A stretch of DNA of 63,260 nucleotides. Origin: Opitutales bacterium. GTDB lineage: Bacteria > Verrucomicrobiota > Verrucomicrobiia > Opitutales > Opitutaceae. Below are positions 1-63,260 of the stretch, one piece after another. The stretch is from assembly GCA_018700525.1 (NCBI GenBank), contig JABITN010000129.1:1-63260 (forward strand), in the 5' to 3' direction. The position numbers were made by a program, and so were the translations under genes. The notes under the pieces were generated by a model. The model did not search any database. It was not told the origin of the DNA and saw only the letters and a program-made list of their open reading frames with translations. The first letter of the stretch is position 1; each line of letters starts with the position of its first letter.

Positions 1-2
1 AA

Positions 3-806
3 ACCAACCTTCAAACTCGAACTTCACCGATCCAAACCGACTACTTACAAATGGAAACCAGCTTTTACGAAACGAATAAAGCCGTAAGCGAGTATCTGCT
101 CTTTCACTACGGAAAACCAGATGATATCTTCCTCAATGGGGGCGGCTCTACCGAAGCGCTCGATTTTCCTTCGCGTTGCGGAGAGCTTCACCAGGGATTC
201 AAACTTAATCGCAGTCGTGCCCTCGATCTCGGTTGTGCCGTAGGCGGCGCCGCTTTCGCCATGAGCCAATCATTCGAAGAAGTTGTCGGCATCGATTTTT
301 CCCACGCCCTCATCGAATCTGCTCAACGAATGGCAAGCGAAAGCGAAATCGCTATTCCTATTGCCGTCGAAGGCGAACTCACTCGTGACATTCCGGTCTC
401 CTTGCCACCTAAAACGCAACCTGATCGAGTCCATTTCGAGCAAGGCGATGCAATGAATCTCGCCCCCCAGCTCGGCCGCTTCGATTTCATCCTAATGGCC
501 AACCTCATCGACCGGCTCCCCGATCCAGCTTCGTGCCTTTCACGCATTCACGATTCTGTGAGCAAAAACGGTATCATTGCCATCACATCACCCTACACCT
601 GGTTGGAAGAATACACACCCAAAGAGAATTGGTTAGGAGGCTACCTCCGTGACGGCTATCCCATCCGAACCCAAGATACGCTCGTCGAACTACTTGATAA
701 CCGATTCGAACTCCTTGATTCTCGTAATCTCCCTTTCCTAATCCGCGAACACGAACGCAAAAATCAGTATTCGATCGCCCAAGCCACCATTTGGAGAAAA
801 CGCTAG
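3..806 (+). CDS. ovoA: OvoA C-terminal methyltransferase region (4-mercaptohistidine N-methyltransferase), left end open
   Basis: A class I SAM-dependent methyltransferase that looks like the C-terminal domain of the ovothiol enzyme OvoA, which N-methylates the imidazole of 4-mercaptohistidine. Counted from the first ATG (51), the family opening YETNKAVSEYLLFHYG is at residues 6-21 and the SAM motif ALDLGCAVGG at 57-66, followed by GIDFS. The frame stays open upstream of the ATG to the window edge, so this may be the end of a full-length OvoA (sulfoxide synthase plus methyltransferase) or a separate 251-residue protein; the sequence here cannot decide. The ABC importer genes begin 7 bp downstream. 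Family assignment is by motif recognition and is fairly secure; the substrate is known from the family only. Confidence 0.75.
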   Translation, partial: TNLQTRTSPIQTDYLQMETSFYETNKAVSEYLLFHYGKPDDIFLNGGGSTEALDFPSRCGELHQGFKLNRSRALDLGCAVGGAAFAMSQSFEEVVGIDFSHALIESAQRMASESEIAIPIAVEGELTRDIPVSLPPKTQPDRVHFEQGDAMNLAPQLGRFDFILMANLIDRLPDPASCLSRIHDSVSKNGIIAITSPYTWLEEYTPKENWLGGYLRDGYPIRTQDTLVELLDNRFELLDSRNLPFLIREHERKNQYSIAQATIWRKR

Positions 807-813
807 CCGCTTC

Positions 814-1623
814 ATGACAGCCCATCCACGCATACTCGTCCTTCGAATAGGCACCTTCTTGCTCGGCCTCGCGTCACTCGTCTTTTCCGGCTGCAATTCT
901 AGCCGCGACCCCAACACTCTCGTAGTAGGAATGGAGCTTTCCTACCCTCCATTCGAAATGACCGACGAGCATAACGTTCCGGTAGGCGTCAGTGTCGAGA
1001 TAGCCAAAGCCCTAGCGGCCGATTTAGGCAAAGAGCTCAAAATCGAAAATATCCCTTTCGCCGGACTCATCCCCGCGCTCCGAACCAACAAAATCGACCT
1101 CGTCATTTCATCTATGACGCGGACCGTAGAACGCGCTCAATCCATCGATTTCTCAGCCCCCTACCTCACCACTGGATTATGTCTCCTCGTATCGAAAGAG
1201 ACCTCTATATCGACCATCGCCGACCTCGATAAAGCAGGCATCCGAATCGCTGTAAAACAAGGCACTACCGGACACATTTACGCTACCAATCACATTCGCA
1301 ACGCCCGCGTGCTACCCTTCGAAAAGGAAACTGCTGCGACCCTCGAAGTCTCCCAAGGAAAAGCCGACGCCTTCATTTACGACCAAATGTCGACTTACAT
1401 GAATTGGAAGAAACACCCCGAAACAACACGCCCACTACTAACCCCGTTCACCCAAGAATCCTGGGCTATCGGCCTCGAAAAAGGCAACGACGAGCTACGC
1501 ACCGAAATCAATCAATTCCTCAAGAACTATAAAGCCGACGGTGGATTCGAACGCTTGGGCGACCAATTTCTTTCCGAGCAAAAACACGCATTCGGAAAAC
1601 TCGGATTTCCATTTTTCTTCTAG
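814..1623 (+). CDS. Amino-acid ABC transporter substrate-binding lipoprotein
   Basis: Solute-binding protein of the polar amino-acid family (bacterial extracellular solute-binding protein family 3). A hydrophobic leader ends in a lipobox with Cys27 (SGC-N), so the mature protein should be a lipoprotein anchored in the envelope. The mature part starts with the typical strand pattern LVVGMELSYPPFEM and contains DLVISSMTRTVERAQSIDFSAPY, split here as DLVISSMTRT and RAQSIDFSAPY, which is characteristic of glutamine/histidine/cystine binders. Length (269 residues) is normal. Its stop codon overlaps the GTG start of the permease gene, so translation is likely coupled. The ligand is unknown; the neighbouring ovothiol gene makes histidine, cysteine or a thiol-histidine worth testing. 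Confidence 0.88.
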   Translation: MTAHPRILVLRIGTFLLGLASLVFSGCNSSRDPNTLVVGMELSYPPFEMTDEHNVPVGVSVEIAKALAADLGKELKIENIPFAGLIPALRTNKIDLVISSMTRTVERAQSIDFSAPYLTTGLCLLVSKETSISTIADLDKAGIRIAVKQGTTGHIYATNHIRNARVLPFEKETAATLEVSQGKADAFIYDQMSTYMNWKKHPETTRPLLTPFTQESWAIGLEKGNDELRTEINQFLKNYKADGGFERLGDQFLSEQKHAFGKLGFPFFF

Positions 1624-2414
1624 TGACCCCTCACTCCCTACTATTCGACTCCGACAGCGATGGCAAATCGCCATCGATCCAAGCCCGAGTCACCAGCTTC
1701 GCGATCGCCCTACTCGCACTTTCCGTCGTCTTATTCGCAGCATTCTACGTTCTCCAATATCAATGGAACTGGTCATCGGTATTTCGATACAAAGCAAAAT
1801 TCCTGCAAGGCTGGTTAGCAACACTCGGAATCTCTAGCATTTCCCTTATTTTCAGCTTCCTCGTCGGAACCATTGCCACCGTCTGCTACAGAAGCCGATT
1901 CCTACCTCTCAAATATCTGGCGAACCTGTACGTTGAGCTCATTCGCGGCACACCGCTTCTCGTACAAATTTACCTATTTTTCTACGTAATCGCAAACGCA
2001 GCCGACATCCAAAACCGGTACTTAGTCGGCGTGCTCATTATGGCGATTTTCAGTGGAGCCTACATATCGGAAATCTTCCGTGCGGGGATTGAGGGTGTCG
2101 GACGCTCGCAATTGCTATCAGCAAAAGCCATCGGTTTTTCTGAGTATCAAACATTTCGTTACGTTATTGCTCCTCAAGCGCTCCGCAGTAGCCTTCCCGC
2201 ACTCGCCGGCCAAACTGCCAATTTAATAAAAGATTCCTCGCTTCTTTCTATCATCGCCATCAGCGAGTTCACCCTTAATGCCCAAGAAGTAAATGCCTTC
2301 ACCTATAGCTCATTCGAAAGCTTCTTCCCACTCGCCCTAGGCTACTTAGCCCTCACTTTGCCGATCATGAGACTCTCCAGAATTCTCGAAAAACGTCTCC
2401 GATTCGACACATGA
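1623..2414 (+). CDS. Amino-acid ABC transporter permease (HisM/GlnP type)
   Basis: Inner-membrane permease of a polar amino-acid ABC importer. Starts with GTG overlapping the TAG of the binding-protein gene. After a 25-residue hydrophilic N-terminus there are about five to six hydrophobic segments; the cytoplasmic EAA-type coupling loop that docks on the ATPase is visible as EIFRAGIEGVGRSQLLSAKA followed by IAPQALR. ELIRGTPLLVQIYL is the family signature before the third segment. The long leader before the first transmembrane helix is slightly unusual for a 263-residue permease. Its last codons overlap the ATG of the ATPase gene by 4 bp (ATGA). Only one permease gene is present, so a homodimeric channel is expected. 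Confidence 0.9.
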   Translation: MTPHSLLFDSDSDGKSPSIQARVTSFAIALLALSVVLFAAFYVLQYQWNWSSVFRYKAKFLQGWLATLGISSISLIFSFLVGTIATVCYRSRFLPLKYLANLYVELIRGTPLLVQIYLFFYVIANAADIQNRYLVGVLIMAIFSGAYISEIFRAGIEGVGRSQLLSAKAIGFSEYQTFRYVIAPQALRSSLPALAGQTANLIKDSSLLSIIAISEFTLNAQEVNAFTYSSFESFFPLALGYLALTLPIMRLSRILEKRLRFDT

Positions 2415-3142
2415 ACCTCCGCTTCGAAAACGTCACCATGCGATATGGCCAACAAAGTGCACTCGACGATTTCTCATTGTCGGTCGACAAAGTGCGGTGC
2501 GTTGCCCTCATTGGACCTTCTGGAGGCGGAAAATCCACAACATTGAGATTGTTAGCAGGATTGGAAATTCCCAGTTCCGGCAGTATCCAAATCAACGGTA
2601 CGGAAATCGGATTGAGCGAGCCTCAAAGACTGGCCTATCGTAAGCGCATCGGAGTTGTTTTCCAAGCGTTCAATCTTTTTCCCCATTTCGACGCTCTAAC
2701 CAATGTCGCTCTTCCACTTGAAAAAGTTCATGGATACAGCCTAAGCGCATCCATCGAAAAAGCGGAAAGCATCCTCGACCAATTCCAGCTTTCCGAACAT
2801 CGATTCAAAAAACCCGCCGAACTCTCGGGCGGCCAAAACCAACGCGTCGCCATCGCCCGAGCGCTCGCGCCTGACCCAGACACTATTTTCCTCGACGAAC
2901 CAACTTCCGCTCTGGATCCAGAAATGACTGCCGAAGTTCTTGATGCTATCGAAAAGCTAATCGAAGCCCAAAAGGACCTCGTAATTGCCACGCACCAAAT
3001 GGGGTTAGCGAGGCACGCAGCTGACCAAATTGCCATTATCGCTGAAGGTAAACTCGTCGAAACCGGCCCTGCAGCTCAAGTAATAGAAAATCCCCAATCC
3101 CCCCGCTCCCAGAAGTTCCTAGGCGCTTGTCTGAATTTCTAA
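2411..3142 (+). CDS. Amino-acid ABC transporter ATP-binding protein (GlnQ type)
   Basis: Cytoplasmic ATPase of the same importer. Walker A GPSGGGKST is at residues 35-43, the Q-loop FQAFN at 84-88, the ABC signature LSGGQNQR at 138-145 (Asn in place of the more common Gln at the sixth position), Walker B TIFLDEP at 158-164 and a switch His in ATHQMG near 195. Length 243 is standard for GlnQ/HisP proteins. It is the last gene of a four-gene plus-strand run beginning with the OvoA part, with 4-bp overlap to the permease; the next gene is convergent 31 bp away. Confidence 0.92.
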   Translation: MNLRFENVTMRYGQQSALDDFSLSVDKVRCVALIGPSGGGKSTTLRLLAGLEIPSSGSIQINGTEIGLSEPQRLAYRKRIGVVFQAFNLFPHFDALTNVALPLEKVHGYSLSASIEKAESILDQFQLSEHRFKKPAELSGGQNQRVAIARALAPDPDTIFLDEPTSALDPEMTAEVLDAIEKLIEAQKDLVIATHQMGLARHAADQIAIIAEGKLVETGPAAQVIENPQSPRSQKFLGACLNF

Positions 3143-3173
3143 GCGAGCTTCTTCGGAACAGCTTCAGCCCAAG

Positions 3174-4244
3174 CTACATTCGCTCGAAAACCAAAACGCT
3201 CCGATTGGCAGCGCTGGCAACAAAATCCATTCGTCGAAACCCAGCTTCTTTAGCCGAATCCGTTATTTCCTTTTCCGAGTAGCAACGGCCCTGAGTCACG
3301 TGCATCAGCAGCACTGAATACTCTGCTGTATGCAGCGGTCCCGTTTTTTCCGCATTCAAAAACATATCGTGTACGAGCAGTAAACCTCCCATCTCCAAGG
3401 CTTCCGCAGACTTCTCGAGTAGCCGCTTCACTAGGTCGATGTCCCAGTCATGTAGCACATTCGAAAATAGATGTACGTCGTACTCTTTTGGCAACGGGGC
3501 CTCGAGCATATCCATTGCAAACGTATCCACGCGACCCGTAAACCCTCGATCGGCAATCGCCTTCGCCGCAATTGCATCTACCGGTTCCTTATCCAGCACC
3601 GTCGCCTCCAAACCCGGAAAATGTGTCGCGAGCGAACAGGCGTACACCCCCGAACCTCCCGCGATATCGAGCAAACGCTTTCGACCAGACAAATCCAACC
3701 GCTTCGCCATTGCCTGAGCGAGCAATAGCCCACGGCAATCCATCATCGCCGTAAACTCCTTCGCAAAAGTTTCGGTCTCCATGGCTTTGTGCCAGTCATC
3801 CTCATTATCGCGACTAGCGAAATTCGCCGGTTCGCCTGTCTTCAAAAGCTCCAATAAATCCTTAGCTATCGGGCGATCCTCGATTACTGGGAAATACGGC
3901 CCGATGAACCACGGCGAATTTTCTACTAAATGCTCTTTTGCTTTCTCCGTAATCGATAAACAATTGCCTTCTCGTTGCACCCAACCACTAGCGACAAAGT
4001 AAGTCGTCATGACATCAACCGGTCTGTATTTGAATCCGAAATACTCGCAAATCGATTCCACGCTTTGCGCCCCCCGCGAAAGCCAAGTGAAGAAGTCCAA
4101 GCCTTTTAAGGCCGCTATTAGCATATCCGTGCCATAAATCGCATCGCGGTGACGGTATATGTCAGTCGGATCAGACAGGGGAGCAACGGTAAGATCGGTC
4201 ATACGAACAGCCAAGCCATAGAATAATTCCAAAGCAATGTCCAA
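3174..4244 (-). CDS. SAM-dependent O-methyltransferase-like protein
   Basis: Resembles the small-molecule O-methyltransferase family (acetylserotonin/hydroxyneurosporene type). A winged-helix-like dimerisation part occupies about residues 30-110, the SAM motif LLDIAGGSGVYA is at 191-202, and the sequence SNVLHDWD carries His265 at the position of the catalytic base of these enzymes. The indicated start is TTG; an in-frame ATG lies 14 codons downstream at 4202 and is an equally good start, since neither has a clear Shine-Dalgarno sequence. Substrate unknown. It converges on the ABC ATPase gene and lies next to a methyltransferase pseudogene of a different subfamily. Confidence 0.8.
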   Translation of the reverse strand: MDIALELFYGLAVRMTDLTVAPLSDPTDIYRHRDAIYGTDMLIAALKGLDFFTWLSRGAQSVESICEYFGFKYRPVDVMTTYFVASGWVQREGNCLSITEKAKEHLVENSPWFIGPYFPVIEDRPIAKDLLELLKTGEPANFASRDNEDDWHKAMETETFAKEFTAMMDCRGLLLAQAMAKRLDLSGRKRLLDIAGGSGVYACSLATHFPGLEATVLDKEPVDAIAAKAIADRGFTGRVDTFAMDMLEAPLPKEYDVHLFSNVLHDWDIDLVKRLLEKSAEALEMGGLLLVHDMFLNAEKTGPLHTAEYSVLLMHVTQGRCYSEKEITDSAKEAGFRRMDFVASAANRSVLVFERM

Positions 4245-4331
4245 ATCGGCCTAGCATAACAGCTACATCCAAGCCCGGCCTACCACTAAGGTCAGCGGCA
4301 TCTTAACCATCCGCTTCTCCTCCGGGTCGCC

Positions 4332-4998
4332 CTAGGCCTCGCCAATTAGCTTAGCCGCATCCTTCCACCAGGCCTCCCCGTGTTCCTTAAGGCAGCGATC
4401 CGAAACCGACCAGGTACTCTTGTAATCGAGATACTGATTCAAACCCGAAAGGTTCTCTATCTCGAACTCAGGAGTTTCCAAACGATCGAATGGAAATTCG
4501 ATCGAACGATAGCCGTCCCACGCCAATCGATTGTGAGCTGACCAATACGGCTCAATGAAATCGCGTATCGACGATTTAGTGACTGCATCGACACTTGGAT
4601 TCACTTCATGCCAAGAATAGCAATAGCTGGCAAACACTCCCTTAGGCTTCAACGCTCGCCCGACTTCCGGCCAAAAACGATCTAGATCAAACCAATGCAA
4701 TGCCTAGGCAACACTCACCAAATCGAAGGAATTCGCCTGGAAAACCCGAGACTCCGCCGCTTTAACCGTAATCGTTTATCCTCAAAAGCCTGCTCAATCT
4801 GACCAGCGCTAAGATCGGTCGCTTCGACCTCACCGAAATGTCGAGCCAATCCGAGTGCAGCCTGACCATTACCCGTCGCACAGCCCCACGCACGCTCCTG
4901 GTTATCAGTCAAACTGGCTAGGTAATTGAACAAAGCTGTTGGGTAATGAGGGTGCGACGCGGCGTAGCGAATCGATCGAATAATTGGCCAGTTTCCAT
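4332..4998 (-). pseudogene. Broken class I methyltransferase gene (two frameshifts, one nonsense codon)
   Basis: Three reading-frame pieces on the minus strand join into one ordinary class I methyltransferase. The first piece (ATG at 4998) reads METGQLFDRFA; the frame shifts near 4960-4970 to give ASHPHYPTALFNYLA and WGCATGNGQAALGLA (degenerate SAM motif); it shifts again near 4770-4785 to give ITVKAAESRVFQANSFDLVS; then a TAG at 4704-4706 interrupts VA-stop-ALHWFDLDRFW, where the family has Gln (a CAG to TAG change). The C-terminal piece continues intact to 4332. Three independent lesions make a real pseudogene more likely than a sequencing error, but low-quality assembly cannot be excluded from sequence alone. 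Confidence 0.82.
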
Positions 4999-5050
4999 AG
5001 TACGTCCCACTAATAGACAAGCCGCCAAGCTTACAAGCTCTTCAATTCCG

Positions 5051-5548
5051 CTATGACAGAATACGCTGCCAATGCCCAACATCGATCCATTGATCGAATT
5101 TCCGGCCGACTTCCTTGAAATGCGCCACTTTCTCCATCCCAAAACGTTCGTGCAACGCCACGCTGCCCGGATTCGGTAAGGCAATCCCTGCAATGATCGC
5201 GTGAATTTCCTTTTTTTCCAAAATGGCAAACAACGCCTCATACAAGCGACTTCCGATTCGCTTCCCCTCGAAACCGTTCTCTACGTAAACGGAAATTTCG
5301 ACCGTATGCCGATAAGCAGCTCTGCCATGATAAGAACCCGCGTAAGCAAATCCGCGAATGGACCCTTCAAGTTCGTAAATCAACCAAGGAAAGGACTCGA
5401 TCGTCTTGCGAATGCGATCTTCAACATCCGCAGTCTCCAATTGAACTTTTTCGAACGTGATCGTAGAAGCAGCTATGTAATGATTGTAAATCTGAGCAAC
5501 TGATTCCGCATCCACCAAAGCAGCAGGCCTAATTTCGAAACCTTCCAT
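5051..5548 (-). CDS. GNAT family N-acetyltransferase (phosphinothricin/methionine-sulfoximine acetyltransferase-like)
   Basis: A 165-residue GNAT acetyltransferase. The N-terminus IRPAALVDAESVAQIYNHYI and the segment STITFE are typical of the Pat/Bar/MnaT subfamily that acetylates amino-acid analogues such as methionine sulfoximine. The acetyl-CoA pyrophosphate loop is within VENGFEGKRIGSRLYEAL (about residues 90-107), and the C-terminal part has the family pattern ALPNPGSVALHERFGMEKV and FKEVGRKFDQWIDVGHWQ. Starts at ATG 5548, 21 bp after tolB on the same strand, so cotranscription with tolB is possible. Substrate is inferred from the family only. Confidence 0.85.
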   Translation of the reverse strand: MEGFEIRPAALVDAESVAQIYNHYIAASTITFEKVQLETADVEDRIRKTIESFPWLIYELEGSIRGFAYAGSYHGRAAYRHTVEISVYVENGFEGKRIGSRLYEALFAILEKKEIHAIIAGIALPNPGSVALHERFGMEKVAHFKEVGRKFDQWIDVGHWQRILS

Positions 5549-5569
5549 CCGAACAATTCGATTCTACAG

Positions 5570-6787
5570 CTACCCTCGTGGAGGTAAGAAACTAGCCTGG
5601 GAAACTTTGCCAAGGCTGGCAGGCGACAAAATCGTTCGTTTTCCTGAAACAGTATCGAGTAAAACAATACGCTCCGTAGCGCCATTACGCAACGTGTAGA
5701 GCATGTGACGTCCGTCGTTTAACCAACAAGGCTGAAGCGCGTGACCGCTTTCGTTGGTTAGCGTCGCGCTCTTACGCTGACTGAAGCTATAATCTGCGAT
5801 CTGGAATCCATTTCCTCGGGCAATCGTGAATGCGATCTGGTCCGGGTTCTTAGGGTTCCAATCCGGCTCCATACAGGCGCCGCTGATATTCGTTGGTATA
5901 CGATTGTAACTTCCACCTGTTGCTGAACCGCGATACAATTGATTGCCTCCACTCGAATCGGATACGAACACGATTTCGCGACCATTAGGCGACCAGCAAG
6001 GAGCTGATTCCAGATGCCTTGACTTCACAATCGCAGACAACGCTTTGGCCTGGCTGTTTCCTACGTAAATATCAGCATTTCCCCTCCCAGTCAGCACCAT
6101 CGCCATACGCGAACCGTCCGGACTGTATCGGGCGCTCGTATTGGTACCCTGCAAACTCACAATCGCCTCGGAACGCTGGCCTCGCAAATCGATGCGGCGA
6201 ATATTAGGGAATCCGGAATAATAGCTCGTATACACGATGTAGTTACCATCAGGAGACCAACGAGGGCGTATGGCTTCAACATTGTGATTGGTTAATTTTA
6301 CCCCTTCGCCAAACAAGAAGTCGCGCCAATAGATTTCCATGGAACGACCAACCTCGCCAACGTAAGCGATCTTTCCGCCGAAAAACCCTTCCAATCCGCT
6401 CGTCTTACGGATCGCCATATCGACGGCCTTCAAAATCGAATTGCGAGTCGAGGTCCCTTGCGCGTTTGCACTGTGCAACTGCTGCTCCGGAACGCCTGAA
6501 GTGATCCGAAGCGCGGAGTGCGAACTACCGATAGGATCAATCTGAATCGCAAACGAAGCCTCCTGCATCGAGTTCACCAAGCGATACTTGCCATGAGCTG
6601 AAAACGCTAGCTTCAAAATATTGAGAGCATTACTATCCCGCGACCGAACCACGACTGGGATCGTTTCACGCGTTCCCTTGATATAGCCGGGCCCAATATC
6701 TCGCTGAGCGACAGCAGGGACGGCCAAGCTCGAAACGAGCGTCACAGTGGTAAAAAAAGTAAGAAAGTATTTTGTAAGAATATTCAT
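5570..6787 (-). CDS. tolB: TolB-like periplasmic beta-propeller protein
   Basis: Periplasmic component of the Tol-Pal envelope system, which links inner membrane proton channels to the Pal lipoprotein at the division site. ATG at 6787 is followed by a signal peptide ending in AVPAVAQ. The N-terminal TolB domain covers about residues 30-150, followed by WD40-like TolB repeats each with the core SPDG or variant: PRWSPDGNYIVYT, ARYSPDGSRMAM, PCWSPNGREIVF, PDWNPKNPDQIAF and PCWLNDGRHMLY. Length about 405 fits the family (430). No pal, tolA or tolQR is adjacent. It is divergent from mrp across a 136-bp region that must hold both promoters. Confidence 0.88.
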   Translation of the reverse strand: MNILTKYFLTFFTTVTLVSSLAVPAVAQRDIGPGYIKGTRETIPVVVRSRDSNALNILKLAFSAHGKYRLVNSMQEASFAIQIDPIGSSHSALRITSGVPEQQLHSANAQGTSTRNSILKAVDMAIRKTSGLEGFFGGKIAYVGEVGRSMEIYWRDFLFGEGVKLTNHNVEAIRPRWSPDGNYIVYTSYYSGFPNIRRIDLRGQRSEAIVSLQGTNTSARYSPDGSRMAMVLTGRGNADIYVGNSQAKALSAIVKSRHLESAPCWSPNGREIVFVSDSSGGNQLYRGSATGGSYNRIPTNISGACMEPDWNPKNPDQIAFTIARGNGFQIADYSFSQRKSATLTNESGHALQPCWLNDGRHMLYTLRNGATERIVLLDTVSGKRTILSPASLGKVSQASFLPPRG

Positions 6788-6923
6788 TCGCAATAAGCCT
6801 GGACTTGACAGAGACTCGAATGTTTTAGGTTTCTAGTAGCCTCTTAATTTTTAATGCTCTCGCACTCTCGCGTGCAAGCGTCTTCAGAAGAAATTCGAAT
6901 AAAGATCAAACCAACAACCAGCC

Positions 6924-7967
6924 GTGAGCCAAGAAGCGATCAAAAACGCGTTAGCGACAGTTAAATATCCTGGATTCAGCCGGGACATCGTATCCTTTGG
7001 ACTAGTACGGTCCATTGATTTTAACGATGGGAAAGCAGTTATCGGTATTTCCGTCACCTCCAACGACCACAGTGTCGCCGCCCAAATCCGAGACGACATT
7101 GAAGCCACTCTCACGGAGTTGCCGGAAGTCAGCTCGACTGAGATAAATGTCTCCATAAATCCGGCCAAGAAAGCCGAGGCTCCCGGAACGCAGGCAACTC
7201 CTACAGGAATCCCAGGCGTCAAGCACGTCATCGCCGTCGCAAGCGGCAAAGGCGGCGTCGGCAAATCGACGTTTTCCTCCAACCTAGCCTGCGCGATTTC
7301 CAATCTAATCGCTTCCGAGGGTAAACGAGTCGGCCTGCTCGACTGCGACATCTATGGCCCTTCCATTCCTCTCATGATGGGCGTCGGCGGACGACCTGAA
7401 ATCGAAGACGAATCCATTATCCCTATCGAAAGCCACGGCATTAAGATCATGTCCATGGGTTTCCTCGTAGACGACGACACACCTGTCGTCTGGCGCGGAC
7501 CGATGATCCAAAAAACGATCAGCCAATTCATCAACAACGTGAAATGGGGCGACCTCGAGATCATCGTAGTCGATCTGCCTCCTGGAACTGGCGATGCCCA
7601 ACTCTCTCTCGTGCAGACCATTCCGCTCAGAGGAGCTATCATAGTCACCACGCCCCAACTCGCCGCAACTCAAGTGGCCAAGCGCGGAGCGCGGATGCTG
7701 GAAAAGACCAACGTTCCTATCCTAGGAGTTGCTGAAAACATGAGTTACCTGGAAAGCCCAGACGGCTCCAAATCTTACATTTTCGGCGAGGGCGGAGGAC
7801 AGCAAACCGCGACAGACCTTGGCGTCGAATTACTCGGTCAAATCCCTCTCGATCCAAGCATTCGCGAAGCAGGCGACAAGGGCACTCCCATTACAGTGGC
7901 GAATCCTGAATCGGCGTCCGCAGTAGCCTTCGAAGCTATTGCCCGAACCGTCGTAGGCCTTTTGTAG
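6924..7967 (+). CDS. mrp: Mrp/NBP35-family Fe-S carrier P-loop ATPase without the CxxC motif
   Basis: Cytoplasmic P-loop NTPase of the Mrp/ApbC family, implicated in iron-sulphur cluster transfer. A MIP18/DUF59 domain fills about residues 1-80; the deviant Walker A GKGGVGKS is at 108-115, followed by LLDCDIYGPS and VVDLPPGTGDAQLS. Where most family members have CPxC between ENMSY and IFG, this protein reads YLESPDGSKSYIFG: both cluster-ligand cysteines are absent. Some Mrp lineages (for example in Bacteroidota) also lack them. Start is GTG at 6924. The gene stands alone, divergent from tolB; no clear terminator follows. Confidence 0.9.
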   Translation: MSQEAIKNALATVKYPGFSRDIVSFGLVRSIDFNDGKAVIGISVTSNDHSVAAQIRDDIEATLTELPEVSSTEINVSINPAKKAEAPGTQATPTGIPGVKHVIAVASGKGGVGKSTFSSNLACAISNLIASEGKRVGLLDCDIYGPSIPLMMGVGGRPEIEDESIIPIESHGIKIMSMGFLVDDDTPVVWRGPMIQKTISQFINNVKWGDLEIIVVDLPPGTGDAQLSLVQTIPLRGAIIVTTPQLAATQVAKRGARMLEKTNVPILGVAENMSYLESPDGSKSYIFGEGGGQQTATDLGVELLGQIPLDPSIREAGDKGTPITVANPESASAVAFEAIARTVVGLL

Positions 7968-8230
7968 GCAGCGAGACGGAACCGGCACCCAAACGCATTG
8001 TCGTATTAAAAATGGCTAATATGTTTAATTATTTGCACCAAAGTTTGCATAATAAGGTTGGCACGAGATCGCCTACTAGTAATGTTTAACTCAATAAAGC
8101 GTACCTTGATGGTACAGCGAATAGGTAATCTTAGCAGATCCGTAATTCTTGCCTTAAAAAAAGGCGAAAGATTAGAATGAGGATAAGGTTTAAGAGATGC
8201 AGATCATAGTAGAGAAAACCGGAAAAAAGA
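7968..8230. other. Intergenic region with two small hairpins
   Basis: AT-rich 263-bp stretch between mrp and a small gene. Two short inverted repeats are visible: GTACC/GGTAC at 8101-8115 with a 5-nt loop, and GCCTT/AAGGC at 8151-8165 with an A5 loop. Neither is followed by a T-run, so they do not look like terminators. The stretch probably contains the promoter and a long leader of the small gene; no recognised riboswitch or RNA gene was seen. Confidence 0.4.
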
Positions 8231-8485
8231 ATGATTGCTATGGCAACTAACGATTCCCAAACCGACGACCAACATGCATTTGTCAAGCGCTCGAGCCTCT
8301 ACCAAGAATTTCTAGCCGAAAGAGATGAAATCCTGCGACATAAATGGCTAGAATCAGAACGACTAGGCAAGGATATCGGATTCGAAAAAGCCTTGCTAGA
8401 CTGGATTCGGAAACACCGGGATGACTGGCGTTCGAGCCGTCCCAACGGCACTCCCAAGGAATCCTCGGAAACTCCGTCAACCTAG
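8231..8485 (+). CDS. Small conserved-looking cytoplasmic protein (DUF4032-like motif)
   Basis: An 84-residue soluble protein without signal peptide or membrane segment. The middle part has the pattern HKWLESERLGKDIGFEKALL followed by DWIRKHRDDW, which resembles the short helical motif seen in DUF4032-type proteins (W-x-x-SE-x-x-G-x-D-G-x-E-x-A). The C-terminus is Ser/Thr/Pro-rich and likely disordered. GGAAAAAAGA precedes the ATG; a second in-frame ATG lies at 8240 and could be the real start. The gene converges on rpmG, with a shared bidirectional terminator between them. Function unknown; the motif resemblance is from memory and needs a profile search. Confidence 0.65.
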   Translation: MIAMATNDSQTDDQHAFVKRSSLYQEFLAERDEILRHKWLESERLGKDIGFEKALLDWIRKHRDDWRSSRPNGTPKESSETPST

Positions 8486-8536
8486 AAGTCTTATATTGCT
8501 CGATTCTGTCACAGATGTTTGCCTCGGTTAGAAAAC

Positions 8537-8569
8537 AAAAAAGCGACCCTCTTGCGAGTGTCGCTTTTT
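8537..8569. terminator. Bidirectional intrinsic terminator between the small gene and rpmG
   Basis: Stem GCGAC(c)CTC / GAG(t)GTCGC with a TTGC loop at 8543-8564, flanked by A5 on the left and T5 on the right, so it gives a U-run on either strand. Sits 51 bp after the small plus-strand gene and 20 bp after the rpmG stop. Confidence 0.85.
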
Positions 8570-8589
8570 CAACAAATTCTCTCCGGAGT

Positions 8590-8757
8590 CTATTTGATCT
8601 CGCGGTGAAGCGTGTGACGTCTCAGGTGACGGTTGTACTTCTTTTTTTCGACGCGTTCTGTTTGCGTCCTCTTATTGCGGGAAGAGAGGTAACGGGAAAC
8701 CGGCTTTCCTTCCGCTTTCGCCTCTGTACATTCTAAAGTAATTACTTCGCGTGCCAT
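8590..8757 (-). CDS. rpmG: 50S ribosomal protein bL33
   Basis: A 55-residue ribosomal protein easily missed because of its size. ATG at 8757 opens [14 protein letters not shown]; the core reads [20 protein letters not shown] and the end [15 protein letters not shown], the standard bL33 C-terminus. Only one cysteine (Cys10) is present, so this is a zinc-independent (C-minus) variant lacking the two CxxC pairs of zinc-binding L33. It follows the diadenylate cyclase gene by 61 bp on the same strand and ends just before an intrinsic terminator. No rpmB or other ribosomal protein gene is adjacent. Confidence 0.95.
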
Positions 8758-8818
8758 AGTTCGTTAAATTTAAGAAGGCAGCAACCTCTCAGCTTTTTTT
8801 CAAAAAGCAACCGAAATA

Positions 8819-10177
8819 TTACGCGTCCATAGGCTTTTCCATAAGAGGAAGCCCAATACCGTTTCGAAACACTGTGACTTGTCCCGTACTCGAGGATACA
8901 GCGATTGCCAAACACTCCGTCGCCACGGAAATGGCCGCGCCTGCAGCGTGACGAGCCCCGAAGCCACTCGGCAGGGAATGATAGTAATCAGGAGCATGGA
9001 TCAAGCTCCCTGCCGAAACTAACACGCCATCGCCTCTTACCACAAATGCCCCATCAAGACCGGAGTACTCCTTTACCGTCTCGTCCATAAATGGGCTGAG
9101 CACATTACGATCTTCTTCCTTGTAGCCGTAAAATGGGTTTAGCACGAGTGGCTTGGTCAATTCCTCTACTCTTTTAGTAGCTCCCAGCACAAACAAGGTA
9201 CCAACCGGCCTTCCCTCGCGTCCCTCTACCGAAAGCTCCATCGCGATGCCGATCACCCTCTCGAGTACTTCAGGGGAAACATCGCCGGGCAGAAAGTCAT
9301 CCTGCTCCGCGAGCAAAGCCCGAAATTCATTACGCAAATCAATCACAACAACCGTATCGAATTGATCGCTCCCAGGAATACCTCCTATACAACAGATCTT
9401 TTCGTTTGTAGAAAAAACTCCCCGCGTAATCCCCACCAAAAATGCTGATCGAGCTTGCGCTAGACGACCTTTCGAAAACGAACGTACCTGAATAATATTA
9501 TCGAAGGGGGAATCATCGAAATCACCTTCTTTGGCCCGCCTCGTAACCAGAGCGGTCTTAAAATCCTTAAACCCCAATGGCGGCGCAACGGCGCTCGAAG
9601 CCAGTGTATCCCCAAATACGGCAATCGAATCGCAACCAGCTCCTTTGGCAATGCGCATACCCTGATTGAAAATTAGCTTATTGATCGAATTTTCCTGATT
9701 TTTGACGCCGCTAGTCAGAATACCGCCAAACCCCTGAGACAGGCGTTCGTACAGAATATCGGTATCCGGCGATTCAATCAGGCCTTCGATAAACCCTTGA
9801 TCCTTCACTAAACGAGCCACTGCCGCTAAGACGTTCAGATAATTCTTGGTGTTTTCTCCAGCGAGCATGAGAAGGATCAAGTGAACTTTCTCCTCCTTCT
9901 TCGGTCCCTCGTAACGAATGCCTTCTTTACTACGGCCGATCGCGAATACGTAACGACGCTTCATCTTCACCCTCAAGTGAGGCAACGCCACCCCATGCCC
10001 CAGATAGGTGGTCATGGTATTCTCCCGTTTGAGGAGGCCCGTCAGCAGGCTCTTTTTCCGCCCAAGCTCCTTGAAGCTGGCGGAAGACGCTTTCAGTAAC
10101 TCCTTCAGGCAGCCCTCTAAAGAATCGCTTTCGAGTTCAAGTACGCGTTTGCGTGAAAAATATCTATCTATTCGCAT
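8819..10177 (-). CDS. PTS EIIA-like / pyruvate-kinase-C-like / diadenylate cyclase fusion (DacZ-like c-di-AMP synthase)
   Basis: A 452-residue three-part protein. Residues about 1-150 are a PTS EIIA type-2 (EIIA-Ntr-like) domain with GHGVALPHL, where His67 matches the phosphorylated histidine. Residues about 165-290 contain GMRIAKGAGCDSIAVFGD, resembling the alpha/beta domain of the pyruvate-kinase C-terminus found in archaeal DacZ. The rest is a DisA_N diadenylate cyclase domain: REGRPVGTLFVLG, LDGAFVVRGDG (Asp375-Gly-Ala) and GARHAAGAAIS (Arg409-His410), the catalytic DGA and RHx motifs; the third residue of RHR is Ala, as I recall for DacZ-type enzymes. Expected to make c-di-AMP from ATP, with phosphorylation or ligand input through EIIA. 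No transmembrane segment. It lies 23 bp after nuoA and may be cotranscribed with it. Confidence 0.85.
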   Translation of the reverse strand: MRIDRYFSRKRVLELESDSLEGCLKELLKASSASFKELGRKKSLLTGLLKRENTMTTYLGHGVALPHLRVKMKRRYVFAIGRSKEGIRYEGPKKEEKVHLILLMLAGENTKNYLNVLAAVARLVKDQGFIEGLIESPDTDILYERLSQGFGGILTSGVKNQENSINKLIFNQGMRIAKGAGCDSIAVFGDTLASSAVAPPLGFKDFKTALVTRRAKEGDFDDSPFDNIIQVRSFSKGRLAQARSAFLVGITRGVFSTNEKICCIGGIPGSDQFDTVVVIDLRNEFRALLAEQDDFLPGDVSPEVLERVIGIAMELSVEGREGRPVGTLFVLGATKRVEELTKPLVLNPFYGYKEEDRNVLSPFMDETVKEYSGLDGAFVVRGDGVLVSAGSLIHAPDYYHSLPSGFGARHAAGAAISVATECLAIAVSSSTGQVTVFRNGIGLPLMEKPMDA

Positions 10178-10200
10178 TTATGCGGCCAGGACGTCTCTGT

Positions 10201-10575
10201 TTATTTCTCCCAATCGAGGCCGCCTTTCTTCAATTCATAGACGAGCCCTACGACAAGTACGCCAAGGAAAAATAGAATTGGTCCAAGTATTGGCAAACCG
10301 TCAGCGAGAAAATCCCGATAGATCATCGCCCAGGGAATCAAAAACAGCACTTCGATATCGAAAAGAATAAAGAGCATCGCCGTCACGTAGAATTTGACTG
10401 AAAAGCGCGTGCTCGTCTTCCCATCCGATTTTACACCACATTCGTAGGGCGAATTTTTGATGCTACCCTGCGATCCTCGTTGGCCTAGAAAATGGCTCGC
10501 AACGAGAATGACCGCGGCTAGTCCGGCGGCGAATGCGATCTGAACAAGTACTGGTGCGAAATCGGAGACCTCCAT
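10201..10575 (-). CDS. nuoA: NADH-quinone oxidoreductase subunit A
   Basis: Membrane subunit of respiratory complex I (NuoA/NdhC). Three hydrophobic segments at about residues 7-27, 62-83 and 94-113 and the conserved loop motif KNSPYECGV (residues 39-47) with the Glu-Cys pair near the quinone site. Length 124 is normal. No other nuo gene is next to it: the diadenylate cyclase fusion follows, and rpsA lies upstream behind a terminator. Complex I genes are therefore split in this genome, or this is an extra copy; only the rest of the genome can tell. Confidence 0.93.
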   Translation of the reverse strand: MEVSDFAPVLVQIAFAAGLAAVILVASHFLGQRGSQGSIKNSPYECGVKSDGKTSTRFSVKFYVTAMLFILFDIEVLFLIPWAMIYRDFLADGLPILGPILFFLGVLVVGLVYELKKGGLDWEK

Positions 10576-10718
10576 GTGACTAAAACTCTCCCAAATTGCC
10601 TCTCAACTTCAAGGCAAATAAGCACTTAGAGTGCGGAATAAGGCAGTTTCTTTGACTATGCAGAGATACTGCCGCTTTCAAACGGACGAGTTCTCGGGCT
10701 AACCAGATCTCGCGAGAC

Positions 10719-10746
10719 AAAAAAAGCGAGCCTCATAGAGGCTCGC
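10719..10746 (-). terminator. Intrinsic terminator of rpsA
   Basis: Perfect 9-bp stem GCGAGCCTC / GAGGCTCGC with a 3-nt loop (10726-10746), followed on the minus strand by seven T residues (A-run at 10719-10725). Located 30 bp after the rpsA stop codon; it separates rpsA from nuoA. Confidence 0.92.
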
Positions 10747-10775
10747 CTTGAAAGTATTGATTCGAAGAATACAGG

Positions 10776-12434
<1,659 letters not shown>

Positions 12435-12674
12435 AATAGGAAACACCAACTCTCCCGAGAGCGCTTCCGAAACCTCCCAGCGTTTGGTTAGTAAGCGTCG
12501 CCAAAGGCGACAGGTTTGAATTAATCGAGCTCGTCCGGAAGCATCGCGGCGGAACGAGCGGTTGAATGTGCCGCAAGGATCAGAAAACCTGACCCTAAAA
12601 GCACTAGGAGCAAGCGAAATCGACGCTTAAATCTCAATTAGCAATCCAAGCCGATTCGAGACTACGTTCGTCCC

Positions 12675-13559
12675 CTAATACACCACCTTGTTTAGAGGAT
12701 ATTCGATGATTCCCTCAGCCCCCATGTCCTTGAGTTTCGGGATAATATCACGAACATCCTTCTCGCTAAGAATCACTTCGACTGCCAACCAGCATTCGTC
12801 GCTGAGACGATTGACCGTCGGATTACGAAGCGCAGGCAAGATTTCCAGAATCTCATCCAAATTCGACTTGGGAGCATTTAGCTTCAAGCCAACTTTGTCC
12901 GCTGCCTCCAAAGCCGCTTCGAGCATCATCGCGATATTCTCGATCTTCTGGCGTTTGAATGGATCTTCCCAACTTTTCTTGTTGGCTATTAACTTGGTGT
13001 TGGTCTTGAGCAACGTATCCACGATTCTGAGGTTATTCGCTCTCAAAGAATTGCCGGTTTCGGTCAAATCCACAATGGCGTCCACCATATCCGGTACTTT
13101 CACCTCGGTTGCTCCCCATGAAAATTCTATTTCCGCTTCCACACCTTTGTCAGCCAGAAACTTACGTGTCAAATTCACTACTTCAGTCGCTACCCGCTTA
13201 CCCTGTAAATCCTCTACCGTCTTGATATCAGAACCCTCAGGCACCGCGAGAACCCAATAAGAAGAACAATTGGATGCACGACTGTAGACGAGATCGCAAA
13301 CCTCTACCACGTCCGAGCCGTTTTCGACCACCCAATCATACCCACATAGCCCTACATCGAAAAACCCGTGATCCACATAGCGGCTGATTTCCTGGCTTCG
13401 AACAAAACGTCCTTCCAGTTCCGAATCGTCAAAGCTCGGCTTATAAGACCGAGAACTTTTTCGGATATTCCAACCCGCTTTGGCAAAAAGGCGGATCGTC
13501 GCTTCTTCAAGGCTGCCCTTTGGCAGCCCAAACATAACGGTTTGCGTTTTCTGTGACAC
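12675..13559 (-). CDS. hisG: ATP phosphoribosyltransferase, long form
   Basis: First enzyme of histidine synthesis, condensing ATP with PRPP. The GTG start at 13559 is chosen because GAGG lies 6 nt upstream and the protein then begins [20 protein letters not shown], as in the family; an upstream in-frame extension to 13595 is possible but unlike HisG. The PRPP loop region is seen as [12 protein letters not shown]. The 294-residue length includes the C-terminal ACT-like regulatory domain (from about residue 220), so this is the hexameric long form that does not need HisZ and is usually inhibited by histidine. Stands alone, not in a his operon. A short tandem repeat lies 64-91 bp upstream of the start. 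Confidence 0.94.
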
Positions 13560-13622
13560 GCAACACCTCGAAATCAATGAGCGAAAAAGGCGCAAGCCTA
13601 ATCGTTCTTGGTTTTATGGATA

Positions 13623-13650
13623 TTTTTACATTTTTACATTTTACATTTAC
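13623..13650. repeat. Short tandem repeat TTTTTACA upstream of hisG
   Basis: Two perfect copies of TTTTTACA (13623-13638) followed by TTTTACA and TTTAC. It lies in the 248-bp region between divergent hisG and the response-regulator gene, about 64-91 bp before the hisG start. It could be part of a promoter or operator, or a slippage-prone microsatellite. Confidence 0.7.
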
Positions 13651-13807
13651 GAGTGCAATCGCTCTTATTGGTGACATTCATCGTAATTAATTGACCTAAA
13701 TCGCCTGTAAAAGATAGCAATTTTCCGAGATTGGTTAAGAAACGAATAACGTTCTATTTACAACTCTTCCCTGCACTATTCATTTCCCCAAAACCAAAAC
13801 AACGCCT

Positions 13808-14554
13808 ATGCCAACGAAACCCAAGCCACTGGTCTTGATTGTTGAAGACGAAGCAGAGCTCGCCAACGTAATCGCCGAGCATCTCGAAGCTGCCGGAATG
13901 CAAACTCAGATTTGCAATCGTTGTGCCCTTGCGATGCGCTTTCTCAAAAATAACTTCGCGAACATCATATTGCTCGATCTCACCCTACCCGACCAAAATG
14001 GATTCGCGTTCATGGAAGATCTTAAACGCGAGGACATCAATATCCCCACAATCTTCCTTACAGGTAACGATTCAGAGGTCTCCAAAGTAAAAGGCCTGGA
14101 ACTGGGAGCCGACGATTACGTCACGAAACCGTTTAGCGCTCCCGAACTGGTAGCCCGAATTCATGCGGTACTCCGCCGAGCAGAAGTCGCTAGCGATTTC
14201 AACGTAACCAAAAACGTAAAGCTCACCGACTCCCCCTTCACTTTTAACACGGCATCGGTCAATCCGACCACGATGGAAATTACTTTCACCGATGGAGAAG
14301 TCGTAACAATCGGCCGCAAAGAAATCGGGATTCTCGCCTATTTCCAACACAACCCGGATACGATCATAACGCGCAAGAATCTCATTCACTCTGTTTGGGG
14401 TATCCACGCAGATATTCGAAGCCGTTCGCTTGACCAATACATCGTTAAGATTCGTGACCTCTTCAAACGCAAGAGCGTGCCCCTCGACAATCTAAAGACG
14501 ATTCACGGTATCGGCTATCAATACGAGCCGCTCAAAACCACCGAAGCGAGCTAA
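13808..14554 (+). CDS. OmpR/PhoB-family response regulator (orphan)
   Basis: Two-component transcription regulator. The receiver domain has the acidic pocket VEDE (12-15), the phosphorylatable Asp57 in ILLDLTLPD, Thr85 in FLTGND and Lys107 in VTKPFS. A C-terminal winged-helix DNA-binding domain spans about residues 155-245 (IGRKEIGILAYF, RKNLIHSVWG, RSLDQYIVKIRDLF, TIHGIGYQYEP). The start of the effector domain is less typical than in PhoB. No histidine kinase gene lies nearby, so its partner is elsewhere. It is divergent from hisG; nothing in the sequence links the two in regulation beyond the shared upstream region. Confidence 0.92.
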   Translation: MPTKPKPLVLIVEDEAELANVIAEHLEAAGMQTQICNRCALAMRFLKNNFANIILLDLTLPDQNGFAFMEDLKREDINIPTIFLTGNDSEVSKVKGLELGADDYVTKPFSAPELVARIHAVLRRAEVASDFNVTKNVKLTDSPFTFNTASVNPTTMEITFTDGEVVTIGRKEIGILAYFQHNPDTIITRKNLIHSVWGIHADIRSRSLDQYIVKIRDLFKRKSVPLDNLKTIHGIGYQYEPLKTTEAS

Positions 14555-14965
14555 TCCGGCATTTCTTCGGAAGGAGAAAGTAACCGCTATCACGGAAGGC
14601 CCTGTACTCGCATGGGTATCGGGCGTTCGAACTTTCAAGGCACACCTTCAGCTTCTAGCTGCTTTAGAATGATATTTCGGCTAGCGATTAGCCACTGATG
14701 ACATGGAATCCCAACTCATCCTCATAGCCTTCGGGAGCAACCGCGATGCAATGATGCAAAGTCCATCCCCCAGCAAAAAGGGATATAAAATAAAGGGACA
14801 TCATTATAGCCAACATAACCGAAAGTACGGTACGATTGAACATTGACTGTAAAGCCTGTCGACCTAAATCACCCTGAGGGCATTAAGTACACATTCTATT
14901 TACAAGTATCCAAGTAGACCCTAGTCCCTAAAGTATTCGTAATACTTCTGGCACCTTAATTCGAA
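14555..14965. other. 411-bp region without an assigned large gene
   Basis: Lies between the response regulator and the minus-strand ClpP-like gene. It contains one candidate short membrane-protein ORF (listed separately). TCCG/CGGA near 14557-14573 is only a weak hairpin without a T-run. Nothing else recognised. Confidence 0.5.
14688..14843 (-). CDS. Candidate 51-residue membrane microprotein
   Basis: An ATG-to-TAA frame on the minus strand beginning MFNRTVLSVMLAIMM, with one hydrophobic segment of about 20 residues (residues 6-26), then a GGWTLHHC stretch with two His and one Cys, and an acidic end EGYEDELGF. A single positively charged N-terminal residue before the helix suggests N-in insertion. 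No good Shine-Dalgarno sequence is visible, which lowers confidence. It is downstream of the ClpP-like gene on the same strand by 120 bp. Not recognised; comparative data would be decisive. Confidence 0.35.
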   Translation of the reverse strand: MFNRTVLSVMLAIMMSLYFISLFAGGWTLHHCIAVAPEGYEDELGFHVISG

Positions 14966-16444
14966 CTACCGCAATCGATAATAATTATCCGGATTGTACA
15001 GGTAATAGAAATCAAACGGCTCCAAACGCGGTAAACCAACGAACGGCTTGCCTTGCTGATCAATCGATTCCTCCAAAACGCTCGTGGCGAAAATCATGCT
15101 TCGACCGAACCGATCCGGATTCTTATCGACCGACATTTCCCAAATTCGATCAACCACCTGATCTATCCACTTCAGCTCGAATGCCATGTCTCCAAACTCC
15201 CGCCAATCCCCATCGGAATTCTTCTCGTACATCAGAGAAATGAATTCGTCCAAACTCAGACCCATCTTCTTCGCGACCGGGCGGGCAACCCTGCGCCACC
15301 ACTCCTCAGCCTCCTCCAAAAACTCACGCTGTTGCGTTAGGTTACCGCTAACGCCCCAGCTAATCTGGTGATGTAAAATAACTGCATTCGGGTAGCAAAA
15401 CGAGCGTTCTGCTAACGTAGCGATACTAGCCGCCATGCTCGCTGCATAAGATTTAACCACCACATAAACAGGCGCTTTGCTACCATGCATCGCCTTCATG
15501 ATCTTGTATCCAGACATCACCGATCCACCTGGAGAAGAATCAATTACCAAGAAAATTGGGTAATCCGAGCTTTCATTATTATAGAAATTGATTCGCTCGC
15601 TCACGTAGTCCGCCAAACCACTCCAGATCGGGCCATTTAAAGCCACGCGTCGATCGCTCACATGCAGTACTCCATCCACAAACGGTTCCTTTAAGTACAT
15701 TAAATCGCGATCCGCATAAACCTGATCTTGAACCAAATCGCCCTTTTCCTTCAGCATCAATTTTGCAGTAAGCTCAGCTACATCGATATCCAATGTCGCC
15801 CGCTTCAACTTCAAACGCGTATCTGCCAAGCGCAGTTCAGCAACTTCAGTCTCCATCTTTTTCAATGCTATTGAATTTTGAAGCTTAAGCCGCTCTTCCT
15901 CGATACGCATTTCCGACAATTCTTCATTCAGCAGCTTCTTCGCCTTCAAACTCTCGAACGAAAGCTCCTTATTCAAAGTGTCGATCTGCGCATTCAACCG
16001 CTCATTGGCCAACTTCAGCTCAGTCAACTCGTCACTCAAGCGCTCCCTAACCAGTGAATTCTCCGTTGATAATCGCTCTTTCTCTTCCTTCAGGCCGATC
16101 AGCTCCTCTTTGAATTGCTCCGAACGCAAAGACAGTCTCGCCTGAATCATCTCCCGCTCGTCTTTCAAACGCTTCAGCTCAGCCGTCCGCGCTTTCTCCA
16201 CGGGGTCTTCTTCCTCATCAGCCGAAACCGTTTTTTCGTCTGTGCTTGATTCAGGCGAACCATCACCTGATGCGTCCTCTTCGGACTTCACCTCATCCTC
16301 GCTACTCCCGGCATTAACGACCAATGGAGCCAATGCGTTCGAATCGCTTTGAGCAAATCCCAAGCCTGAAAATAAAACAATCAATGCGGCCAACAGGACC
16401 GCGAAACTGAGTGAAGAGCGACTTTTTGTCATGATAAGATTCAT
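14966..16444 (-). CDS. Exported ClpP/SDH-type serine protease with long coiled coil
   Basis: About 490 residues from ATG 16444 (GGA 5 nt upstream); an alternative ATG is at 16432 and a longer frame runs to 16543. A signal peptide (SFAVLLAALIVLFSGLGFAQ) directs it out of the cytoplasm. An acidic linker rich in Glu, Asp and Ser follows, then roughly 150 residues of heptad-like Lys/Glu/Leu coiled coil, then a ClpP-like crotonase-fold domain. In the longest frame Ser369 (SYAASMAAS) and His392 (LHHQ) match the catalytic Ser and His of ClpP; IDSSPGGSV matches the ClpP strand INTPGGS. No ATPase partner can act in the periplasm, so it may work alone, in an oligomer held by the coiled coil. Substrate unknown. 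Confidence 0.8.
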   Translation of the reverse strand: MNLIMTKSRSSLSFAVLLAALIVLFSGLGFAQSDSNALAPLVVNAGSSEDEVKSEEDASGDGSPESSTDEKTVSADEEEDPVEKARTAELKRLKDEREMIQARLSLRSEQFKEELIGLKEEKERLSTENSLVRERLSDELTELKLANERLNAQIDTLNKELSFESLKAKKLLNEELSEMRIEEERLKLQNSIALKKMETEVAELRLADTRLKLKRATLDIDVAELTAKLMLKEKGDLVQDQVYADRDLMYLKEPFVDGVLHVSDRRVALNGPIWSGLADYVSERINFYNNESSDYPIFLVIDSSPGGSVMSGYKIMKAMHGSKAPVYVVVKSYAASMAASIATLAERSFCYPNAVILHHQISWGVSGNLTQQREFLEEAEEWWRRVARPVAKKMGLSLDEFISLMYEKNSDGDWREFGDMAFELKWIDQVVDRIWEMSVDKNPDRFGRSMIFATSVLEESIDQQGKPFVGLPRLEPFDFYYLYNPDNYYRLR

Positions 16445-16617
16445 CGATTCCAATACGAAAACACAAACGGTAACAACGAGATCAATGCTAACGAAGTCGG
16501 TAAAAAGCAAGTGCAAGCCGCAACTCTTGAAGATGGAGCTCAACCCCTTCGACGCTTTTTACTTCGAATTTCGACAAAAAACTAGATCTCCCGCGTTTTC
16601 CTCTTAGGATTGATTCC

Positions 16618-17547
16618 GTGAGCCTAGAAACCCTTAAACTAGTCAAAACTTATCTACTCGATCTACAAAGCGATCTTTGTGCTCAGCTTGAGTCAGAGGA
16701 AGACCCGAAACACCGCTTCATTATCGATTCCTGGGATCGACCAAGCGGAGGAGGCGGAATAACCCGCGTGCTCGAAGGTGGCCAAACCTTCGACAAAGCC
16801 GGCGTAAACTTCTCGCATGTTATGGGCGACAATCTACCCCCATCGGCCACCATAACCCGTCCCGAACTAGCCGGACGACCCTTTCACGCCACCGGCGTTT
16901 CCATTGTCATACATCCGAAAAATCCCTACGCTCCAACGTCGCACGCCAACGTTCGCTTCTTTTTTGCGCCCGCGCGGAATACCGATGAATCGGATGTTTG
17001 GTGGTTCGGAGGCGGATTCGATCTAACTCCCTACTACGGATTTCGAGAAGATGCCATCGATTGGCACAAAACCGCCAAAGCCGCATGCGATCCATTTGGG
17101 GATCATCACTATCCGAAACTCAAAGAAACCTGCGATCGCTACTTCTACATCAAGCATCGCTCGGAACCGCGAGGCATTGGCGGACTCTTTTTCGACGACT
17201 TCCACGAAGGCGGCTTCGAAAACGCATTCGCCTTCATGCAAAGTATCGGAAACCACTTCGGCAAAGCCTACCTTCCGATCGTCAAACGCCGCAAAAACAC
17301 TCCCTACGGCGAACGCGAAATAGGCTTCCAACGCTACCGCCACGGCCGCTACGTCGAATTCAACCTCGTTTACGACCGCGGCACTCTATTCGGCCTGCAA
17401 AGCGCCGGAAGAACCGAATCCATCCTCATATCCCTCCCAAGCGACGTATCGTGGAAATACGACTACGCCCCCGAAAAAGGAACTCCCGAAGCAGAACTCT
17501 ACGACACCTTCCTCGTCCCACAAGACTGGGCAGCACTAACGCGATAA
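16618..17547 (+). CDS. hemF: Oxygen-dependent coproporphyrinogen III oxidase
   Basis: Converts coproporphyrinogen III to protoporphyrinogen IX with oxygen, in the cytoplasm. Family signatures: [12 protein letters not shown] (about 41-52), a [17 protein letters not shown] segment around residue 98, [13 protein letters not shown] and the C-terminal [17 protein letters not shown]. Length 309 is normal. GTG start at 16618. It opens a three-gene haem cluster with hemE 50 bp and the protoporphyrinogen oxidase further downstream. An oxygen-dependent enzyme implies aerobic or microaerobic growth. Confidence 0.95.
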
Positions 17548-17597
17548 ACACTTTCACTCTTTTAATAATTCCTAATCACCCACTTTCAATCCCGCCA

Positions 17598-18626
17598 ATG
17601 AACTCCCGCGAACGCTTTCACGCTGCGCTTAATTGCCAGCCACTCGACCGACCTCCCATCTGGGTCATGCGTCAAGCAGGCCGTTACTTGCCCGAGTACC
17701 GAGCCCTCAAGGAGAAATACTCCTTCCTCGAGCTCGCCCAAACTCCAGAACTCGCTCTGGAAGTAACGCTCCAACCTTTGAAACGCTTCGATCTCGATGC
17801 CGCCATTCTCTTTTCCGATATCCTGGTAATCCCCGAAGCGCTGGGCCAAGGCTATCATTTTCGGGACCAAGGCGGTATCGGTATGAACTACCGCCTCGAT
17901 ACTCGCGACCAAATCGACGTGCTCGACGCTTCCGCCATCAAAGAAAAGCTGTCCTACGTAGCTCAGGCCCTGAAGCTGATCAGCGCCGAACTAGACGGCT
18001 CGAAAGCGACACTCGGATTCGGAGGCTCTCCTTGGACCCTGGCCACCTACATGGTCGAAGGCGGGAGCTCCAAAAACTTCGAACGCGTCAAAGCACTCTT
18101 CTACTCGGACCGCTCCTCATTCAACGCGCTCATGGAGAAACTGGTTGCGGCCCTGATCGACTACTTTCGGATGCAAGTCTCCGCCGGAGCGGAAGCCATC
18201 CAAATATTCGATTCGTGGGGCGGAATCATTTCCGGCAACGATTACTACGAAGCCTCACTCCAATGGATTAAGCAAATCATCGATGCCGTTCGGGACGAAG
18301 TTCCCATGATCATCTACGCTAAAGGTACCGCTCCGCACATTGCTCGCCAAGCGGCGACCTTTCCCAAAGCAATCGCCGTCGACTGGACTATTCCAATACA
18401 AGAGGCCGCCAAGCAAGTGCCCGCCAATATCGCGATTCAAGGAAACCTAGACCCAGTCATTCTCGACACGACTCCGGAAATCGTTCGCCAGAACGCCACG
18501 CGCATCCTCGACGCCATGCGAGACCGCCCAGGCCATATTTTCAATCTTGGCCACGGAATTCTCCCCACGGCTCGTATTGAGAACATGGAGGCATTGGTCA
18601 ACACGGTCGTAGGCTATACCGGTTAG
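17598..18626 (+). CDS. hemE: Uroporphyrinogen decarboxylase
   Basis: Decarboxylates uroporphyrinogen III to coproporphyrinogen III. The start is ATG 17598 giving MNSRERFHAAL; a much longer upstream frame overlapping hemF is spurious Arg-rich sequence. Signatures: WVMRQAGRYLPEYR (about 23-36, substrate-binding Arg residues), ILFSDILVIPEALG with the catalytic Asp, GGSPWTLATYMVEG and FNLGHGILP. 342 residues, normal. In the pathway it acts before hemF although it follows it in the cluster. Confidence 0.95.
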   Translation: MNSRERFHAALNCQPLDRPPIWVMRQAGRYLPEYRALKEKYSFLELAQTPELALEVTLQPLKRFDLDAAILFSDILVIPEALGQGYHFRDQGGIGMNYRLDTRDQIDVLDASAIKEKLSYVAQALKLISAELDGSKATLGFGGSPWTLATYMVEGGSSKNFERVKALFYSDRSSFNALMEKLVAALIDYFRMQVSAGAEAIQIFDSWGGIISGNDYYEASLQWIKQIIDAVRDEVPMIIYAKGTAPHIARQAATFPKAIAVDWTIPIQEAAKQVPANIAIQGNLDPVILDTTPEIVRQNATRILDAMRDRPGHIFNLGHGILPTARIENMEALVNTVVGYTG

Positions 18627-18653
18627 CCATTTCAGAAAACGAAATACTTCGAC

Positions 18654-20015
18654 ATGCAAGATGCCATAATAATTGGAGGAGGCATATCAGGTCTCACTGC
18701 CGGATACTTGCTCCAGCAACGCGGGCTTGACATCAGCGTTATTGAAAAAGGGCCAACTCCAGGTGGCCCCATCCAAAGCGTTAAACAAGAAGGTTTTCTT
18801 TTCGAAAAAGGCCCCAACGCTCTACTGCTACCCAGCCAATGGGTCGAGCAATTCATCGACGAACTTGGCCTATCCACGCAACTCCAAGAATCCAACCCGA
18901 ACGCAGCCAAGCGGTTTATAGTCCGAAACAATCGTCCCGTGGCCGTACCCGGATCGCTGTTACAAGCTGTCGCCACGCGGCTCTTCTCCCTTAAAGCGAA
19001 ACTCGGCTTTCTCGGCGAGCCTTTCCGCAAGCGCATCAGCGAGGAAGACGCGAAATTCGAAACAGTCGCTCAATTCGTTCAACGCCGAATGGGACTCGAA
19101 TTCCTCGACTACGCGATAAACCCTTTCGTCAGTGGCGTCTACGCGGGCGATCCAGAAGAATTGATTCTCGAACACGCATTCCCGCTCGTGCGCGGTTTCG
19201 AACGTGACGACGGCTCGATAATTCGCGGAGCGATCCAAAACAAAAAGCGGCAGAAAGCCGCAGGAACCAGCTACAAGAAACGCTCCATTAGTTTCAAAGA
19301 AGGACTCCATGCGCTTCCTCAAACCTTGGGACGCAAACTCGGAAATCGTCTATGGCTCGACTCAGAAGTCGTCGCCATCAATCAAAATGATCAAGGTTGG
19401 CAGGTCACCTGGAAACGCGACGGAGAAAACTTCGAAGGATTCGCTAAGAAGCTTCTCGTATGTCTCCCATCGCGTGCGATTAAGAAACTCGCCTGGCCGC
19501 AAGCGATCAAAGAACATCTCTCGTCAACTCCCGACTTGCCTTACCCAACAGTCCACAGTCTCGCCCTCGGCTATCGGCGGGACCAGATAGCACACCCACT
19601 CGATGGCTTCGGCGTTCTCGTTCCTAGCAAAGAGGACCCCAATATCTTGGGCGTCCTATTCAGTTCGGACCTTTTTTCAGGACGTGCTCCAGACGATCAC
19701 TGCCTCATCACCGTGATGATTGGCGGACGTCAACGCGACGATCTCGCAAATCTCGCCAAAGAGGCCCTCATCGAGCTCGCTGCTAAAGATTTGGATAAAC
19801 TTCTTGGCGTAAAAGGGGCTCCTTGCTTTTCTCATCTAACAACTTGGCCGCGGGCAATTCCCCAGTACACAAAAGCCTTCGGCCCTTGGAAACGGACACT
19901 CGCGGAAATTGAAACGGACAATCCCAACATTGCTTTTGGCGGTCACGCCATCGATGGCATCGCGATGGGAGCCAGTATCCAAAGCGGTAAACGACTTGCA
20001 GACGAAACTGCGTAA
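18654..20015 (+). CDS. hemY: Protoporphyrinogen oxidase (HemY/PPOX type)
   Basis: FAD-dependent oxidase making protoporphyrin IX from protoporphyrinogen IX, membrane-associated. Dinucleotide-binding motif IIIGGGISGLTAGYLL at the N-terminus, followed by VIEKGPTPGGPIQSV; C-terminal FAD contact region FGGHAIDGIAMGASIQSG. The segment INPFVSGVYAGDPEEL is typical of PPOX. 453 residues, as expected. Third gene of the hemF-hemE-hemY cluster, 27 bp after hemE; it converges with the TPR gene 16 bp away. With hemF present, the protoporphyrin-dependent rather than the coproporphyrin-dependent haem branch is indicated. Confidence 0.92.
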   Translation: MQDAIIIGGGISGLTAGYLLQQRGLDISVIEKGPTPGGPIQSVKQEGFLFEKGPNALLLPSQWVEQFIDELGLSTQLQESNPNAAKRFIVRNNRPVAVPGSLLQAVATRLFSLKAKLGFLGEPFRKRISEEDAKFETVAQFVQRRMGLEFLDYAINPFVSGVYAGDPEELILEHAFPLVRGFERDDGSIIRGAIQNKKRQKAAGTSYKKRSISFKEGLHALPQTLGRKLGNRLWLDSEVVAINQNDQGWQVTWKRDGENFEGFAKKLLVCLPSRAIKKLAWPQAIKEHLSSTPDLPYPTVHSLALGYRRDQIAHPLDGFGVLVPSKEDPNILGVLFSSDLFSGRAPDDHCLITVMIGGRQRDDLANLAKEALIELAAKDLDKLLGVKGAPCFSHLTTWPRAIPQYTKAFGPWKRTLAEIETDNPNIAFGGHAIDGIAMGASIQSGKRLADETA

Positions 20016-20031
20016 GACCTTCATCTTTTAA

Positions 20032-21390
20032 CTATTGCAACGAAGCTGCCTGGACGCGTTCCATCAGCGCCTTTAACCCTGTACTTGAATGCGTCTGAGA
20101 AGCTCTCCTCAATAAGGCTAAGGAGTCTTCATATCGATTCTCGCTAATGAGCATTTGCGAGGCCAAAATCAGGGCATCGTATTCATAATCTTCAGAACCA
20201 TATGCCCGCTCGAAGTAAAACATCGCTTTCGCACTGTTTTCATCCTCGGCATAAAGCGACCCAAGTTGGACCAAAACATCACCATTCAAAGGATCGTTTT
20301 CCAAGGCCTCAACGAGCTTCTCTTTAAGCAATTCGCGATTTTCGGCCACCCGAGCAAACCCCGCTTCCAATAAAAGATATCGCGTTCGCTGATCCGAGGA
20401 CCACGTATCTCCGATTCCGTCGATCTTTCGAAATAATCGCCGAGACTGTTCAACCTCTTCTTGATCCAACAGATATTTCACTCCGATCATCACTTGATTG
20501 ATATGCGATTCCAACTGCTTCGGCGTAGCAGCTAAAAACGTATCGACGGAAAGTTCATACATTCCGCTTAAACTATAGATATTGGCCAGTTGAAGTTGCG
20601 TATCTCCATTCCCCTCACCCATCGCATGAATCAATTCGAAAACTTGAGCAGCCTCAATGAATTCTCCTAACTCCACATGAATATTCGCCAGAAACATCCT
20701 ATAAGCAGCCTTATCTGGATTGCGCTTAATCAGCTCCAGCAACAAAGGTCGAGCATCTGCAAAACGCTTACCCTGAATCATAGCCTCAGCCTTACCTTCA
20801 ATCCATTCGATATTATTTGGATCCAACACGATAGCCGCATTATACGCTAACTCCGCAGCCATCAAATTTCCGACGCGCAAATGGCTATAGGCTGCCGAGC
20901 CATAGGTATCGGGACTTGTATCCCCCAGTTCCACACAACGTACTAGAGCTTTCAAACCTCCTTCATAATCCCCGTTACGAACCTTCAGTAGACCCAAATT
21001 CTTCCAAGCACGCCGAAAAGCTGGATACTTACCAATCGCTAGGTCATATTCTTCCATAGCACTTTCTATAGCGTCTCCATTAAAATACAAGTTCGCCAAT
21101 ATAAAGTTAAAGGTTGCAGTCGCTTCCGAATCGTCGCCAAGCATTCCCTCTAGCATCGATTTAGCGAATTCCGGGTTCTCCTCGACCATTGGTCCGATCT
21201 CTTCGAGAAGGACGATTTCCAATTCCTGCAATTCCGGTTCTCGATCCTCCAGCACGCCATAGCTAGCGGTAAACCGCTTCTGGAACTCAGGACCGAAAAG
21301 ATCAGGCTTACCCATTTCATCGCTATCCTGGGAAAACGCAACTAACCCCAACAAACAGGATACAAACATAATCAGGAAAACTTTGTTCAT
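20032..21390 (-). CDS. Exported TPR protein of the TonB operon
   Basis: 452 residues with a signal peptide (FLIMFVSCLLGLVAFSQ) and TPR repeats covering most of the mature chain, for example ATFNFILANLYFNGDAIESA, AWKNLGLLKVRNGDYEGGL and LVQLGSLYAEDENSAKA. Periplasmic TPR proteins close TonB2-type clusters in Vibrio and relatives, where they assist energy transfer to outer-membrane receptors. The start overlaps the tonB stop by 4 bp, so it is the last gene of a six-gene coupled operon. No catalytic domain is visible; a scaffold role is inferred. Confidence 0.85.
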   Translation of the reverse strand: MNKVFLIMFVSCLLGLVAFSQDSDEMGKPDLFGPEFQKRFTASYGVLEDREPELQELEIVLLEEIGPMVEENPEFAKSMLEGMLGDDSEATATFNFILANLYFNGDAIESAMEEYDLAIGKYPAFRRAWKNLGLLKVRNGDYEGGLKALVRCVELGDTSPDTYGSAAYSHLRVGNLMAAELAYNAAIVLDPNNIEWIEGKAEAMIQGKRFADARPLLLELIKRNPDKAAYRMFLANIHVELGEFIEAAQVFELIHAMGEGNGDTQLQLANIYSLSGMYELSVDTFLAATPKQLESHINQVMIGVKYLLDQEEVEQSRRLFRKIDGIGDTWSSDQRTRYLLLEAGFARVAENRELLKEKLVEALENDPLNGDVLVQLGSLYAEDENSAKAMFYFERAYGSEDYEYDALILASQMLISENRYEDSLALLRRASQTHSSTGLKALMERVQAASLQ

Positions 21391-22088
21391 AGGCTAAATG
21401 GTGATGAATCTTTAGATTTCTGAAAAACCAAAACGAATCGAACTTTAGTTCGAACTTTTTGACCATCTTTCTTGCCTGGCCGAAACCGCCAACGCATCAA
21501 GTCTTTAATAATATAAGGAGTCGCTTCCTTAACCGGTGAATTCAATACCCACACATGCAAAGGTTTGCCTTTTTGATCGATCAAAACTTGCACAATTACG
21601 CGAGAGTCTCCGACTTTTTTCCTTAATTGCGAAGGAAGGTTCGGCATCGGCGAATGACTCCTCGCAGGAATTTCGTCTACTTCGGTTTTGTCATAAACGA
21701 TATTCTCCAAATTTACTTCGATCCTCGGACGATCGAATTCCGTCAAATTAACTTCTATTCGATCTGAAACTTGGACCGAAGTATCCATGCTTACCTCAAC
21801 TGGTTTTACGGTTAATTCAGTCGGTTTAGGATCTAAGCTAACTTCCACCTGAATCGGCACTTGAGATGTTACTGCTTTCGTTACGACCTCTGGTGGAGGA
21901 GGCGGAGGCGGAGGCGGAAGAAAAACATCGATTTTGGCAACGCTGATATCTGCAGGTGGCTCAACCGAACCTAATCGCGACAAGGACATCGCCGAAAACA
22001 AAATCCCCGTTCCGATGATAGCGAAAAATGCCACCCCGACCGAGTTGGTCGATTTGCTCAACCGAGTTTCTAATGAATGTGCCATCAT
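21387..22088 (-). CDS. tonB: TonB-type energy transducer
   Basis: Transmits inner-membrane proton-motive force to outer-membrane TonB-dependent receptors. One N-terminal transmembrane segment (VGVAFFAIIGTGILFSAMSL), a nine-proline run at about residues 55-65, a periplasmic linker and a C-terminal TonB domain with GDSRVIVQVLIDQKGKP and IIKDLMRWRFRPGKKDGQKV. 233 residues, similar in size to TonB2 proteins. Overlaps its neighbours exbD and the TPR gene by 4 bp each. Confidence 0.92.
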   Translation of the reverse strand: MMAHSLETRLSKSTNSVGVAFFAIIGTGILFSAMSLSRLGSVEPPADISVAKIDVFLPPPPPPPPPEVVTKAVTSQVPIQVEVSLDPKPTELTVKPVEVSMDTSVQVSDRIEVNLTEFDRPRIEVNLENIVYDKTEVDEIPARSHSPMPNLPSQLRKKVGDSRVIVQVLIDQKGKPLHVWVLNSPVKEATPYIIKDLMRWRFRPGKKDGQKVRTKVRFVLVFQKSKDSSPFSL

Positions 22089-22486
22089 TCGTTTGTAGCG
22101 AAATGAATATCCTTTCCACCCGCTGCCTTCACCTCGCCATAAACCTTTGCGAAGGTGTCATGGATCGACGCTCGATCCGCTTGAATAATAACCGGAGCAT
22201 CTTCGATCGCCAGAATACGATGAACGATCGGCCGCACTCGAGCCAAGGAAATCTCCTTACCTCCGTGATAAATCCTACCGGTCTCGGTAATTGCGATCAG
22301 GATACTATTTTTCGGTAATGGCGTCGAATTACTTGCTTCCGGTTTTTCTACGTCGATCCCCGATTCTTGAACGAAAACCGTGGTTACGATAAAGAAAATC
22401 AACAAAATGAAAATACAGTCGATCATCGGAGAAAGATTGATCTCCGTCTCTCCGCTCAACTCCAAGTCTAGCATATCCCGCCTCAT
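22085..22486 (-). CDS. exbD: ExbD/TolR-family proton-channel protein
   Basis: Partner of ExbB in the proton channel that energises TonB. A single transmembrane helix with the conserved proton-carrying Asp23 in LSPMIDCIFILLIFF, then a periplasmic domain of about 90 residues (IVQADRAS-like IIQADRASIHDTFAKV). 133 residues, standard. Four-base overlaps with both exbB and tonB. Confidence 0.93.
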   Translation of the reverse strand: MRRDMLDLELSGETEINLSPMIDCIFILLIFFIVTTVFVQESGIDVEKPEASNSTPLPKNSILIAITETGRIYHGGKEISLARVRPIVHRILAIEDAPVIIQADRASIHDTFAKVYGEVKAAGGKDIHFATNE

Positions 22487-23010
22487 ACGTTGCCTTCCTT
22501 TCGTTCGCGCATAAGCGAGAACTCAGCCTGAACAAGCTCATGCTGACGAATTTTCGCTTCTCGCCTAATCCATTGAATAATGAAGATCGCCGGGATTGCG
22601 ACGATCAGCCCTGCCTGAGTTGTCACTAGCGCGAATCTCACTCCACTGGAAACCTGAGAAGTTGTTTCCTGCATACGCTGAGAAAGACTCTCGAACGTAT
22701 TCAACATTCCGATTACCGTACCAAGCAATCCCAACAACGGTGCAGCTGCAGCGAGCATTCCAATGTAGGCGACTTGACGGGAAACCAACTCGCTAAACTC
22801 TCGCTTCTTCTGAGAAAGCGCAATTTCTCGATCAACGAAACTCGAACCCTTTTCGATACCCTCGGTACTCATAGAAGCCGAAAAACCCTTCACAAACGAA
22901 AGCGTCCCAAAAGCCGAACGGTATAACAAAAACGACAATGCAACCAAAGCGATCATAACAACGCCCCCTTCTCGAACAGTCTCCCAAGCATCTAGCAAAA
23001 AACCCTCCAT
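22483..23010 (-). CDS. exbB: ExbB/TolQ-family proton-channel protein (short)
   Basis: 175-residue MotA/TolQ/ExbB channel subunit with three hydrophobic segments (about 17-33, 80-105 and 130-150). The family core AAAAPLLGLLGTVIGMLNTF and VTTQAGLIVAIPAIF are present. It is the second ExbB-type protein of this operon; in TonB2 systems the short one pairs with ExbD while the long one (TtpC) is an extra component. Overlaps exbD by 4 bp; follows the long ExbB by 4 bp. Confidence 0.92.
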   Translation of the reverse strand: MEGFLLDAWETVREGGVVMIALVALSFLLYRSAFGTLSFVKGFSASMSTEGIEKGSSFVDREIALSQKKREFSELVSRQVAYIGMLAAAAPLLGLLGTVIGMLNTFESLSQRMQETTSQVSSGVRFALVTTQAGLIVAIPAIFIIQWIRREAKIRQHELVQAEFSLMRERKEGNV

Positions 23011-23014
23011 CCGC

Positions 23015-24412
23015 TTAGTCAGTCTCTTTGCTGTTCAGTTTATTTACTATTTTGGAAAACTCCGTCGCCGTAAGCTCCATCGCACTGATTCGACGTTTCG
23101 CTAATCTCAACAAAGCCCCATGAATAATCAATGTCGGGATCGCGACAACCAAGCCAAGCTCAGTCGTCACCAACGCTTCGGAAATTCCGGATGACAAAGC
23201 CTTCGGATCACCCGAGCCAAAAATAGTAATTAAAGTAAACGTCTTAATCATCCCTACCACCGTCCCCAGGAGTCCCATCAACGGCGTCGCCGCAGCGGTC
23301 ACTGAAAGCCATGGGAGAAAACGCTCTAACTGTGGTTTCCTGTGCAGAATAACGCTCACCATATGGTCCTCCATCAATTCGCGGTCTCCATTGGCATGCT
23401 CCGAGCCTTCCGAAAGCATCGAACGCATCCAAGGCTTCGTCGATGCTGCCTCCAATTTGGCTTTGTCCTTTTCCCCTGAATACGCAGCCGCGGCAATCGA
23501 AGCCAAATTAACCGGAATCGTAACGTTCAATGCCTTAAAGTCAGCCAATTTAACCAGAGCCAACAAAAGCGCCAGTCCGCCCATACCCAAAATCGCATAA
23601 CCGACCGGTCCGCCTTTTTCCAAATGTTCACGCCAATTCCCACTCGCTTCTTCCAAAGAAATCGCTTTGCCAAGAGACGCATCCAGCGGAAGCGTTGATT
23701 TCCCGTTCTCTCCATACTTCTCAAGTGCATTTCCAAAAGCGCCATCCAAGCGAACGAGCTCAGGCTCTAGAGCCCCAGGGCGAAAATTCAACAGTCCAAC
23801 AGCACCCTCTTTCTCTCCTCGAAAATAGGCAACCGGACCGTAAACAAGAATCTCACCCTTCAAGATCTCGCCAGTAGTATCGATCGCTTTACCCTCAAAC
23901 GCATAACCACCGACAAGGATGTCCAACCTATCCAAACAGATCTCAACCGCTTCGGTTCGCTTCACTCGAGCGATCGCAGACCCTGGTCCGGAAACCTCGA
24001 TCGCGTCCCGCAACGGAGTCAGCTTAACATCGAAACGTTGATCTTCGGAAATATGCAAACGCCCTTCGAATGTATTCAAATATTGGGCAAATAATCCAGA
24101 TACATAATCATTCTGCGTTCGCAAATCGCGAGCGAGCGATTGGCTCGAGCGCAATTTTTCTTTGGACTCGTCTTCAGAAGAACGCATCGCCCGAATCCGA
24201 GCCCGCATCTCAATCGACTCATTTTCGAAAGCATTGATCTGCTGAACGATAGGCACTTTCTCTGCTGCGATCGTTTCCTGTAATTCGCGATACTTCTGAA
24301 GACTCGCTTCTACCCGAGCCTCCATCGCGACGGCCAACGCGGAAACATCACGCTCCTGAGCATTTGCCCCGAAAGCGAAAACCAAGGCTAAATAAACGAT
24401 TCGTCGAATCAT
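23015..24412 (-). CDS. ExbB-family protein with periplasmic coiled-coil extension (TtpC-like)
   Basis: 465 residues: signal-like N-terminus ending FAFGANAQ, about 100 residues of coiled coil (QKYRELQETIAAEKVP to AQYLNTF), a beta-rich periplasmic part, one transmembrane helix near 265-285 and a C-terminal ExbB domain with TPLMGLLGTVVGMIKTF and VTTELGLVVAIPTLI. This architecture matches TtpC, the fourth component of Vibrio TonB2 systems. It overlaps the DUF3450 gene by 4 bp, which supports joint function. Confidence 0.88.
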   Translation of the reverse strand: MIRRIVYLALVFAFGANAQERDVSALAVAMEARVEASLQKYRELQETIAAEKVPIVQQINAFENESIEMRARIRAMRSSEDESKEKLRSSQSLARDLRTQNDYVSGLFAQYLNTFEGRLHISEDQRFDVKLTPLRDAIEVSGPGSAIARVKRTEAVEICLDRLDILVGGYAFEGKAIDTTGEILKGEILVYGPVAYFRGEKEGAVGLLNFRPGALEPELVRLDGAFGNALEKYGENGKSTLPLDASLGKAISLEEASGNWREHLEKGGPVGYAILGMGGLALLLALVKLADFKALNVTIPVNLASIAAAAYSGEKDKAKLEAASTKPWMRSMLSEGSEHANGDRELMEDHMVSVILHRKPQLERFLPWLSVTAAATPLMGLLGTVVGMIKTFTLITIFGSGDPKALSSGISEALVTTELGLVVAIPTLIIHGALLRLAKRRISAMELTATEFSKIVNKLNSKETD

Positions 24413-25212
24413 TCTTCGCCTCCCGTCTGGTTCATCACCTTACCAGGTAATAGCTGAATCGAAGGCGGTCGTTTCTGCTCGTAAACCTTAACCAACTCCA
24501 AGATCTCGTCTACGCTCTCCGGCTTTTCAGTCCAGTTCCAGCCCGACTCGCCTGGTGCCAATTCCCAAGCAACCGTCCCTTGCGGATCCACCGCATAACC
24601 TCTCGCAAGTCCCCAATAAAGGACCGAAACCATAAGCTTTCGACCGTCTTTCAATTCGCGAGGCACGTAATCGATCGTCACTGTACGGTTGAAATCCTCT
24701 ATTTGCGTAAATGCCGCTATCAGAATCTGCGAACGCTCTCCCAAAGCCGCCTTGTCTCCCGCATCCAATTTTTCACGGGCAGTATTCAACTCGTCTTCCA
24801 AAAATGATGGCGCACGGGTTCGCACCCTATCGAACCGCTCCTCCAACTCATCCAACTTCCCAGAATAATAAACGCGGGCTATTTCTTGATCATCGAAGGA
24901 TTCCGTATTTTTGGACAACTCTCCTGCTCGAAAATCGACCTCTTTCTGCATGCGCTCCAAATTAATCGCCAGCCCCTCGATATCCGCCTCCAACACGAGA
25001 ACACTCTGATCCAATATCTTTTTCTGAGCCTTCCACCCATTACGCTCGCTAGCGATTTTCTGCTCAATTTCGATCCATCTTTTGGTTGCCGCATCCAATC
25101 GCTCGTAATCGTCAGCGACGAGCCTCGGCGACAGTCCGATAACGGAACCCAGTAAAACTAGAAATGCCGTTCTTAGAGCGGAATTTCGTTTAAGAAACAA
25201 TTGAGTACGCAT
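24409..25212 (-). CDS. DUF3450 exported coiled-coil protein
   Basis: About 267 residues from ATG 25212 (a TTG one codon upstream is the alternative). Signal peptide (AFLVLLGSVIGLSPRLVA), then a coiled coil of about 80 residues and a C-terminal domain with VSVLYWGLARGYAVD and GESGWNWTEKPESVDEIL, characteristic of DUF3450. DUF3450 genes regularly precede ttpC-exbB-exbD-tonB-TPR in TonB2 clusters. First gene of the operon; a perfect GATAATTATC palindrome lies 20-29 bp upstream of its ATG. Confidence 0.86.
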   Translation of the reverse strand: MRTQLFLKRNSALRTAFLVLLGSVIGLSPRLVADDYERLDAATKRWIEIEQKIASERNGWKAQKKILDQSVLVLEADIEGLAINLERMQKEVDFRAGELSKNTESFDDQEIARVYYSGKLDELEERFDRVRTRAPSFLEDELNTAREKLDAGDKAALGERSQILIAAFTQIEDFNRTVTIDYVPRELKDGRKLMVSVLYWGLARGYAVDPQGTVAWELAPGESGWNWTEKPESVDEILELVKVYEQKRPPSIQLLPGKVMNQTGGEE

Positions 25213-25231
25213 CAATCAACAAAAAGGGTAT

Positions 25232-25241
25232 GATAATTATC
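25232..25241. promoter_or_regulatory. Fur-box-like palindrome before the TonB operon
   Basis: GATAATTATC, a perfect 10-bp palindrome matching the core of Fur sites, 20-29 bp upstream of the DUF3450 start codon, where bound repressor would block transcription. Only a 10-bp match, so a chance hit is possible. Confidence 0.45.
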
Positions 25242-25338
25242 CGTCGCCATGGAATTGGCAGATTAGACAACGTCTCAAAACGAAACCGACTGGTCAAGCG
25301 AGTAGTAGTCTGTCCCGACAACGTTTTTCCCTCTATTA

Positions 25339-26412
25339 TCAATCCACGTGCCCGTCACTGTAATGCTCCTTCAACAAATCTCGTCCAAAATCTCCCTCGA
25401 AGTCACGCCAAACCGAGTGAATGTGATTCGCTCCGCCCTGCACATTATCGTATTCAATGAGAAACGACGGACCTTGCACCCGATAATAATGTCCTTCGCC
25501 ACGCTTTTCGCTCCCAGCCCACCCAAAAACGATGGCCGACTCGCCCTCTTCCTGGATTCTCTCCAAGCGAGCTCGAGCAACTTCCGGACGCATGTTGTCC
25601 AAGTAAACATGGATGAGCTTCCAAAGCATTTTCTGCTGCTTCCCCTTAAGGTCCTCAAAAGCGATGCCCACCAACTCCATTCGTTCAATCTCAGGCTGAG
25701 CCTTGGTTACCACATCCCGAAACGCCTTGTCCTCGAAAATCACCTTTTCCTTTTGTTCGGAATTCATCGATCCCAATAGATCCCGAGCGTAATCTTCTTC
25801 GTCCTTCAAAGTACGAAATCCGAGCTTCGCTTTACTGCCTTTACGCACTTCCGCCGGATTCGCTCCCCAAAAATTCGGAGCCGTGGCCAGTATCTTTCCA
25901 TTCGCAACCGTAACATTCAGAGACAAATGATGCCCTTCGAAACGCCACCCCCATGACGCTTTAACCCCCGGATCACCGAATATCGAGAAATAATACAATT
26001 CGACATCGCGATGTTCAGCCCCTTCGAGAGCAAATAGAACCGCCTCCAACGAGATGATATTTTCCACTTTCCGGTGACCATTTTCGCTCAGCACGCTTTT
26101 CAGGATATTGTGAACCATCGCGCGTTGCGAAACGTTCAGATCTTTCAACGGCACCCCACGGCGATCCTTCGGCACGTACGCCCAATTCGCACGCTCCCCA
26201 TCATCGAAGCCTATACGCGCCTTACCAGCCTGAGCAGGGCTCAACGTATCGAGGAATTGCTTTGTCGCCCCTGTCATCGCATCTACTCCAGCCTGCGACG
26301 AAGCCTTTCCCAAAGCCATAAGCCCCCAGAGTGACAAACTCAGAATGAGCGATAAAATCAGGTGAGGCGTTCTCGATTTAGTAGATGTGCTCTTCATAAC
26401 GTTTATTTCCAT
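25339..26412 (-). CDS. DUF3500 exported protein
   Basis: About 357 residues from ATG 26412 (GGGG 5 nt upstream); ATG 26397 is an alternative. Signal peptide SLILSLSLWGLMALGKASS, then the DUF3500 pattern: RIGFDDGERANWAYVP, DLNVSQRAMVHNIL, WGWRFEGHHLSLNVTV, FWGANPAEV and near the end FLIEYDNVQGGANHIHSVWR followed by GDFG. Exported, many conserved His, Asp and Trp residues. The biochemical role of DUF3500 is not known to me. It lies 126 bp upstream of the TonB operon on the same strand. Confidence 0.82.
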   Translation of the reverse strand: MEINVMKSTSTKSRTPHLILSLILSLSLWGLMALGKASSQAGVDAMTGATKQFLDTLSPAQAGKARIGFDDGERANWAYVPKDRRGVPLKDLNVSQRAMVHNILKSVLSENGHRKVENIISLEAVLFALEGAEHRDVELYYFSIFGDPGVKASWGWRFEGHHLSLNVTVANGKILATAPNFWGANPAEVRKGSKAKLGFRTLKDEEDYARDLLGSMNSEQKEKVIFEDKAFRDVVTKAQPEIERMELVGIAFEDLKGKQQKMLWKLIHVYLDNMRPEVARARLERIQEEGESAIVFGWAGSEKRGEGHYYRVQGPSFLIEYDNVQGGANHIHSVWRDFEGDFGRDLLKEHYSDGHVD

Positions 26413-26584
26413 TTCAACCCCGCAATTTCGACGCGGATCGAACAAGTAATCATTCTTTTCCCATGCTCACACTCAAAATCTTACTCCGCCCGTCCTCCGA
26501 AATGTAACCGCCGCCAGCGAAATTTCGTTCTAAAAACGAAGTCACGTTCGGCTATCCCTCATAAACCCATAAATCACCTCCTCG

Positions 26585-27079
26585 ATGAAAATCCAATTAC
26601 GTTCTAAAGCTGTTTCCCTAATATCGATCGTTTTCCTTGGCTTAATGCCGACCGCCTTATCCCAACAGGAAGCCATGAGCCCCGAAGAGGTGGAAGCAGC
26701 CAAGCAGCGTCTTAATCAGTCCATTGAACAAGCAGTCCTGACTGTCATGGACGGAATTGAGCTCCACGAAGTGCAAGTTGTACCCGTTCAAAAAGCGCTA
26801 ATATCCTACTTTGCTCCTGTTCAAATCGAACGAATGAAAATGCAGGCCGAGCGACAGAAAATGGCCAGAAGCGGTGGCGAAGGTCAGAGGGTCCGCGGTA
26901 ATCGCGAAGCGATTATGGCCCGTATGGCAAAACTTCAAAAATTGCGGAGCGACGTGGACAAAAAAATCAAAGCCATTCTAGAGAAGAAGCAGCTCAAGAG
27001 TTACAGAGCAGCCATGGATAAAGTAATGCCTACTCAACGGCGTCCCGGCGGAAGAGGTGGACCTGGCGGTGGCCGTTGA
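26585..27079 (+). CDS. Exported small helical protein with Arg/Gly-rich tail
   Basis: 164 residues with a signal peptide cleaved after PTALSQ. The mature protein is helical and charged (heptad-like KLQKLRSDVDKKIKAILEKK) and ends in PGGRGGPGGGR. The arrangement of a secreted helical hairpin with LEKKQLKSY near the end resembles Spy/CpxP-type or EF-hand-like periplasmic sensors seen in Bacteroidota and Verrucomicrobiota, but no diagnostic motif is present. Stands alone between the divergent DUF3500 gene and rsmG. Function unknown. Confidence 0.7.
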   Translation: MKIQLRSKAVSLISIVFLGLMPTALSQQEAMSPEEVEAAKQRLNQSIEQAVLTVMDGIELHEVQVVPVQKALISYFAPVQIERMKMQAERQKMARSGGEGQRVRGNREAIMARMAKLQKLRSDVDKKIKAILEKKQLKSYRAAMDKVMPTQRRPGGRGGPGGGR

Positions 27080-27149
27080 TTTATCGCGACTGTCCCCAAC
27101 ACACAATTTGGTTGCCCTTCCCTCGACGAGTGGGCACTGACAGCTCCTT

Positions 27150-27791
27150 ATGGATTTCGACCTTCAGATCCTCGAGCAGCATTTCCCAGAATTGACCGAC
27201 CTTCAAAAAGACCGGTTTGCCGCTTACGCGAATCTCATCGCCGAATGGAATCAGATGATCAACCTCATCTCGCGCACGGATATCGAGAATCTTCCCAAGA
27301 AGCACATTCTTCACTCGCTAGCCATAGCCAAAGCAATGCCGTTCAAAGACGGCACTCGCATCATGGACGTCGGCACCGGCGGCGGTTTCCCTGGAATTCC
27401 CCTCGCCATTCTCTTTCCAGAATGCGGCTTTCACTTAGTCGATTCAATCGGCAAAAAAATCAAAGTCGTTGTCGATTGCGTCCATAAACTCGAACTCGAC
27501 AATGTCTCCGCAGAACAAGCGCGGGCCGAAAAAGTGTCTAACCAATACGACTTCATCGTTGCGCGGGCAGTCACTCAACTTCCGCGATTCATGAACTGGA
27601 TACGCAAGCGCGTCAAACGCACCGCATTCAACGATTTTCCCAACGGAGTTTTTTACCTCAAAGGAGGGGAATTGAGCGATGAATTCGCCAGCATCAAGGA
27701 AAACCCCACAGCCTACCCGATCCAAGAATTCTTCGATTACGAGGAGTTCCAGGAAAAATACGTCATTCACATCCCCGTATCAAGGGACTGA
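27150..27791 (+). CDS. rsmG: 16S rRNA (guanine527-N7)-methyltransferase
   Basis: Methylates G527 of 16S rRNA; loss typically gives low-level streptomycin resistance. Signature segments: FAAYANLIAEWNQMINLISR, HILHSLAIAK and the SAM motif DVGTGGGFPGIPLAILFP (about 71-88), then DSIGKKIKVV and VARAV. Length 213 is normal. Usually next to mnmG in many genomes, but here followed by an SNF2 helicase gene. Confidence 0.95.
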   Translation: MDFDLQILEQHFPELTDLQKDRFAAYANLIAEWNQMINLISRTDIENLPKKHILHSLAIAKAMPFKDGTRIMDVGTGGGFPGIPLAILFPECGFHLVDSIGKKIKVVVDCVHKLELDNVSAEQARAEKVSNQYDFIVARAVTQLPRFMNWIRKRVKRTAFNDFPNGVFYLKGGELSDEFASIKENPTAYPIQEFFDYEEFQEKYVIHIPVSRD

Positions 27792-27813
27792 GAACGCTAT
27801 TCCGACTCACGCT

Positions 27814-30276
27814 GTGCGAATCCGTATCATAATACCGCCGAACCTGGAATCCTCTGCTCAACGCGACGCCATTCCAACGAAACTAGAATTCGAGCAAGAC
27901 AACGGACAAATCCTAGCTCCCGAAAAAGCGAGCATGGAATCCCTCGCCGCTCTCGACGAAGCCGGACGCGTCGCAGCCTTCTCACTACTCCAATGGTGCG
28001 GCGGCACTCTTTCCTCCTTTCTACAAATGAAGAAGGATCAACTCGGACAATTGGTTCGCGGACTTCAAGGCACGCCTGCTTTTTATTGGGCGAACCAGCC
28101 CAAAGCGCCGATTGACTGGAATTTCAGCGAACTCATCGGCGTATCCGAATTCCTAGAAATCCCAGAAAAAAAAGCCGTTCCCACCAAAACTAAATCGCAC
28201 CCCTTTCCTCCGCCGACACCCGAACTGGAAAGCAAACCGCTAAACGATTTCTACGGAACACCGATGGTCGTCGACGGATCCTCCCACTTCCTATCGATCT
28301 CCCTCCCCTCTCGTGAACACCCCTACTACCAAGAAGTACGTGAATTACTTGGCCAGCACCGATTCAAACTCGAACCGCGAAATCGTCGTTGGTGGCTTCG
28401 CGACCGTCACCTAACCCTCAACTTCCTCGGCGAATACTGGAACGAACTCGAAGAGCGCTACGGAGCGGAATTCACCGACAACTTTCTTAATCGAGTCGAA
28501 TCGATCCGAGAAGCCAAAATCAGAACCGAGATATCTGAAGAGCGCAACGGATACTCCGTTAACCTAACCATTTCCGCAGGCCAAGCCACGCCCCAGGCGA
28601 TCAGCAAAGACCTCAACTCCGGACGCCATTACATCGAATCCGGCGACCAAGTCTATCTCATCAAGAAAAGCCGTATCGATTCGCTCCATACACTTCAGAA
28701 ATCACTCGCCGAATCGCCCGATGCGCCACTCCTGCACAATGGCAAGTACAAGGTGCCGTTCACCCGAACGCCGGAAGTCGAAGACTCCATCACGGAGCTC
28801 AACCCTAATTTCAAGCCGCCTGCAACCTGGCGAGCTCGCAGCGTAGCGCTCAAAGACCGTTCGAAGCTCAAGCCCGCGCCACTCCCCAAAGAGCTCGAAG
28901 CAACGCTACGCCCCTATCAAAAGATAGGCGTTTCCTGGCTGCGACATTTATTCACCCATCAACTTGGAGGCATTCTTGCCGACGAAATGGGTCTCGGAAA
29001 AACCCTTCAAACGCTAGCCCTACTCGCGAGTTTGCGAATCGAACGCGACCCGCTCTCACCTCGAATCTCACTCGTCGTCTGCCCGGCTTCGCTTGTCGAA
29101 AACTGGCGTCGGGAAGCATTGAAGTTTTGTCCGCAGCTAAAGGTCTTCGTCAATCACGGTTCCCAGAGGATCGGAAAAAAGCAAGACCTCCAAGGCGTCG
29201 ACCTCATAGTCACTTCATACGGCACCTTAATCAGAGACGAAGAGCAATTCGCCGCGATCGATTTCCTCTGCGTTATTGGGGACGAAGCGCAACACATCAA
29301 GAATCGACGCACTCGCAATGCAAAGGCTATCAGCTCTCTCCAAACTCAGGGCAGATTTCTCCTCACCGGCACTCCCGTAGAAAATAGTATTCAAGACCTC
29401 ATGTCGCTGCTCGACTTCATTATGCCCGGCGGCTGGAAAACCATTCCATCCGGAGCTCGTGGCGAGGAACGTCGCTGGCATGAAGAGCGCATCAAAGATC
29501 AAGCCGCTCCTTACATACTTAGAAGGGCGAAAAAAGACGTCGCTCCCGAATTGCCCGAAAAACTGGAGCAAATTGTTTTCGTTGAAATGACCGACGCTCA
29601 AAAGCGGGTCTACGAACAAACTAAGCGATTCGCCGAAAACGAAATCGCCGTTCTAGAAAAAAGCGGCGCCAGCGAAGGAGCAGTTCGCATGAAAACACTC
29701 ACCCAGCTCCTGCGTCTTCGCCAAACCTGCTGCGATCCACGACTTATCGACAAGACTCTAGCGCCAGAAGCTTCTGCAAAGCGAGCCAGCTTTCTCGAAC
29801 TTTTCGAAGAAGCGATCGATGGCGGGCATCGTATCCTCGTCTTTTCCCAATTCGTATCGATCCTCTCCCTACTCAAGGAAGAACTCGAACAACAATCCAT
29901 CGATTTTTGCTACATCGATGGCTCCACTCGAAACCGAATGGCCCAAGTCGATCGCTTTCAAGATAGCGACGAAATCCCGATTTTCCTCATATCGCTAAAA
30001 GCCGGCGGCACAGGCCTCAACCTCACAGGAGCGGATACCGTAATACACTTCGATCCCTGGTGGAACCCCGCAACCGAAGCCCAAGCCACCGATCGAGCTC
30101 ACCGCATCGGCCAATCGAAAGTCGTCACCAGCTACAAACTCATCGTGGCCGATTCCGTAGAAGAGAAAGTCCTCCAGATGCAGAACCAAAAACGGAAACT
30201 GCTCGAAGACATCTTCGACGCCAGCGAAGCCGCCAACGCCAAGGTATCCTTAACGGACTTGAAGGAGCTTATCTAG
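27814..30276 (+). CDS. SNF2-family DEAD/DEAH helicase
   Basis: About 820 residues from a GTG 23 bp after rsmG (next in-frame ATG at 27934; upstream sequence in the same frame overlaps rsmG and is not protein-like). Swi2/Snf2 ATPase, likely a DNA translocase. Motifs: I DEMGLGKT with Lys396, II DEAQH, III LTGTPVENS, V GGTGLNLTGAD and VI DRAHRIGQ. Residues before about 370 are a poorly conserved domain with no SWIM zinc finger visible (no CxC-CxH pattern). Role in bacteria unclear; related proteins are often called RapA-like or HepA-like, but the domain order differs from RapA. Confidence 0.9.
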   Translation: MRIRIIIPPNLESSAQRDAIPTKLEFEQDNGQILAPEKASMESLAALDEAGRVAAFSLLQWCGGTLSSFLQMKKDQLGQLVRGLQGTPAFYWANQPKAPIDWNFSELIGVSEFLEIPEKKAVPTKTKSHPFPPPTPELESKPLNDFYGTPMVVDGSSHFLSISLPSREHPYYQEVRELLGQHRFKLEPRNRRWWLRDRHLTLNFLGEYWNELEERYGAEFTDNFLNRVESIREAKIRTEISEERNGYSVNLTISAGQATPQAISKDLNSGRHYIESGDQVYLIKKSRIDSLHTLQKSLAESPDAPLLHNGKYKVPFTRTPEVEDSITELNPNFKPPATWRARSVALKDRSKLKPAPLPKELEATLRPYQKIGVSWLRHLFTHQLGGILADEMGLGKTLQTLALLASLRIERDPLSPRISLVVCPASLVENWRREALKFCPQLKVFVNHGSQRIGKKQDLQGVDLIVTSYGTLIRDEEQFAAIDFLCVIGDEAQHIKNRRTRNAKAISSLQTQGRFLLTGTPVENSIQDLMSLLDFIMPGGWKTIPSGARGEERRWHEERIKDQAAPYILRRAKKDVAPELPEKLEQIVFVEMTDAQKRVYEQTKRFAENEIAVLEKSGASEGAVRMKTLTQLLRLRQTCCDPRLIDKTLAPEASAKRASFLELFEEAIDGGHRILVFSQFVSILSLLKEELEQQSIDFCYIDGSTRNRMAQVDRFQDSDEIPIFLISLKAGGTGLNLTGADTVIHFDPWWNPATEAQATDRAHRIGQSKVVTSYKLIVADSVEEKVLQMQNQKRKLLEDIFDASEAANAKVSLTDLKELI

Positions 30277-30287
30277 ACGCGTTTAGG

Positions 30288-30629
30288 CTAAACCCCAAGT
30301 GGCTGAGCATACTTGCGGTCCGCCTCCCGGCGACGACTATGCCGTCTAATTTTACGGTCTAGCTTTTGCGAGAGCGATCCAATCGCCGCATAGAGGTCGT
30401 CCATTCGTTCCGAAACGAAAAACGTACGTCCCTTCAGCTCCACATGCCCCCTGGCTAGAAATTCGCCTCTGTGACTCGTAGCGTGCGTTACGCATTCCAA
30501 TTCCACGCGCACTCGCAAGATTCTCGGCTCATGGGCAAACAATTGTTCCAATTGCTCGAAAACCTTCAGTTTCAGCGCTTCCGTTACTTCAACGTGTACA
30601 CCTGAGAGAATAATAGGATTCGTATTCAT
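30288..30629 (-). CDS. hpf: Ribosome hibernation promoting factor (short HPF)
   Basis: 113-residue HPF/RaiA-family protein that binds idle ribosomes. Begins NPIILSGVHVEVTEALKLKV, has the strand-helix pattern ILRVRVELEC and GHVELKGRTFFVSERMDDLYAAIGSLSQKLDRKI, split by a loop, and a basic end RRHSRRREADRKY. It lacks the C-terminal dimerisation domain of long HPF. Converges with the SNF2 gene 11 bp away; no rpoN or PTS-Ntr genes adjoin it, unlike in Proteobacteria. Confidence 0.92.
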   Translation of the reverse strand: MNTNPIILSGVHVEVTEALKLKVFEQLEQLFAHEPRILRVRVELECVTHATSHRGEFLARGHVELKGRTFFVSERMDDLYAAIGSLSQKLDRKIRRHSRRREADRKYAQPLGV

Positions 30630-30769
30630 TGAGTGGATTATCGCACGCCTAAGATAATTAGACTCGTCCGATCCAGAACAATCCTAGTCCGATCTTCACC
30701 TAAAGCCACACTCGCCCAGTTCAGCGAATCTCTAAAAGTCGCTCAATCACCCACCTGGAGCAGCCTTAC

Positions 30770-31642
30770 CTAAGTCCTGCTTTTTCGAGCATTCCTAAAG
30801 CTATCCATCGCGTACAAAGCCAAGCCCAACCAAATAGAACAAAATGCAACCAGCCGCTCTCTGCCAAAAGGCTCTTCGTAAACAAATACCGCGATCGCAA
30901 GGCCGATAGTCGGCATCACATACTGCAAAAGCCCCATAGTCGTTAGCGATACGCGTTTCACAGCATAGGCATAGAGCAGCAATGGAACCATTGTAACGAA
31001 ACCCGTAGACGCGATCAGCAGATCGAATGAGCCCCCAAGCGTTCCCCATACAATCTCACCCTTCACGCCAAACCAAAGCAGGTATGCGATAGCGAATGGC
31101 GTCAAAATAGACATCTCCATTCCCAAGCCCGAGAATATTCCGAGGTTCGAACGCTTCTTCACGATGCTAAACGTTCCCCATGTCAAAGCGATACCCGTAG
31201 CGATTACCGGTACTTCACCAATACTCCAGGCTATACGGGCAACCCCTAGCCCCGCCAAGACGATCGATACCCACTGCGTTCTGCTCAATTTTTCTTTTTC
31301 AATAACTCGTCCCCAGAAAATAGTGACGAAAGGACAGAGGAAATAACCCAAACTGGCATCAGCGATTCGCCCATGGGTCACCCCATAAACGAAAAGATAC
31401 CAATTGGCTGCCAACAACGCAGCGCCCAAGCAATGCCACCAAAAGACCTTTCTATTCCTATACGCAGCGAGATACTCACGCAAAGTTCCGCGAAAACCCA
31501 TTACAAACAGAGTCAAAACAAACGTCCAAACGACACGATGCATCAACAGCTCTTGGGAATCGACCTGAGCGAGCGCGACCCAATACATGACAATCAATCC
31601 CCAGTAGACGTAGCAAGCGACTGCAGCTACCAGTCCCATCAT
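30770..31642 (-). CDS. rarD: EamA-family transporter RarD
   Basis: 290-residue inner-membrane protein with ten hydrophobic segments in two EamA repeats. RarD features: ACYVYWGLIVMYWVAL near the N-terminus, HRVVWTFVLTLFV, GYFLCPFVTIFWG, and LLQYVMPTIGLAIAVFVYEEPF with the conserved Tyr-Glu-Glu/Pro-Phe. Family members export small metabolites; the substrate is unknown. The start overlaps the tatD stop by 4 bp, so the two genes are translationally coupled. Confidence 0.9.
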   Translation of the reverse strand: MMGLVAAVACYVYWGLIVMYWVALAQVDSQELLMHRVVWTFVLTLFVMGFRGTLREYLAAYRNRKVFWWHCLGAALLAANWYLFVYGVTHGRIADASLGYFLCPFVTIFWGRVIEKEKLSRTQWVSIVLAGLGVARIAWSIGEVPVIATGIALTWGTFSIVKKRSNLGIFSGLGMEMSILTPFAIAYLLWFGVKGEIVWGTLGGSFDLLIASTGFVTMVPLLLYAYAVKRVSLTTMGLLQYVMPTIGLAIAVFVYEEPFGRERLVAFCSIWLGLALYAMDSFRNARKSRT

Positions 31643-32451
31643 CTATGAAAAAAGGTCTCGAAGTTTTCAGCGACAACCGGGATCAACATTTCCAAGCTCA
31701 TATTTCGCATGCCCGCAACGTATTCGTAAATCCGAGGCAAATTCAAAGGTGAATTAATCGGCCTGCCATTTTTATCGCGAAGTTCCTCCAGCATCAACTC
31801 CTCCGGCCCCAACATATCCGGCGCGTCCGATTCAATCAACAATCGGTCCAAAGGAACCCGATCAAACGCCGCTCGTTTCTTCGACTTATCATCACTCGCA
31901 AAATAGCCCGAAAATGAAAAGCGGGCTCCCAACGCCACGAAAGTCTCTACCATCTCAAGCGGCCCCGCGTAGGAATGCAGTAGGAATCCTCGCACCGAGC
32001 ACCCTTCCTCCTTCAGAAGATCATGCAAAAGCCCCCAAGCTCGAAGGCAGTGAATCGAAATCGGCAACTCGCGCGATTGGGCTAGGCGAAACTGAAATCG
32101 AAACGCTTCCATCTGAGCCTCAATATCGTGCCCCTCGATCCAGCGATCCAATCCGATCTCGCCCACAGCGACATTCGGACGGTTCAAACACGCTTCCAAC
32201 CGCTCCTTCCAATCGCTCGGGCGTTCATTGACAAACCAAGGATGCAAACCGAACGACGGTTTCACTATATTCAAACGATTTGCCAAATCAGCCACTCGGG
32301 CCCAATCGTCAGGGCGAGTGCCGTTTACTACGCTCATCCGAATGCCTGCCTCTTTCATGGCTTCAAGTCCTCCCTCACTCAACCAATCCACCAGACGTTC
32401 GTCTTGCAGATGACAGTGAGCATCGAAAAAACCTGTTCCTTCAACCAGCAC
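31639..32451 (-). CDS. tatD: TatD-family metal-dependent hydrolase
   Basis: 270-residue amidohydrolase-fold nuclease/deacylase of the TatD/YcfH/YjjV group. Metal ligands are all visible: HxH in FFDAHCHLQDE, Glu in GEIGLDR, His in ISIHCLRAW, His in LLHSYAG and Asp in LIESDAPDM. GTG start at 32451. Despite the name it is not part of Tat export; DNase activity in DNA repair or apoptosis-like turnover is known for relatives. Coupled by a 4-bp overlap to rarD. Confidence 0.9.
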   Translation of the reverse strand: MLVEGTGFFDAHCHLQDERLVDWLSEGGLEAMKEAGIRMSVVNGTRPDDWARVADLANRLNIVKPSFGLHPWFVNERPSDWKERLEACLNRPNVAVGEIGLDRWIEGHDIEAQMEAFRFQFRLAQSRELPISIHCLRAWGLLHDLLKEEGCSVRGFLLHSYAGPLEMVETFVALGARFSFSGYFASDDKSKKRAAFDRVPLDRLLIESDAPDMLGPEELMLEELRDKNGRPINSPLNLPRIYEYVAGMRNMSLEMLIPVVAENFETFFHR

Positions 32452-32733
32452 CCTTTAGCAGATATGCCCTCCAAAAAAGAGATGCAAGACCTGTGAATCG
32501 CAAAAAATCGGCAATGCCCACGAATCCGTTCTGGAAGGTGAAGAAAACAATCTAAGGGATTACCGAAACGCGATCGACTTTATTCTCAAATTCTCAATTT
32601 CGATCCAAACAAACCGGTTTTCATTTCGAAGGAAATCACTCCTCGACCGTCGAAGCTACCCCCGCTTCGGCGTTCATTTGTACCAGGACGGGATTGTATT
32701 GAATTTTCAAGGAGTTCGTGGACTATCCGTTCC

Positions 32734-34080
32734 ATGAATCGCCGACAGTTTTTAAAATCCGGCGCGGCGGGACTCGCGTTGTCGACTATACCCAACTACG
32801 CCCTCAATTTTTCATCCACGAAAAAGCGCGTCGGCCTCATCGGCTCCGGCTGGTACGGAAAGTGCGATTTACTGCGTCTAATCCAGGTAGCGCCGGTCGA
32901 TGTTATTTCCCTCTGCGACGTCGATAGTCATATGCTGAACGACGCTGCTGACATCGTAGCCTCCCGCCAATCTTCCGGCAAGCGTCCCCGACTCTATGGC
33001 GACTATCGGGAAATGCTCAACGAAAAGGACCTCGACATAGTCCTCGTCGATACGCCCGATCACTGGCACGCCCTACCGATGATTGAAGCGGTGAAATCCG
33101 GTGCCGACGTCTACGTCCAAAAACCAACTGGAGTCGATGTAATCGAAAGCCAGGCAATGCTCAACGCCGCGCGAAAATACGGACGCGTCGTTCAAGTGGG
33201 AACGCAACGCCGCAGCACGCCTCATTTAATCGAAGCCCGAGAACTAATCCAGGAAGGCAAACTCGGAAAGATCGGCCACGTAGAACTCTGCTGCTACTAC
33301 CACATGCGGAATCGAAACAACCCGCCCAATTCAACAGCGCCGAGCCACTTCGACTACGACATGTGGACCGGCCCCGCGCCAATGCTCCCGTACAACAGCC
33401 TCGTCCACCCACGAAAATGGCGTGCTTTCATGGAATATGGCAATGGCATCATGGGCGACATGTGCGTCCATATGTTTGATATGGCTCGTTGGATGATGAA
33501 TCTCGGGTGGCCTACCAATATTAGTTCTACGGGTGGCATTTTCATCGATAAAAACAGCCGAGCCAATACGCCAGACAGCCAAACGGCGACCTTCGACTAC
33601 GGCGATTTTCAAACGGTTTGGACGCACCGGAGCTGGGGCGACGCCCCCGATCCAGAATATCCATGGGCAGCTATTTTCTACGGCGAAAAAGGGACCCTAA
33701 AGGCAAGTGTGCACAAATACGATTTCATCCCAAAAAACAAGAAAGCCAAGGGTATCCATAGAGACGTTACATTCGAACTCGAACAATATCCCGAAGACAA
33801 AACCGAAAAAGCCCTCGAGAAACATGTCGCCCCCGCAATTCGAGGACACATGACAGATTTTCTTAATTGCATTGAAACGCGCAGTCGCCCCGTGGCCGAT
33901 ATTGAAGAAGGCCACATTTCCAGCGCCTCCTGTATTCTCGCCAACATTTCAATGCAACTAGGTCGAAGCTTGAAATGGGATCCCGTCGCGCATCAGGTTA
34001 TCGGCGACGATGAAGCCAACGCTCTCCTCGCCCGTCCTTACAGATCCCCTTGGATTCATCCGGATCCACACAACCTCTAA
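32734..34080 (+). CDS. Tat-exported Gfo/Idh/MocA-family oxidoreductase
   Basis: 448 residues. NRRQFLKSGAAGLALS is a twin-arginine signal, so the folded, cofactor-loaded protein should be exported. Rossmann motif VGLIGSGWYG follows. The usual EKP motif reads QKP (DVYVQKPTGV), which removes one commonly conserved acidic residue, as in many Planctomycetota-Verrucomicrobiota members. CVHMFDMARWMM and the C-terminal PVADIEEGHISS are typical. Likely sugar or polyol oxidoreductase with tightly bound NAD(P); substrate unknown. Such proteins occur in large families in polysaccharide-degrading PVC bacteria. Stands alone. Confidence 0.88.
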   Translation: MNRRQFLKSGAAGLALSTIPNYALNFSSTKKRVGLIGSGWYGKCDLLRLIQVAPVDVISLCDVDSHMLNDAADIVASRQSSGKRPRLYGDYREMLNEKDLDIVLVDTPDHWHALPMIEAVKSGADVYVQKPTGVDVIESQAMLNAARKYGRVVQVGTQRRSTPHLIEARELIQEGKLGKIGHVELCCYYHMRNRNNPPNSTAPSHFDYDMWTGPAPMLPYNSLVHPRKWRAFMEYGNGIMGDMCVHMFDMARWMMNLGWPTNISSTGGIFIDKNSRANTPDSQTATFDYGDFQTVWTHRSWGDAPDPEYPWAAIFYGEKGTLKASVHKYDFIPKNKKAKGIHRDVTFELEQYPEDKTEKALEKHVAPAIRGHMTDFLNCIETRSRPVADIEEGHISSASCILANISMQLGRSLKWDPVAHQVIGDDEANALLARPYRSPWIHPDPHNL

Positions 34081-34636
34081 TCCGAGACCGTCCCACCTTT
34101 CCCCTAAAATCCCCCATTTCCTTTATTACATCCCTATTATTAGCCGAACCAATTGTTGGTGATTCTAAAGTCTAAACGGCCTTTTCATCTCGATTAGAAA
34201 TCTCCCTCAATTAATAACGCTAATTAAATCGTCCGAAACACTAGGTTTCACATGATAGGCTTTGATATCAGGCTTTACTGTATTTCTCGCAACCTTGGAG
34301 TGATTCTCGAAATAGATATTCCTTTATAACAGACCCCAAGGAACCCTAATTAACTCCCTTTACCCCTTTCAATTGCCTACGCTTCGAGCCAAATGCTCAA
34401 TCCAAAAACCTCCGTTTTCCATTTTTTTGACCCAACCATAGTAAATTCTCTCCAAGAGCCTAGAGGATTTCCAAATGCTCGCCCTAGTGAATAAAGGTCA
34501 AAACGACTTTTCAGGACCAATCGAGAATCCCTCTCGACTCCACTGAATTCTGACTTCTTATTCCTACCATCCTAGCGTCGATGCCCACCTCTTCCCTTAG
34601 GCACGACTCAACTACATTTCAACCCACCTCTATCCC
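34081..34636. other. 556-bp AT-rich intergenic region
   Basis: No frame with protein-like sequence and no tRNA or rRNA. Being before a sodium:alanine/glycine symporter gene it was searched for a glycine riboswitch, but none of its conserved pieces were seen. It probably holds the symporter promoter and leader. Confidence 0.5.
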
Positions 34637-36061
34637 TTGGAACCAATCGTCAATTACATTAGCGGCATAATTTGGAGCAACGCTCTCATCGCTCTTTGTC
34701 TTGGAGTTGGCCTCTTCTTTACAATCGCGACGCGCTTTCTGCAAATCCGCCATATCAAGGATATGGCGAAGTATCTCTTCAGCGGCGGCGAATCGGCCAA
34801 AGGATTTTCCTCTTTCCAAGCATTCGCCGTCGCAGTATCCGGGCGAGTTGGAACGGGCAACATCGCCGGCGTCGCCACAGCCATTGCGATGGGCGGTCCT
34901 GGAGCAGTCTTCTGGATGTGGGCGATCGCCTTCCTTGGCGCCGGCTCAGCCTTTGTCGAATCGACTCTTGCCCAGATTTACAAGGTTGAAATCGACGGAC
35001 AATACCGCGGCGGTCCAGCCTACTACATTGAAAAAGGGCTCAAGCAGAAATGGTATGCTGTTCTTTTCGCAGTATCCACAATCCTGGGAACAGGACTATT
35101 TCTACCAGGCATCCAATCGAATAGTATCGGAGCCGCAGTCAATAATGCATTCGGAATCGACACATCCACAAGCGGAGCGATTATAGTGATTCTGTTAGGA
35201 TTCATTATCTTCGGAGGATTCAAGCGCATCGGCCACGTGGCTCAATGGCTAGTTCCCCTAATGACAGTCGGCTACATATTGGTCGCCGCTGCCGTCATAG
35301 CAGCCAACATTTCTAAATTGCCTGAAGTATTCGCCTTAATCTTTCGCAGCGCATTCGCCGCGGAACCTGCATTTGGGGGCATGCTCGGTATGGCAATCAG
35401 TTGGGGCGTGAAACGCGGTATCTACTCAAACGAAGCCGGACAAGGCACCGGTCCGATGGCTGCAGCCGCCGCAGAAGTGAGTCATCCCGCTAAACAAGGA
35501 CTCGTCCAAGCTTTCTCCGTCTACTTCGATACCTGGTTCGTCTGTACCGCTACCGCTGTCATGATTCTAATAACTGGCGTTTACAACGTAAGCGATCCGT
35601 CAGGCGGATTCATCGTCGAAAACATGCCTGGCATCGAAAGCGGCCCCGCATTCACCCAGGCGGCGGTCGACTCGCTTCTACCCGGATTTGGTAGCGGTTT
35701 TATCGCATTCGCCCTTTTCTTCTTCGCGTTCACGACACTGATGGCCTATTACTATTACACCGAGACCAACATCGCCTACCTTTGGAAAGGCCATAACACT
35801 CGCGTAAAAGCCATCTTCGTCATCAGGCTTCTGTTTCTCGCTGTCGTTTTCTTCGGAACGATGCGAAGCGCGGCGTTTGCCTGGGCGCTCGGCGATATTG
35901 GAGTCGGCCTAATGGCGTGGCTCAACATAGTTGCCATTCTCATTCTCTGTCCTCCTGCTTTACACTGTCTCAGAGACTACGAAAAGCAGAAGAAAAATGG
36001 ACAGGACCCCGTTTTCAAAGCCAAGGACATCGGAATTACGAATACAGACCTTTGGAAATAG
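34637..36061 (+). CDS. Sodium:alanine/glycine symporter (AGCS family)
   Basis: 474-residue inner-membrane transporter with about ten to eleven hydrophobic segments. AGCS signatures: GVGLFFTIATRFLQIRHIK, AVAVSGRVGTGNIAGVATAI (substrate and sodium site), GPGAVFWMWAIAFLGAGSAF, GVKRGIYSNEAGQGTGP and FAFTTLMAYYYYTETN. Start is TTG at 34637 without a clear Shine-Dalgarno sequence; no better in-frame start precedes the first helix. Takes up alanine or glycine with sodium. Flanked by long intergenic regions on both sides. Confidence 0.92.
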   Translation: MEPIVNYISGIIWSNALIALCLGVGLFFTIATRFLQIRHIKDMAKYLFSGGESAKGFSSFQAFAVAVSGRVGTGNIAGVATAIAMGGPGAVFWMWAIAFLGAGSAFVESTLAQIYKVEIDGQYRGGPAYYIEKGLKQKWYAVLFAVSTILGTGLFLPGIQSNSIGAAVNNAFGIDTSTSGAIIVILLGFIIFGGFKRIGHVAQWLVPLMTVGYILVAAAVIAANISKLPEVFALIFRSAFAAEPAFGGMLGMAISWGVKRGIYSNEAGQGTGPMAAAAAEVSHPAKQGLVQAFSVYFDTWFVCTATAVMILITGVYNVSDPSGGFIVENMPGIESGPAFTQAAVDSLLPGFGSGFIAFALFFFAFTTLMAYYYYTETNIAYLWKGHNTRVKAIFVIRLLFLAVVFFGTMRSAAFAWALGDIGVGLMAWLNIVAILILCPPALHCLRDYEKQKKNGQDPVFKAKDIGITNTDLWK

Positions 36062-36249
36062 CCATGTTCGAGCTTACCTCTTATTCAGAAACCAACATAC
36101 CCCACAACGTACGAACAAATCGACTCGCCCAGTTGTAACGCCTCGGTGAAGAAAAACGTCATGGAATCCTGGATACTTTAAATAATGCTAGTAGAACGTA
36201 TCCTTCCGCTCGAAGCAATTTCGGAAAAGTCTCCTGATGGCCATCAAAG

Positions 36250-36590
36250 TTAATCCCGCTCCGATAGGACCCATTCAAGTGACTCTACTTCCGCGTCTGA
36301 ATAACCGCTCGGTTTAACCCCCAAATCGAAATCGTAGCGTTGCAACGCGAAAATAGCATCCTCTGGTTTGAGATCCTATCTATTTTACGAGACGAAAGTT
36401 TAGTCGGATCGTAAGCTCTCAAGACCTGCTAACAGCGATCATCCGTAAAAATGAACACGATACTCAGGCACTTCTCAACAAACGCAACGATAGCATTCGC
36501 AAGAAGCAATAGGGAGAAAAAACGTAACAACTCGCATAGGGTTTCGAATAAAGACTGACCTGAAGCACGTCCCGGAAACGATACAGACTA
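36250..36590 (-). pseudogene. Possible decayed coding remnant
   Basis: Minus-strand frames here read like pieces of protein: a hydrophobic piece with RFFSLLLLANAIVAF, a TAG, then QVLRAYDPTKLSSRKIDRI, and in another frame after a shift near 36378 DLKPEDAIFALQRYDFDLGV followed by [15 protein letters not shown] and a TAA at 36250-36252. The acidic amphipathic end looks like a genuine C-terminus. No family recognised, and chance frames of this size occur, so this is tentative. Confidence 0.25.
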
Positions 36591-36733
36591 TAGCCTATTT
36601 ATTTCGGCCAATAAGTTAACGCTCACGCCTCAAAACTTGACTGCTGCGTTCCAAATAACAAGTTCTCCCTTCGCTCGACCGGCATTTGGCTCTCTCCCCC
36701 AAAATCCCTATTTTTCGAATCAGCTCAGTTGGG

Positions 36734-36808
36734 CTTATTTTTAATGATTCCAATTTTCTCTTGATATTTAGAATTATTCCAGTTTCCTATTGATAATGAG
36801 ATTGATTC
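36734..36808. repeat. 29-bp direct repeats, putative operator array of the Fur/Irr-like regulator
   Basis: About 2.6 copies of a 29-bp unit starting at 36734, 36763 and 36792; units 1 and 2 match at 21 of 29 positions, and the first 17 positions of units 2 and 3 at 13. The invariant piece is ATTC at exact 29-bp spacing (36747, 36776, 36805). Unit 2 contains GAATTATTC, a palindrome inside TTTAGAATTATTCCAG, which resembles the Irr-type box (TTTAGAA-N3-TTC); unit 3 contains GATAATGAGATTGATTC, close to a Fur box. The array ends 29 bp before the regulator's ATG. Confidence 0.75.
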
Positions 36809-36837
36809 TTAGTTAGAGCCGTCTTCAAAACAAAATA

Positions 36838-37305
36838 ATGGACCGTCAAGCCACCACAGATACGCTCAATCGTAAGCTCGCTCAAGCGGGCCTTCGATTC
36901 ACGCGTCAGAGAGAAGTCGTTTATAACGCAATCCTCTCGAAGCGGGATCACCCCACCGCGGAAGAAGTCTTCGCACGTGTCAAACTAGATATGTCAACTA
37001 TTTCGCTAGCAACCGTTTACAACTGCCTTGAAACCCTCGTCCAATGCGACCTGGTAAAACAAGTCCATCTGGAGCGCGAATCAACTCGATACTGCCCCAA
37101 CCTCTCCGACCACGCCCACTTTCACGACAACAAAACAGGCGAAATCTTCGACATCCAACTCGACTTGGAAGCTCTCCAAAAACTCTCAAGCTTGCTCCCT
37201 GAAAATTTTGAACCCAGCTCGATCGACATCACTTTCCGCGGGAAAACTACCGAAAACGAGCCAATCAACAGCGAAACCACATCTATTTCACTACAAAAAC
37301 ACTGA
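36838..37305 (+). CDS. Fur/Irr-family transcription regulator lacking the CxxC zinc site
   Basis: 155-residue Fur-superfamily repressor. The winged helix is typical: GLRFTRQREVVYNAIL and HPTAEEVFARV, with recognition helix region STISLATVYNCLETL. In the dimerisation domain the HHDH-x-x-C-x-x-C region of Fur reads SDHAHFHDNKTGEIFD: His92, His94 and His96 remain, but the cysteine pair is replaced by Asp97 and Thr100. No CxxC occurs elsewhere, so no structural Cys4 zinc site. This is closer to Irr-like members. It lies 3 bp before sufC, so it is the first gene of the suf operon and probably its own and the operon's regulator through the upstream repeats. Confidence 0.88.
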   Translation: MDRQATTDTLNRKLAQAGLRFTRQREVVYNAILSKRDHPTAEEVFARVKLDMSTISLATVYNCLETLVQCDLVKQVHLERESTRYCPNLSDHAHFHDNKTGEIFDIQLDLEALQKLSSLLPENFEPSSIDITFRGKTTENEPINSETTSISLQKH

Positions 37306-37308
37306 CAA

Positions 37309-38070
37309 ATGAGCGCTACACTCGAAATTCAAAACCTTAACGTTAGCATTGGCGACAAGACGATCATTAAGGACTTCAACCTGACGGTTCCTAAAGGCGA
37401 AGTTCATGCGATCATGGGTCCCAATGGAACAGGCAAGAGCACATTGGCAAAAGCCTTGGCCGGCCACCCGGATTACAAAATCAATAGTGGCGACGCGCTA
37501 ATGGACGGCAAGTCCATTCTCGATCTCGCAGTTGACGAGCGCTCGCGTGCCGGTTTGTTCCTCGCTTTCCAGTATCCAATGGAAATTCCAGGGGTATCGA
37601 TCGCCAACTTTATCCGGGCTGCGAAGAAAGCTCGTCTCCCCAAAGGGGAAGAGCTCAATGCTCCCGCCTTTTATAAAGAGCTCTACCAAATGATGGATAT
37701 GCTGAAAATCGACCGCAAATTCACCTCGCGATCGATCAATGACGGCTTCTCGGGCGGAGAAAAGAAACGCTGCGAAATCCTCCAAATGGCGATGCTCAAC
37801 CCGAAGTACGCGATCCTTGACGAAACCGATTCCGGCCTCGACATCGACGCGCTCAAAATCGTTTCCGAAGGAGTCAACTCTCTCAGAGGCGACAATCTAG
37901 GTGCTCTCATCATCACTCACTACCAACGCCTCCTTGACTACATCGTGCCCGACAAAGTACACGTAATGTACGATGGGCACATCGTTAAAAGCGGCGACAA
38001 GAACTTAGCCCTCGAACTTGAGGCGAAGGGATACGATTGGGTAAAAGAGCTCGCAAGCGACGCCGCCTGA
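37309..38070 (+). CDS. sufC: Fe-S cluster assembly ATPase SufC
   Basis: Cytoplasmic ABC-type ATPase of the SufBCD scaffold. Walker [22 protein letters not shown]-loop region typical of SufC, signature [12 protein letters not shown] and Walker [14 protein letters not shown]. 253 residues. Second gene of the operon; the regulator ends 3 bp upstream and sufB starts 24 bp downstream. Confidence 0.96.
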
Positions 38071-38094
38071 GACGTTCAAACCTGTACTAGTTAA

Positions 38095-39504
38095 ATGACG
38101 ACAACCGCCACACAACTCGAAATAGATCGTGAAAGAGGTAACTTCAAGGTCGAAGAATCCCACAAGTACGACGCAGGAATCGGCTTAGACGAGGAAACGA
38201 TCGACTACATTTGTGACGTCAAAGGAGAACCCGATTGGATACGAGAGTTTCGCAAACGCGCCCTTAAGGTCTTCGAAAGCAAACCAATGCCAACTCATTG
38301 GGCCAGCAAAGATCTCGAAAATATCGATTTCGACAAAATCCGCTACTACCTAGCTGGAAACAAGCAAGCGAAGCGAAGCTGGGACGATGTCCCCGACGAA
38401 GTTAAAGCGACATTCGAACGCCTCGGCATTCCGGAAAACGAACGCAAATTCCTGGCGGGCGTCGAAGCACAATTCGACTCGGAAGCAGCGTATTCGAACA
38501 TCAAAGACGCCGTCGCCAAAGACGGAGTCATTTTCATGGGTAGCACGGAAGCGCTCATGGAACATCCTGAAATTTTCAAGAAGTGGTTCGGTAAGGTCAT
38601 CCCTACGGGCGACAATAAGTTCTCGGCGCTCAACAGTGCCGCTTTCTCCGGAGGTTCTTTCATCTACGTTCCTCCGGGCGTAAAAGTCAGCCACCCGCTA
38701 CAAGCCTACTTCCGCATTAACGCGGAAAATTTCGGCCAATTCGAACGGACTCTAATCATAGCCGACGAAGGTTCTGAAGTAACTTACATGGAAGGTTGCA
38801 CCGCTCCAAAATTCGACACAGCCACCTTGCACAGCGCCGTTGTCGAACTCGTTGCGCTGCCCGGCGCCAAAATCGAATACATCACCGTTCAAAACTGGTC
38901 GAGCAATGTGTTCAACCTTGTCACCAAGCGTGCCATAGCCCACGAAAACGCAGTCGTCAAGTGGATCGATTGCAATATCGGGTCCCGGCTCACGATGAAG
39001 TACCCAGGCGTCATTCTCAAAGGTCGTAAAGCTCGCGGCGAAGTCCTCAGCATCGCTCTAGCGAACGACGGCCAACACCAAGACACTGGAGCCAAAATGA
39101 TCCACGCGGCAGACGAAACCACCAGTAACGTGATTTCCAAATCCATCAGCGTTGGCAAAGGGCGCTCGACCTATCGTGGTCAAGTACACATTCCCAAGCA
39201 TTTGAAAGGATGCAAAAACAACACCGAATGTGATGCCCTTTTAATCAACTCCGATTCGCGCACCGACACGTACCCGGCGATTACCGTTCGCGGCGACAAG
39301 AACTACGTGCAGCACGAAGCTTCTGTGAGTAAAGTTTCTGCTGAGCAGATTTTCTACATGCAGCAACGCGGACTCAGTGAAGCCGAGGCCATGAGTTTAA
39401 GCGTCAACGGATTCGTAAATGACCTAACGCGCGAATTCCCAATGGAGTACAGCGTCGAACTGAAACGACTCATCGAAATGGAAATGGAAGGTTCCGTAGG
39501 TTAG
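38095..39504 (+). CDS. sufB: Fe-S cluster assembly scaffold SufB
   Basis: 469-residue scaffold subunit on which [Fe-S] clusters are built. Recognised by [65 protein letters not shown] and the C-terminal [20 protein letters not shown] and [18 protein letters not shown]. Start ATG 38095. Length and order (C-B-D) match the operons of cyanobacteria and PVC bacteria. Confidence 0.96.
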
Positions 39505-39550
39505 AAACCTCTACGAAACGACCGAATCAATATTTCAAATACTCTATAAA

Positions 39551-40894
39551 GTGAGTTCCCTAACAGAAGACATTCCTATGGAAGCCGAACAAGGCGCAAA
39601 CGAATCAATCCGATTCGAATTCCAAAACTATATCGATCAACTGAATGCCGACTCCGAATGGTGGAAGGCATTCAAAAGCCAGTCGTTCGAGTCCTACGCA
39701 AACGCTCCCATGCCTGGTCGGAGCGACGAAAATTGGCGTTTCGCGAATCGAAAAGGATTGGGCCTAGACGCATTTGACTTCGGAGCCAAAGCCGTACCTG
39801 CCAACAGCGAATCGTTGATCGCGCAGTCAGACTATACCAGCGCTCAATCTGGAAAAGTCGTATTTGCCGACAACCATACTTTGGAATTCAACCAAGCGTC
39901 CCAAGAACTTCAGGACAAAGGCGTCATCTGGAGCAGCTTGCAAGATGCCCTCGTTAAGCATAGCGATCTACTGAAAGATTATTTCATGAAGCAGGACATC
40001 GATCTCGGTTCCGAGAAGTTCGCTCACCTGCATTCGGCCTTCGTCGCGAACGGAGCGCTTTTGTACATTCCCAAAGGAGTCGAAATCGAAGCACCCTTCT
40101 GCTCTTACAATTGGTCAAGCGTGGAAAATGGAGCCAGCTTCCCGCACATGTTAGTGATCGCCGAGGAATTCTCCAAGGTATCGATCGCGGAAGTGCACCT
40201 ATCGGCTGGAAATCACACCGGACTCTCTTGTGGAGTCACCCATCTTTTCGCCGGAGTCGGAGCGAAAATGGACTACACGCTGATTCAGAATTTCAACGAA
40301 AAGACGTTGGGGTTCCAAATCAACTCGAATATCGCCGGCAAGGACTCCGAAGTTAAGATGAACAGCGTCAATATTGGCTGCCATCACTACCGCTCGGAAA
40401 CTCACGGCCAAATCAAGGGATCAGGAGCTCACGTCGACATGCGCTCGTTAGCCTTAGTGGACGCCGATCAGGAAATCGACCAACGCACTTTGCAAACCCA
40501 CTCCGCACCTAACACGACTTCCAACCTGCTTTTCAAGAATGCGCTTACGCAGGACGCCAAGACCATCTTCTCAGGCCTAATAAGAGTCGACGAATGTGCC
40601 CAGCAAACGGATGCCTATCAAACGAACCGCAATCTGCTGCTGAGCAATACTGCAGAAGCCAACTCCCTTCCCGGATTGGAAATCGAAGCAAACGACGTCA
40701 AATGCAGCCACGGAGCGACCACAAGCGAAATTCAAGACGATGAGATTTTTTACATGCTGGCTCGTGGTATTCCCCAGGAAGCCGCTCAGGAATTAATCGT
40801 CTACGGTTTCTTCGAGGAAATCCTCGACTGCATCCAGGACGAGAAACTCGCTGAAACCGCACGCGAAATCATCCGCGAAAAATTCAAGGCTTAG
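39551..40894 (+). CDS. sufD: Fe-S cluster assembly protein SufD
   Basis: 447 residues from GTG 39551 (ATG at 39581 is an alternative). Paralogue of SufB and partner in SufBC2D, needed for iron entry. Features: NAPMPGRSDENWRFANRKGL near the N-terminus, GALLYIPKGVEIEAPF, and the C-terminal DVKCSHGATTSEIQDDEIFYMLARGI with the conserved Cys-Ser-His, then AAQELIVYGFFEEI. Lies between sufB (46 bp) and sufT (35 bp). Confidence 0.94.
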   Translation: MSSLTEDIPMEAEQGANESIRFEFQNYIDQLNADSEWWKAFKSQSFESYANAPMPGRSDENWRFANRKGLGLDAFDFGAKAVPANSESLIAQSDYTSAQSGKVVFADNHTLEFNQASQELQDKGVIWSSLQDALVKHSDLLKDYFMKQDIDLGSEKFAHLHSAFVANGALLYIPKGVEIEAPFCSYNWSSVENGASFPHMLVIAEEFSKVSIAEVHLSAGNHTGLSCGVTHLFAGVGAKMDYTLIQNFNEKTLGFQINSNIAGKDSEVKMNSVNIGCHHYRSETHGQIKGSGAHVDMRSLALVDADQEIDQRTLQTHSAPNTTSNLLFKNALTQDAKTIFSGLIRVDECAQQTDAYQTNRNLLLSNTAEANSLPGLEIEANDVKCSHGATTSEIQDDEIFYMLARGIPQEAAQELIVYGFFEEILDCIQDEKLAETAREIIREKFKA

Positions 40895-40929
40895 ATAGGC
40901 CATGCCGCCAGAACCTACCCTTTCATCAA

Positions 40930-41508
40930 ATGTCTGAAGAGTCACAAGAACGCAGCCTCACGCGAGAAGTCCAGGCCGTCCAAATCCCAAGCGGCGACGC
41001 CATTGAACTTCCAGCGCTAACAAAAGTAAACATTACCCAGCAACTCGGGGGTAGTTACACTGTAATGACGCCCTACGGACTCGCTCGAATCGATGGCAGC
41101 GATGCCGATGCGCTGGGAGCTGATTTAGCAGCAGAACAAAACGCTTTCGCAGAAAAAGCAACTGAAGCCAAAGCTACTCTCCCAACTGGTGAAGAACCGG
41201 ACGAAGAAGCCATTTGGCAGCAACTTAAGAACGTTTACGACCCGGAAATCCCGGTCAATATCGTCGATCTAGGACTCGTCTACTCGCTATCCGTCGATCC
41301 AGGCGAAAATGGCGGCCATCGCGTTAATGTTCAAATGACGCTCACGGCCCCTGGCTGTGGCATGGGCCCAGCGATCGCCGAAGATGCTAAAAGCAAAGTA
41401 GTCCTCGTACCAGGTGTCGACGAAGCCGAAGTCAATCTCACCTGGGAACCGGCCTGGGATCAGAGTATGATCAGCGAAGAAGGCCGCATGATCCTCGGAC
41501 TTGTTTAA
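40930..41508 (+). CDS. sufT: SufT-type Fe-S assembly factor (MIP18/DUF59 domain)
   Basis: 192 residues. An N-terminal extension of about 90 residues with VNITQQLGGSYTVMTPYGLARI, typical of SufT, precedes a MIP18/DUF59 domain with NVYDPEIPVNIVDLGLVYSL and TLTAPGCGMGPAIAEDAK carrying the conserved Cys. Helps mature Fe-S proteins under high demand. Last gene of the operon; a GNRA-loop hairpin follows. No cysteine desulfurase (sufS) or sufE/sufU gene is in the cluster or in the window. Confidence 0.92.
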   Translation: MSEESQERSLTREVQAVQIPSGDAIELPALTKVNITQQLGGSYTVMTPYGLARIDGSDADALGADLAAEQNAFAEKATEAKATLPTGEEPDEEAIWQQLKNVYDPEIPVNIVDLGLVYSLSVDPGENGGHRVNVQMTLTAPGCGMGPAIAEDAKSKVVLVPGVDEAEVNLTWEPAWDQSMISEEGRMILGLV

Positions 41509-41522
41509 TCAATTGATTTCGT

Positions 41523-41540
41523 CCTTTGAGAAATCAAAGG
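41523..41540 (+). terminator. Likely terminator of the suf operon
   Basis: Perfect stem CCTTTGA / TCAAAGG with a GAAA tetraloop, 15 bp after the sufT stop, followed by the short T-rich tail TTTATCAATTT. The stem is AT-rich and the U-run is interrupted, so termination may be partial and clpP could receive read-through. Confidence 0.55.
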
Positions 41541-41654
41541 TTTATCAATTTCGTGTATATTGCAGAGATTCGCTCTCGCTCGCAAATTTCACATTGAATT
41601 TCTAGCCAATCCGTACTTGCTAGCTTCAGCGTCAAATATACCTTTCCAATTTTT

Positions 41655-42233
41655 ATGCCCGACCAAGACGAAAAGCCAACAGATTCTCCCGTAGTATCTA
41701 TGCTCCAAAAGAAGTTCCTCAAGGAACGTAAAATCTTCCTCTGGGGAGAGGTTTCCGATGAATCCGCAAAGGACATCACGGAAAAGCTTCTCTTTTTAGA
41801 AGCAGATGCTCCCGGAAAAGACATCACTTTCTACATCAATACGCCCGGCGGATCCATCACCGCAGGTATGGCCATCTACGATACGATCAAATTGATCTCT
41901 TCCGAGGTTTCCGTGGTAGTTACGGGAATGGCCGCTTCCATGGGATCGATTCTCCTTTCCGCTCCAAGTAAAGGCAATCGCTACCTGTATCCGCATTCAT
42001 ACGTCATGATCCATCAGCCGCTTATCGCTGGCCAACTCCGGGGGCCCGCAGTGGACATCCACATCCACGCCCAATATCTCGAACAATTGCGAGCTCGCCT
42101 CAATCTCATCTTGGCGAACGCATCCGGACAACCTCTGGAACAAATCGAGAAGGACACCGATCGCGACTTCTACATGACGGCCGAGGAAGCCATCGCATAC
42201 GGACTCGCCGACAAGATCGTTCAATCCATCTAG
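41655..42233 (+). CDS. clpP: ATP-dependent Clp protease proteolytic subunit
   Basis: 192-residue serine peptidase forming the ClpP barrel, used with ClpX or ClpA/C unfoldases. Catalytic Ser95 in GMAASMGS, His120 in VMIHQP and Asp171 in DTDRDFYMTAEEA. ITFYINTPGGSITAGMAIYD is the handle region. The N-terminus before VVSMLQKKFLKERKIFLWG is about 13 residues. No clpX or tig is adjacent, unlike the common tig-clpP-clpX order. Ends at a strong terminator. Confidence 0.96.
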   Translation: MPDQDEKPTDSPVVSMLQKKFLKERKIFLWGEVSDESAKDITEKLLFLEADAPGKDITFYINTPGGSITAGMAIYDTIKLISSEVSVVVTGMAASMGSILLSAPSKGNRYLYPHSYVMIHQPLIAGQLRGPAVDIHIHAQYLEQLRARLNLILANASGQPLEQIEKDTDRDFYMTAEEAIAYGLADKIVQSI

Positions 42234-42261
42234 TCGCATCTTTAGAACCCACGTCGAAGAG

Positions 42262-42312
42262 CCTATTTGCTATCGATTCCCAAATAGGATCGATAGCAAA
42301 TAGGTTTTTTTT
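42262..42312 (+). terminator. Strong intrinsic terminator of clpP
   Basis: Perfect 16-bp stem CCTATTTGCTATCGAT / ATCGATAGCAAATAGG (42262-42277, 42289-42304) with an 11-nt loop and a run of eight T (42305-42312). The T-run touches the stop codon of convergent fluC (42311-42313). Confidence 0.95.
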
Positions 42313-42697
42313 AGCGAAACAGTACTTGCCCAAGCTTGAAGCCTACAAATACGAATACCAGGCAACAAAGGACGCTCGCGACTGCATTGATCGCCGCCAA
42401 CCCCCAGCTTCCGCTTTGCATCAGTCTGAGTGTTTGAAGGCTAAACGTAGAGAATGTCGTAAACCCTCCCATCAAGCCAACGCTGAGAAAAAGCGGAAGC
42501 GTCGTATCCCCACCCCAAGAGAATCGTTCGAATCCTGGAGTCATAAACCCAATTGCGAACGAACCAGCGACATTGACCAATAAAATCGCCAACGGAAAAT
42601 CAACTTCCATTTTCCGGTTAACCCAAACCACGGAAATATAGCGTAAGCTCCCTCCAACAAAACCTCCCAAGCCTACGACAAGAGCGGCCTTGATCAT
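42311..42697 (-). CDS. crcB: Fluoride exporter CrcB/FluC
   Basis: 128-residue four-helix fluoride channel that acts as a dual-topology dimer. Signatures: VGLGGFVGGSLRY, LLVNVAGSFAIGF (the conserved Asn of the pore) and GLMGGFTTFSTFSLQ with the Phe-box and Thr/Ser track. Overlaps the amidase gene upstream by 4 bp. No fluoride riboswitch precedes it because the gene follows directly on the amidase gene. Confidence 0.93.
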   Translation of the reverse strand: MIKAALVVGLGGFVGGSLRYISVVWVNRKMEVDFPLAILLVNVAGSFAIGFMTPGFERFSWGGDTTLPLFLSVGLMGGFTTFSTFSLQTLRLMQSGSWGLAAINAVASVLCCLVFVFVGFKLGQVLFR

Positions 42698-43806
42698 GAA
42701 CTCTTGTCTCCTCTACGAGGTTTCGCGAAATCATCCAAGGATCTCGCCAACGATTCCGCCAGTTTTTGACGGTAGACAGGCGTATTTAAGAGAAGCGCTT
42801 CCTTACTGTGCGAAACGAAGCCGCATTCAACCAGAATACCGGGACATTCCAATCCTTTGAGTACCTTGAATCGAGCGCGTTTGAATCCTCGATCCACTCG
42901 TTGTAAATCCTCGATCAATCCCTTATGAGTGCGAAATCCCAATTCGAAGTTAAGCGAATCGAAAGCATTTCCGGGCCAGACCTGAGCATCGCCACCAGTA
43001 TTAAGATCGTTCGTCGAAAGCGCGCCAATCGAAGTTAAGATGTAGGTTTCCAAACCCATTGCTTCCGAATTCAGCGCAGCATTGAAATGCACGCTTACGA
43101 AAACTCCCGCATTGGAATGATTCGCAATCCTCGACCGCTCCTCCAGCGGCACTAATCGATCGTCATAACGCGTCAAAACGACTTTGTATCCAAGATCTTT
43201 AAGCAAAGTCTGTAAACGTAGCGACACATCCAAATTCAAATCTTTTTCCAGTAATCCCAACGAATCGTTGACCGCCCCTTTCTCAGAGCCGCCATGACCC
43301 GGATCGATAACGATCACTCCCGAACGCAGCGACCCCACAACTGGTGCCATGGCAGGAATCAGCGTATTTTCAAAATCCGAATCGCTAAGCCCGAAAAATC
43401 CTTTTCGGCGGCTAAACGGTTCACTTAAAAACAAAACCGTCTCATCCAACTCCGCCTTGCGGCTTTTGTCAGTCAAGTTCAAGACACGGTCACCCCGTAT
43501 CACTTGCCAGCGCTCCTCGTCCACTCGCTTAGCAACTGCCCCGACAAGCTTAGCCTGTTTAGCGATCGCACCAAGTAAAGGAGGCTCTGGTTTCGGCTCC
43601 ACCGCCGGCACTTTCGGCTTAGCCTCAACCACACGAGCGGGCAGGACAATCCGTTCCGATTCTAGATTTGTTCCTAATTCCACACCCTTTTCCGAATCCA
43701 TAGGCGGATCCGAAGGCGTTTGGCACGAGGATAAAAGGACAGTCCAAGACGCCACGATAAGCAAACGCGTACGTTTGCTAAAGGACGTCTCAAATATCCG
43801 TACCAC
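42694..43806 (-). CDS. N-acetylmuramoyl-L-alanine amidase (Amidase_3), lipoprotein
   Basis: 370 residues. N-terminal lipobox LLSSC (Cys28) predicts an envelope lipoprotein. A Pro/Lys/Glu linker follows, then the zinc amidase domain: VIVIDPGHGGSEKGA, Glu in LLEKDLN, His in VFVSVHFNA and Glu in GILVECGFVS. Cleaves the stem peptide from MurNAc in peptidoglycan, typically for daughter-cell separation. Residues 105-160 (VIRGDRVLNL-like) are not an AMIN domain I can recognise. Between infC (29 bp upstream) and crcB (4-bp overlap). Confidence 0.9.
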   Translation of the reverse strand: MVRIFETSFSKRTRLLIVASWTVLLSSCQTPSDPPMDSEKGVELGTNLESERIVLPARVVEAKPKVPAVEPKPEPPLLGAIAKQAKLVGAVAKRVDEERWQVIRGDRVLNLTDKSRKAELDETVLFLSEPFSRRKGFFGLSDSDFENTLIPAMAPVVGSLRSGVIVIDPGHGGSEKGAVNDSLGLLEKDLNLDVSLRLQTLLKDLGYKVVLTRYDDRLVPLEERSRIANHSNAGVFVSVHFNAALNSEAMGLETYILTSIGALSTNDLNTGGDAQVWPGNAFDSLNFELGFRTHKGLIEDLQRVDRGFKRARFKVLKGLECPGILVECGFVSHSKEALLLNTPVYRQKLAESLARSLDDFAKPRRGDKSS

Positions 43807-43835
43807 GTCTTTTAAAGATTCGAGTCCGCAGAGGT

Positions 43836-44498
43836 TTACTCGGATTCCGATTCCTCTTCGTCGTCATCTTCAACTTCCACATCGTCGTCCAGTTCTTCTG
43901 GCTCTTCTTCATCGGAAGCATGATTACTGTATTTCGGCTTGCGTTTATTCGCAGGTAATGGCGAAAGCATTACATTAATGTTACGTCCAACCAACCTCGG
44001 AGTGTTGTCTGCCGTAGCCATGTGATCGAGATCCTTGATCGCTCGACCAATCGTATCGTATCCAATTTCCGTGTGAGCCATTTCACGGCCACGAAATGAA
44101 AGCGTCAATTTAACCTTATTACCCTTGTCGAGGAATTGTTCCGCTCGACGCAATTTGGTCATGAAATCGTGGACATCGACGCGGGGACGGAATTTGACTT
44201 CCTTCGTCTTGCTCGAGCTGCCTTTGCTGTCCTTGGCCTTTTTCTGCTGCTCATAGACGTATTTGCCGAAATCCATGATTCGACAAACCGGCGGCCTAGC
44301 ATTGCCAGCAACCTCTACCAAATCCAGACCTCCTTCTTGAGCAATTGCCAGAGCTTCTTTCGTATCCATCAGTCCCACCTGATTACCGTCGGGTCCAACA
44401 ACTCGGATCTTTGGAACGCGAATTCGATGATTGCGTCGTATGCTTGCGAATGGATCGGGCTTTCTAGGCGGTCTCCGTTTACCTCGTGGTCTTGGCAT
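43836..44498 (-). CDS. infC: Translation initiation factor IF-3 with acidic C-terminal tail
   Basis: 220 residues; the standard IF-3 fold needs about 180. The N-terminus is basic (PRPRGKRRPPRKP), then N-domain RRNHRIRVPKIRVVGPDGNQ, linker KKAKDSKGSSSKTKEVKFRP and C-domain KVKLTLSFRGREMAH. The last 30 residues are mostly Asp, Glu and Ser. The start is a plain ATG, not the autoregulated AUU of E. coli. rpmI and rplT, normally next to infC, are absent; the amidase gene follows instead. Confidence 0.95.
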   Translation of the reverse strand: MPRPRGKRRPPRKPDPFASIRRNHRIRVPKIRVVGPDGNQVGLMDTKEALAIAQEGGLDLVEVAGNARPPVCRIMDFGKYVYEQQKKAKDSKGSSSKTKEVKFRPRVDVHDFMTKLRRAEQFLDKGNKVKLTLSFRGREMAHTEIGYDTIGRAIKDLDHMATADNTPRLVGRNINVMLSPLPANKRKPKYSNHASDEEEPEELDDDVEVEDDDEEESESE

Positions 44499-44639
44499 TA
44501 ATTCAGTTTATAATTCCGTTAACTAGATACTATATTCCGAAGCTTATCTTTCAAAAATACGGCCATATCAACTCTTTTCATGGGGTAGATGCAAAAGTTC
44601 CCGTTACGAACCAAAGGGAATTCGATTACCGTATTAATA

Positions 44640-45017
44640 TCAGACGCTGAAACTCTCGCCGCACGAACAGCTAGAAGTAGCGTTTGGGTTGCTAAATTTG
44701 AAGCCGCCGGATATCAAAGCCTTCGAATAATCAAGCTGCGTGCCCTTTAAATACAGAGCGCTCTTGCTATCGACGATTACGTTCGCATCGCCAAAACGGA
44801 CTAGAATATCGCCTTTTCGAGCATCTGAGACAAATTTCATTTTATAAGAGAGTCCATTACAGCCGCCTCCAGATATTCCAACTCGAAGAAAAGAACTGCC
44901 AATCTCTCGTTCCATTAGAGACGACACCTTACTAGTAGCCGAACCAGTCAATTTAATCAACCGTTCGTCGCCCTGTCGCACCCCCTCGGGTAACTCGTTT
45001 TCCAACACAACCGTCAC
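44640..45017 (-). CDS. A-type Fe-S carrier (IscA/ErpA/HesB family)
   Basis: 125-residue Fe-S carrier. The three cluster ligands are present in GGGCNGLSYKM and the C-terminal SSCSCGESF. A 20-residue N-terminal extension precedes ERLIKLTGSATSKV. Delivers clusters made by SUF to targets such as IspG/IspH or, with the pdxA neighbour only a coincidence of order, others. Lies 88 bp after pdxA on the same strand. Confidence 0.92.
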   Translation of the reverse strand: MTVVLENELPEGVRQGDERLIKLTGSATSKVSSLMEREIGSSFLRVGISGGGCNGLSYKMKFVSDARKGDILVRFGDANVIVDSKSALYLKGTQLDYSKALISGGFKFSNPNATSSCSCGESFSV

Positions 45018-45105
45018 TTCGCCGTAATATCCCTATGATTTTTGCGGAATCAAGCTAATCCGCGTCTTTTCAGGAAGCTACACCTCTATCGGTTCAACCA
45101 CTACA

Positions 45106-46044
45106 CTAAACGACTGCCGAACGCTCAGAGAGTTGAATTGCCAATCGTATCGCCCGAATAAAGCTCTGATGCGACGCTGTGCCCGTACCCGCGATGTCGT
45201 ACCCCGTTCCGTGGTCAGGACTGGTCCGCGTGTACCTGAGCCCGAGAGTTACATTCACCGCCTTGTCGAATTCAACCGCTTTTAGCGGAGCCAAGCCTTG
45301 ATCATGATATAGAGCCACGACCACATCGAACTCCCCCTTCAGCGCCCTGTGGAAAAGCGTATCTCCTGGCTGACAGTCACTCAATCCTGGAATCGACTCC
45401 CGCAACCGAGCAATCAATGGATTGAAAATCGCAATTTCTTCACTTCCAAGCAGACCCTCTTCACCTGCATGCGGATTCAAGCCGCAAACGCCGATTCGTG
45501 GATTCCTGCAACCTAATCTTGTCACTAGATCATTAGCCCGATCTATCGCCATCGTCAGACAAGACGCCGTCAAATGATACGCAACCATCGGCAATGGAAT
45601 ATGCCAGGTAGCCAGTACCACTTTCAACTTTTCTCCAACAAATGCCATCGTTGGAGCTCCGCCCCATCGACTAGCGAAAAACTCGGTTTGTCCCGGATGC
45701 GAAAAACCGACCTCCGCACAACGAGATTTCGATATAGGACCCGTCGCCACTCCATCGAATTCCCCAAGAACGCATCCGTGCGCGGCTCGCTCCATAGCTT
45801 CAAGAGCAATTTTAGCGCTCTCCCCCGTTGGCTTACCTACTTTGCAATTCACACTTGGCAGACCCACCACGATTGGCTCGACCGGAAAGCGGCACGCCCT
45901 AACCGCCTCTTTCAACCAATACTGAGGGCCGATCAACGACAAATGCACCTCGTCTTCCTGCATCTCCGACAAGCATTTGACAATCAATTCCGGACCTAAT
46001 CCGGCAGGGTCCCCGCAAGTGATCGCTATTCTGGGCTTAAGCAT
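45106..46044 (-). CDS. pdxA: 4-hydroxythreonine-4-phosphate dehydrogenase
   Basis: 312 residues; oxidises 4-phosphohydroxy-threonine in the DXP-dependent route to pyridoxal phosphate. Signatures: ITCGDPAGLGPELIVK at the N-terminus, GLNPHAGEEGLLGSEE and ALYHDQGLAPLKAVEF with metal-ligand histidines, then YTRTSPDHGTGYDIAG. Three bases separate it from lpxA, so cotranscription is likely. Confidence 0.95.
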   Translation of the reverse strand: MLKPRIAITCGDPAGLGPELIVKCLSEMQEDEVHLSLIGPQYWLKEAVRACRFPVEPIVVGLPSVNCKVGKPTGESAKIALEAMERAAHGCVLGEFDGVATGPISKSRCAEVGFSHPGQTEFFASRWGGAPTMAFVGEKLKVVLATWHIPLPMVAYHLTASCLTMAIDRANDLVTRLGCRNPRIGVCGLNPHAGEEGLLGSEEIAIFNPLIARLRESIPGLSDCQPGDTLFHRALKGEFDVVVALYHDQGLAPLKAVEFDKAVNVTLGLRYTRTSPDHGTGYDIAGTGTASHQSFIRAIRLAIQLSERSAVV

Positions 46045-46047
46045 AAT

Positions 46048-46857
46048 CTACTCGAGTTCCCTTCCTCGTTTCCTCTGATGGGCGAAACCTCGAGAGCCTT
46101 CGGCAAAAAAGCCTAAAAATGTTCTACACTCTTCTATCTTCCCGAATTCCGAATTTAACAACTCTGCTGCGAACTTCCTTAAATTCACCCTCGAGGAATA
46201 AAGCGAGGTGTAACACTCCTTCAGCGCCTTAATCGCTTCCCTCGAATGCCCTCGTCGGCGCAAACCGACAAGATTCAATCCAAAGAGATTGTTCCGCTCC
46301 GCCAACATTGTATATGGCGGGACATCCACTGTCGCCGTCGAATCGCCACCGAACATCACTCCAGTGCCGATACGACAAAATTGATGAACCCCCGAGGCTC
46401 CCCCTAGGAACGCATCATTTCCAACGCTAACGAAACCGGCCAGCAAACTATTGTTACCAATCACCACTCTATCGCCAACGGCGCAATCATGCCCAAGATG
46501 CGTCACCGCCATCAAAAAACACTCCTTGCCCACAGATGTAGCGAAACCTTCCCGCGTCGCTCTATTAAGTGTGGAGCCTTCTCGAACAACGCTTCGGTCG
46601 CCAATTTTCACATACGTTTTCAAATTTGCTTCAAAGCTCAAATCCTGAGGCAAGCCAGCGATAACGCAAAAGCTTTCAACCGTCACCGATCGACCAATAC
46701 GCGTACCAGACTTCAAAACTGCGTGTGCCGAGATTTTCGAACCCTCCCCTATCGCGACGTCAGCCTCGACGATCGCAAAAGGCCCTATTTCGACATCGTT
46801 GCCGATATTCGCTTCGGATGATACAATTGCCGTTTGATGAATCATCGCCTTATCCAA
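46048..46857 (-). CDS. lpxA: UDP-N-acetylglucosamine O-acyltransferase
   Basis: First step of lipid A synthesis. 269 residues folding as a left-handed beta helix of hexapeptide repeats (IHQTAIVSSEANIGNDVEIG and following). Catalytic His in AVTHLGHDCAVGDR, and GGASGVHQFCRIG substrate contact. C-terminal helical part AIKALKECYTSLYSSR. Its presence shows LPS-type outer membrane. Overlaps the upstream unrecognised gene by 8 bp and is followed by pdxA. Confidence 0.95.
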   Translation of the reverse strand: MDKAMIHQTAIVSSEANIGNDVEIGPFAIVEADVAIGEGSKISAHAVLKSGTRIGRSVTVESFCVIAGLPQDLSFEANLKTYVKIGDRSVVREGSTLNRATREGFATSVGKECFLMAVTHLGHDCAVGDRVVIGNNSLLAGFVSVGNDAFLGGASGVHQFCRIGTGVMFGGDSTATVDVPPYTMLAERNNLFGLNLVGLRRRGHSREAIKALKECYTSLYSSRVNLRKFAAELLNSEFGKIEECRTFLGFFAEGSRGFAHQRKRGRELE

Positions 46858-47446
46858 GAAAATTCATTTGAGAATCCTTAATTAAATCAAAAGTCTTAAG
46901 CGTCCGGACCAATTGCAGCAGCTCCGATTTTGGGTAAACATAGCGCGTATCCACTCGGTCCACGATATCGAGCAACATAGATTTAAACGAAAGAATACCA
47001 TCAACCCCCTTGTCCTTCAGTGCAGCGACAATCCGAGCTCGATAAACTTCCTGCATTGGAAAAACCGGAGCCACCAATATTTTCTTCGGAAATTCGCTCT
47101 CCCCAAGTTCCCTCCAATGCTCGAATTCAAACCACTTCTCCACCTTCTTCAGCACGTTCGTCTCCAAATACTTCAAGATGTCCGCCCCATTGGTCATGCT
47201 AGCCAAAGCCGCCTTTTCAGCATGCCAGCCGCGTACGCAAACTACAGCGCTCCGCAAATGCTTCAACTCGCTCGAAAATAATAGAAAACCCGGGTCACGA
47301 TCACCTTCCACGAATTTCATATTTCGCACATACAGATCTACCCCTACTTCCTTCGAAGAACGCCTCGATTGCGAACTCCCCTTGCGTAATGGCATCGTAA
47401 CGAAGCCATTCAACTCAAGGTACTCTCTCGCAATCCATTCGTCCAT
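46850..47446 (-). CDS. Unrecognised protein between aroB and lpxA (possible degenerate PD-(D/E)xK fold)
   Basis: 198 residues from ATG 47446, 17 bp after the aroB stop; a longer frame from 47521 overlaps aroB and is less likely. Soluble, no signal peptide. The N-terminus WIAREYLELNGFVTMPL, then EVGVDLYVRN and AVVCVRGWH, recall restriction-endonuclease-like folds (helix, Gly-aromatic, Asp, strand with ExK), but the ExK position reads CVR, so catalysis would be doubtful. The second half (AALKDKGVDGILSFKSML) suggests an alpha/beta domain. Overlapping lpxA by 8 bp, it is probably translated with it. Not recognised otherwise. Confidence 0.75.
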   Translation of the reverse strand: MDEWIAREYLELNGFVTMPLRKGSSQSRRSSKEVGVDLYVRNMKFVEGDRDPGFLLFSSELKHLRSAVVCVRGWHAEKAALASMTNGADILKYLETNVLKKVEKWFEFEHWRELGESEFPKKILVAPVFPMQEVYRARIVAALKDKGVDGILSFKSMLLDIVDRVDTRYVYPKSELLQLVRTLKTFDLIKDSQMNFLG

Positions 47447-47462
47447 AAGATCAGAAATCAGA

Positions 47463-48572
47463 TCAATCGACTGCTCCCAGGCCTCTCCAAATCCGATCGA
47501 CGACATCCGATGCCACATCATCCTTGGTCGCTGCGACTCCTATCGCATCCATAACCACGAAACGAAGTGAACCCGCACGAACCTTCTTGTCTTTACCCAT
47601 AGCTGAAAATAGCGACTCGATCATCAACGGCGATCTCAAACTCGACGGCAAACCATGCGACTCGATCAGGCTAATAACACGATCCGTATCAATCGCTGAA
47701 ATGTATCCATAATGCTCGCTCAATTTTGCAGCCGCCACGAAGCCAATTGCAATCGCCTCTCCATGAAGGTATTGCCCATAACCAGCCACATTCTCAATCG
47801 CATGACCAAATGTATGCCCCAAATTGAGCAAAGCCCTACCTCCCGAATTCGAAAGCTCCTTTTCGTCAGCATTCACGACATCAGCCTTTGTCTGGCAATT
47901 TCGCTGAACCACCGAAGCCAAACGCTCGTCCTTCCAACTCAGTAAAGGTGTAGCCTCCAACATTTCGAACAGCTCAGCATCAGCCAACATGCCATACTTC
48001 ATAACCTCAGCCATTCCAGCCGCGAACTCCCTCGAAGGCAACGTTTTCAGGATGTTCAGGTCCTCGTAAACCGCAATTGGTTGATGGAAAGCACCAACGA
48101 GATTCTTGCCCGCCGCAATATTAATCCCTGTCTTTCCGCCAACCGAACTATCCACCATCGACAAAAGAGTAGTGGGAACTTGAATAAAATGGACGCCCCT
48201 CAACCAAGACGCCGCCGCATAACCCGTTAAATCTCCGATCACTCCTCCGCCGACCGCAACGACAACGCCCCCTCTGTCTAACCCTTCCGCAGCCAGAAAG
48301 TCCAACACGCGTTCGAACTGCACCATCCGCTTGCTTGTTTCCCCAGACGGAACCTCGAGAACCGGCAGACCGCCAAGGCCTGATTCGAAAAAAGAAGGCA
48401 AGGCCTTTCTCACCGTAACATCGGTCACTACCGCAATCTTCGAGCCGGCTTGAATCAATTCCTTGATTTGCGACGCCAAAAGTGCTTCGAGCCCTCGACC
48501 TATATAGATCGGATACGACTCTCTGGCCGTCGTAACCGTTATCTTTGTGATATTCGAACGATTAGTAATCAA
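47463..48572 (-). CDS. aroB: 3-dehydroquinate synthase
   Basis: 369 residues; converts DAHP to 3-dehydroquinate in the shikimate pathway using NAD and a divalent metal. Signatures: VAVGGGVIGDLTGYAAASWLRG in two parts, PTTLLSMVDSSVGGKTGIN, and zinc-ligand histidines in LNLGHTFGHAIE and YLHGEAIAIG. Lies 20 bp after the DUF362-like gene on the same strand. Confidence 0.95.
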   Translation of the reverse strand: MITNRSNITKITVTTARESYPIYIGRGLEALLASQIKELIQAGSKIAVVTDVTVRKALPSFFESGLGGLPVLEVPSGETSKRMVQFERVLDFLAAEGLDRGGVVVAVGGGVIGDLTGYAAASWLRGVHFIQVPTTLLSMVDSSVGGKTGINIAAGKNLVGAFHQPIAVYEDLNILKTLPSREFAAGMAEVMKYGMLADAELFEMLEATPLLSWKDERLASVVQRNCQTKADVVNADEKELSNSGGRALLNLGHTFGHAIENVAGYGQYLHGEAIAIGFVAAAKLSEHYGYISAIDTDRVISLIESHGLPSSLRSPLMIESLFSAMGKDKKVRAGSLRFVVMDAIGVAATKDDVASDVVDRIWRGLGAVD

Positions 48573-48592
48573 AATAGGAATTGAGTTGTGCG

Positions 48593-49672
48593 CTAGTTAA
48601 CCGAGATCAAATTGGCGAAGCTCGTATCCTTTTCGCCAAGACCGAGCTTCTCGGAATAAGCCAATATCTTCAATTCCTGCGACAAGGGCGCAAACCCATT
48701 TTTCGTTCGATGCGTATTGATGCGCTCTCGCATCATCGAATCCAGCAACACCGGATTGTCTGAAAGCATCACAAGAGGCTCAGACACCGTGTACATCGAA
48801 TTGAATACTGGCCCGCCAACATACTGAAAACGCTGTAAGCTCACTATATTCAACGCCCAGGTTTCTCTAAGCTCTGGTACAGCGCCCATTTCCGCTACCG
48901 CCACCGGAGCAGAAGCAGGACTTCTCAAAAATCGCATCGTATTACTCGCATTCCAAAGCGTTGCATTCATCAATGCCCCGTTGATGCCCAAAGTCGGATG
49001 ATCCGAGTAGCACGGTAAATTTACCCAAAAATCGACTTCATGCATCAGAGGCATCGGCAAATAGCTCTTACGCTCCTTGCTCTGCCCATCCTTTCTCCCA
49101 ATCGCGTTTTCCTGGTCGATATTGATCCAATACTGAGACGACTGTGCCGGTAGCGCATTATCGTAAAACCACTTCTCGTCATAATACTCCCCACTATCCA
49201 ATGACCGCACGAAAACCTGATTGAATTTCATCGAGCGCTTGCTCAAAGGAGGTAAAAAACCGGACTCACGCAACATACGCCGATTCAATCCAATAATGAA
49301 AATATCCGAACGCTTATAGCCCCGCTTAATCAAAGATCGCACTACCGCTTCTACTAACGGCTCAGGCGTGCTCAAGCCTGGTCCCGAATTGCTGTACACC
49401 TTCAACCCCACTTTGCCTTTGCTGCCGGGCTTGAAAAAACGATCATTCGAACGCTCGTAGATACCAAGCAAATTTTCTACCGCCGCCTGGTAATTCTTGA
49501 TATCGAAGGCCTCGAGCTCGTACTCGAACACGCGATTCGAGCGTTCCGGAGCATCATCGAATTCTCCAATCAAATTCTGCCCCAAAGCATCATCTAAATG
49601 AAGCATGCCTGCGCACATTAAAACGAGTAATAACTCTGCTTTAAAATAACCTTTAAGTCGATGAAGAGGCAT
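48593..49672 (-). CDS. Exported DUF362-like protein
   Basis: 359 residues. The N-terminus has a basic stretch and a hydrophobic segment (ELLLVLMCAGMLHL), probably a signal peptide. Body resembles DUF362: KVGLKVYSNSGPGLSTPEPL, LIKRGYKRSDIFIIG, MHEVDFWVNLPCYSDHPTLG and INGALMNATLWNASN. No ferredoxin-type CxxCxxC motif is present, unlike many DUF362 proteins. Function unknown. Opens the minus-strand run leading to aroB and lpxA and is divergent from the TPR-dnaG genes across 254 bp. Confidence 0.72.
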   Translation of the reverse strand: MPLHRLKGYFKAELLLVLMCAGMLHLDDALGQNLIGEFDDAPERSNRVFEYELEAFDIKNYQAAVENLLGIYERSNDRFFKPGSKGKVGLKVYSNSGPGLSTPEPLVEAVVRSLIKRGYKRSDIFIIGLNRRMLRESGFLPPLSKRSMKFNQVFVRSLDSGEYYDEKWFYDNALPAQSSQYWINIDQENAIGRKDGQSKERKSYLPMPLMHEVDFWVNLPCYSDHPTLGINGALMNATLWNASNTMRFLRSPASAPVAVAEMGAVPELRETWALNIVSLQRFQYVGGPVFNSMYTVSEPLVMLSDNPVLLDSMMRERINTHRTKNGFAPLSQELKILAYSEKLGLGEKDTSFANLISVN

Positions 49673-49926
49673 TTGCGATTATATGAATTTCGATTACCAA
49701 GAATAGAACGAATATACATTGCGAGAGATTTCGCTAATCAGCAAGTCTCTGAAAGGATTTATCGAGCTTTCCCCTTTATTTTCACTGCCCTGGCAAATTG
49801 GGCCATCCAAGACCCACAATTAGGTTGTAAACGAGTAAGCTTCCTCCCTAGAAATAAACGCATCCGATCAATTGCCCACTCTCTCAGCCGATCAGATAAA
49901 CGAACCTATTTAGTTCTCCTCTCCGA

Positions 49927-51447
49927 ATGCCTTCATTCACTCGCCTTGCCAATCGAATTTTTACAATCGCTATCTGCGCCGCAGCGTTGTTTGCCCTTTC
50001 CGGATGCGCCAATCGCGAAGAGCGCATCAGCCGCGCGTTGCATAAAGCCGATCAAGCCCGGCAAAAGAACGAAACGTCGGAAGCGCTCAACATCCTCGCC
50101 AAAGCCGCGATGAAAAATCCAGACAGCGCCGCCCTCCAGGAAGCCATTGCCAGTACTCAATTGGAAGCAAACGACCCGCAAGCAGCAGCGGAAGCTTTTA
50201 TCCATGCAATTGAGCTCGATCCAAGCCGTAGTCGCCTGTGGGTTCACGTCGCTGAACTGCGCACCCGCTTGAGCGAAGCAGATTCAGCTGCCGCTGCTTT
50301 CGAAAATTATCTAGAAAAATTCCCCGATGACTTCCTCGCTTGGAAGAACTATGCTCAGCTTCAAGAAGCACGTGGCGATTCCAACTCAGCCATCAAAGCA
50401 ACGTTGGAGTGGAATAGAATCCGCCCGTCGACTGGTCCTGCTCTCGAACTAGGACAATTATTCAAAGATAGCGGCAATACTCCCCAGGCCCGATCGTGGA
50501 TCTCTCAAGCCGCCGCCTACGCCCAAGACCCCAGAGCCAAAAACGCCCTCGCAACGCTTATCGAATTAGAGATCAGTCTGCAGCAATACCTTCCCGCTTC
50601 AACTTGGCTTGACCAATACGATTCGCGCTATGGAGCCGACAATTCCGATCCACGTATTCAAACCGCTCGCTACACGATCGGCAATTGGCGTCAAGCTCAG
50701 GTGGATCTAGCTGAAACCGCCACCCGCCTTGAAGAAAAAAGACGCGAGCTCGAACAACTGGCTTTGGACGCTCAAATAAAAGAAGAGAAGGCCCGCCTCG
50801 AACACGAAGCTCTCCTAGCCGATCAAGCCCGTGCAATGGCACGTCCTAACTCTATCGAAAAAACGCCAGACACCACCGAAGCTACGTCGGGTTTCGACGC
50901 TGAAGATACTGAAGTTGCCAACGCGAACGGCGAAAAAGAACCCGTCGACTTAGTCGATACCTTAGAACCAGACTTTGCAGCCCCCCCCGCAACCGACTTC
51001 CTTTCCTCCGCACGAGAAGCAGCAGCGATCGCCGACTATACAACCGCAATCGATCTGTACTGGAGAGCCTTAGGACCCGCTTCCGACGACCCGAAAATCT
51101 GGCACGAACTCGCTCGAATTTATATGGACAACCGAAATTGGCTCGATGCCGAAGCGTGCATTCTCGAAGCCAAACGTCGCTCCCCTCGATCGGCAAACAT
51201 CGCCGCCAGCTACCTCAATGTCATTTCTCAAACCCAGGTACCTGTCCGCGCAGTCCAAGAAGCGGAAGCGCTGATAAATCTCTTTCCACAAAACGCCCCC
51301 ATCTCACTAGCCCTCGCCCAAACGCTTCGGAAAGCCAATGCCCCTCGTTCGCGAGTCGCTCAAGCCTATGAAGACTTCCTCGGCAAAGCCGGACCCGGCA
51401 CCGAAGGATACGACGAAGCAACCCGTTATCTCAACGGTTCTCGCTAA
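49927..51447 (+). CDS. TPR lipoprotein upstream of dnaG
   Basis: 506 residues. Lipobox LSGC gives Cys27, so an envelope lipoprotein. TPR repeats at about 35-200 and 340-460 are separated by a coiled coil (ATRLEEKRRELEQLALDAQI) and a Pro/Glu/Asp-rich linker (about 300-345). The start is ATG 49927; a frame beginning at 49661 is a different, non-coding frame. It precedes dnaG by 32 bp. A scaffold role in the envelope is inferred only. Confidence 0.83.
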   Translation: MPSFTRLANRIFTIAICAAALFALSGCANREERISRALHKADQARQKNETSEALNILAKAAMKNPDSAALQEAIASTQLEANDPQAAAEAFIHAIELDPSRSRLWVHVAELRTRLSEADSAAAAFENYLEKFPDDFLAWKNYAQLQEARGDSNSAIKATLEWNRIRPSTGPALELGQLFKDSGNTPQARSWISQAAAYAQDPRAKNALATLIELEISLQQYLPASTWLDQYDSRYGADNSDPRIQTARYTIGNWRQAQVDLAETATRLEEKRRELEQLALDAQIKEEKARLEHEALLADQARAMARPNSIEKTPDTTEATSGFDAEDTEVANANGEKEPVDLVDTLEPDFAAPPATDFLSSAREAAAIADYTTAIDLYWRALGPASDDPKIWHELARIYMDNRNWLDAEACILEAKRRSPRSANIAASYLNVISQTQVPVRAVQEAEALINLFPQNAPISLALAQTLRKANAPRSRVAQAYEDFLGKAGPGTEGYDEATRYLNGSR

Positions 51448-51479
51448 GCGGCTTCATTAACCACTGAATCAAGCAGGGT

Positions 51480-53330
51480 ATGCCAGGAATCAAGGCGAGC
51501 AGCATTCGCGACCTCAAAGATCGCATCGGCATCTACGACGTCGTTTCACGGGAAGTTTCCCTCAAGAAATCCGGATCCAACTACAAAGGGCTCAGCCCCT
51601 TCAACAACGAAAAAACTCCGTCATTTTACGTTTCTCCCGACAAGGGCATCTATAAATGTTTCTCCAGCGGCAAGGCGGGCGATATCATCAGCTTCGCCAT
51701 GGAGACTGAGCGACTCTCCTTTGTAGAAGCTGTCGAAGCCTTGGCTCAACGCTTCGGCTTCGAACTCGAGTACGAAGCAGGCGGGCGCCCTCGAGAAGAC
51801 CGCTCGCTCCGACAGGACTTGTTCGAGCTCCACGAGTTCGTAGCCGATTACTACAACGAAGCGTTTAACGCTCAAGACGAAGGCGGTGACTGGATTCGCG
51901 ACTACTGGACCCAATCCCGCCAATTCAATCTATCAGTCGCCGAAGAATTTAAGATCGGCTTCGCTCCAGTTTCCGGTGCCGAGCTCGGCCGCCGTGTCGT
52001 CAAACACGGATTTTCCAAGGAAACTCTCGAAGCCTGCGGCCTCTTCTATACACGGCGCGGACTCAGACCGGAATCAATGGGCTATCGTTTTCGAGGGCGA
52101 CTTATGATCCCGATTCGCGACCACCAAGGTCGAATAACCGCCTTTACAGCTCGACAACTCGAACTCACCCCCGACAACGACCCGAGCAAGGAAGCCAAAT
52201 ACGTCAATTCACCCGAAACGCCGATTTTCAACAAAGGATCCCTGCTCTTTAATATGGATCGTGCCCGCATGGAGGTCGGTCCCGACATTCCATTCGTAAT
52301 GGTCGAAGGGCAGCTTGACGCTATCCGCTGCTGGAGCGTCGGCCTCAAAGGAGCCGTTGCCCCCCAAGGCACCGGCATAACCGAAAGCCAACTCCGGCTT
52401 ATCAAACGCTACGAGCCGAAAATTCGCTGCCTCCTCGACGGCGACCGAGCTGGTCAACAAGCTGCCCTTCGCATGCTGCCCATTGCTCTCGCTCAAAGCG
52501 TAGAAGTCACATTCATCCCACTCAATGAAGGCGAAGACCCAGACGATCTATTCCGCGACAACGGATCTGCCGCTATCGCTAATCTTCTCGAGCGCGAAAC
52601 CGAAGCCATCGCTTTCGCCACCGCCTCCATCGCACCCGACAAGAAGAAGCTCACCCCTCAGGCAAAAGCGAAAGCCGCCCGAGAACTCTTTCAAATAATC
52701 GCCAAAGCCGACACTGACACCGCTCAACTCGAATTCGTAAAACTCGTTGCCGACGAACTCAATATCGACCAAAACGCCGCCATTCTTGATTTCCAAAGAT
52801 TTTCCAGAGGACAAACCACTCCGCTAAAATCTGCTTCAAAGCCGGAAACCGTTGTCCAAAGCGAACCTTCCGCACGTAAATCTGTCCACACTCTAGAGAG
52901 GGATTTGTTAGGGCTCTGCATAAACGAAGAAGTGATAGGCGCCAAGATTGCACACATTATAGACGAACGATGGATAGATAAGCAATCTCCAGAAGGTCAA
53001 CTGCTCAACCAAGTACTGAACGACTTCCTCCACGACATGTGGAACGGTGCGGATTCGCTTAATGATCAGCTCGAAGAGTCGGAACTCAAAAGCCTATTTG
53101 CCGATCTCATTTTTCAAAAACCCGAATACGATAACCCGACTCGACTCGCTAATGAATCGATTCGACGGCTCGTAACCAAATTCGCAGACCAAAAGATAAA
53201 AAAGATAAAACTTGAAATTGCTCGAAAACAATCTGAACAAGACCCTGCTTTAATCTCTCTCTTTGACGAATTAATAAATTTACAGAAAATTAAAGGTGCC
53301 CCGCCGCAACTAGGAACGCCTAAGTTTTAA
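51480..53330 (+). CDS. dnaG: DNA primase with substituted zinc-ribbon ligands
   Basis: 616 residues; makes RNA primers at the replication fork. The N-terminal domain has the primase fold sequence but the zinc ligands are mostly gone: the CPFH element reads SPFN (Ser39, Asn42) and the second pair reads KCFSSG (Cys60 kept, Ser63). The TOPRIM core is intact: VMVEGQLDAIRC (Glu), GTGITESQL and LLDGDRAGQQA (DxD). The C-terminal helicase-binding part is divergent. Second gene in TPR-dnaG-rpoD, 36 bp before rpoD; rpsU is absent. No second primase is visible in the window. Confidence 0.95.
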   Translation: MPGIKASSIRDLKDRIGIYDVVSREVSLKKSGSNYKGLSPFNNEKTPSFYVSPDKGIYKCFSSGKAGDIISFAMETERLSFVEAVEALAQRFGFELEYEAGGRPREDRSLRQDLFELHEFVADYYNEAFNAQDEGGDWIRDYWTQSRQFNLSVAEEFKIGFAPVSGAELGRRVVKHGFSKETLEACGLFYTRRGLRPESMGYRFRGRLMIPIRDHQGRITAFTARQLELTPDNDPSKEAKYVNSPETPIFNKGSLLFNMDRARMEVGPDIPFVMVEGQLDAIRCWSVGLKGAVAPQGTGITESQLRLIKRYEPKIRCLLDGDRAGQQAALRMLPIALAQSVEVTFIPLNEGEDPDDLFRDNGSAAIANLLERETEAIAFATASIAPDKKKLTPQAKAKAARELFQIIAKADTDTAQLEFVKLVADELNIDQNAAILDFQRFSRGQTTPLKSASKPETVVQSEPSARKSVHTLERDLLGLCINEEVIGAKIAHIIDERWIDKQSPEGQLLNQVLNDFLHDMWNGADSLNDQLEESELKSLFADLIFQKPEYDNPTRLANESIRRLVTKFADQKIKKIKLEIARKQSEQDPALISLFDELINLQKIKGAPPQLGTPKF

Positions 53331-53366
53331 CACTTTACGGAAACCTACGCCGAAAAATTACACTCT

Positions 53367-55100
53367 ATGCCACGCAAAAAGAAAAGCGACGCCGAAAGCG
53401 CCCCTGGACTAACCAAACATCAAATCAATGAGCGCATTCGCTACTTGATTAGACAATCGAAGGAGCAAGGCTATCTCACGTTTACGGACATCAACGAAGC
53501 TCTACCAGAAGGCGTTGATAGACAAGACGATATCGATAATGTCATTTCGATACTCGAGAATCTCGAAATCGACATTCTCGATCCGGACGAAGTAGATTCC
53601 TTCAAGGCAAAGCAAGAAGAGCAGGAAGAAGCTCAAACCAAGGTCAATCAACACGACATCCTGGACGATCCCGTCCGCATGTATCTCAAACAGATGGGCC
53701 AAGTGCCTCTGTTAACGAGAGAACAGGAAGTAGAAATCTCAAAACGCATCGAAGCCGCCGAGCTCAAAGCTCAAGAAGCGTTGTTCTCAGTTGGAATCGT
53801 GAGCGAGTTTACTCTTACGCTAGCCGAAAAGCTGATGAATCGCGATGAACGATTCGATCGCATCGTCATCGATAAGAAAATCGAAAACCGTGAAACCTAT
53901 TTCCTCGCCCTCCCCGGTCTGATAGAGCGCTCGCGCAAGACTCAGAACCGAATGTACAAGAGCTGGGAAGAGTTGCGTGCCGAAGAAGATCCCGAAGCTC
54001 GAAAAAAGATTCGCTCGAAATTCCGCAAGCAAGAAAATACGCTCCGTGCCAATTTCTCCAAATTCTTCTTCAAGCTGAAAGTCTTCGAAGAGGAAATCGA
54101 CAACGTAATCAGCAAGGATCTCGCTCTCATCAGTAGAATCCATCGCGATATCGATAAGGCCAAAAAGCCCAAGACGCAACGCGACGCTTTAATTGATGCT
54201 GAAGCTCTCAAAGAAGAACTCGAAACGCTTCACGACAAACATCGTATCGATCCCGACAAACTCGTAAGAGTCATCGGCGATGTACGCATACACCTTAAAG
54301 CAGCACATCAAGCGAAGACCGAGATGGTCGAAGCGAACTTGCGTCTCGTTATCTCCATCGCGAAGAAATACACCAATCGCGGCCTTTCCTTCCTAGACCT
54401 TATCCAAGAAGGCAACATGGGCTTGATGAAGGCGGTCGAAAAGTTCGAATACCGTCGCGGCTACAAATTCTCGACCTACGCAACTTGGTGGATTCGCCAA
54501 GCCATTACCCGCTCGATCGCAGACCAGGCCCGAACGATTCGTATCCCGGTCCACATGATCGAGACGTTAAACAAAGTGATGCAGGTTCAAAAGCAACTCC
54601 TGCAAGAGTACGGCCACGAGCCAACCCCAGAGGAAGTAGCCGAGGAAATGGCTCTGCCAGTCGAACGCGTGCAAACCATCATGAAGATGGCACAGCAACC
54701 GATTTCGCTCCAGAGCCCCGTGGGCGATGGCGACGACACGAATTTCGGCGACTTCATTGAAGACAAATCCGCCGAAAATCCTTACGACCAGACCGCATTC
54801 AGCCTTCTGCGCGAAAAGATCATCGACGTCCTCGACAGCTTGACGGAACGCGAACGCCGCGTGCTTTCCCTACGTTTCGGACTTGTTGACGGCTACAGCC
54901 GCACACTCGAAGAGGTCGGTAAACAATTTCAAGTCACCCGCGAACGAATTCGCCAAATAGAAGCCAAAGCTCTTCGCAAGATGCGTCACCCGACGCGTAT
55001 TCGCCAATTGCACGGCTTTTTCGAAAGCGAGCAATTCGATGGCCCTAATACATTTCTTAGCGGCCAACCAGGCAAAGAGAAGGAAACTGGAAAAAAATAG
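53367..55100 (+). CDS. rpoD: Primary sigma factor RpoD
   Basis: 577 residues. Region 1.1 at the N-terminus ([16 protein letters not shown]), region 1.2 [20 protein letters not shown], a non-conserved insert of about 170 residues, region 2 ([59 protein letters not shown]), region 3 ([13 protein letters not shown]) and region 4.2 with [30 protein letters not shown]. Housekeeping promoters of -35/-10 type are therefore expected. A short run of acidic and basic residues ends the protein. Confidence 0.97.
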
Positions 55101-55243
55101 CCGATTCGGCAGAGTTTTGGAAATCTCCCAAGACCCTTTGTTTCGACAGAAATGGAAACCAGCATTGCATCAATCGAAAGACCGTGCCAACTTACGAATT
55201 AGGCTCATCAATCTTACACGTTTAGCTCCAACGAATTTACACA

Positions 55244-55510
55244 ATGGAAACACTCTATTCACTCGCATTCCTTACGAATCTCGGCTGGCCCGAGATTGTC
55301 GTTATTCTTGTCGTATTCATCCTGCTTTTCGGAGCGAAGAAACTCCCGGAGCTTGCGCGCGGCGTAGGCAAATCCATCAAGGAGTTTAAAAAAGCGACGA
55401 GCACGATCGAAGAAGACCTTCGCACCGCAATGGATGAAGAGCCGGAAGTCAAAAAACCTATCGAGACGCCGCAATCGACGGAGTCAAAGGAGCAGACCAC
55501 TTCCCAATAA
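55244..55510 (+). CDS. tatA: Twin-arginine translocase subunit TatA/TatE
   Basis: 88 residues: an N-terminal transmembrane helix (WPEIVVILVVFILLFG), the conserved FGAKKLPELARGVGKSIKEF hinge and amphipathic helix, and an acidic Gln/Thr-rich tail. Forms the pore of Tat export; consistent with the Tat substrate seen at 32.7 kb. tatB and tatC are not adjacent. Followed by a terminator. Confidence 0.94.
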   Translation: METLYSLAFLTNLGWPEIVVILVVFILLFGAKKLPELARGVGKSIKEFKKATSTIEEDLRTAMDEEPEVKKPIETPQSTESKEQTTSQ

Positions 55511-56877
<1,367 letters not shown>

Positions 56878-56912
56878 GCCTTGCCTCTGGAACCCCACGA
56901 ATCGCTTCTACC

Positions 56913-57752
56913 TTGCCTAAAAAGCGACTCTTAAGTCTTAAGCCCTTCCTCATACTGCTGTCAGTAGCGGTTTTTTGGATATTAGTCCCTATCGTCTTCA
57001 AGAGCAGCATACGCTCTGTCTTCTACGAGTTCCAAGCACCTCTTTCCACAGGAGCATCCTACGTACGTGAGCTGCAAAACTATTGGGCCGCTCGAACAAA
57101 ATCGAAGAACGAACTATACGATGCCGGCAAGGACCTTGCTCGTCTCAATGCAACCTACGAGCTCATGATCCTCGAGAATCAAACGCTCAAGCAAGAGGTC
57201 GAGCGTCTCGAAGAATTGCTCCAACTTCCAACGCGTCCGGATTACCGATACGAAATCGCTCGAGTGGTCTCTAGGGATTTCAATTCTTGGTGGCAGCATT
57301 TGGAAATCAGAAAAGGCGGCAAGCATGGCATACCAACCGGAGCTCCAGTCGTCTTCTCTGGAGGCGTCGTGGGTCGAGTTATAGAAGTTCACGAATACAC
57401 GTCAACAGTCGAACTCCTCAGCAATAGCCACTTGAGAATGGCCGTCATCATAGCAGGAGACAATCGACCAATGAGCTACCGCGGCAGCGGATTCCAAACG
57501 CTTCAAAACCCCGTGGGTATAGCAGAGTATATCCCCAACGACATCAATATTGACGATCCCTCCAATCCGCCGCGTATCATCACGTCCGGTATGGGAGGCG
57601 TTTTCCCAGCAGGATTGCCAATAGGATATCTGAGACGTCTTCGCCCCGGAGCTAGCGGAATGTTTCAAGACGGCGATGTCTACCTAGATAAACGTCTTGC
57701 TCGTTTAACTGAAGTCGCAGTGCTCATCGCGGTAGAGGGGAATTACCAGTGA
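56913..57752 (+). CDS. mreC: Rod-shape protein MreC
   Basis: 279 residues from TTG 56913. One transmembrane segment (LKPFLILLSVAVFWILVPIV), a coiled coil (about 70-115, ELMILENQTLKQEVERLEEL) and the beta-rich periplasmic domain with ARVVSRDFNSWWQHLEIRKG, GVPTGAPVVFSGGVVGRVIEV-like sequence and FPAGLPIGYL. Dimerises and activates PBP2/RodA. Overlaps mreD by 4 bp. Confidence 0.92.
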   Translation: MPKKRLLSLKPFLILLSVAVFWILVPIVFKSSIRSVFYEFQAPLSTGASYVRELQNYWAARTKSKNELYDAGKDLARLNATYELMILENQTLKQEVERLEELLQLPTRPDYRYEIARVVSRDFNSWWQHLEIRKGGKHGIPTGAPVVFSGGVVGRVIEVHEYTSTVELLSNSHLRMAVIIAGDNRPMSYRGSGFQTLQNPVGIAEYIPNDINIDDPSNPPRIITSGMGGVFPAGLPIGYLRRLRPGASGMFQDGDVYLDKRLARLTEVAVLIAVEGNYQ

Positions 57753-58285
57753 ACCTGGTTTCGCGCAATCGATGGTTAATCGTGACCGCTATCCACTATC
57801 TGACGCTCTTCGTATTTTCCCAAGTAAACACCTACCTAAGCCCATTGGGTATATACATTCTCATTACAGGCATGCTGCTTTCATTCAGCTCCCTAGCGCT
57901 AAGCCATACTCAAGGCGCCTTATCCCTGATCCCGATAGCCTTTTACCTCGACAGTCGCTCTCCACTCCCCTTCGGCACGTCACTCATCATTTTGATCGGG
58001 CTCCATTACCTAACGGTAGGATTTCGCCACCAATTTCGCCGTGAATCAGGCGGTATCAGCCTAGCCGTTTCACTCATCGCCAATCTTGCAATCCATATTC
58101 TCTACACATTATTCGCTATCGTTTACCTTGGAAGCGAGGGCCTCAATTCTCTTAAAATTGGATTGAACCTTCTCTGCACCAGCCTGGTCATAACGTTCTT
58201 AAATCCCTACTACATCTCCCTTATAATTGGGATTTTAGGTCTGTTTGGGATTAAAATCGCTCAGGAACAACGACAAGCGCGATGA
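57749..58285 (+). CDS. mreD: Rod-shape protein MreD
   Basis: 178 residues from GTG 57749 (4-bp overlap with mreC), with about five to six transmembrane helices and little else. Assigned from size, hydrophobicity and its position between mreC and mrdA; the start of the sequence has the MreD-like WLIVTAIHYLTLFVFSQV. Overlaps mrdA by 4 bp, so the four genes are translationally coupled. Confidence 0.85.
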   Translation: MNLVSRNRWLIVTAIHYLTLFVFSQVNTYLSPLGIYILITGMLLSFSSLALSHTQGALSLIPIAFYLDSRSPLPFGTSLIILIGLHYLTVGFRHQFRRESGGISLAVSLIANLAIHILYTLFAIVYLGSEGLNSLKIGLNLLCTSLVITFLNPYYISLIIGILGLFGIKIAQEQRQAR

Positions 58286-60204
58286 ACCCCGAAGAAAAAA
58301 ACAAGTACCAAGGACGGCTTTGGATATTCTACGGAATGTTAGCCATACTCCTTTCCATCCTCTACAGCGGACTTTTCTATCGTCAGCTCATCGAACGCGA
58401 GTCTCACGTCGACCAGGAAAAAATCCAAAATCACCGGCGGATTCTCACGCCTGGCCCGAGAGGTAATATCCTCGATCGCGAAGGTCGGGTACTCGTAGCG
58501 AATCGATCAAAATTTTCCGCAGTTGTTTTCTTATCCGAAGATCAGGTTCAAAAAGCATTTACCAATCATTACCGCAGTTTGGTTAGAGACTACCGTGAAG
58601 AAGGTAAACCCATCGAAAACTACACCAAATTGCTTATTCTTTCTCGAGCCATGGTTCTCGAGAGCTATCTCAAGACAGTAAACGATCTGCTCGGACGCGA
58701 AGAAGAGGTGGATGCAAACGCAATATCGAGACACCTAAACCTCAACCCGCTTCTTCCCTACCCGTTAGTCGACAACCTAACTCAGAGCGAATTCGCAATC
58801 CTACTGGAATCGCTTCCCGTCGAATCTCCCGTTCAACTTTATGTATCCACAATGCGACACTATCCCTACGAGAATGCCGTATCGCATGCTCTAGGTTACG
58901 TAGGCCACAGTGCCCTGGAAATCGAAAGCAACATGCCTGGATCTAACTTGAAGACCTTTGCAACCAAAGGTTCCTACGGTCGAAACGGAATAGAAAAACG
59001 ATTCGATTCGAATCTCCAGGGAAAGACAGGAACGGAAATCTGGGTAGTCGACCCAAGCGGTTATCAAGTAGAACCGATCCAGCGGATCTATCCCAAAAAA
59101 GGCCAGGACATTGAATTGTCAATTGACATCGATCTTCAACTCGCCGGCGAGCAGGGCTACGATTTATACGGCGACAAAGGTGCTCTTATCGCCATCGATA
59201 TCAATCGACTGGAAATCCTAGCGATGCTCAGCAGGCCTGACTACAACCTCAACGACACCGCCCCGTTTATTTCCAACGACGTCTTCAAAGAAATCAATGA
59301 GAGGCAGGCATGGGAAAACAAAGCCATTCGCGGCCTCTACCCTCCAGGTTCTCCCTTCAAACTGATAACTGCCATAGCAGCTCTTAAATCGGGTGTCATT
59401 GACGATGGAACCATTTTCGAATGCGATGGCGGCCATCAAGTGGGTCGACGCAGATTCCCTTGCATGGGTCATCACGGCGAAATGGATCTACGAAGCGCTA
59501 TCCAGAAAAGCTGCAATGAATATTTCTACCGTGCAGGACTAGTAACAGGTCCAGATAATATGAGCCGGGAAGCCGTCTACATGCGACTCAACAAGCCAAC
59601 GAATATCAATCTTCCGAATGAAACCGCTCGTATGATAACGCCTTCGCGCCAATGGAAACGCGAGCGATACGATCAACCTTGGTACGATGGTGACACGGCC
59701 AACATGTCGATTGGCCAAGGCTTTCTAACGGTAACTCCCCTTCAATTGGGAATGATGGTCGCTTCAATCGCCAAAAACGAAGTCTACTCTCATCCAAGTA
59801 TCATCAAACAATCGCCAGAGCAACTTGCAGTACGCCCAGCCCCAAAACCGCTTGGTCTGCCAACCGAAGTGCACAAAGCGATTCTCGATGGAATGGATCG
59901 AGTAGTCAGTCCAACAGGTACGGCCCGCGCCGCCATCATCGAAGGTGTGACTGTTGGTGGCAAGACTGGCACGGCCCAAATCAACAAAAAGGAAGGTAAT
60001 CTCGAACTAGCCTGGTTTGTCGGATTCGCCCCAGTCGAGAATCCTCAGATCGCAATCGTCGCTCTTGTCGAAGGACAGAACCTAAATGAAAGCTTTGGCG
60101 GTGGTGCCCACGCCGCTCCGATGGCTCGTTACGTATTTCAAGCTTACTTCGACAAGCATCCGGAGTTCAAAGCTAAACCAGAAGCCTTCCAATCCCAGCT
60201 ATAA
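58282..60204 (+). CDS. mrdA: Penicillin-binding protein 2 (elongation transpeptidase)
   Basis: 640 residues; peptidoglycan transpeptidase of the elongasome. Transmembrane anchor WIFYGMLAILLSILYSGLFY, PBP dimer domain, then the transpeptidase with Ser357-Pro-Phe-Lys360 (SxxK, in PPGSPFK; most PBP2 have STFK), SCN at 410-412 and KTG at 561-563. RGNILDREGRVLV is the N-terminal signature. rodA is not adjacent. The stop codon region overlaps that of convergent tgpA by 6 bp. Confidence 0.94.
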   Translation: MNPEEKNKYQGRLWIFYGMLAILLSILYSGLFYRQLIERESHVDQEKIQNHRRILTPGPRGNILDREGRVLVANRSKFSAVVFLSEDQVQKAFTNHYRSLVRDYREEGKPIENYTKLLILSRAMVLESYLKTVNDLLGREEEVDANAISRHLNLNPLLPYPLVDNLTQSEFAILLESLPVESPVQLYVSTMRHYPYENAVSHALGYVGHSALEIESNMPGSNLKTFATKGSYGRNGIEKRFDSNLQGKTGTEIWVVDPSGYQVEPIQRIYPKKGQDIELSIDIDLQLAGEQGYDLYGDKGALIAIDINRLEILAMLSRPDYNLNDTAPFISNDVFKEINERQAWENKAIRGLYPPGSPFKLITAIAALKSGVIDDGTIFECDGGHQVGRRRFPCMGHHGEMDLRSAIQKSCNEYFYRAGLVTGPDNMSREAVYMRLNKPTNINLPNETARMITPSRQWKRERYDQPWYDGDTANMSIGQGFLTVTPLQLGMMVASIAKNEVYSHPSIIKQSPEQLAVRPAPKPLGLPTEVHKAILDGMDRVVSPTGTARAAIIEGVTVGGKTGTAQINKKEGNLELAWFVGFAPVENPQIAIVALVEGQNLNESFGGGAHAAPMARYVFQAYFDKHPEFKAKPEAFQSQL

Positions 60205-62412
60205 AATTCGTCTTGCTTCTTTGAATACAAGACGGGGATTAGGCCAAGTTTCTTTCCTACCGAACCGCAAGCGATTCAATTCCAAAACCAATGAAGCTCT
60301 GCCTTCATCCATCGGTTCGTCGCTAACACCAGTCTGCTGAAATCGTTTCAACAGCTTGCTCGCCTTACGGCGAATCGGATCGTCTCTTCTAAACGAAGCC
60401 AAAAACAACTCTCTATAATTCAGCGCCAAATTTCGCTGAAACAACAGCATTCCAATCGCTATGATAAGCAAAAAAGTCGTGTAGAAGAATTTCTGAACAC
60501 TCCAAGGAGCGACAATCCAAGAATAGACCTGCATCACTGCGAGAGTCGTCCATTCTCCCGCCACTTGAACGTAAGCGAAAAAGAACTCTTTCAGCTGAGT
60601 CACCGCCTGTTTTTGAGCCTGTTTATCAAAGCTCACGATACGCCGATACCAGAGCATCCGTAAACTATCGACGTATGCGAGCGAACCAGCTTCAACTTCG
60701 CTGCCTCCAAGAGCGATCGTACGCTCCGCAATCGCCGGCAAACGTGAACCAGGAGTTGGATCGACTCGAATCCAATTCCCCATCCCGTCGTAAATCTCGC
60801 ACCAAGCATGTGCATCTGAATTTCGAACCATATAGTAGTTCTCGAAAGCATTCCACGCTCCTCCTTTATACCCAATAATTGCCCTCGCCTGATGGCCAGC
60901 AGCCCGGGAAAGCAAAATCAAAGACGATGCGAAAAACTCGCAGTGCCCGTTCAAGTCAGTCTGCATCCACCGGACAACGGGATCCTCGATTTCAGTATCG
61001 CTTGGAAGTTTTACATTCATCGAATAACTATGCATTTCCCCCAGGTATTCAGTAGCTCGAGACGCAAACGCCAAAGGGCTCATCGGTTTTCCCTTAGTGA
61101 TCGCCTTCACCACTGAATCCAAATATGAAAGCGCCCTTGGATCGTCTGGAAGCTCCAGCAAAGTATTCGGATAAATTTTTTCAATATCTCGCGAGTCTTT
61201 CCGAGACCGCTTTAACGAAAGGCCGAAAAAATTCTCTTTTGATACACTTGGGATCCTCGTCGAAAAACTGACATCTTCTAATTGGTAGGAAACCATCTTG
61301 CTTGGCGTTTCGTTTAGGGAAAATATATGCATCCGAGGGCCAACGCTTAATTCGTTCAACTTCGAATAGGTCATCTGCTTGAAGCTCCCCATGATAGGTA
61401 GAAACTTGCTAACACCAGGCTCCATGAAAAAAGTCCAGCGATCTCTTTTGATAGAACTAGGCATCTCCGAAAATTGTCGATCTCGCCAATACCTTTTTGC
61501 ATGGTAGGGAAACGACAATCCTGCCTTTAGCATATCCTTCAATTCCGGCGACAAGCTAAAAGAACCTTTGCTATAGCTGTCCAACGCCAGCATTCGCCAG
61601 TAAGGAGTCTCCGGAACGAAAGATTCACCGGAAACATCCACTCGCAACGCCACTCGCTTGTCGTTCTTAATATTCGTTACGTCGCCAAGACTGATGCTCT
61701 CTGAAAATCCAGTGAGCGTCGTACTTGATTTCATATTGAAAAGGTTCACCTTATTTTCAACATTCACCCGTGGTATAAACATGAAAGCAATGCCCGCGAT
61801 CCCAATCAAGGAGCCAAATAACGCAGATCCGATTGCAAAATTACGAAAACGCGTAACTCGGGCCAAGTGAACCCACCCGTGATGGTCATCCCAAACGGCT
61901 TCGTCCAGCACGGCCTCGCCACGACCTTCCGCTTTTGTTTCGAATATGCTTCCAATAGAAAGAAAAGCTACCGCCAATCCTGAAAAGACGAGCAACTGAA
62001 GGCCGAATACGACCGAAGAAGTCAACATCCCTACCATCACCAAAAGAAAAAGGCAAAGCAATGCCAACTGCATTTCCTCACGACGTTTCGTGTGATTAAG
62101 CGCTCGATACAATATCAGCCAAGTATTCAGGTTCAACAGAGCCGGAACCGTTTCTTTCGCCAGAACATCAATCGAAACTAAGGGGATAATACTCAAAGCG
62201 AAGATTTTCCACAATCCTGGCGGAGCCTTAGAATAGATTGTCGGAAACAACACGCAGCCGCCCATCGCTACCAGACTCACTATCGCTGGAACCCAATTAT
62301 GGCTATCGAGATTAAGTAGCGAACTTACCGACACCAAAGCCATCAGCGTGCCGACAAGCCACTTCAGTCGGAACAATTCGTAAACGCTAAGCTTTCGCGA
62401 TTGTGATTCCAT
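60199..62412 (-). CDS. Transglutaminase-like membrane protein (TgpA/DUF3488 type)
   Basis: 737 residues. The N-terminal third has about seven hydrophobic segments (DUF3488), the periplasmic centre contains the transglutaminase core with the triad Cys in LNGHCEFFAS, His in SDAHAWCEIY and Asp in IRVDPTPGS, and one more transmembrane helix (FFYTTFLLIIAIGML) precedes a cytoplasmic tail. Members form a common pair with DUF58 and MoxR genes; here DUF58 overlaps it by 26 bp upstream. Substrate not known. Convergent with mrdA. Confidence 0.9.
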   Translation of the reverse strand: MESQSRKLSVYELFRLKWLVGTLMALVSVSSLLNLDSHNWVPAIVSLVAMGGCVLFPTIYSKAPPGLWKIFALSIIPLVSIDVLAKETVPALLNLNTWLILYRALNHTKRREEMQLALLCLFLLVMVGMLTSSVVFGLQLLVFSGLAVAFLSIGSIFETKAEGRGEAVLDEAVWDDHHGWVHLARVTRFRNFAIGSALFGSLIGIAGIAFMFIPRVNVENKVNLFNMKSSTTLTGFSESISLGDVTNIKNDKRVALRVDVSGESFVPETPYWRMLALDSYSKGSFSLSPELKDMLKAGLSFPYHAKRYWRDRQFSEMPSSIKRDRWTFFMEPGVSKFLPIMGSFKQMTYSKLNELSVGPRMHIFSLNETPSKMVSYQLEDVSFSTRIPSVSKENFFGLSLKRSRKDSRDIEKIYPNTLLELPDDPRALSYLDSVVKAITKGKPMSPLAFASRATEYLGEMHSYSMNVKLPSDTEIEDPVVRWMQTDLNGHCEFFASSLILLSRAAGHQARAIIGYKGGAWNAFENYYMVRNSDAHAWCEIYDGMGNWIRVDPTPGSRLPAIAERTIALGGSEVEAGSLAYVDSLRMLWYRRIVSFDKQAQKQAVTQLKEFFFAYVQVAGEWTTLAVMQVYSWIVAPWSVQKFFYTTFLLIIAIGMLLFQRNLALNYRELFLASFRRDDPIRRKASKLLKRFQQTGVSDEPMDEGRASLVLELNRLRFGRKETWPNPRLVFKEARRIL

Positions 62413-63260
62413 TGATTATCGCTCCGACGGAATTACCGTCAATTTGAGTGAAGGATATCCCCTTCGAATACGAAGAATCTCGTTCCTTCTCTGCGTCTGA
62501 AACTAATTCAAGCACCGCAACCGAATCGAAAAACGATTCCAAATCGGCTACGCGACTAATCTTGATCGTAGTTTGCCCTACGATTTGGCAATAATCGAGA
62601 TCGCCTGCCAAAAAGAGATCCTCCGCCAAACTCGTAACAAAGGAACACATCTTTTCAAATACAATCTCGCTTGACCACAAGTAACGCGACGGGTCGACGA
62701 CCAATGAATAACGAGCCTGACTCTCCGCCGCATTCTGTTTCACCATTAGCGTACCTTGTCTAGCCGATACTTTCCAATGGATCGATCGCGGGGCATCGCC
62801 TTTACTATAGGGACGAAGGCCGATCAATTCGCCAGTCGTACCTTTACGTTTCGTACTGGCTCCCTGCCAACCAAAGCCGCTTTCCGTCGCTCTTAATCGA
62901 TGATAATCGATTCGAGCAGGCCAAATGCGAACTTCCTTCTCGCACTGTCCAGCAACATGCTTACGCAGAAAGCCAAATGGAAATGAAGAGACGACATCAA
63001 CAATTCTAAGTTTGGTCACACTGCGAACCTTCGGCCGGTAGCGCCAAAGAACACGACAGGATTTGCCAGGCTCCAAACTATCCTTTAGATAAAGTTGATT
63101 CGAATCGCCCGTCTTTTCGGTCTCGACTTGAAACTGCAAACAGAACACCGGGAACCATTGTCGAGCATTCTCAATTACAATTGCTATCTCACCCAACTCC
63201 CCAACACGGAATGTCGAGCTCGTCTCTAATCGCCAACGTGCGCACAATAAGTTAGCCCAA
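62387..63260 (-). CDS. DUF58 protein, N-terminus cut by window end
   Basis: The minus-strand frame remains open to the right edge (WANLLCARWRL precedes the first Met), so this is the C-terminal part of a longer protein. DUF58 hallmark: GLRPYSKGDAPRSIHWKVSA followed by RQGTLMVKQ, and YSLVVDPSRYLW, a von Willebrand-type beginning with a degenerate MIDAS. It ends overlapping tgpA by 26 bp. DUF58-TgpA-MoxR operons are widespread; MoxR would be expected just outside the window. Confidence 0.85.
   Translation of the reverse strand, partial: WANLLCARWRLETSSTFRVGELGEIAIVIENARQWFPVFCLQFQVETEKTGDSNQLYLKDSLEPGKSCRVLWRYRPKVRSVTKLRIVDVVSSFPFGFLRKHVAGQCEKEVRIWPARIDYHRLRATESGFGWQGASTKRKGTTGELIGLRPYSKGDAPRSIHWKVSARQGTLMVKQNAAESQARYSLVVDPSRYLWSSEIVFEKMCSFVTSLAEDLFLAGDLDYCQIVGQTTIKISRVADLESFFDSVAVLELVSDAEKERDSSYSKGISFTQIDGNSVGAIINGITIAKA

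Follow-up and report, generated by a model that had tools for sequence, protein, structure and literature searches.

A PTS EIIA domain fused to a probable DacZ-type diadenylate cyclase is usual in Opitutales

In the order Opitutales, a type-2 EIIA domain of the PTS is usually joined, within one polypeptide, to a DacZ-type cyclase domain that probably makes c-di-AMP. The gene described here encodes a probable diadenylate cyclase of 452 amino acids and is found at positions 8819..10177, on the minus strand of the window, that is, the whole analysed stretch of 63,260 nucleotides from an Opitutales bacterium. This EIIA-DacZ fusion is real, usual in its order and uncharacterised. We consider it reasonably probable that its EIIA domain passes the state of PTS phosphorylation on to the cyclase, the protein being the end acceptor of a permease-free PTS.

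To our knowledge, it is not settled for most diadenylate cyclases which signal governs their activity. In the present case, the signal may be guessed from the fusion protein itself, and a single genome supplies EI, HPr, HprK, the EIIA-DAC protein and a PgpH-type protein. The PTS is tied to potassium through EIIA-Ntr. If the proposed reading is true, the PTS would be linked to c-di-AMP, the nucleotide controlling potassium, and a direct link between nutrient status and both salt and osmotic control is suggested. New here are the genomic setting of the fusion, with EI and HPr but neither another EIIA_2 domain nor PF02378, the linkage of its gene to nuoA and the repeated loss of His67.

Domain organization of the fusion

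The open reading frame starts with ATG and runs over 452 codons without interruption. It encodes three successive domains, all of which exceed their Pfam cut-offs. The EIIA type-2 domain occupies residues 1-150 (9728..10177, minus strand), with a PTS_EIIA_2 (PF00359) match over residues 26-148 (76.2 bits, cut-off 27). The expected phosphorylation site, His67 (codon at 9977..9979, minus strand), sits within GVALPHLR and aligns with the phospho-histidine of PtsN (3urr). The DacZ_P or pyruvate-kinase-C-like domain follows at residues 161-285 (9323..9697, minus strand), the Pfam match covering residues 168-285 (31.2 bits, cut-off 27.4). The DacZ-type DAC domain, residues 300-446 (8840..9280, minus strand), is matched by DAC (PF02457) over residues 316-440 (62.8 bits, cut-off 27). 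It contains the DGA motif at residues 375-377 (9047..9055, minus strand) and the RH of the GxRH motif at residues 409-410 (8948..8953, minus strand).

An AlphaFold2 model, built from 60 aligned sequences, recovers the three folds. Its mean pLDDT is 77.2 and its pTM 0.69, with pLDDT values below 50 at residues 152-161, 215-220, 395-406 and 449-452. Residues ~1-154 match EIIA-Ntr structures (4gqx, Z 20.6 over 148 residues). Residues 161-285 match the C-terminal domain of Mycobacterium tuberculosis pyruvate kinase (5ws9, Z 12.7, 3.2 Å, 120 residues). Residues ~290-449 match the DAC domains of CdaA, DisA and 2fb5, with Z between 12.4 and 14.7 among the matches listed. A sequence-only reading of this DNA had named an EIIA-Ntr-like domain with His67, a pyruvate-kinase-C-like domain and a diadenylate cyclase domain with DGA and RH at these very positions, the last two forming a DacZ-like core. 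Profiles and folds bear out each of these assignments, for the pyruvate-kinase-C-like domain at the level of the fold, and the order DacZ_P then DAC is that of a DacZ core.

Distribution in Opitutales and Verrucomicrobiota

The order was surveyed in 70 sampled genomes of Opitutales, the window's own genome included, and the phylum in 240 sampled genomes of Verrucomicrobiota, 39 inside the order and 201 outside. PTS_EIIA_2 is matched in 58 of the 70 order genomes. The full-length fusion is found in 55 of them, the PTS_EIIA_2 match then lying in ORFs of 444-492 amino acids. All 55 ORFs cover the family profile almost completely, starting within its first three positions and reaching its last few; for the window protein and 16 of the remaining 54 fusions, which are included in the 97 rows of the profile, this match is by construction. 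Two additional genomes (G249 and G277) carry the fusion gene in pieces on different contigs. Order-wide conservation of the full-length arrangement rules out a chance or chimeric ORF and an assembly chimera, and order-wide presence rules out a restriction of the fusion to the window's genome. Among the best 80 of 145 stretches, named relatives of the fusion are 55-79% identical to it over essentially the whole protein, and one, cut by its contig end, reaches 91%. Within the same best 80, most relatives carry the label Opitutae or Opitutaceae, and Pelagicoccus, Lacunisphaera and Puniceicoccaceae are among them.

The sequence-only reading had proposed a survey of this architecture. For the Verrucomicrobiota part, the fusion common in the order gives way outside it, mostly, to a DAC that scores like CdaA. 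Over the phylum, 232 of the 240 genomes have a DAC match. Inside the order (37 of 39 genomes), the best E-values range from 9e-17 to 6e-24, except in G223, which has two DAC matches, the best at 1.4e-31 and the other being the fusion. Outside the order, DAC is matched in 195 of 201 genomes, and in 193 at 5e-32 or better, a score as expected for CdaA. The CdaA form GTRHRAA...VSEE is indeed present at all five out-of-order loci inspected. The two weak out-of-order matches belong to G004, which has its own fusion of 472 amino acids, and to G155, which has EIIA matches in other proteins.

On a tree of the DacZ_P-DAC part, a supported branch (98/93) sets the 57 order fusions off from the other sequences. 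Two DacZ proteins devoid of EIIA, that of G275 and the second copy of G172, stand apart from them. The G004 fusion also falls apart from the order fusions, its placement being unsure because of its long branch. The two EIIA-less DacZ-type cyclases have 300-320 amino acids and are encoded at L209 5242-6201 (G275, where no fusion was found) and at L211 5238-6137 (G172, beside a fusion). In five genomes of the order sample (G001, G039, G048, G108 and G163), ORFs of 745-756 amino acids contain further EIIA_2 domains.

PTS components encoded beside the fusion

In the window's genome, the fusion is the sole PTS_EIIA_2 match. It is accompanied by one HPr, whose His and Ser sites read GIHARP and GKSIMG, respectively, by one EI of 588 amino acids with GSKTSH, and by an HPr kinase (HprK) with both domains. 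PTS_EIIC (PF02378) was not found in this genome, which is 96.47% complete. In the Pfam search, EI shows three PEP-utiliser domains only, and no GAF domain. Classical EI-Ntr carries an N-terminal GAF domain. The 'nitrogen status' input, which the sequence-only reading had offered along with carbon status, is therefore weaker.

Over the 70 order genomes, EI is matched in 57, HPr in 61, HprK in 59 and EIIC (PF02378) in six. EI is present in 49 of the 55 fusion genomes (no match in six) and HPr in 51 (no match in four), while EI, HPr and HprK occur together in 47; 49 have no PF02378 match. In 37 of the 55, no second EIIA_2 domain accompanies the fusion. In 30 of the 55, EI and HPr are present with the fusion as sole EIIA_2 domain, and 28 of these 30 keep His67. 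The EIIA and EIIC counts cover PF00359 and PF02378, and HPr may have further targets beyond these families, for instance of the EIIA-Man class. Of the six fusion genomes where EI is not matched, four have a size of 0.9-1.1 Mb, and the absence of EI in those six may be due to missing contigs.

Presence of the fusion goes along with that of EI, HPr and HprK (Fisher p 0.008, 0.010 and 0.0004, respectively, kinship ignored; G249 and G277 were left out, which gives 13 instead of 15 non-fusion genomes). These associations rest largely on G258, G266, G270, G271 and G280, genomes of 0.8-1.0 Mb that lack all of these components. In six other genomes (G244, G254, G255, G275, G281 and G288), two of them less than 85% complete, EI and HPr are present and there is no EIIA_2 match. 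These six have neither EIIA_2 domain nor fusion, and HPr must therefore serve something else there. Permease-free PTS chains are known, including in Planctomycetes and Chlamydiales (PMC2405797). Considering these gene contents, the presence of EI, HPr and HprK, of a sole EIIA_2 domain and of no PF02378 EIIC makes PTS control of the cyclase, already put forward by the sequence-only reading, more plausible.

Conservation and loss of His67

His67 is found in 127 of the 134 aligned rows and in 48 of the 55 order genomes. Over the EIIA domain, the mean share of the most common residue is 56% and the mean pairwise identity of the rows is 42%. The second pocket histidine of PtsN and EIIA-Mtl has a role in the phosphorylation pocket. 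Alignments to 3urr, 4gqx and 1a3a show that it corresponds in the fusion to Tyr113, present in 133 of the 134 rows. Phosphotransfer to the fused EIIA domain is likely to be ancestral and mostly kept.

His67 is replaced in seven of the 55 order genomes, by Tyr in five and by Ser in two, and these losses correspond to three changes on the tree. Four of the Tyr67 genomes form one family, in which EI and HPr are present and the EIIA domain has stayed conserved. Of the seven fusions devoid of His67, five have a remaining EIIA domain that is 37-40% identical to the others; in the two Ser67 fusions it is visibly decayed (29-31% identity). The fused EIIA domain would thus have some role that survives without phosphotransfer. 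It may then be imagined that it is not, or not chiefly, a phosphorylation switch acting on the cyclase in cis, but a protein-binding module, placing c-di-AMP synthesis beside its target, phosphorylation being secondary or lost. Unphosphorylated EIIA-Ntr binds potassium transporters or sensors. The three losses of His67, the identity kept by five of the seven domains concerned and the occurrence of fusions where EI is not matched speak for such a module, which nonetheless appears unlikely when the retention of His67 in 48 of 55 genomes is set against the mean share of 56% over the domain, and when EI, HPr and HprK are together retained in 47 of 55.

Two associations of His67 loss were considered and rejected. 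A loss of His67 accompanying that of EI has a Fisher p of 0.58 and at most one informative independent pair, and His67 is kept in five of the six fusion genomes that have no EI match. The loss of His67 and the absence of nuoA as a neighbour coincide in raw counts (Fisher p 0.006), but the tree leaves only three independent pairs, and this association was dropped as evidence.

Likely activity of the cyclase domain

Asp375, Gly376, Arg409, His410 and Ser428 are identical in all 134 aligned rows, the third residue of the DGA motif being Ala in 128 of them. In the alignment to Listeria CdaA, the full RHR and (V/I)SEE motifs of that enzyme are absent from the fusion. Thr102 before RH is replaced by Ala, the third Arg of RHR by Ala (the fusion reads RHA) and both Glu of SEE by Ser (the fusion reads VSSS). 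In CdaA, the second Glu of SEE is a metal ligand, and the main chain of the first makes contact with phosphate (PMC7288161). These replacements could be expected if the DAC domain were dead, or if it served as a sensor of ATP or c-di-AMP, the protein being then a regulator and not a synthase. However, several observations make this very improbable, starting with the five invariant residues. At the SEE motif, two proteins annotated as DacZ and encoded on Haladaptatus plasmids have SES, the metal Glu being replaced by Ser. They are relatives of the assayed Haloferax DacZ, not that enzyme itself, and the H. volcanii DacZ is described as an active Mn-dependent cyclase making c-di-AMP (Braun et al., 2019; PMC6741144). 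Because two haloarchaeal DacZ share it and the Haloferax enzyme is active, Ser at the metal-Glu position looks like a trait of DacZ-type cyclases rather than a sign of decay. Furthermore, the fusion is the sole DAC match in the window's genome (96.47% complete), where one PF07698 7TM protein of PgpH type is also encoded. Such a PF07698 protein is found in 52 of the 55 fusion genomes. In view of its residues and relatives, the EIIA-DacZ fusion protein probably makes c-di-AMP.

In six small genomes (G258, G266, G270, G271, G280 and G281), where neither EIIA_2 nor the fusion was found, the PgpH-type 7TM protein is kept.

Genomic neighbourhood

Directly upstream of the fusion gene and on the same strand lies nuoA, encoding Complex I subunit A (10201..10575, minus strand; Oxidored_q4, 108.3 bits). 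The two genes are separated by 23 bases and are probably co-transcribed. In the order, nuoA is upstream of the fusion gene, on the same strand, in 42 of the 55 fusion genomes, the G250 copy being only 26% identical. A terminator-like hairpin with a 12-bp stem and a T tail is located after rpsA (10723..10749, minus strand). It may set nuoA and the cyclase gene apart as a unit of their own; this is only suggestive, with four terminator-like sites found in the region versus 3.3 expected in shuffles.

Downstream of the fusion gene come rpmG (L33, recognized by eye) and, on the other strand, a gene for an Mrp/ApbC-type ATPase. In G283 (L141 3-2052), hprK starts about 16 bases past the stop of the fusion gene. 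This genome of about 1 Mb has a fusion with Tyr67 and no EI match; the gene order gives a hint that HprK and the EIIA-DacZ cyclase may belong together even there. Elsewhere in the window, at 4332-5020 on the minus strand, two adjacent short ORFs in different frames both resemble methyltransferases by eye and look like pieces of one broken gene for a SAM-dependent methyltransferase.

A proposed model for PTS input into c-di-AMP synthesis

In the proposed mechanism, phosphate would be relayed from PEP to EI, then to HPr, and finally to His67 of the fused EIIA domain. The DacZ-type cyclase would make c-di-AMP from two ATP, a dimer or oligomer bringing two DAC sites face to face. The phosphorylation state of EIIA would alter the activity of the DAC domain, probably via the arrangement of this dimer or oligomer. 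The action of HprK on HPr may constitute a further input, as may a ligand of the pyruvate-kinase-C-like domain. The PgpH-type enzyme would degrade the c-di-AMP produced. Of this scheme, the domains, the conserved residues and the gene contents are shown; that the protein is an active cyclase, that it receives phosphate, that this changes its activity in one direction or the other, and that it acts in potassium or osmotic control are inferences.

It is very improbable that the fused domain is simply the cell's regulatory EIIA, for instance a phosphate sink reporting PEP/pyruvate to other partners, with the fusion serving only to equalize dosage or location and no coupling to the cyclase: the 37 fusion genomes where it is the only EIIA_2 domain would suit this, but a separate EIIA_2 domain paired with a separate DacZ was not seen (among few genomes), G275 having a separate DacZ without EIIA_2 and G102 an EIIA_2 domain without a DAC match.

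Returning to a cyclase under PTS control, a bolder version may be envisaged, where the PTS of Opitutales has been rebuilt as an input line for c-di-AMP. EI, HPr and HprK, with no sugar permease, would feed an EIIA belonging to the sole diadenylate cyclase of the cell, and the PEP/pyruvate balance and HPr-Ser-P would then directly set c-di-AMP and, through it, potassium and turgor. This version is put forward tentatively as a possibility, and is the less probable in view of the six genomes in which EI and HPr occur without EIIA_2. If it is true, the receiver-synthase would be transcribed together with a subunit of Complex I.

Comparison with known systems

The sequence-only reading had not tied the fusion to a characterised enzyme. 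In this respect it has to be amended, since a catalogued class very probably covers the fusion. The DAC classes DacA-DacE and DacV-DacZ, taken over from Corrigan and Grundling (2013), are defined by the attached domain (Braun et al., 2019; PMC6741144). As DacD representatives, that article gives Lacunisphaera limnophila, Puniceicoccaceae, Coraliomargarita, a Verrucomicrobia and an Opitutae bacterium. These five named members, all of Verrucomicrobia/Opitutae, fall in the group carrying the EIIA-DacZ fusion, Lacunisphaera and Puniceicoccaceae being shared with the relatives found here. Because the classes are made by attached domain, and because of these listed members, the EIIA-DacZ architecture very probably corresponds to the DacD class already on record, the two being equated via member taxa and class scheme. 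In the literature searched, 'DacD' occurs together with 'c-di-AMP' only in Braun et al. (2019). Among the matches listed, with few subscription papers covered, there is no functional study of an EIIA-DAC protein; likewise, the matches listed include no study of the PTS or c-di-AMP in Opitutales.

The archaeal DacZ/CdaZ of Haloferax volcanii and Methanocaldococcus jannaschii are described as carrying, like the fusion, a PK-C-like domain ahead of DAC (Braun et al., 2019; PMC6741144). A Haladaptatus DacZ is 30% identical to the fusion over 240 residues and has the same replacement of the metal Glu of SEE by Ser. In contrast to the fusion, the two Haladaptatus proteins, with 268 amino acids, are too short for an EIIA domain. 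With the NCBIfam DacZ equivalog (NF041371), the fusion scores 99.8 bits, below the cut-off of 430.

With the CdaA (DacA) found in Firmicutes and in the other classes of Verrucomicrobiota, the fusion has in common the DAC domain and the expected synthesis of c-di-AMP. However, the input domains differ, and the fusion has changes in both RHR and SEE, motifs that CdaA retains, also at the five out-of-order loci inspected. The CdaA of B. subtilis is reported to be controlled by a partner protein, GlmM (PMC8573169).

As for the PTS side, PTS-Ntr and the EI-R regulatory PTS resemble the present system by an EIIA-Ntr fold, by no PF02378 EIIC and by an expected function in regulation, not transport. 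The present system differs from PTS-Ntr in that EIIA is joined to a second-messenger synthase and EI is without a GAF domain. Finally, in E. coli, the phosphorylation state of the PTS controls adenylate cyclase, and hence cAMP, in trans through EIIA-Glc. In the fusion, control is proposed to occur in cis and the nucleotide would be c-di-AMP. Were the PTS of Opitutales indeed a line dedicated to c-di-AMP, it would be the c-di-AMP counterpart of the EIIA-Glc/cAMP system, with receiver and synthase in one chain.
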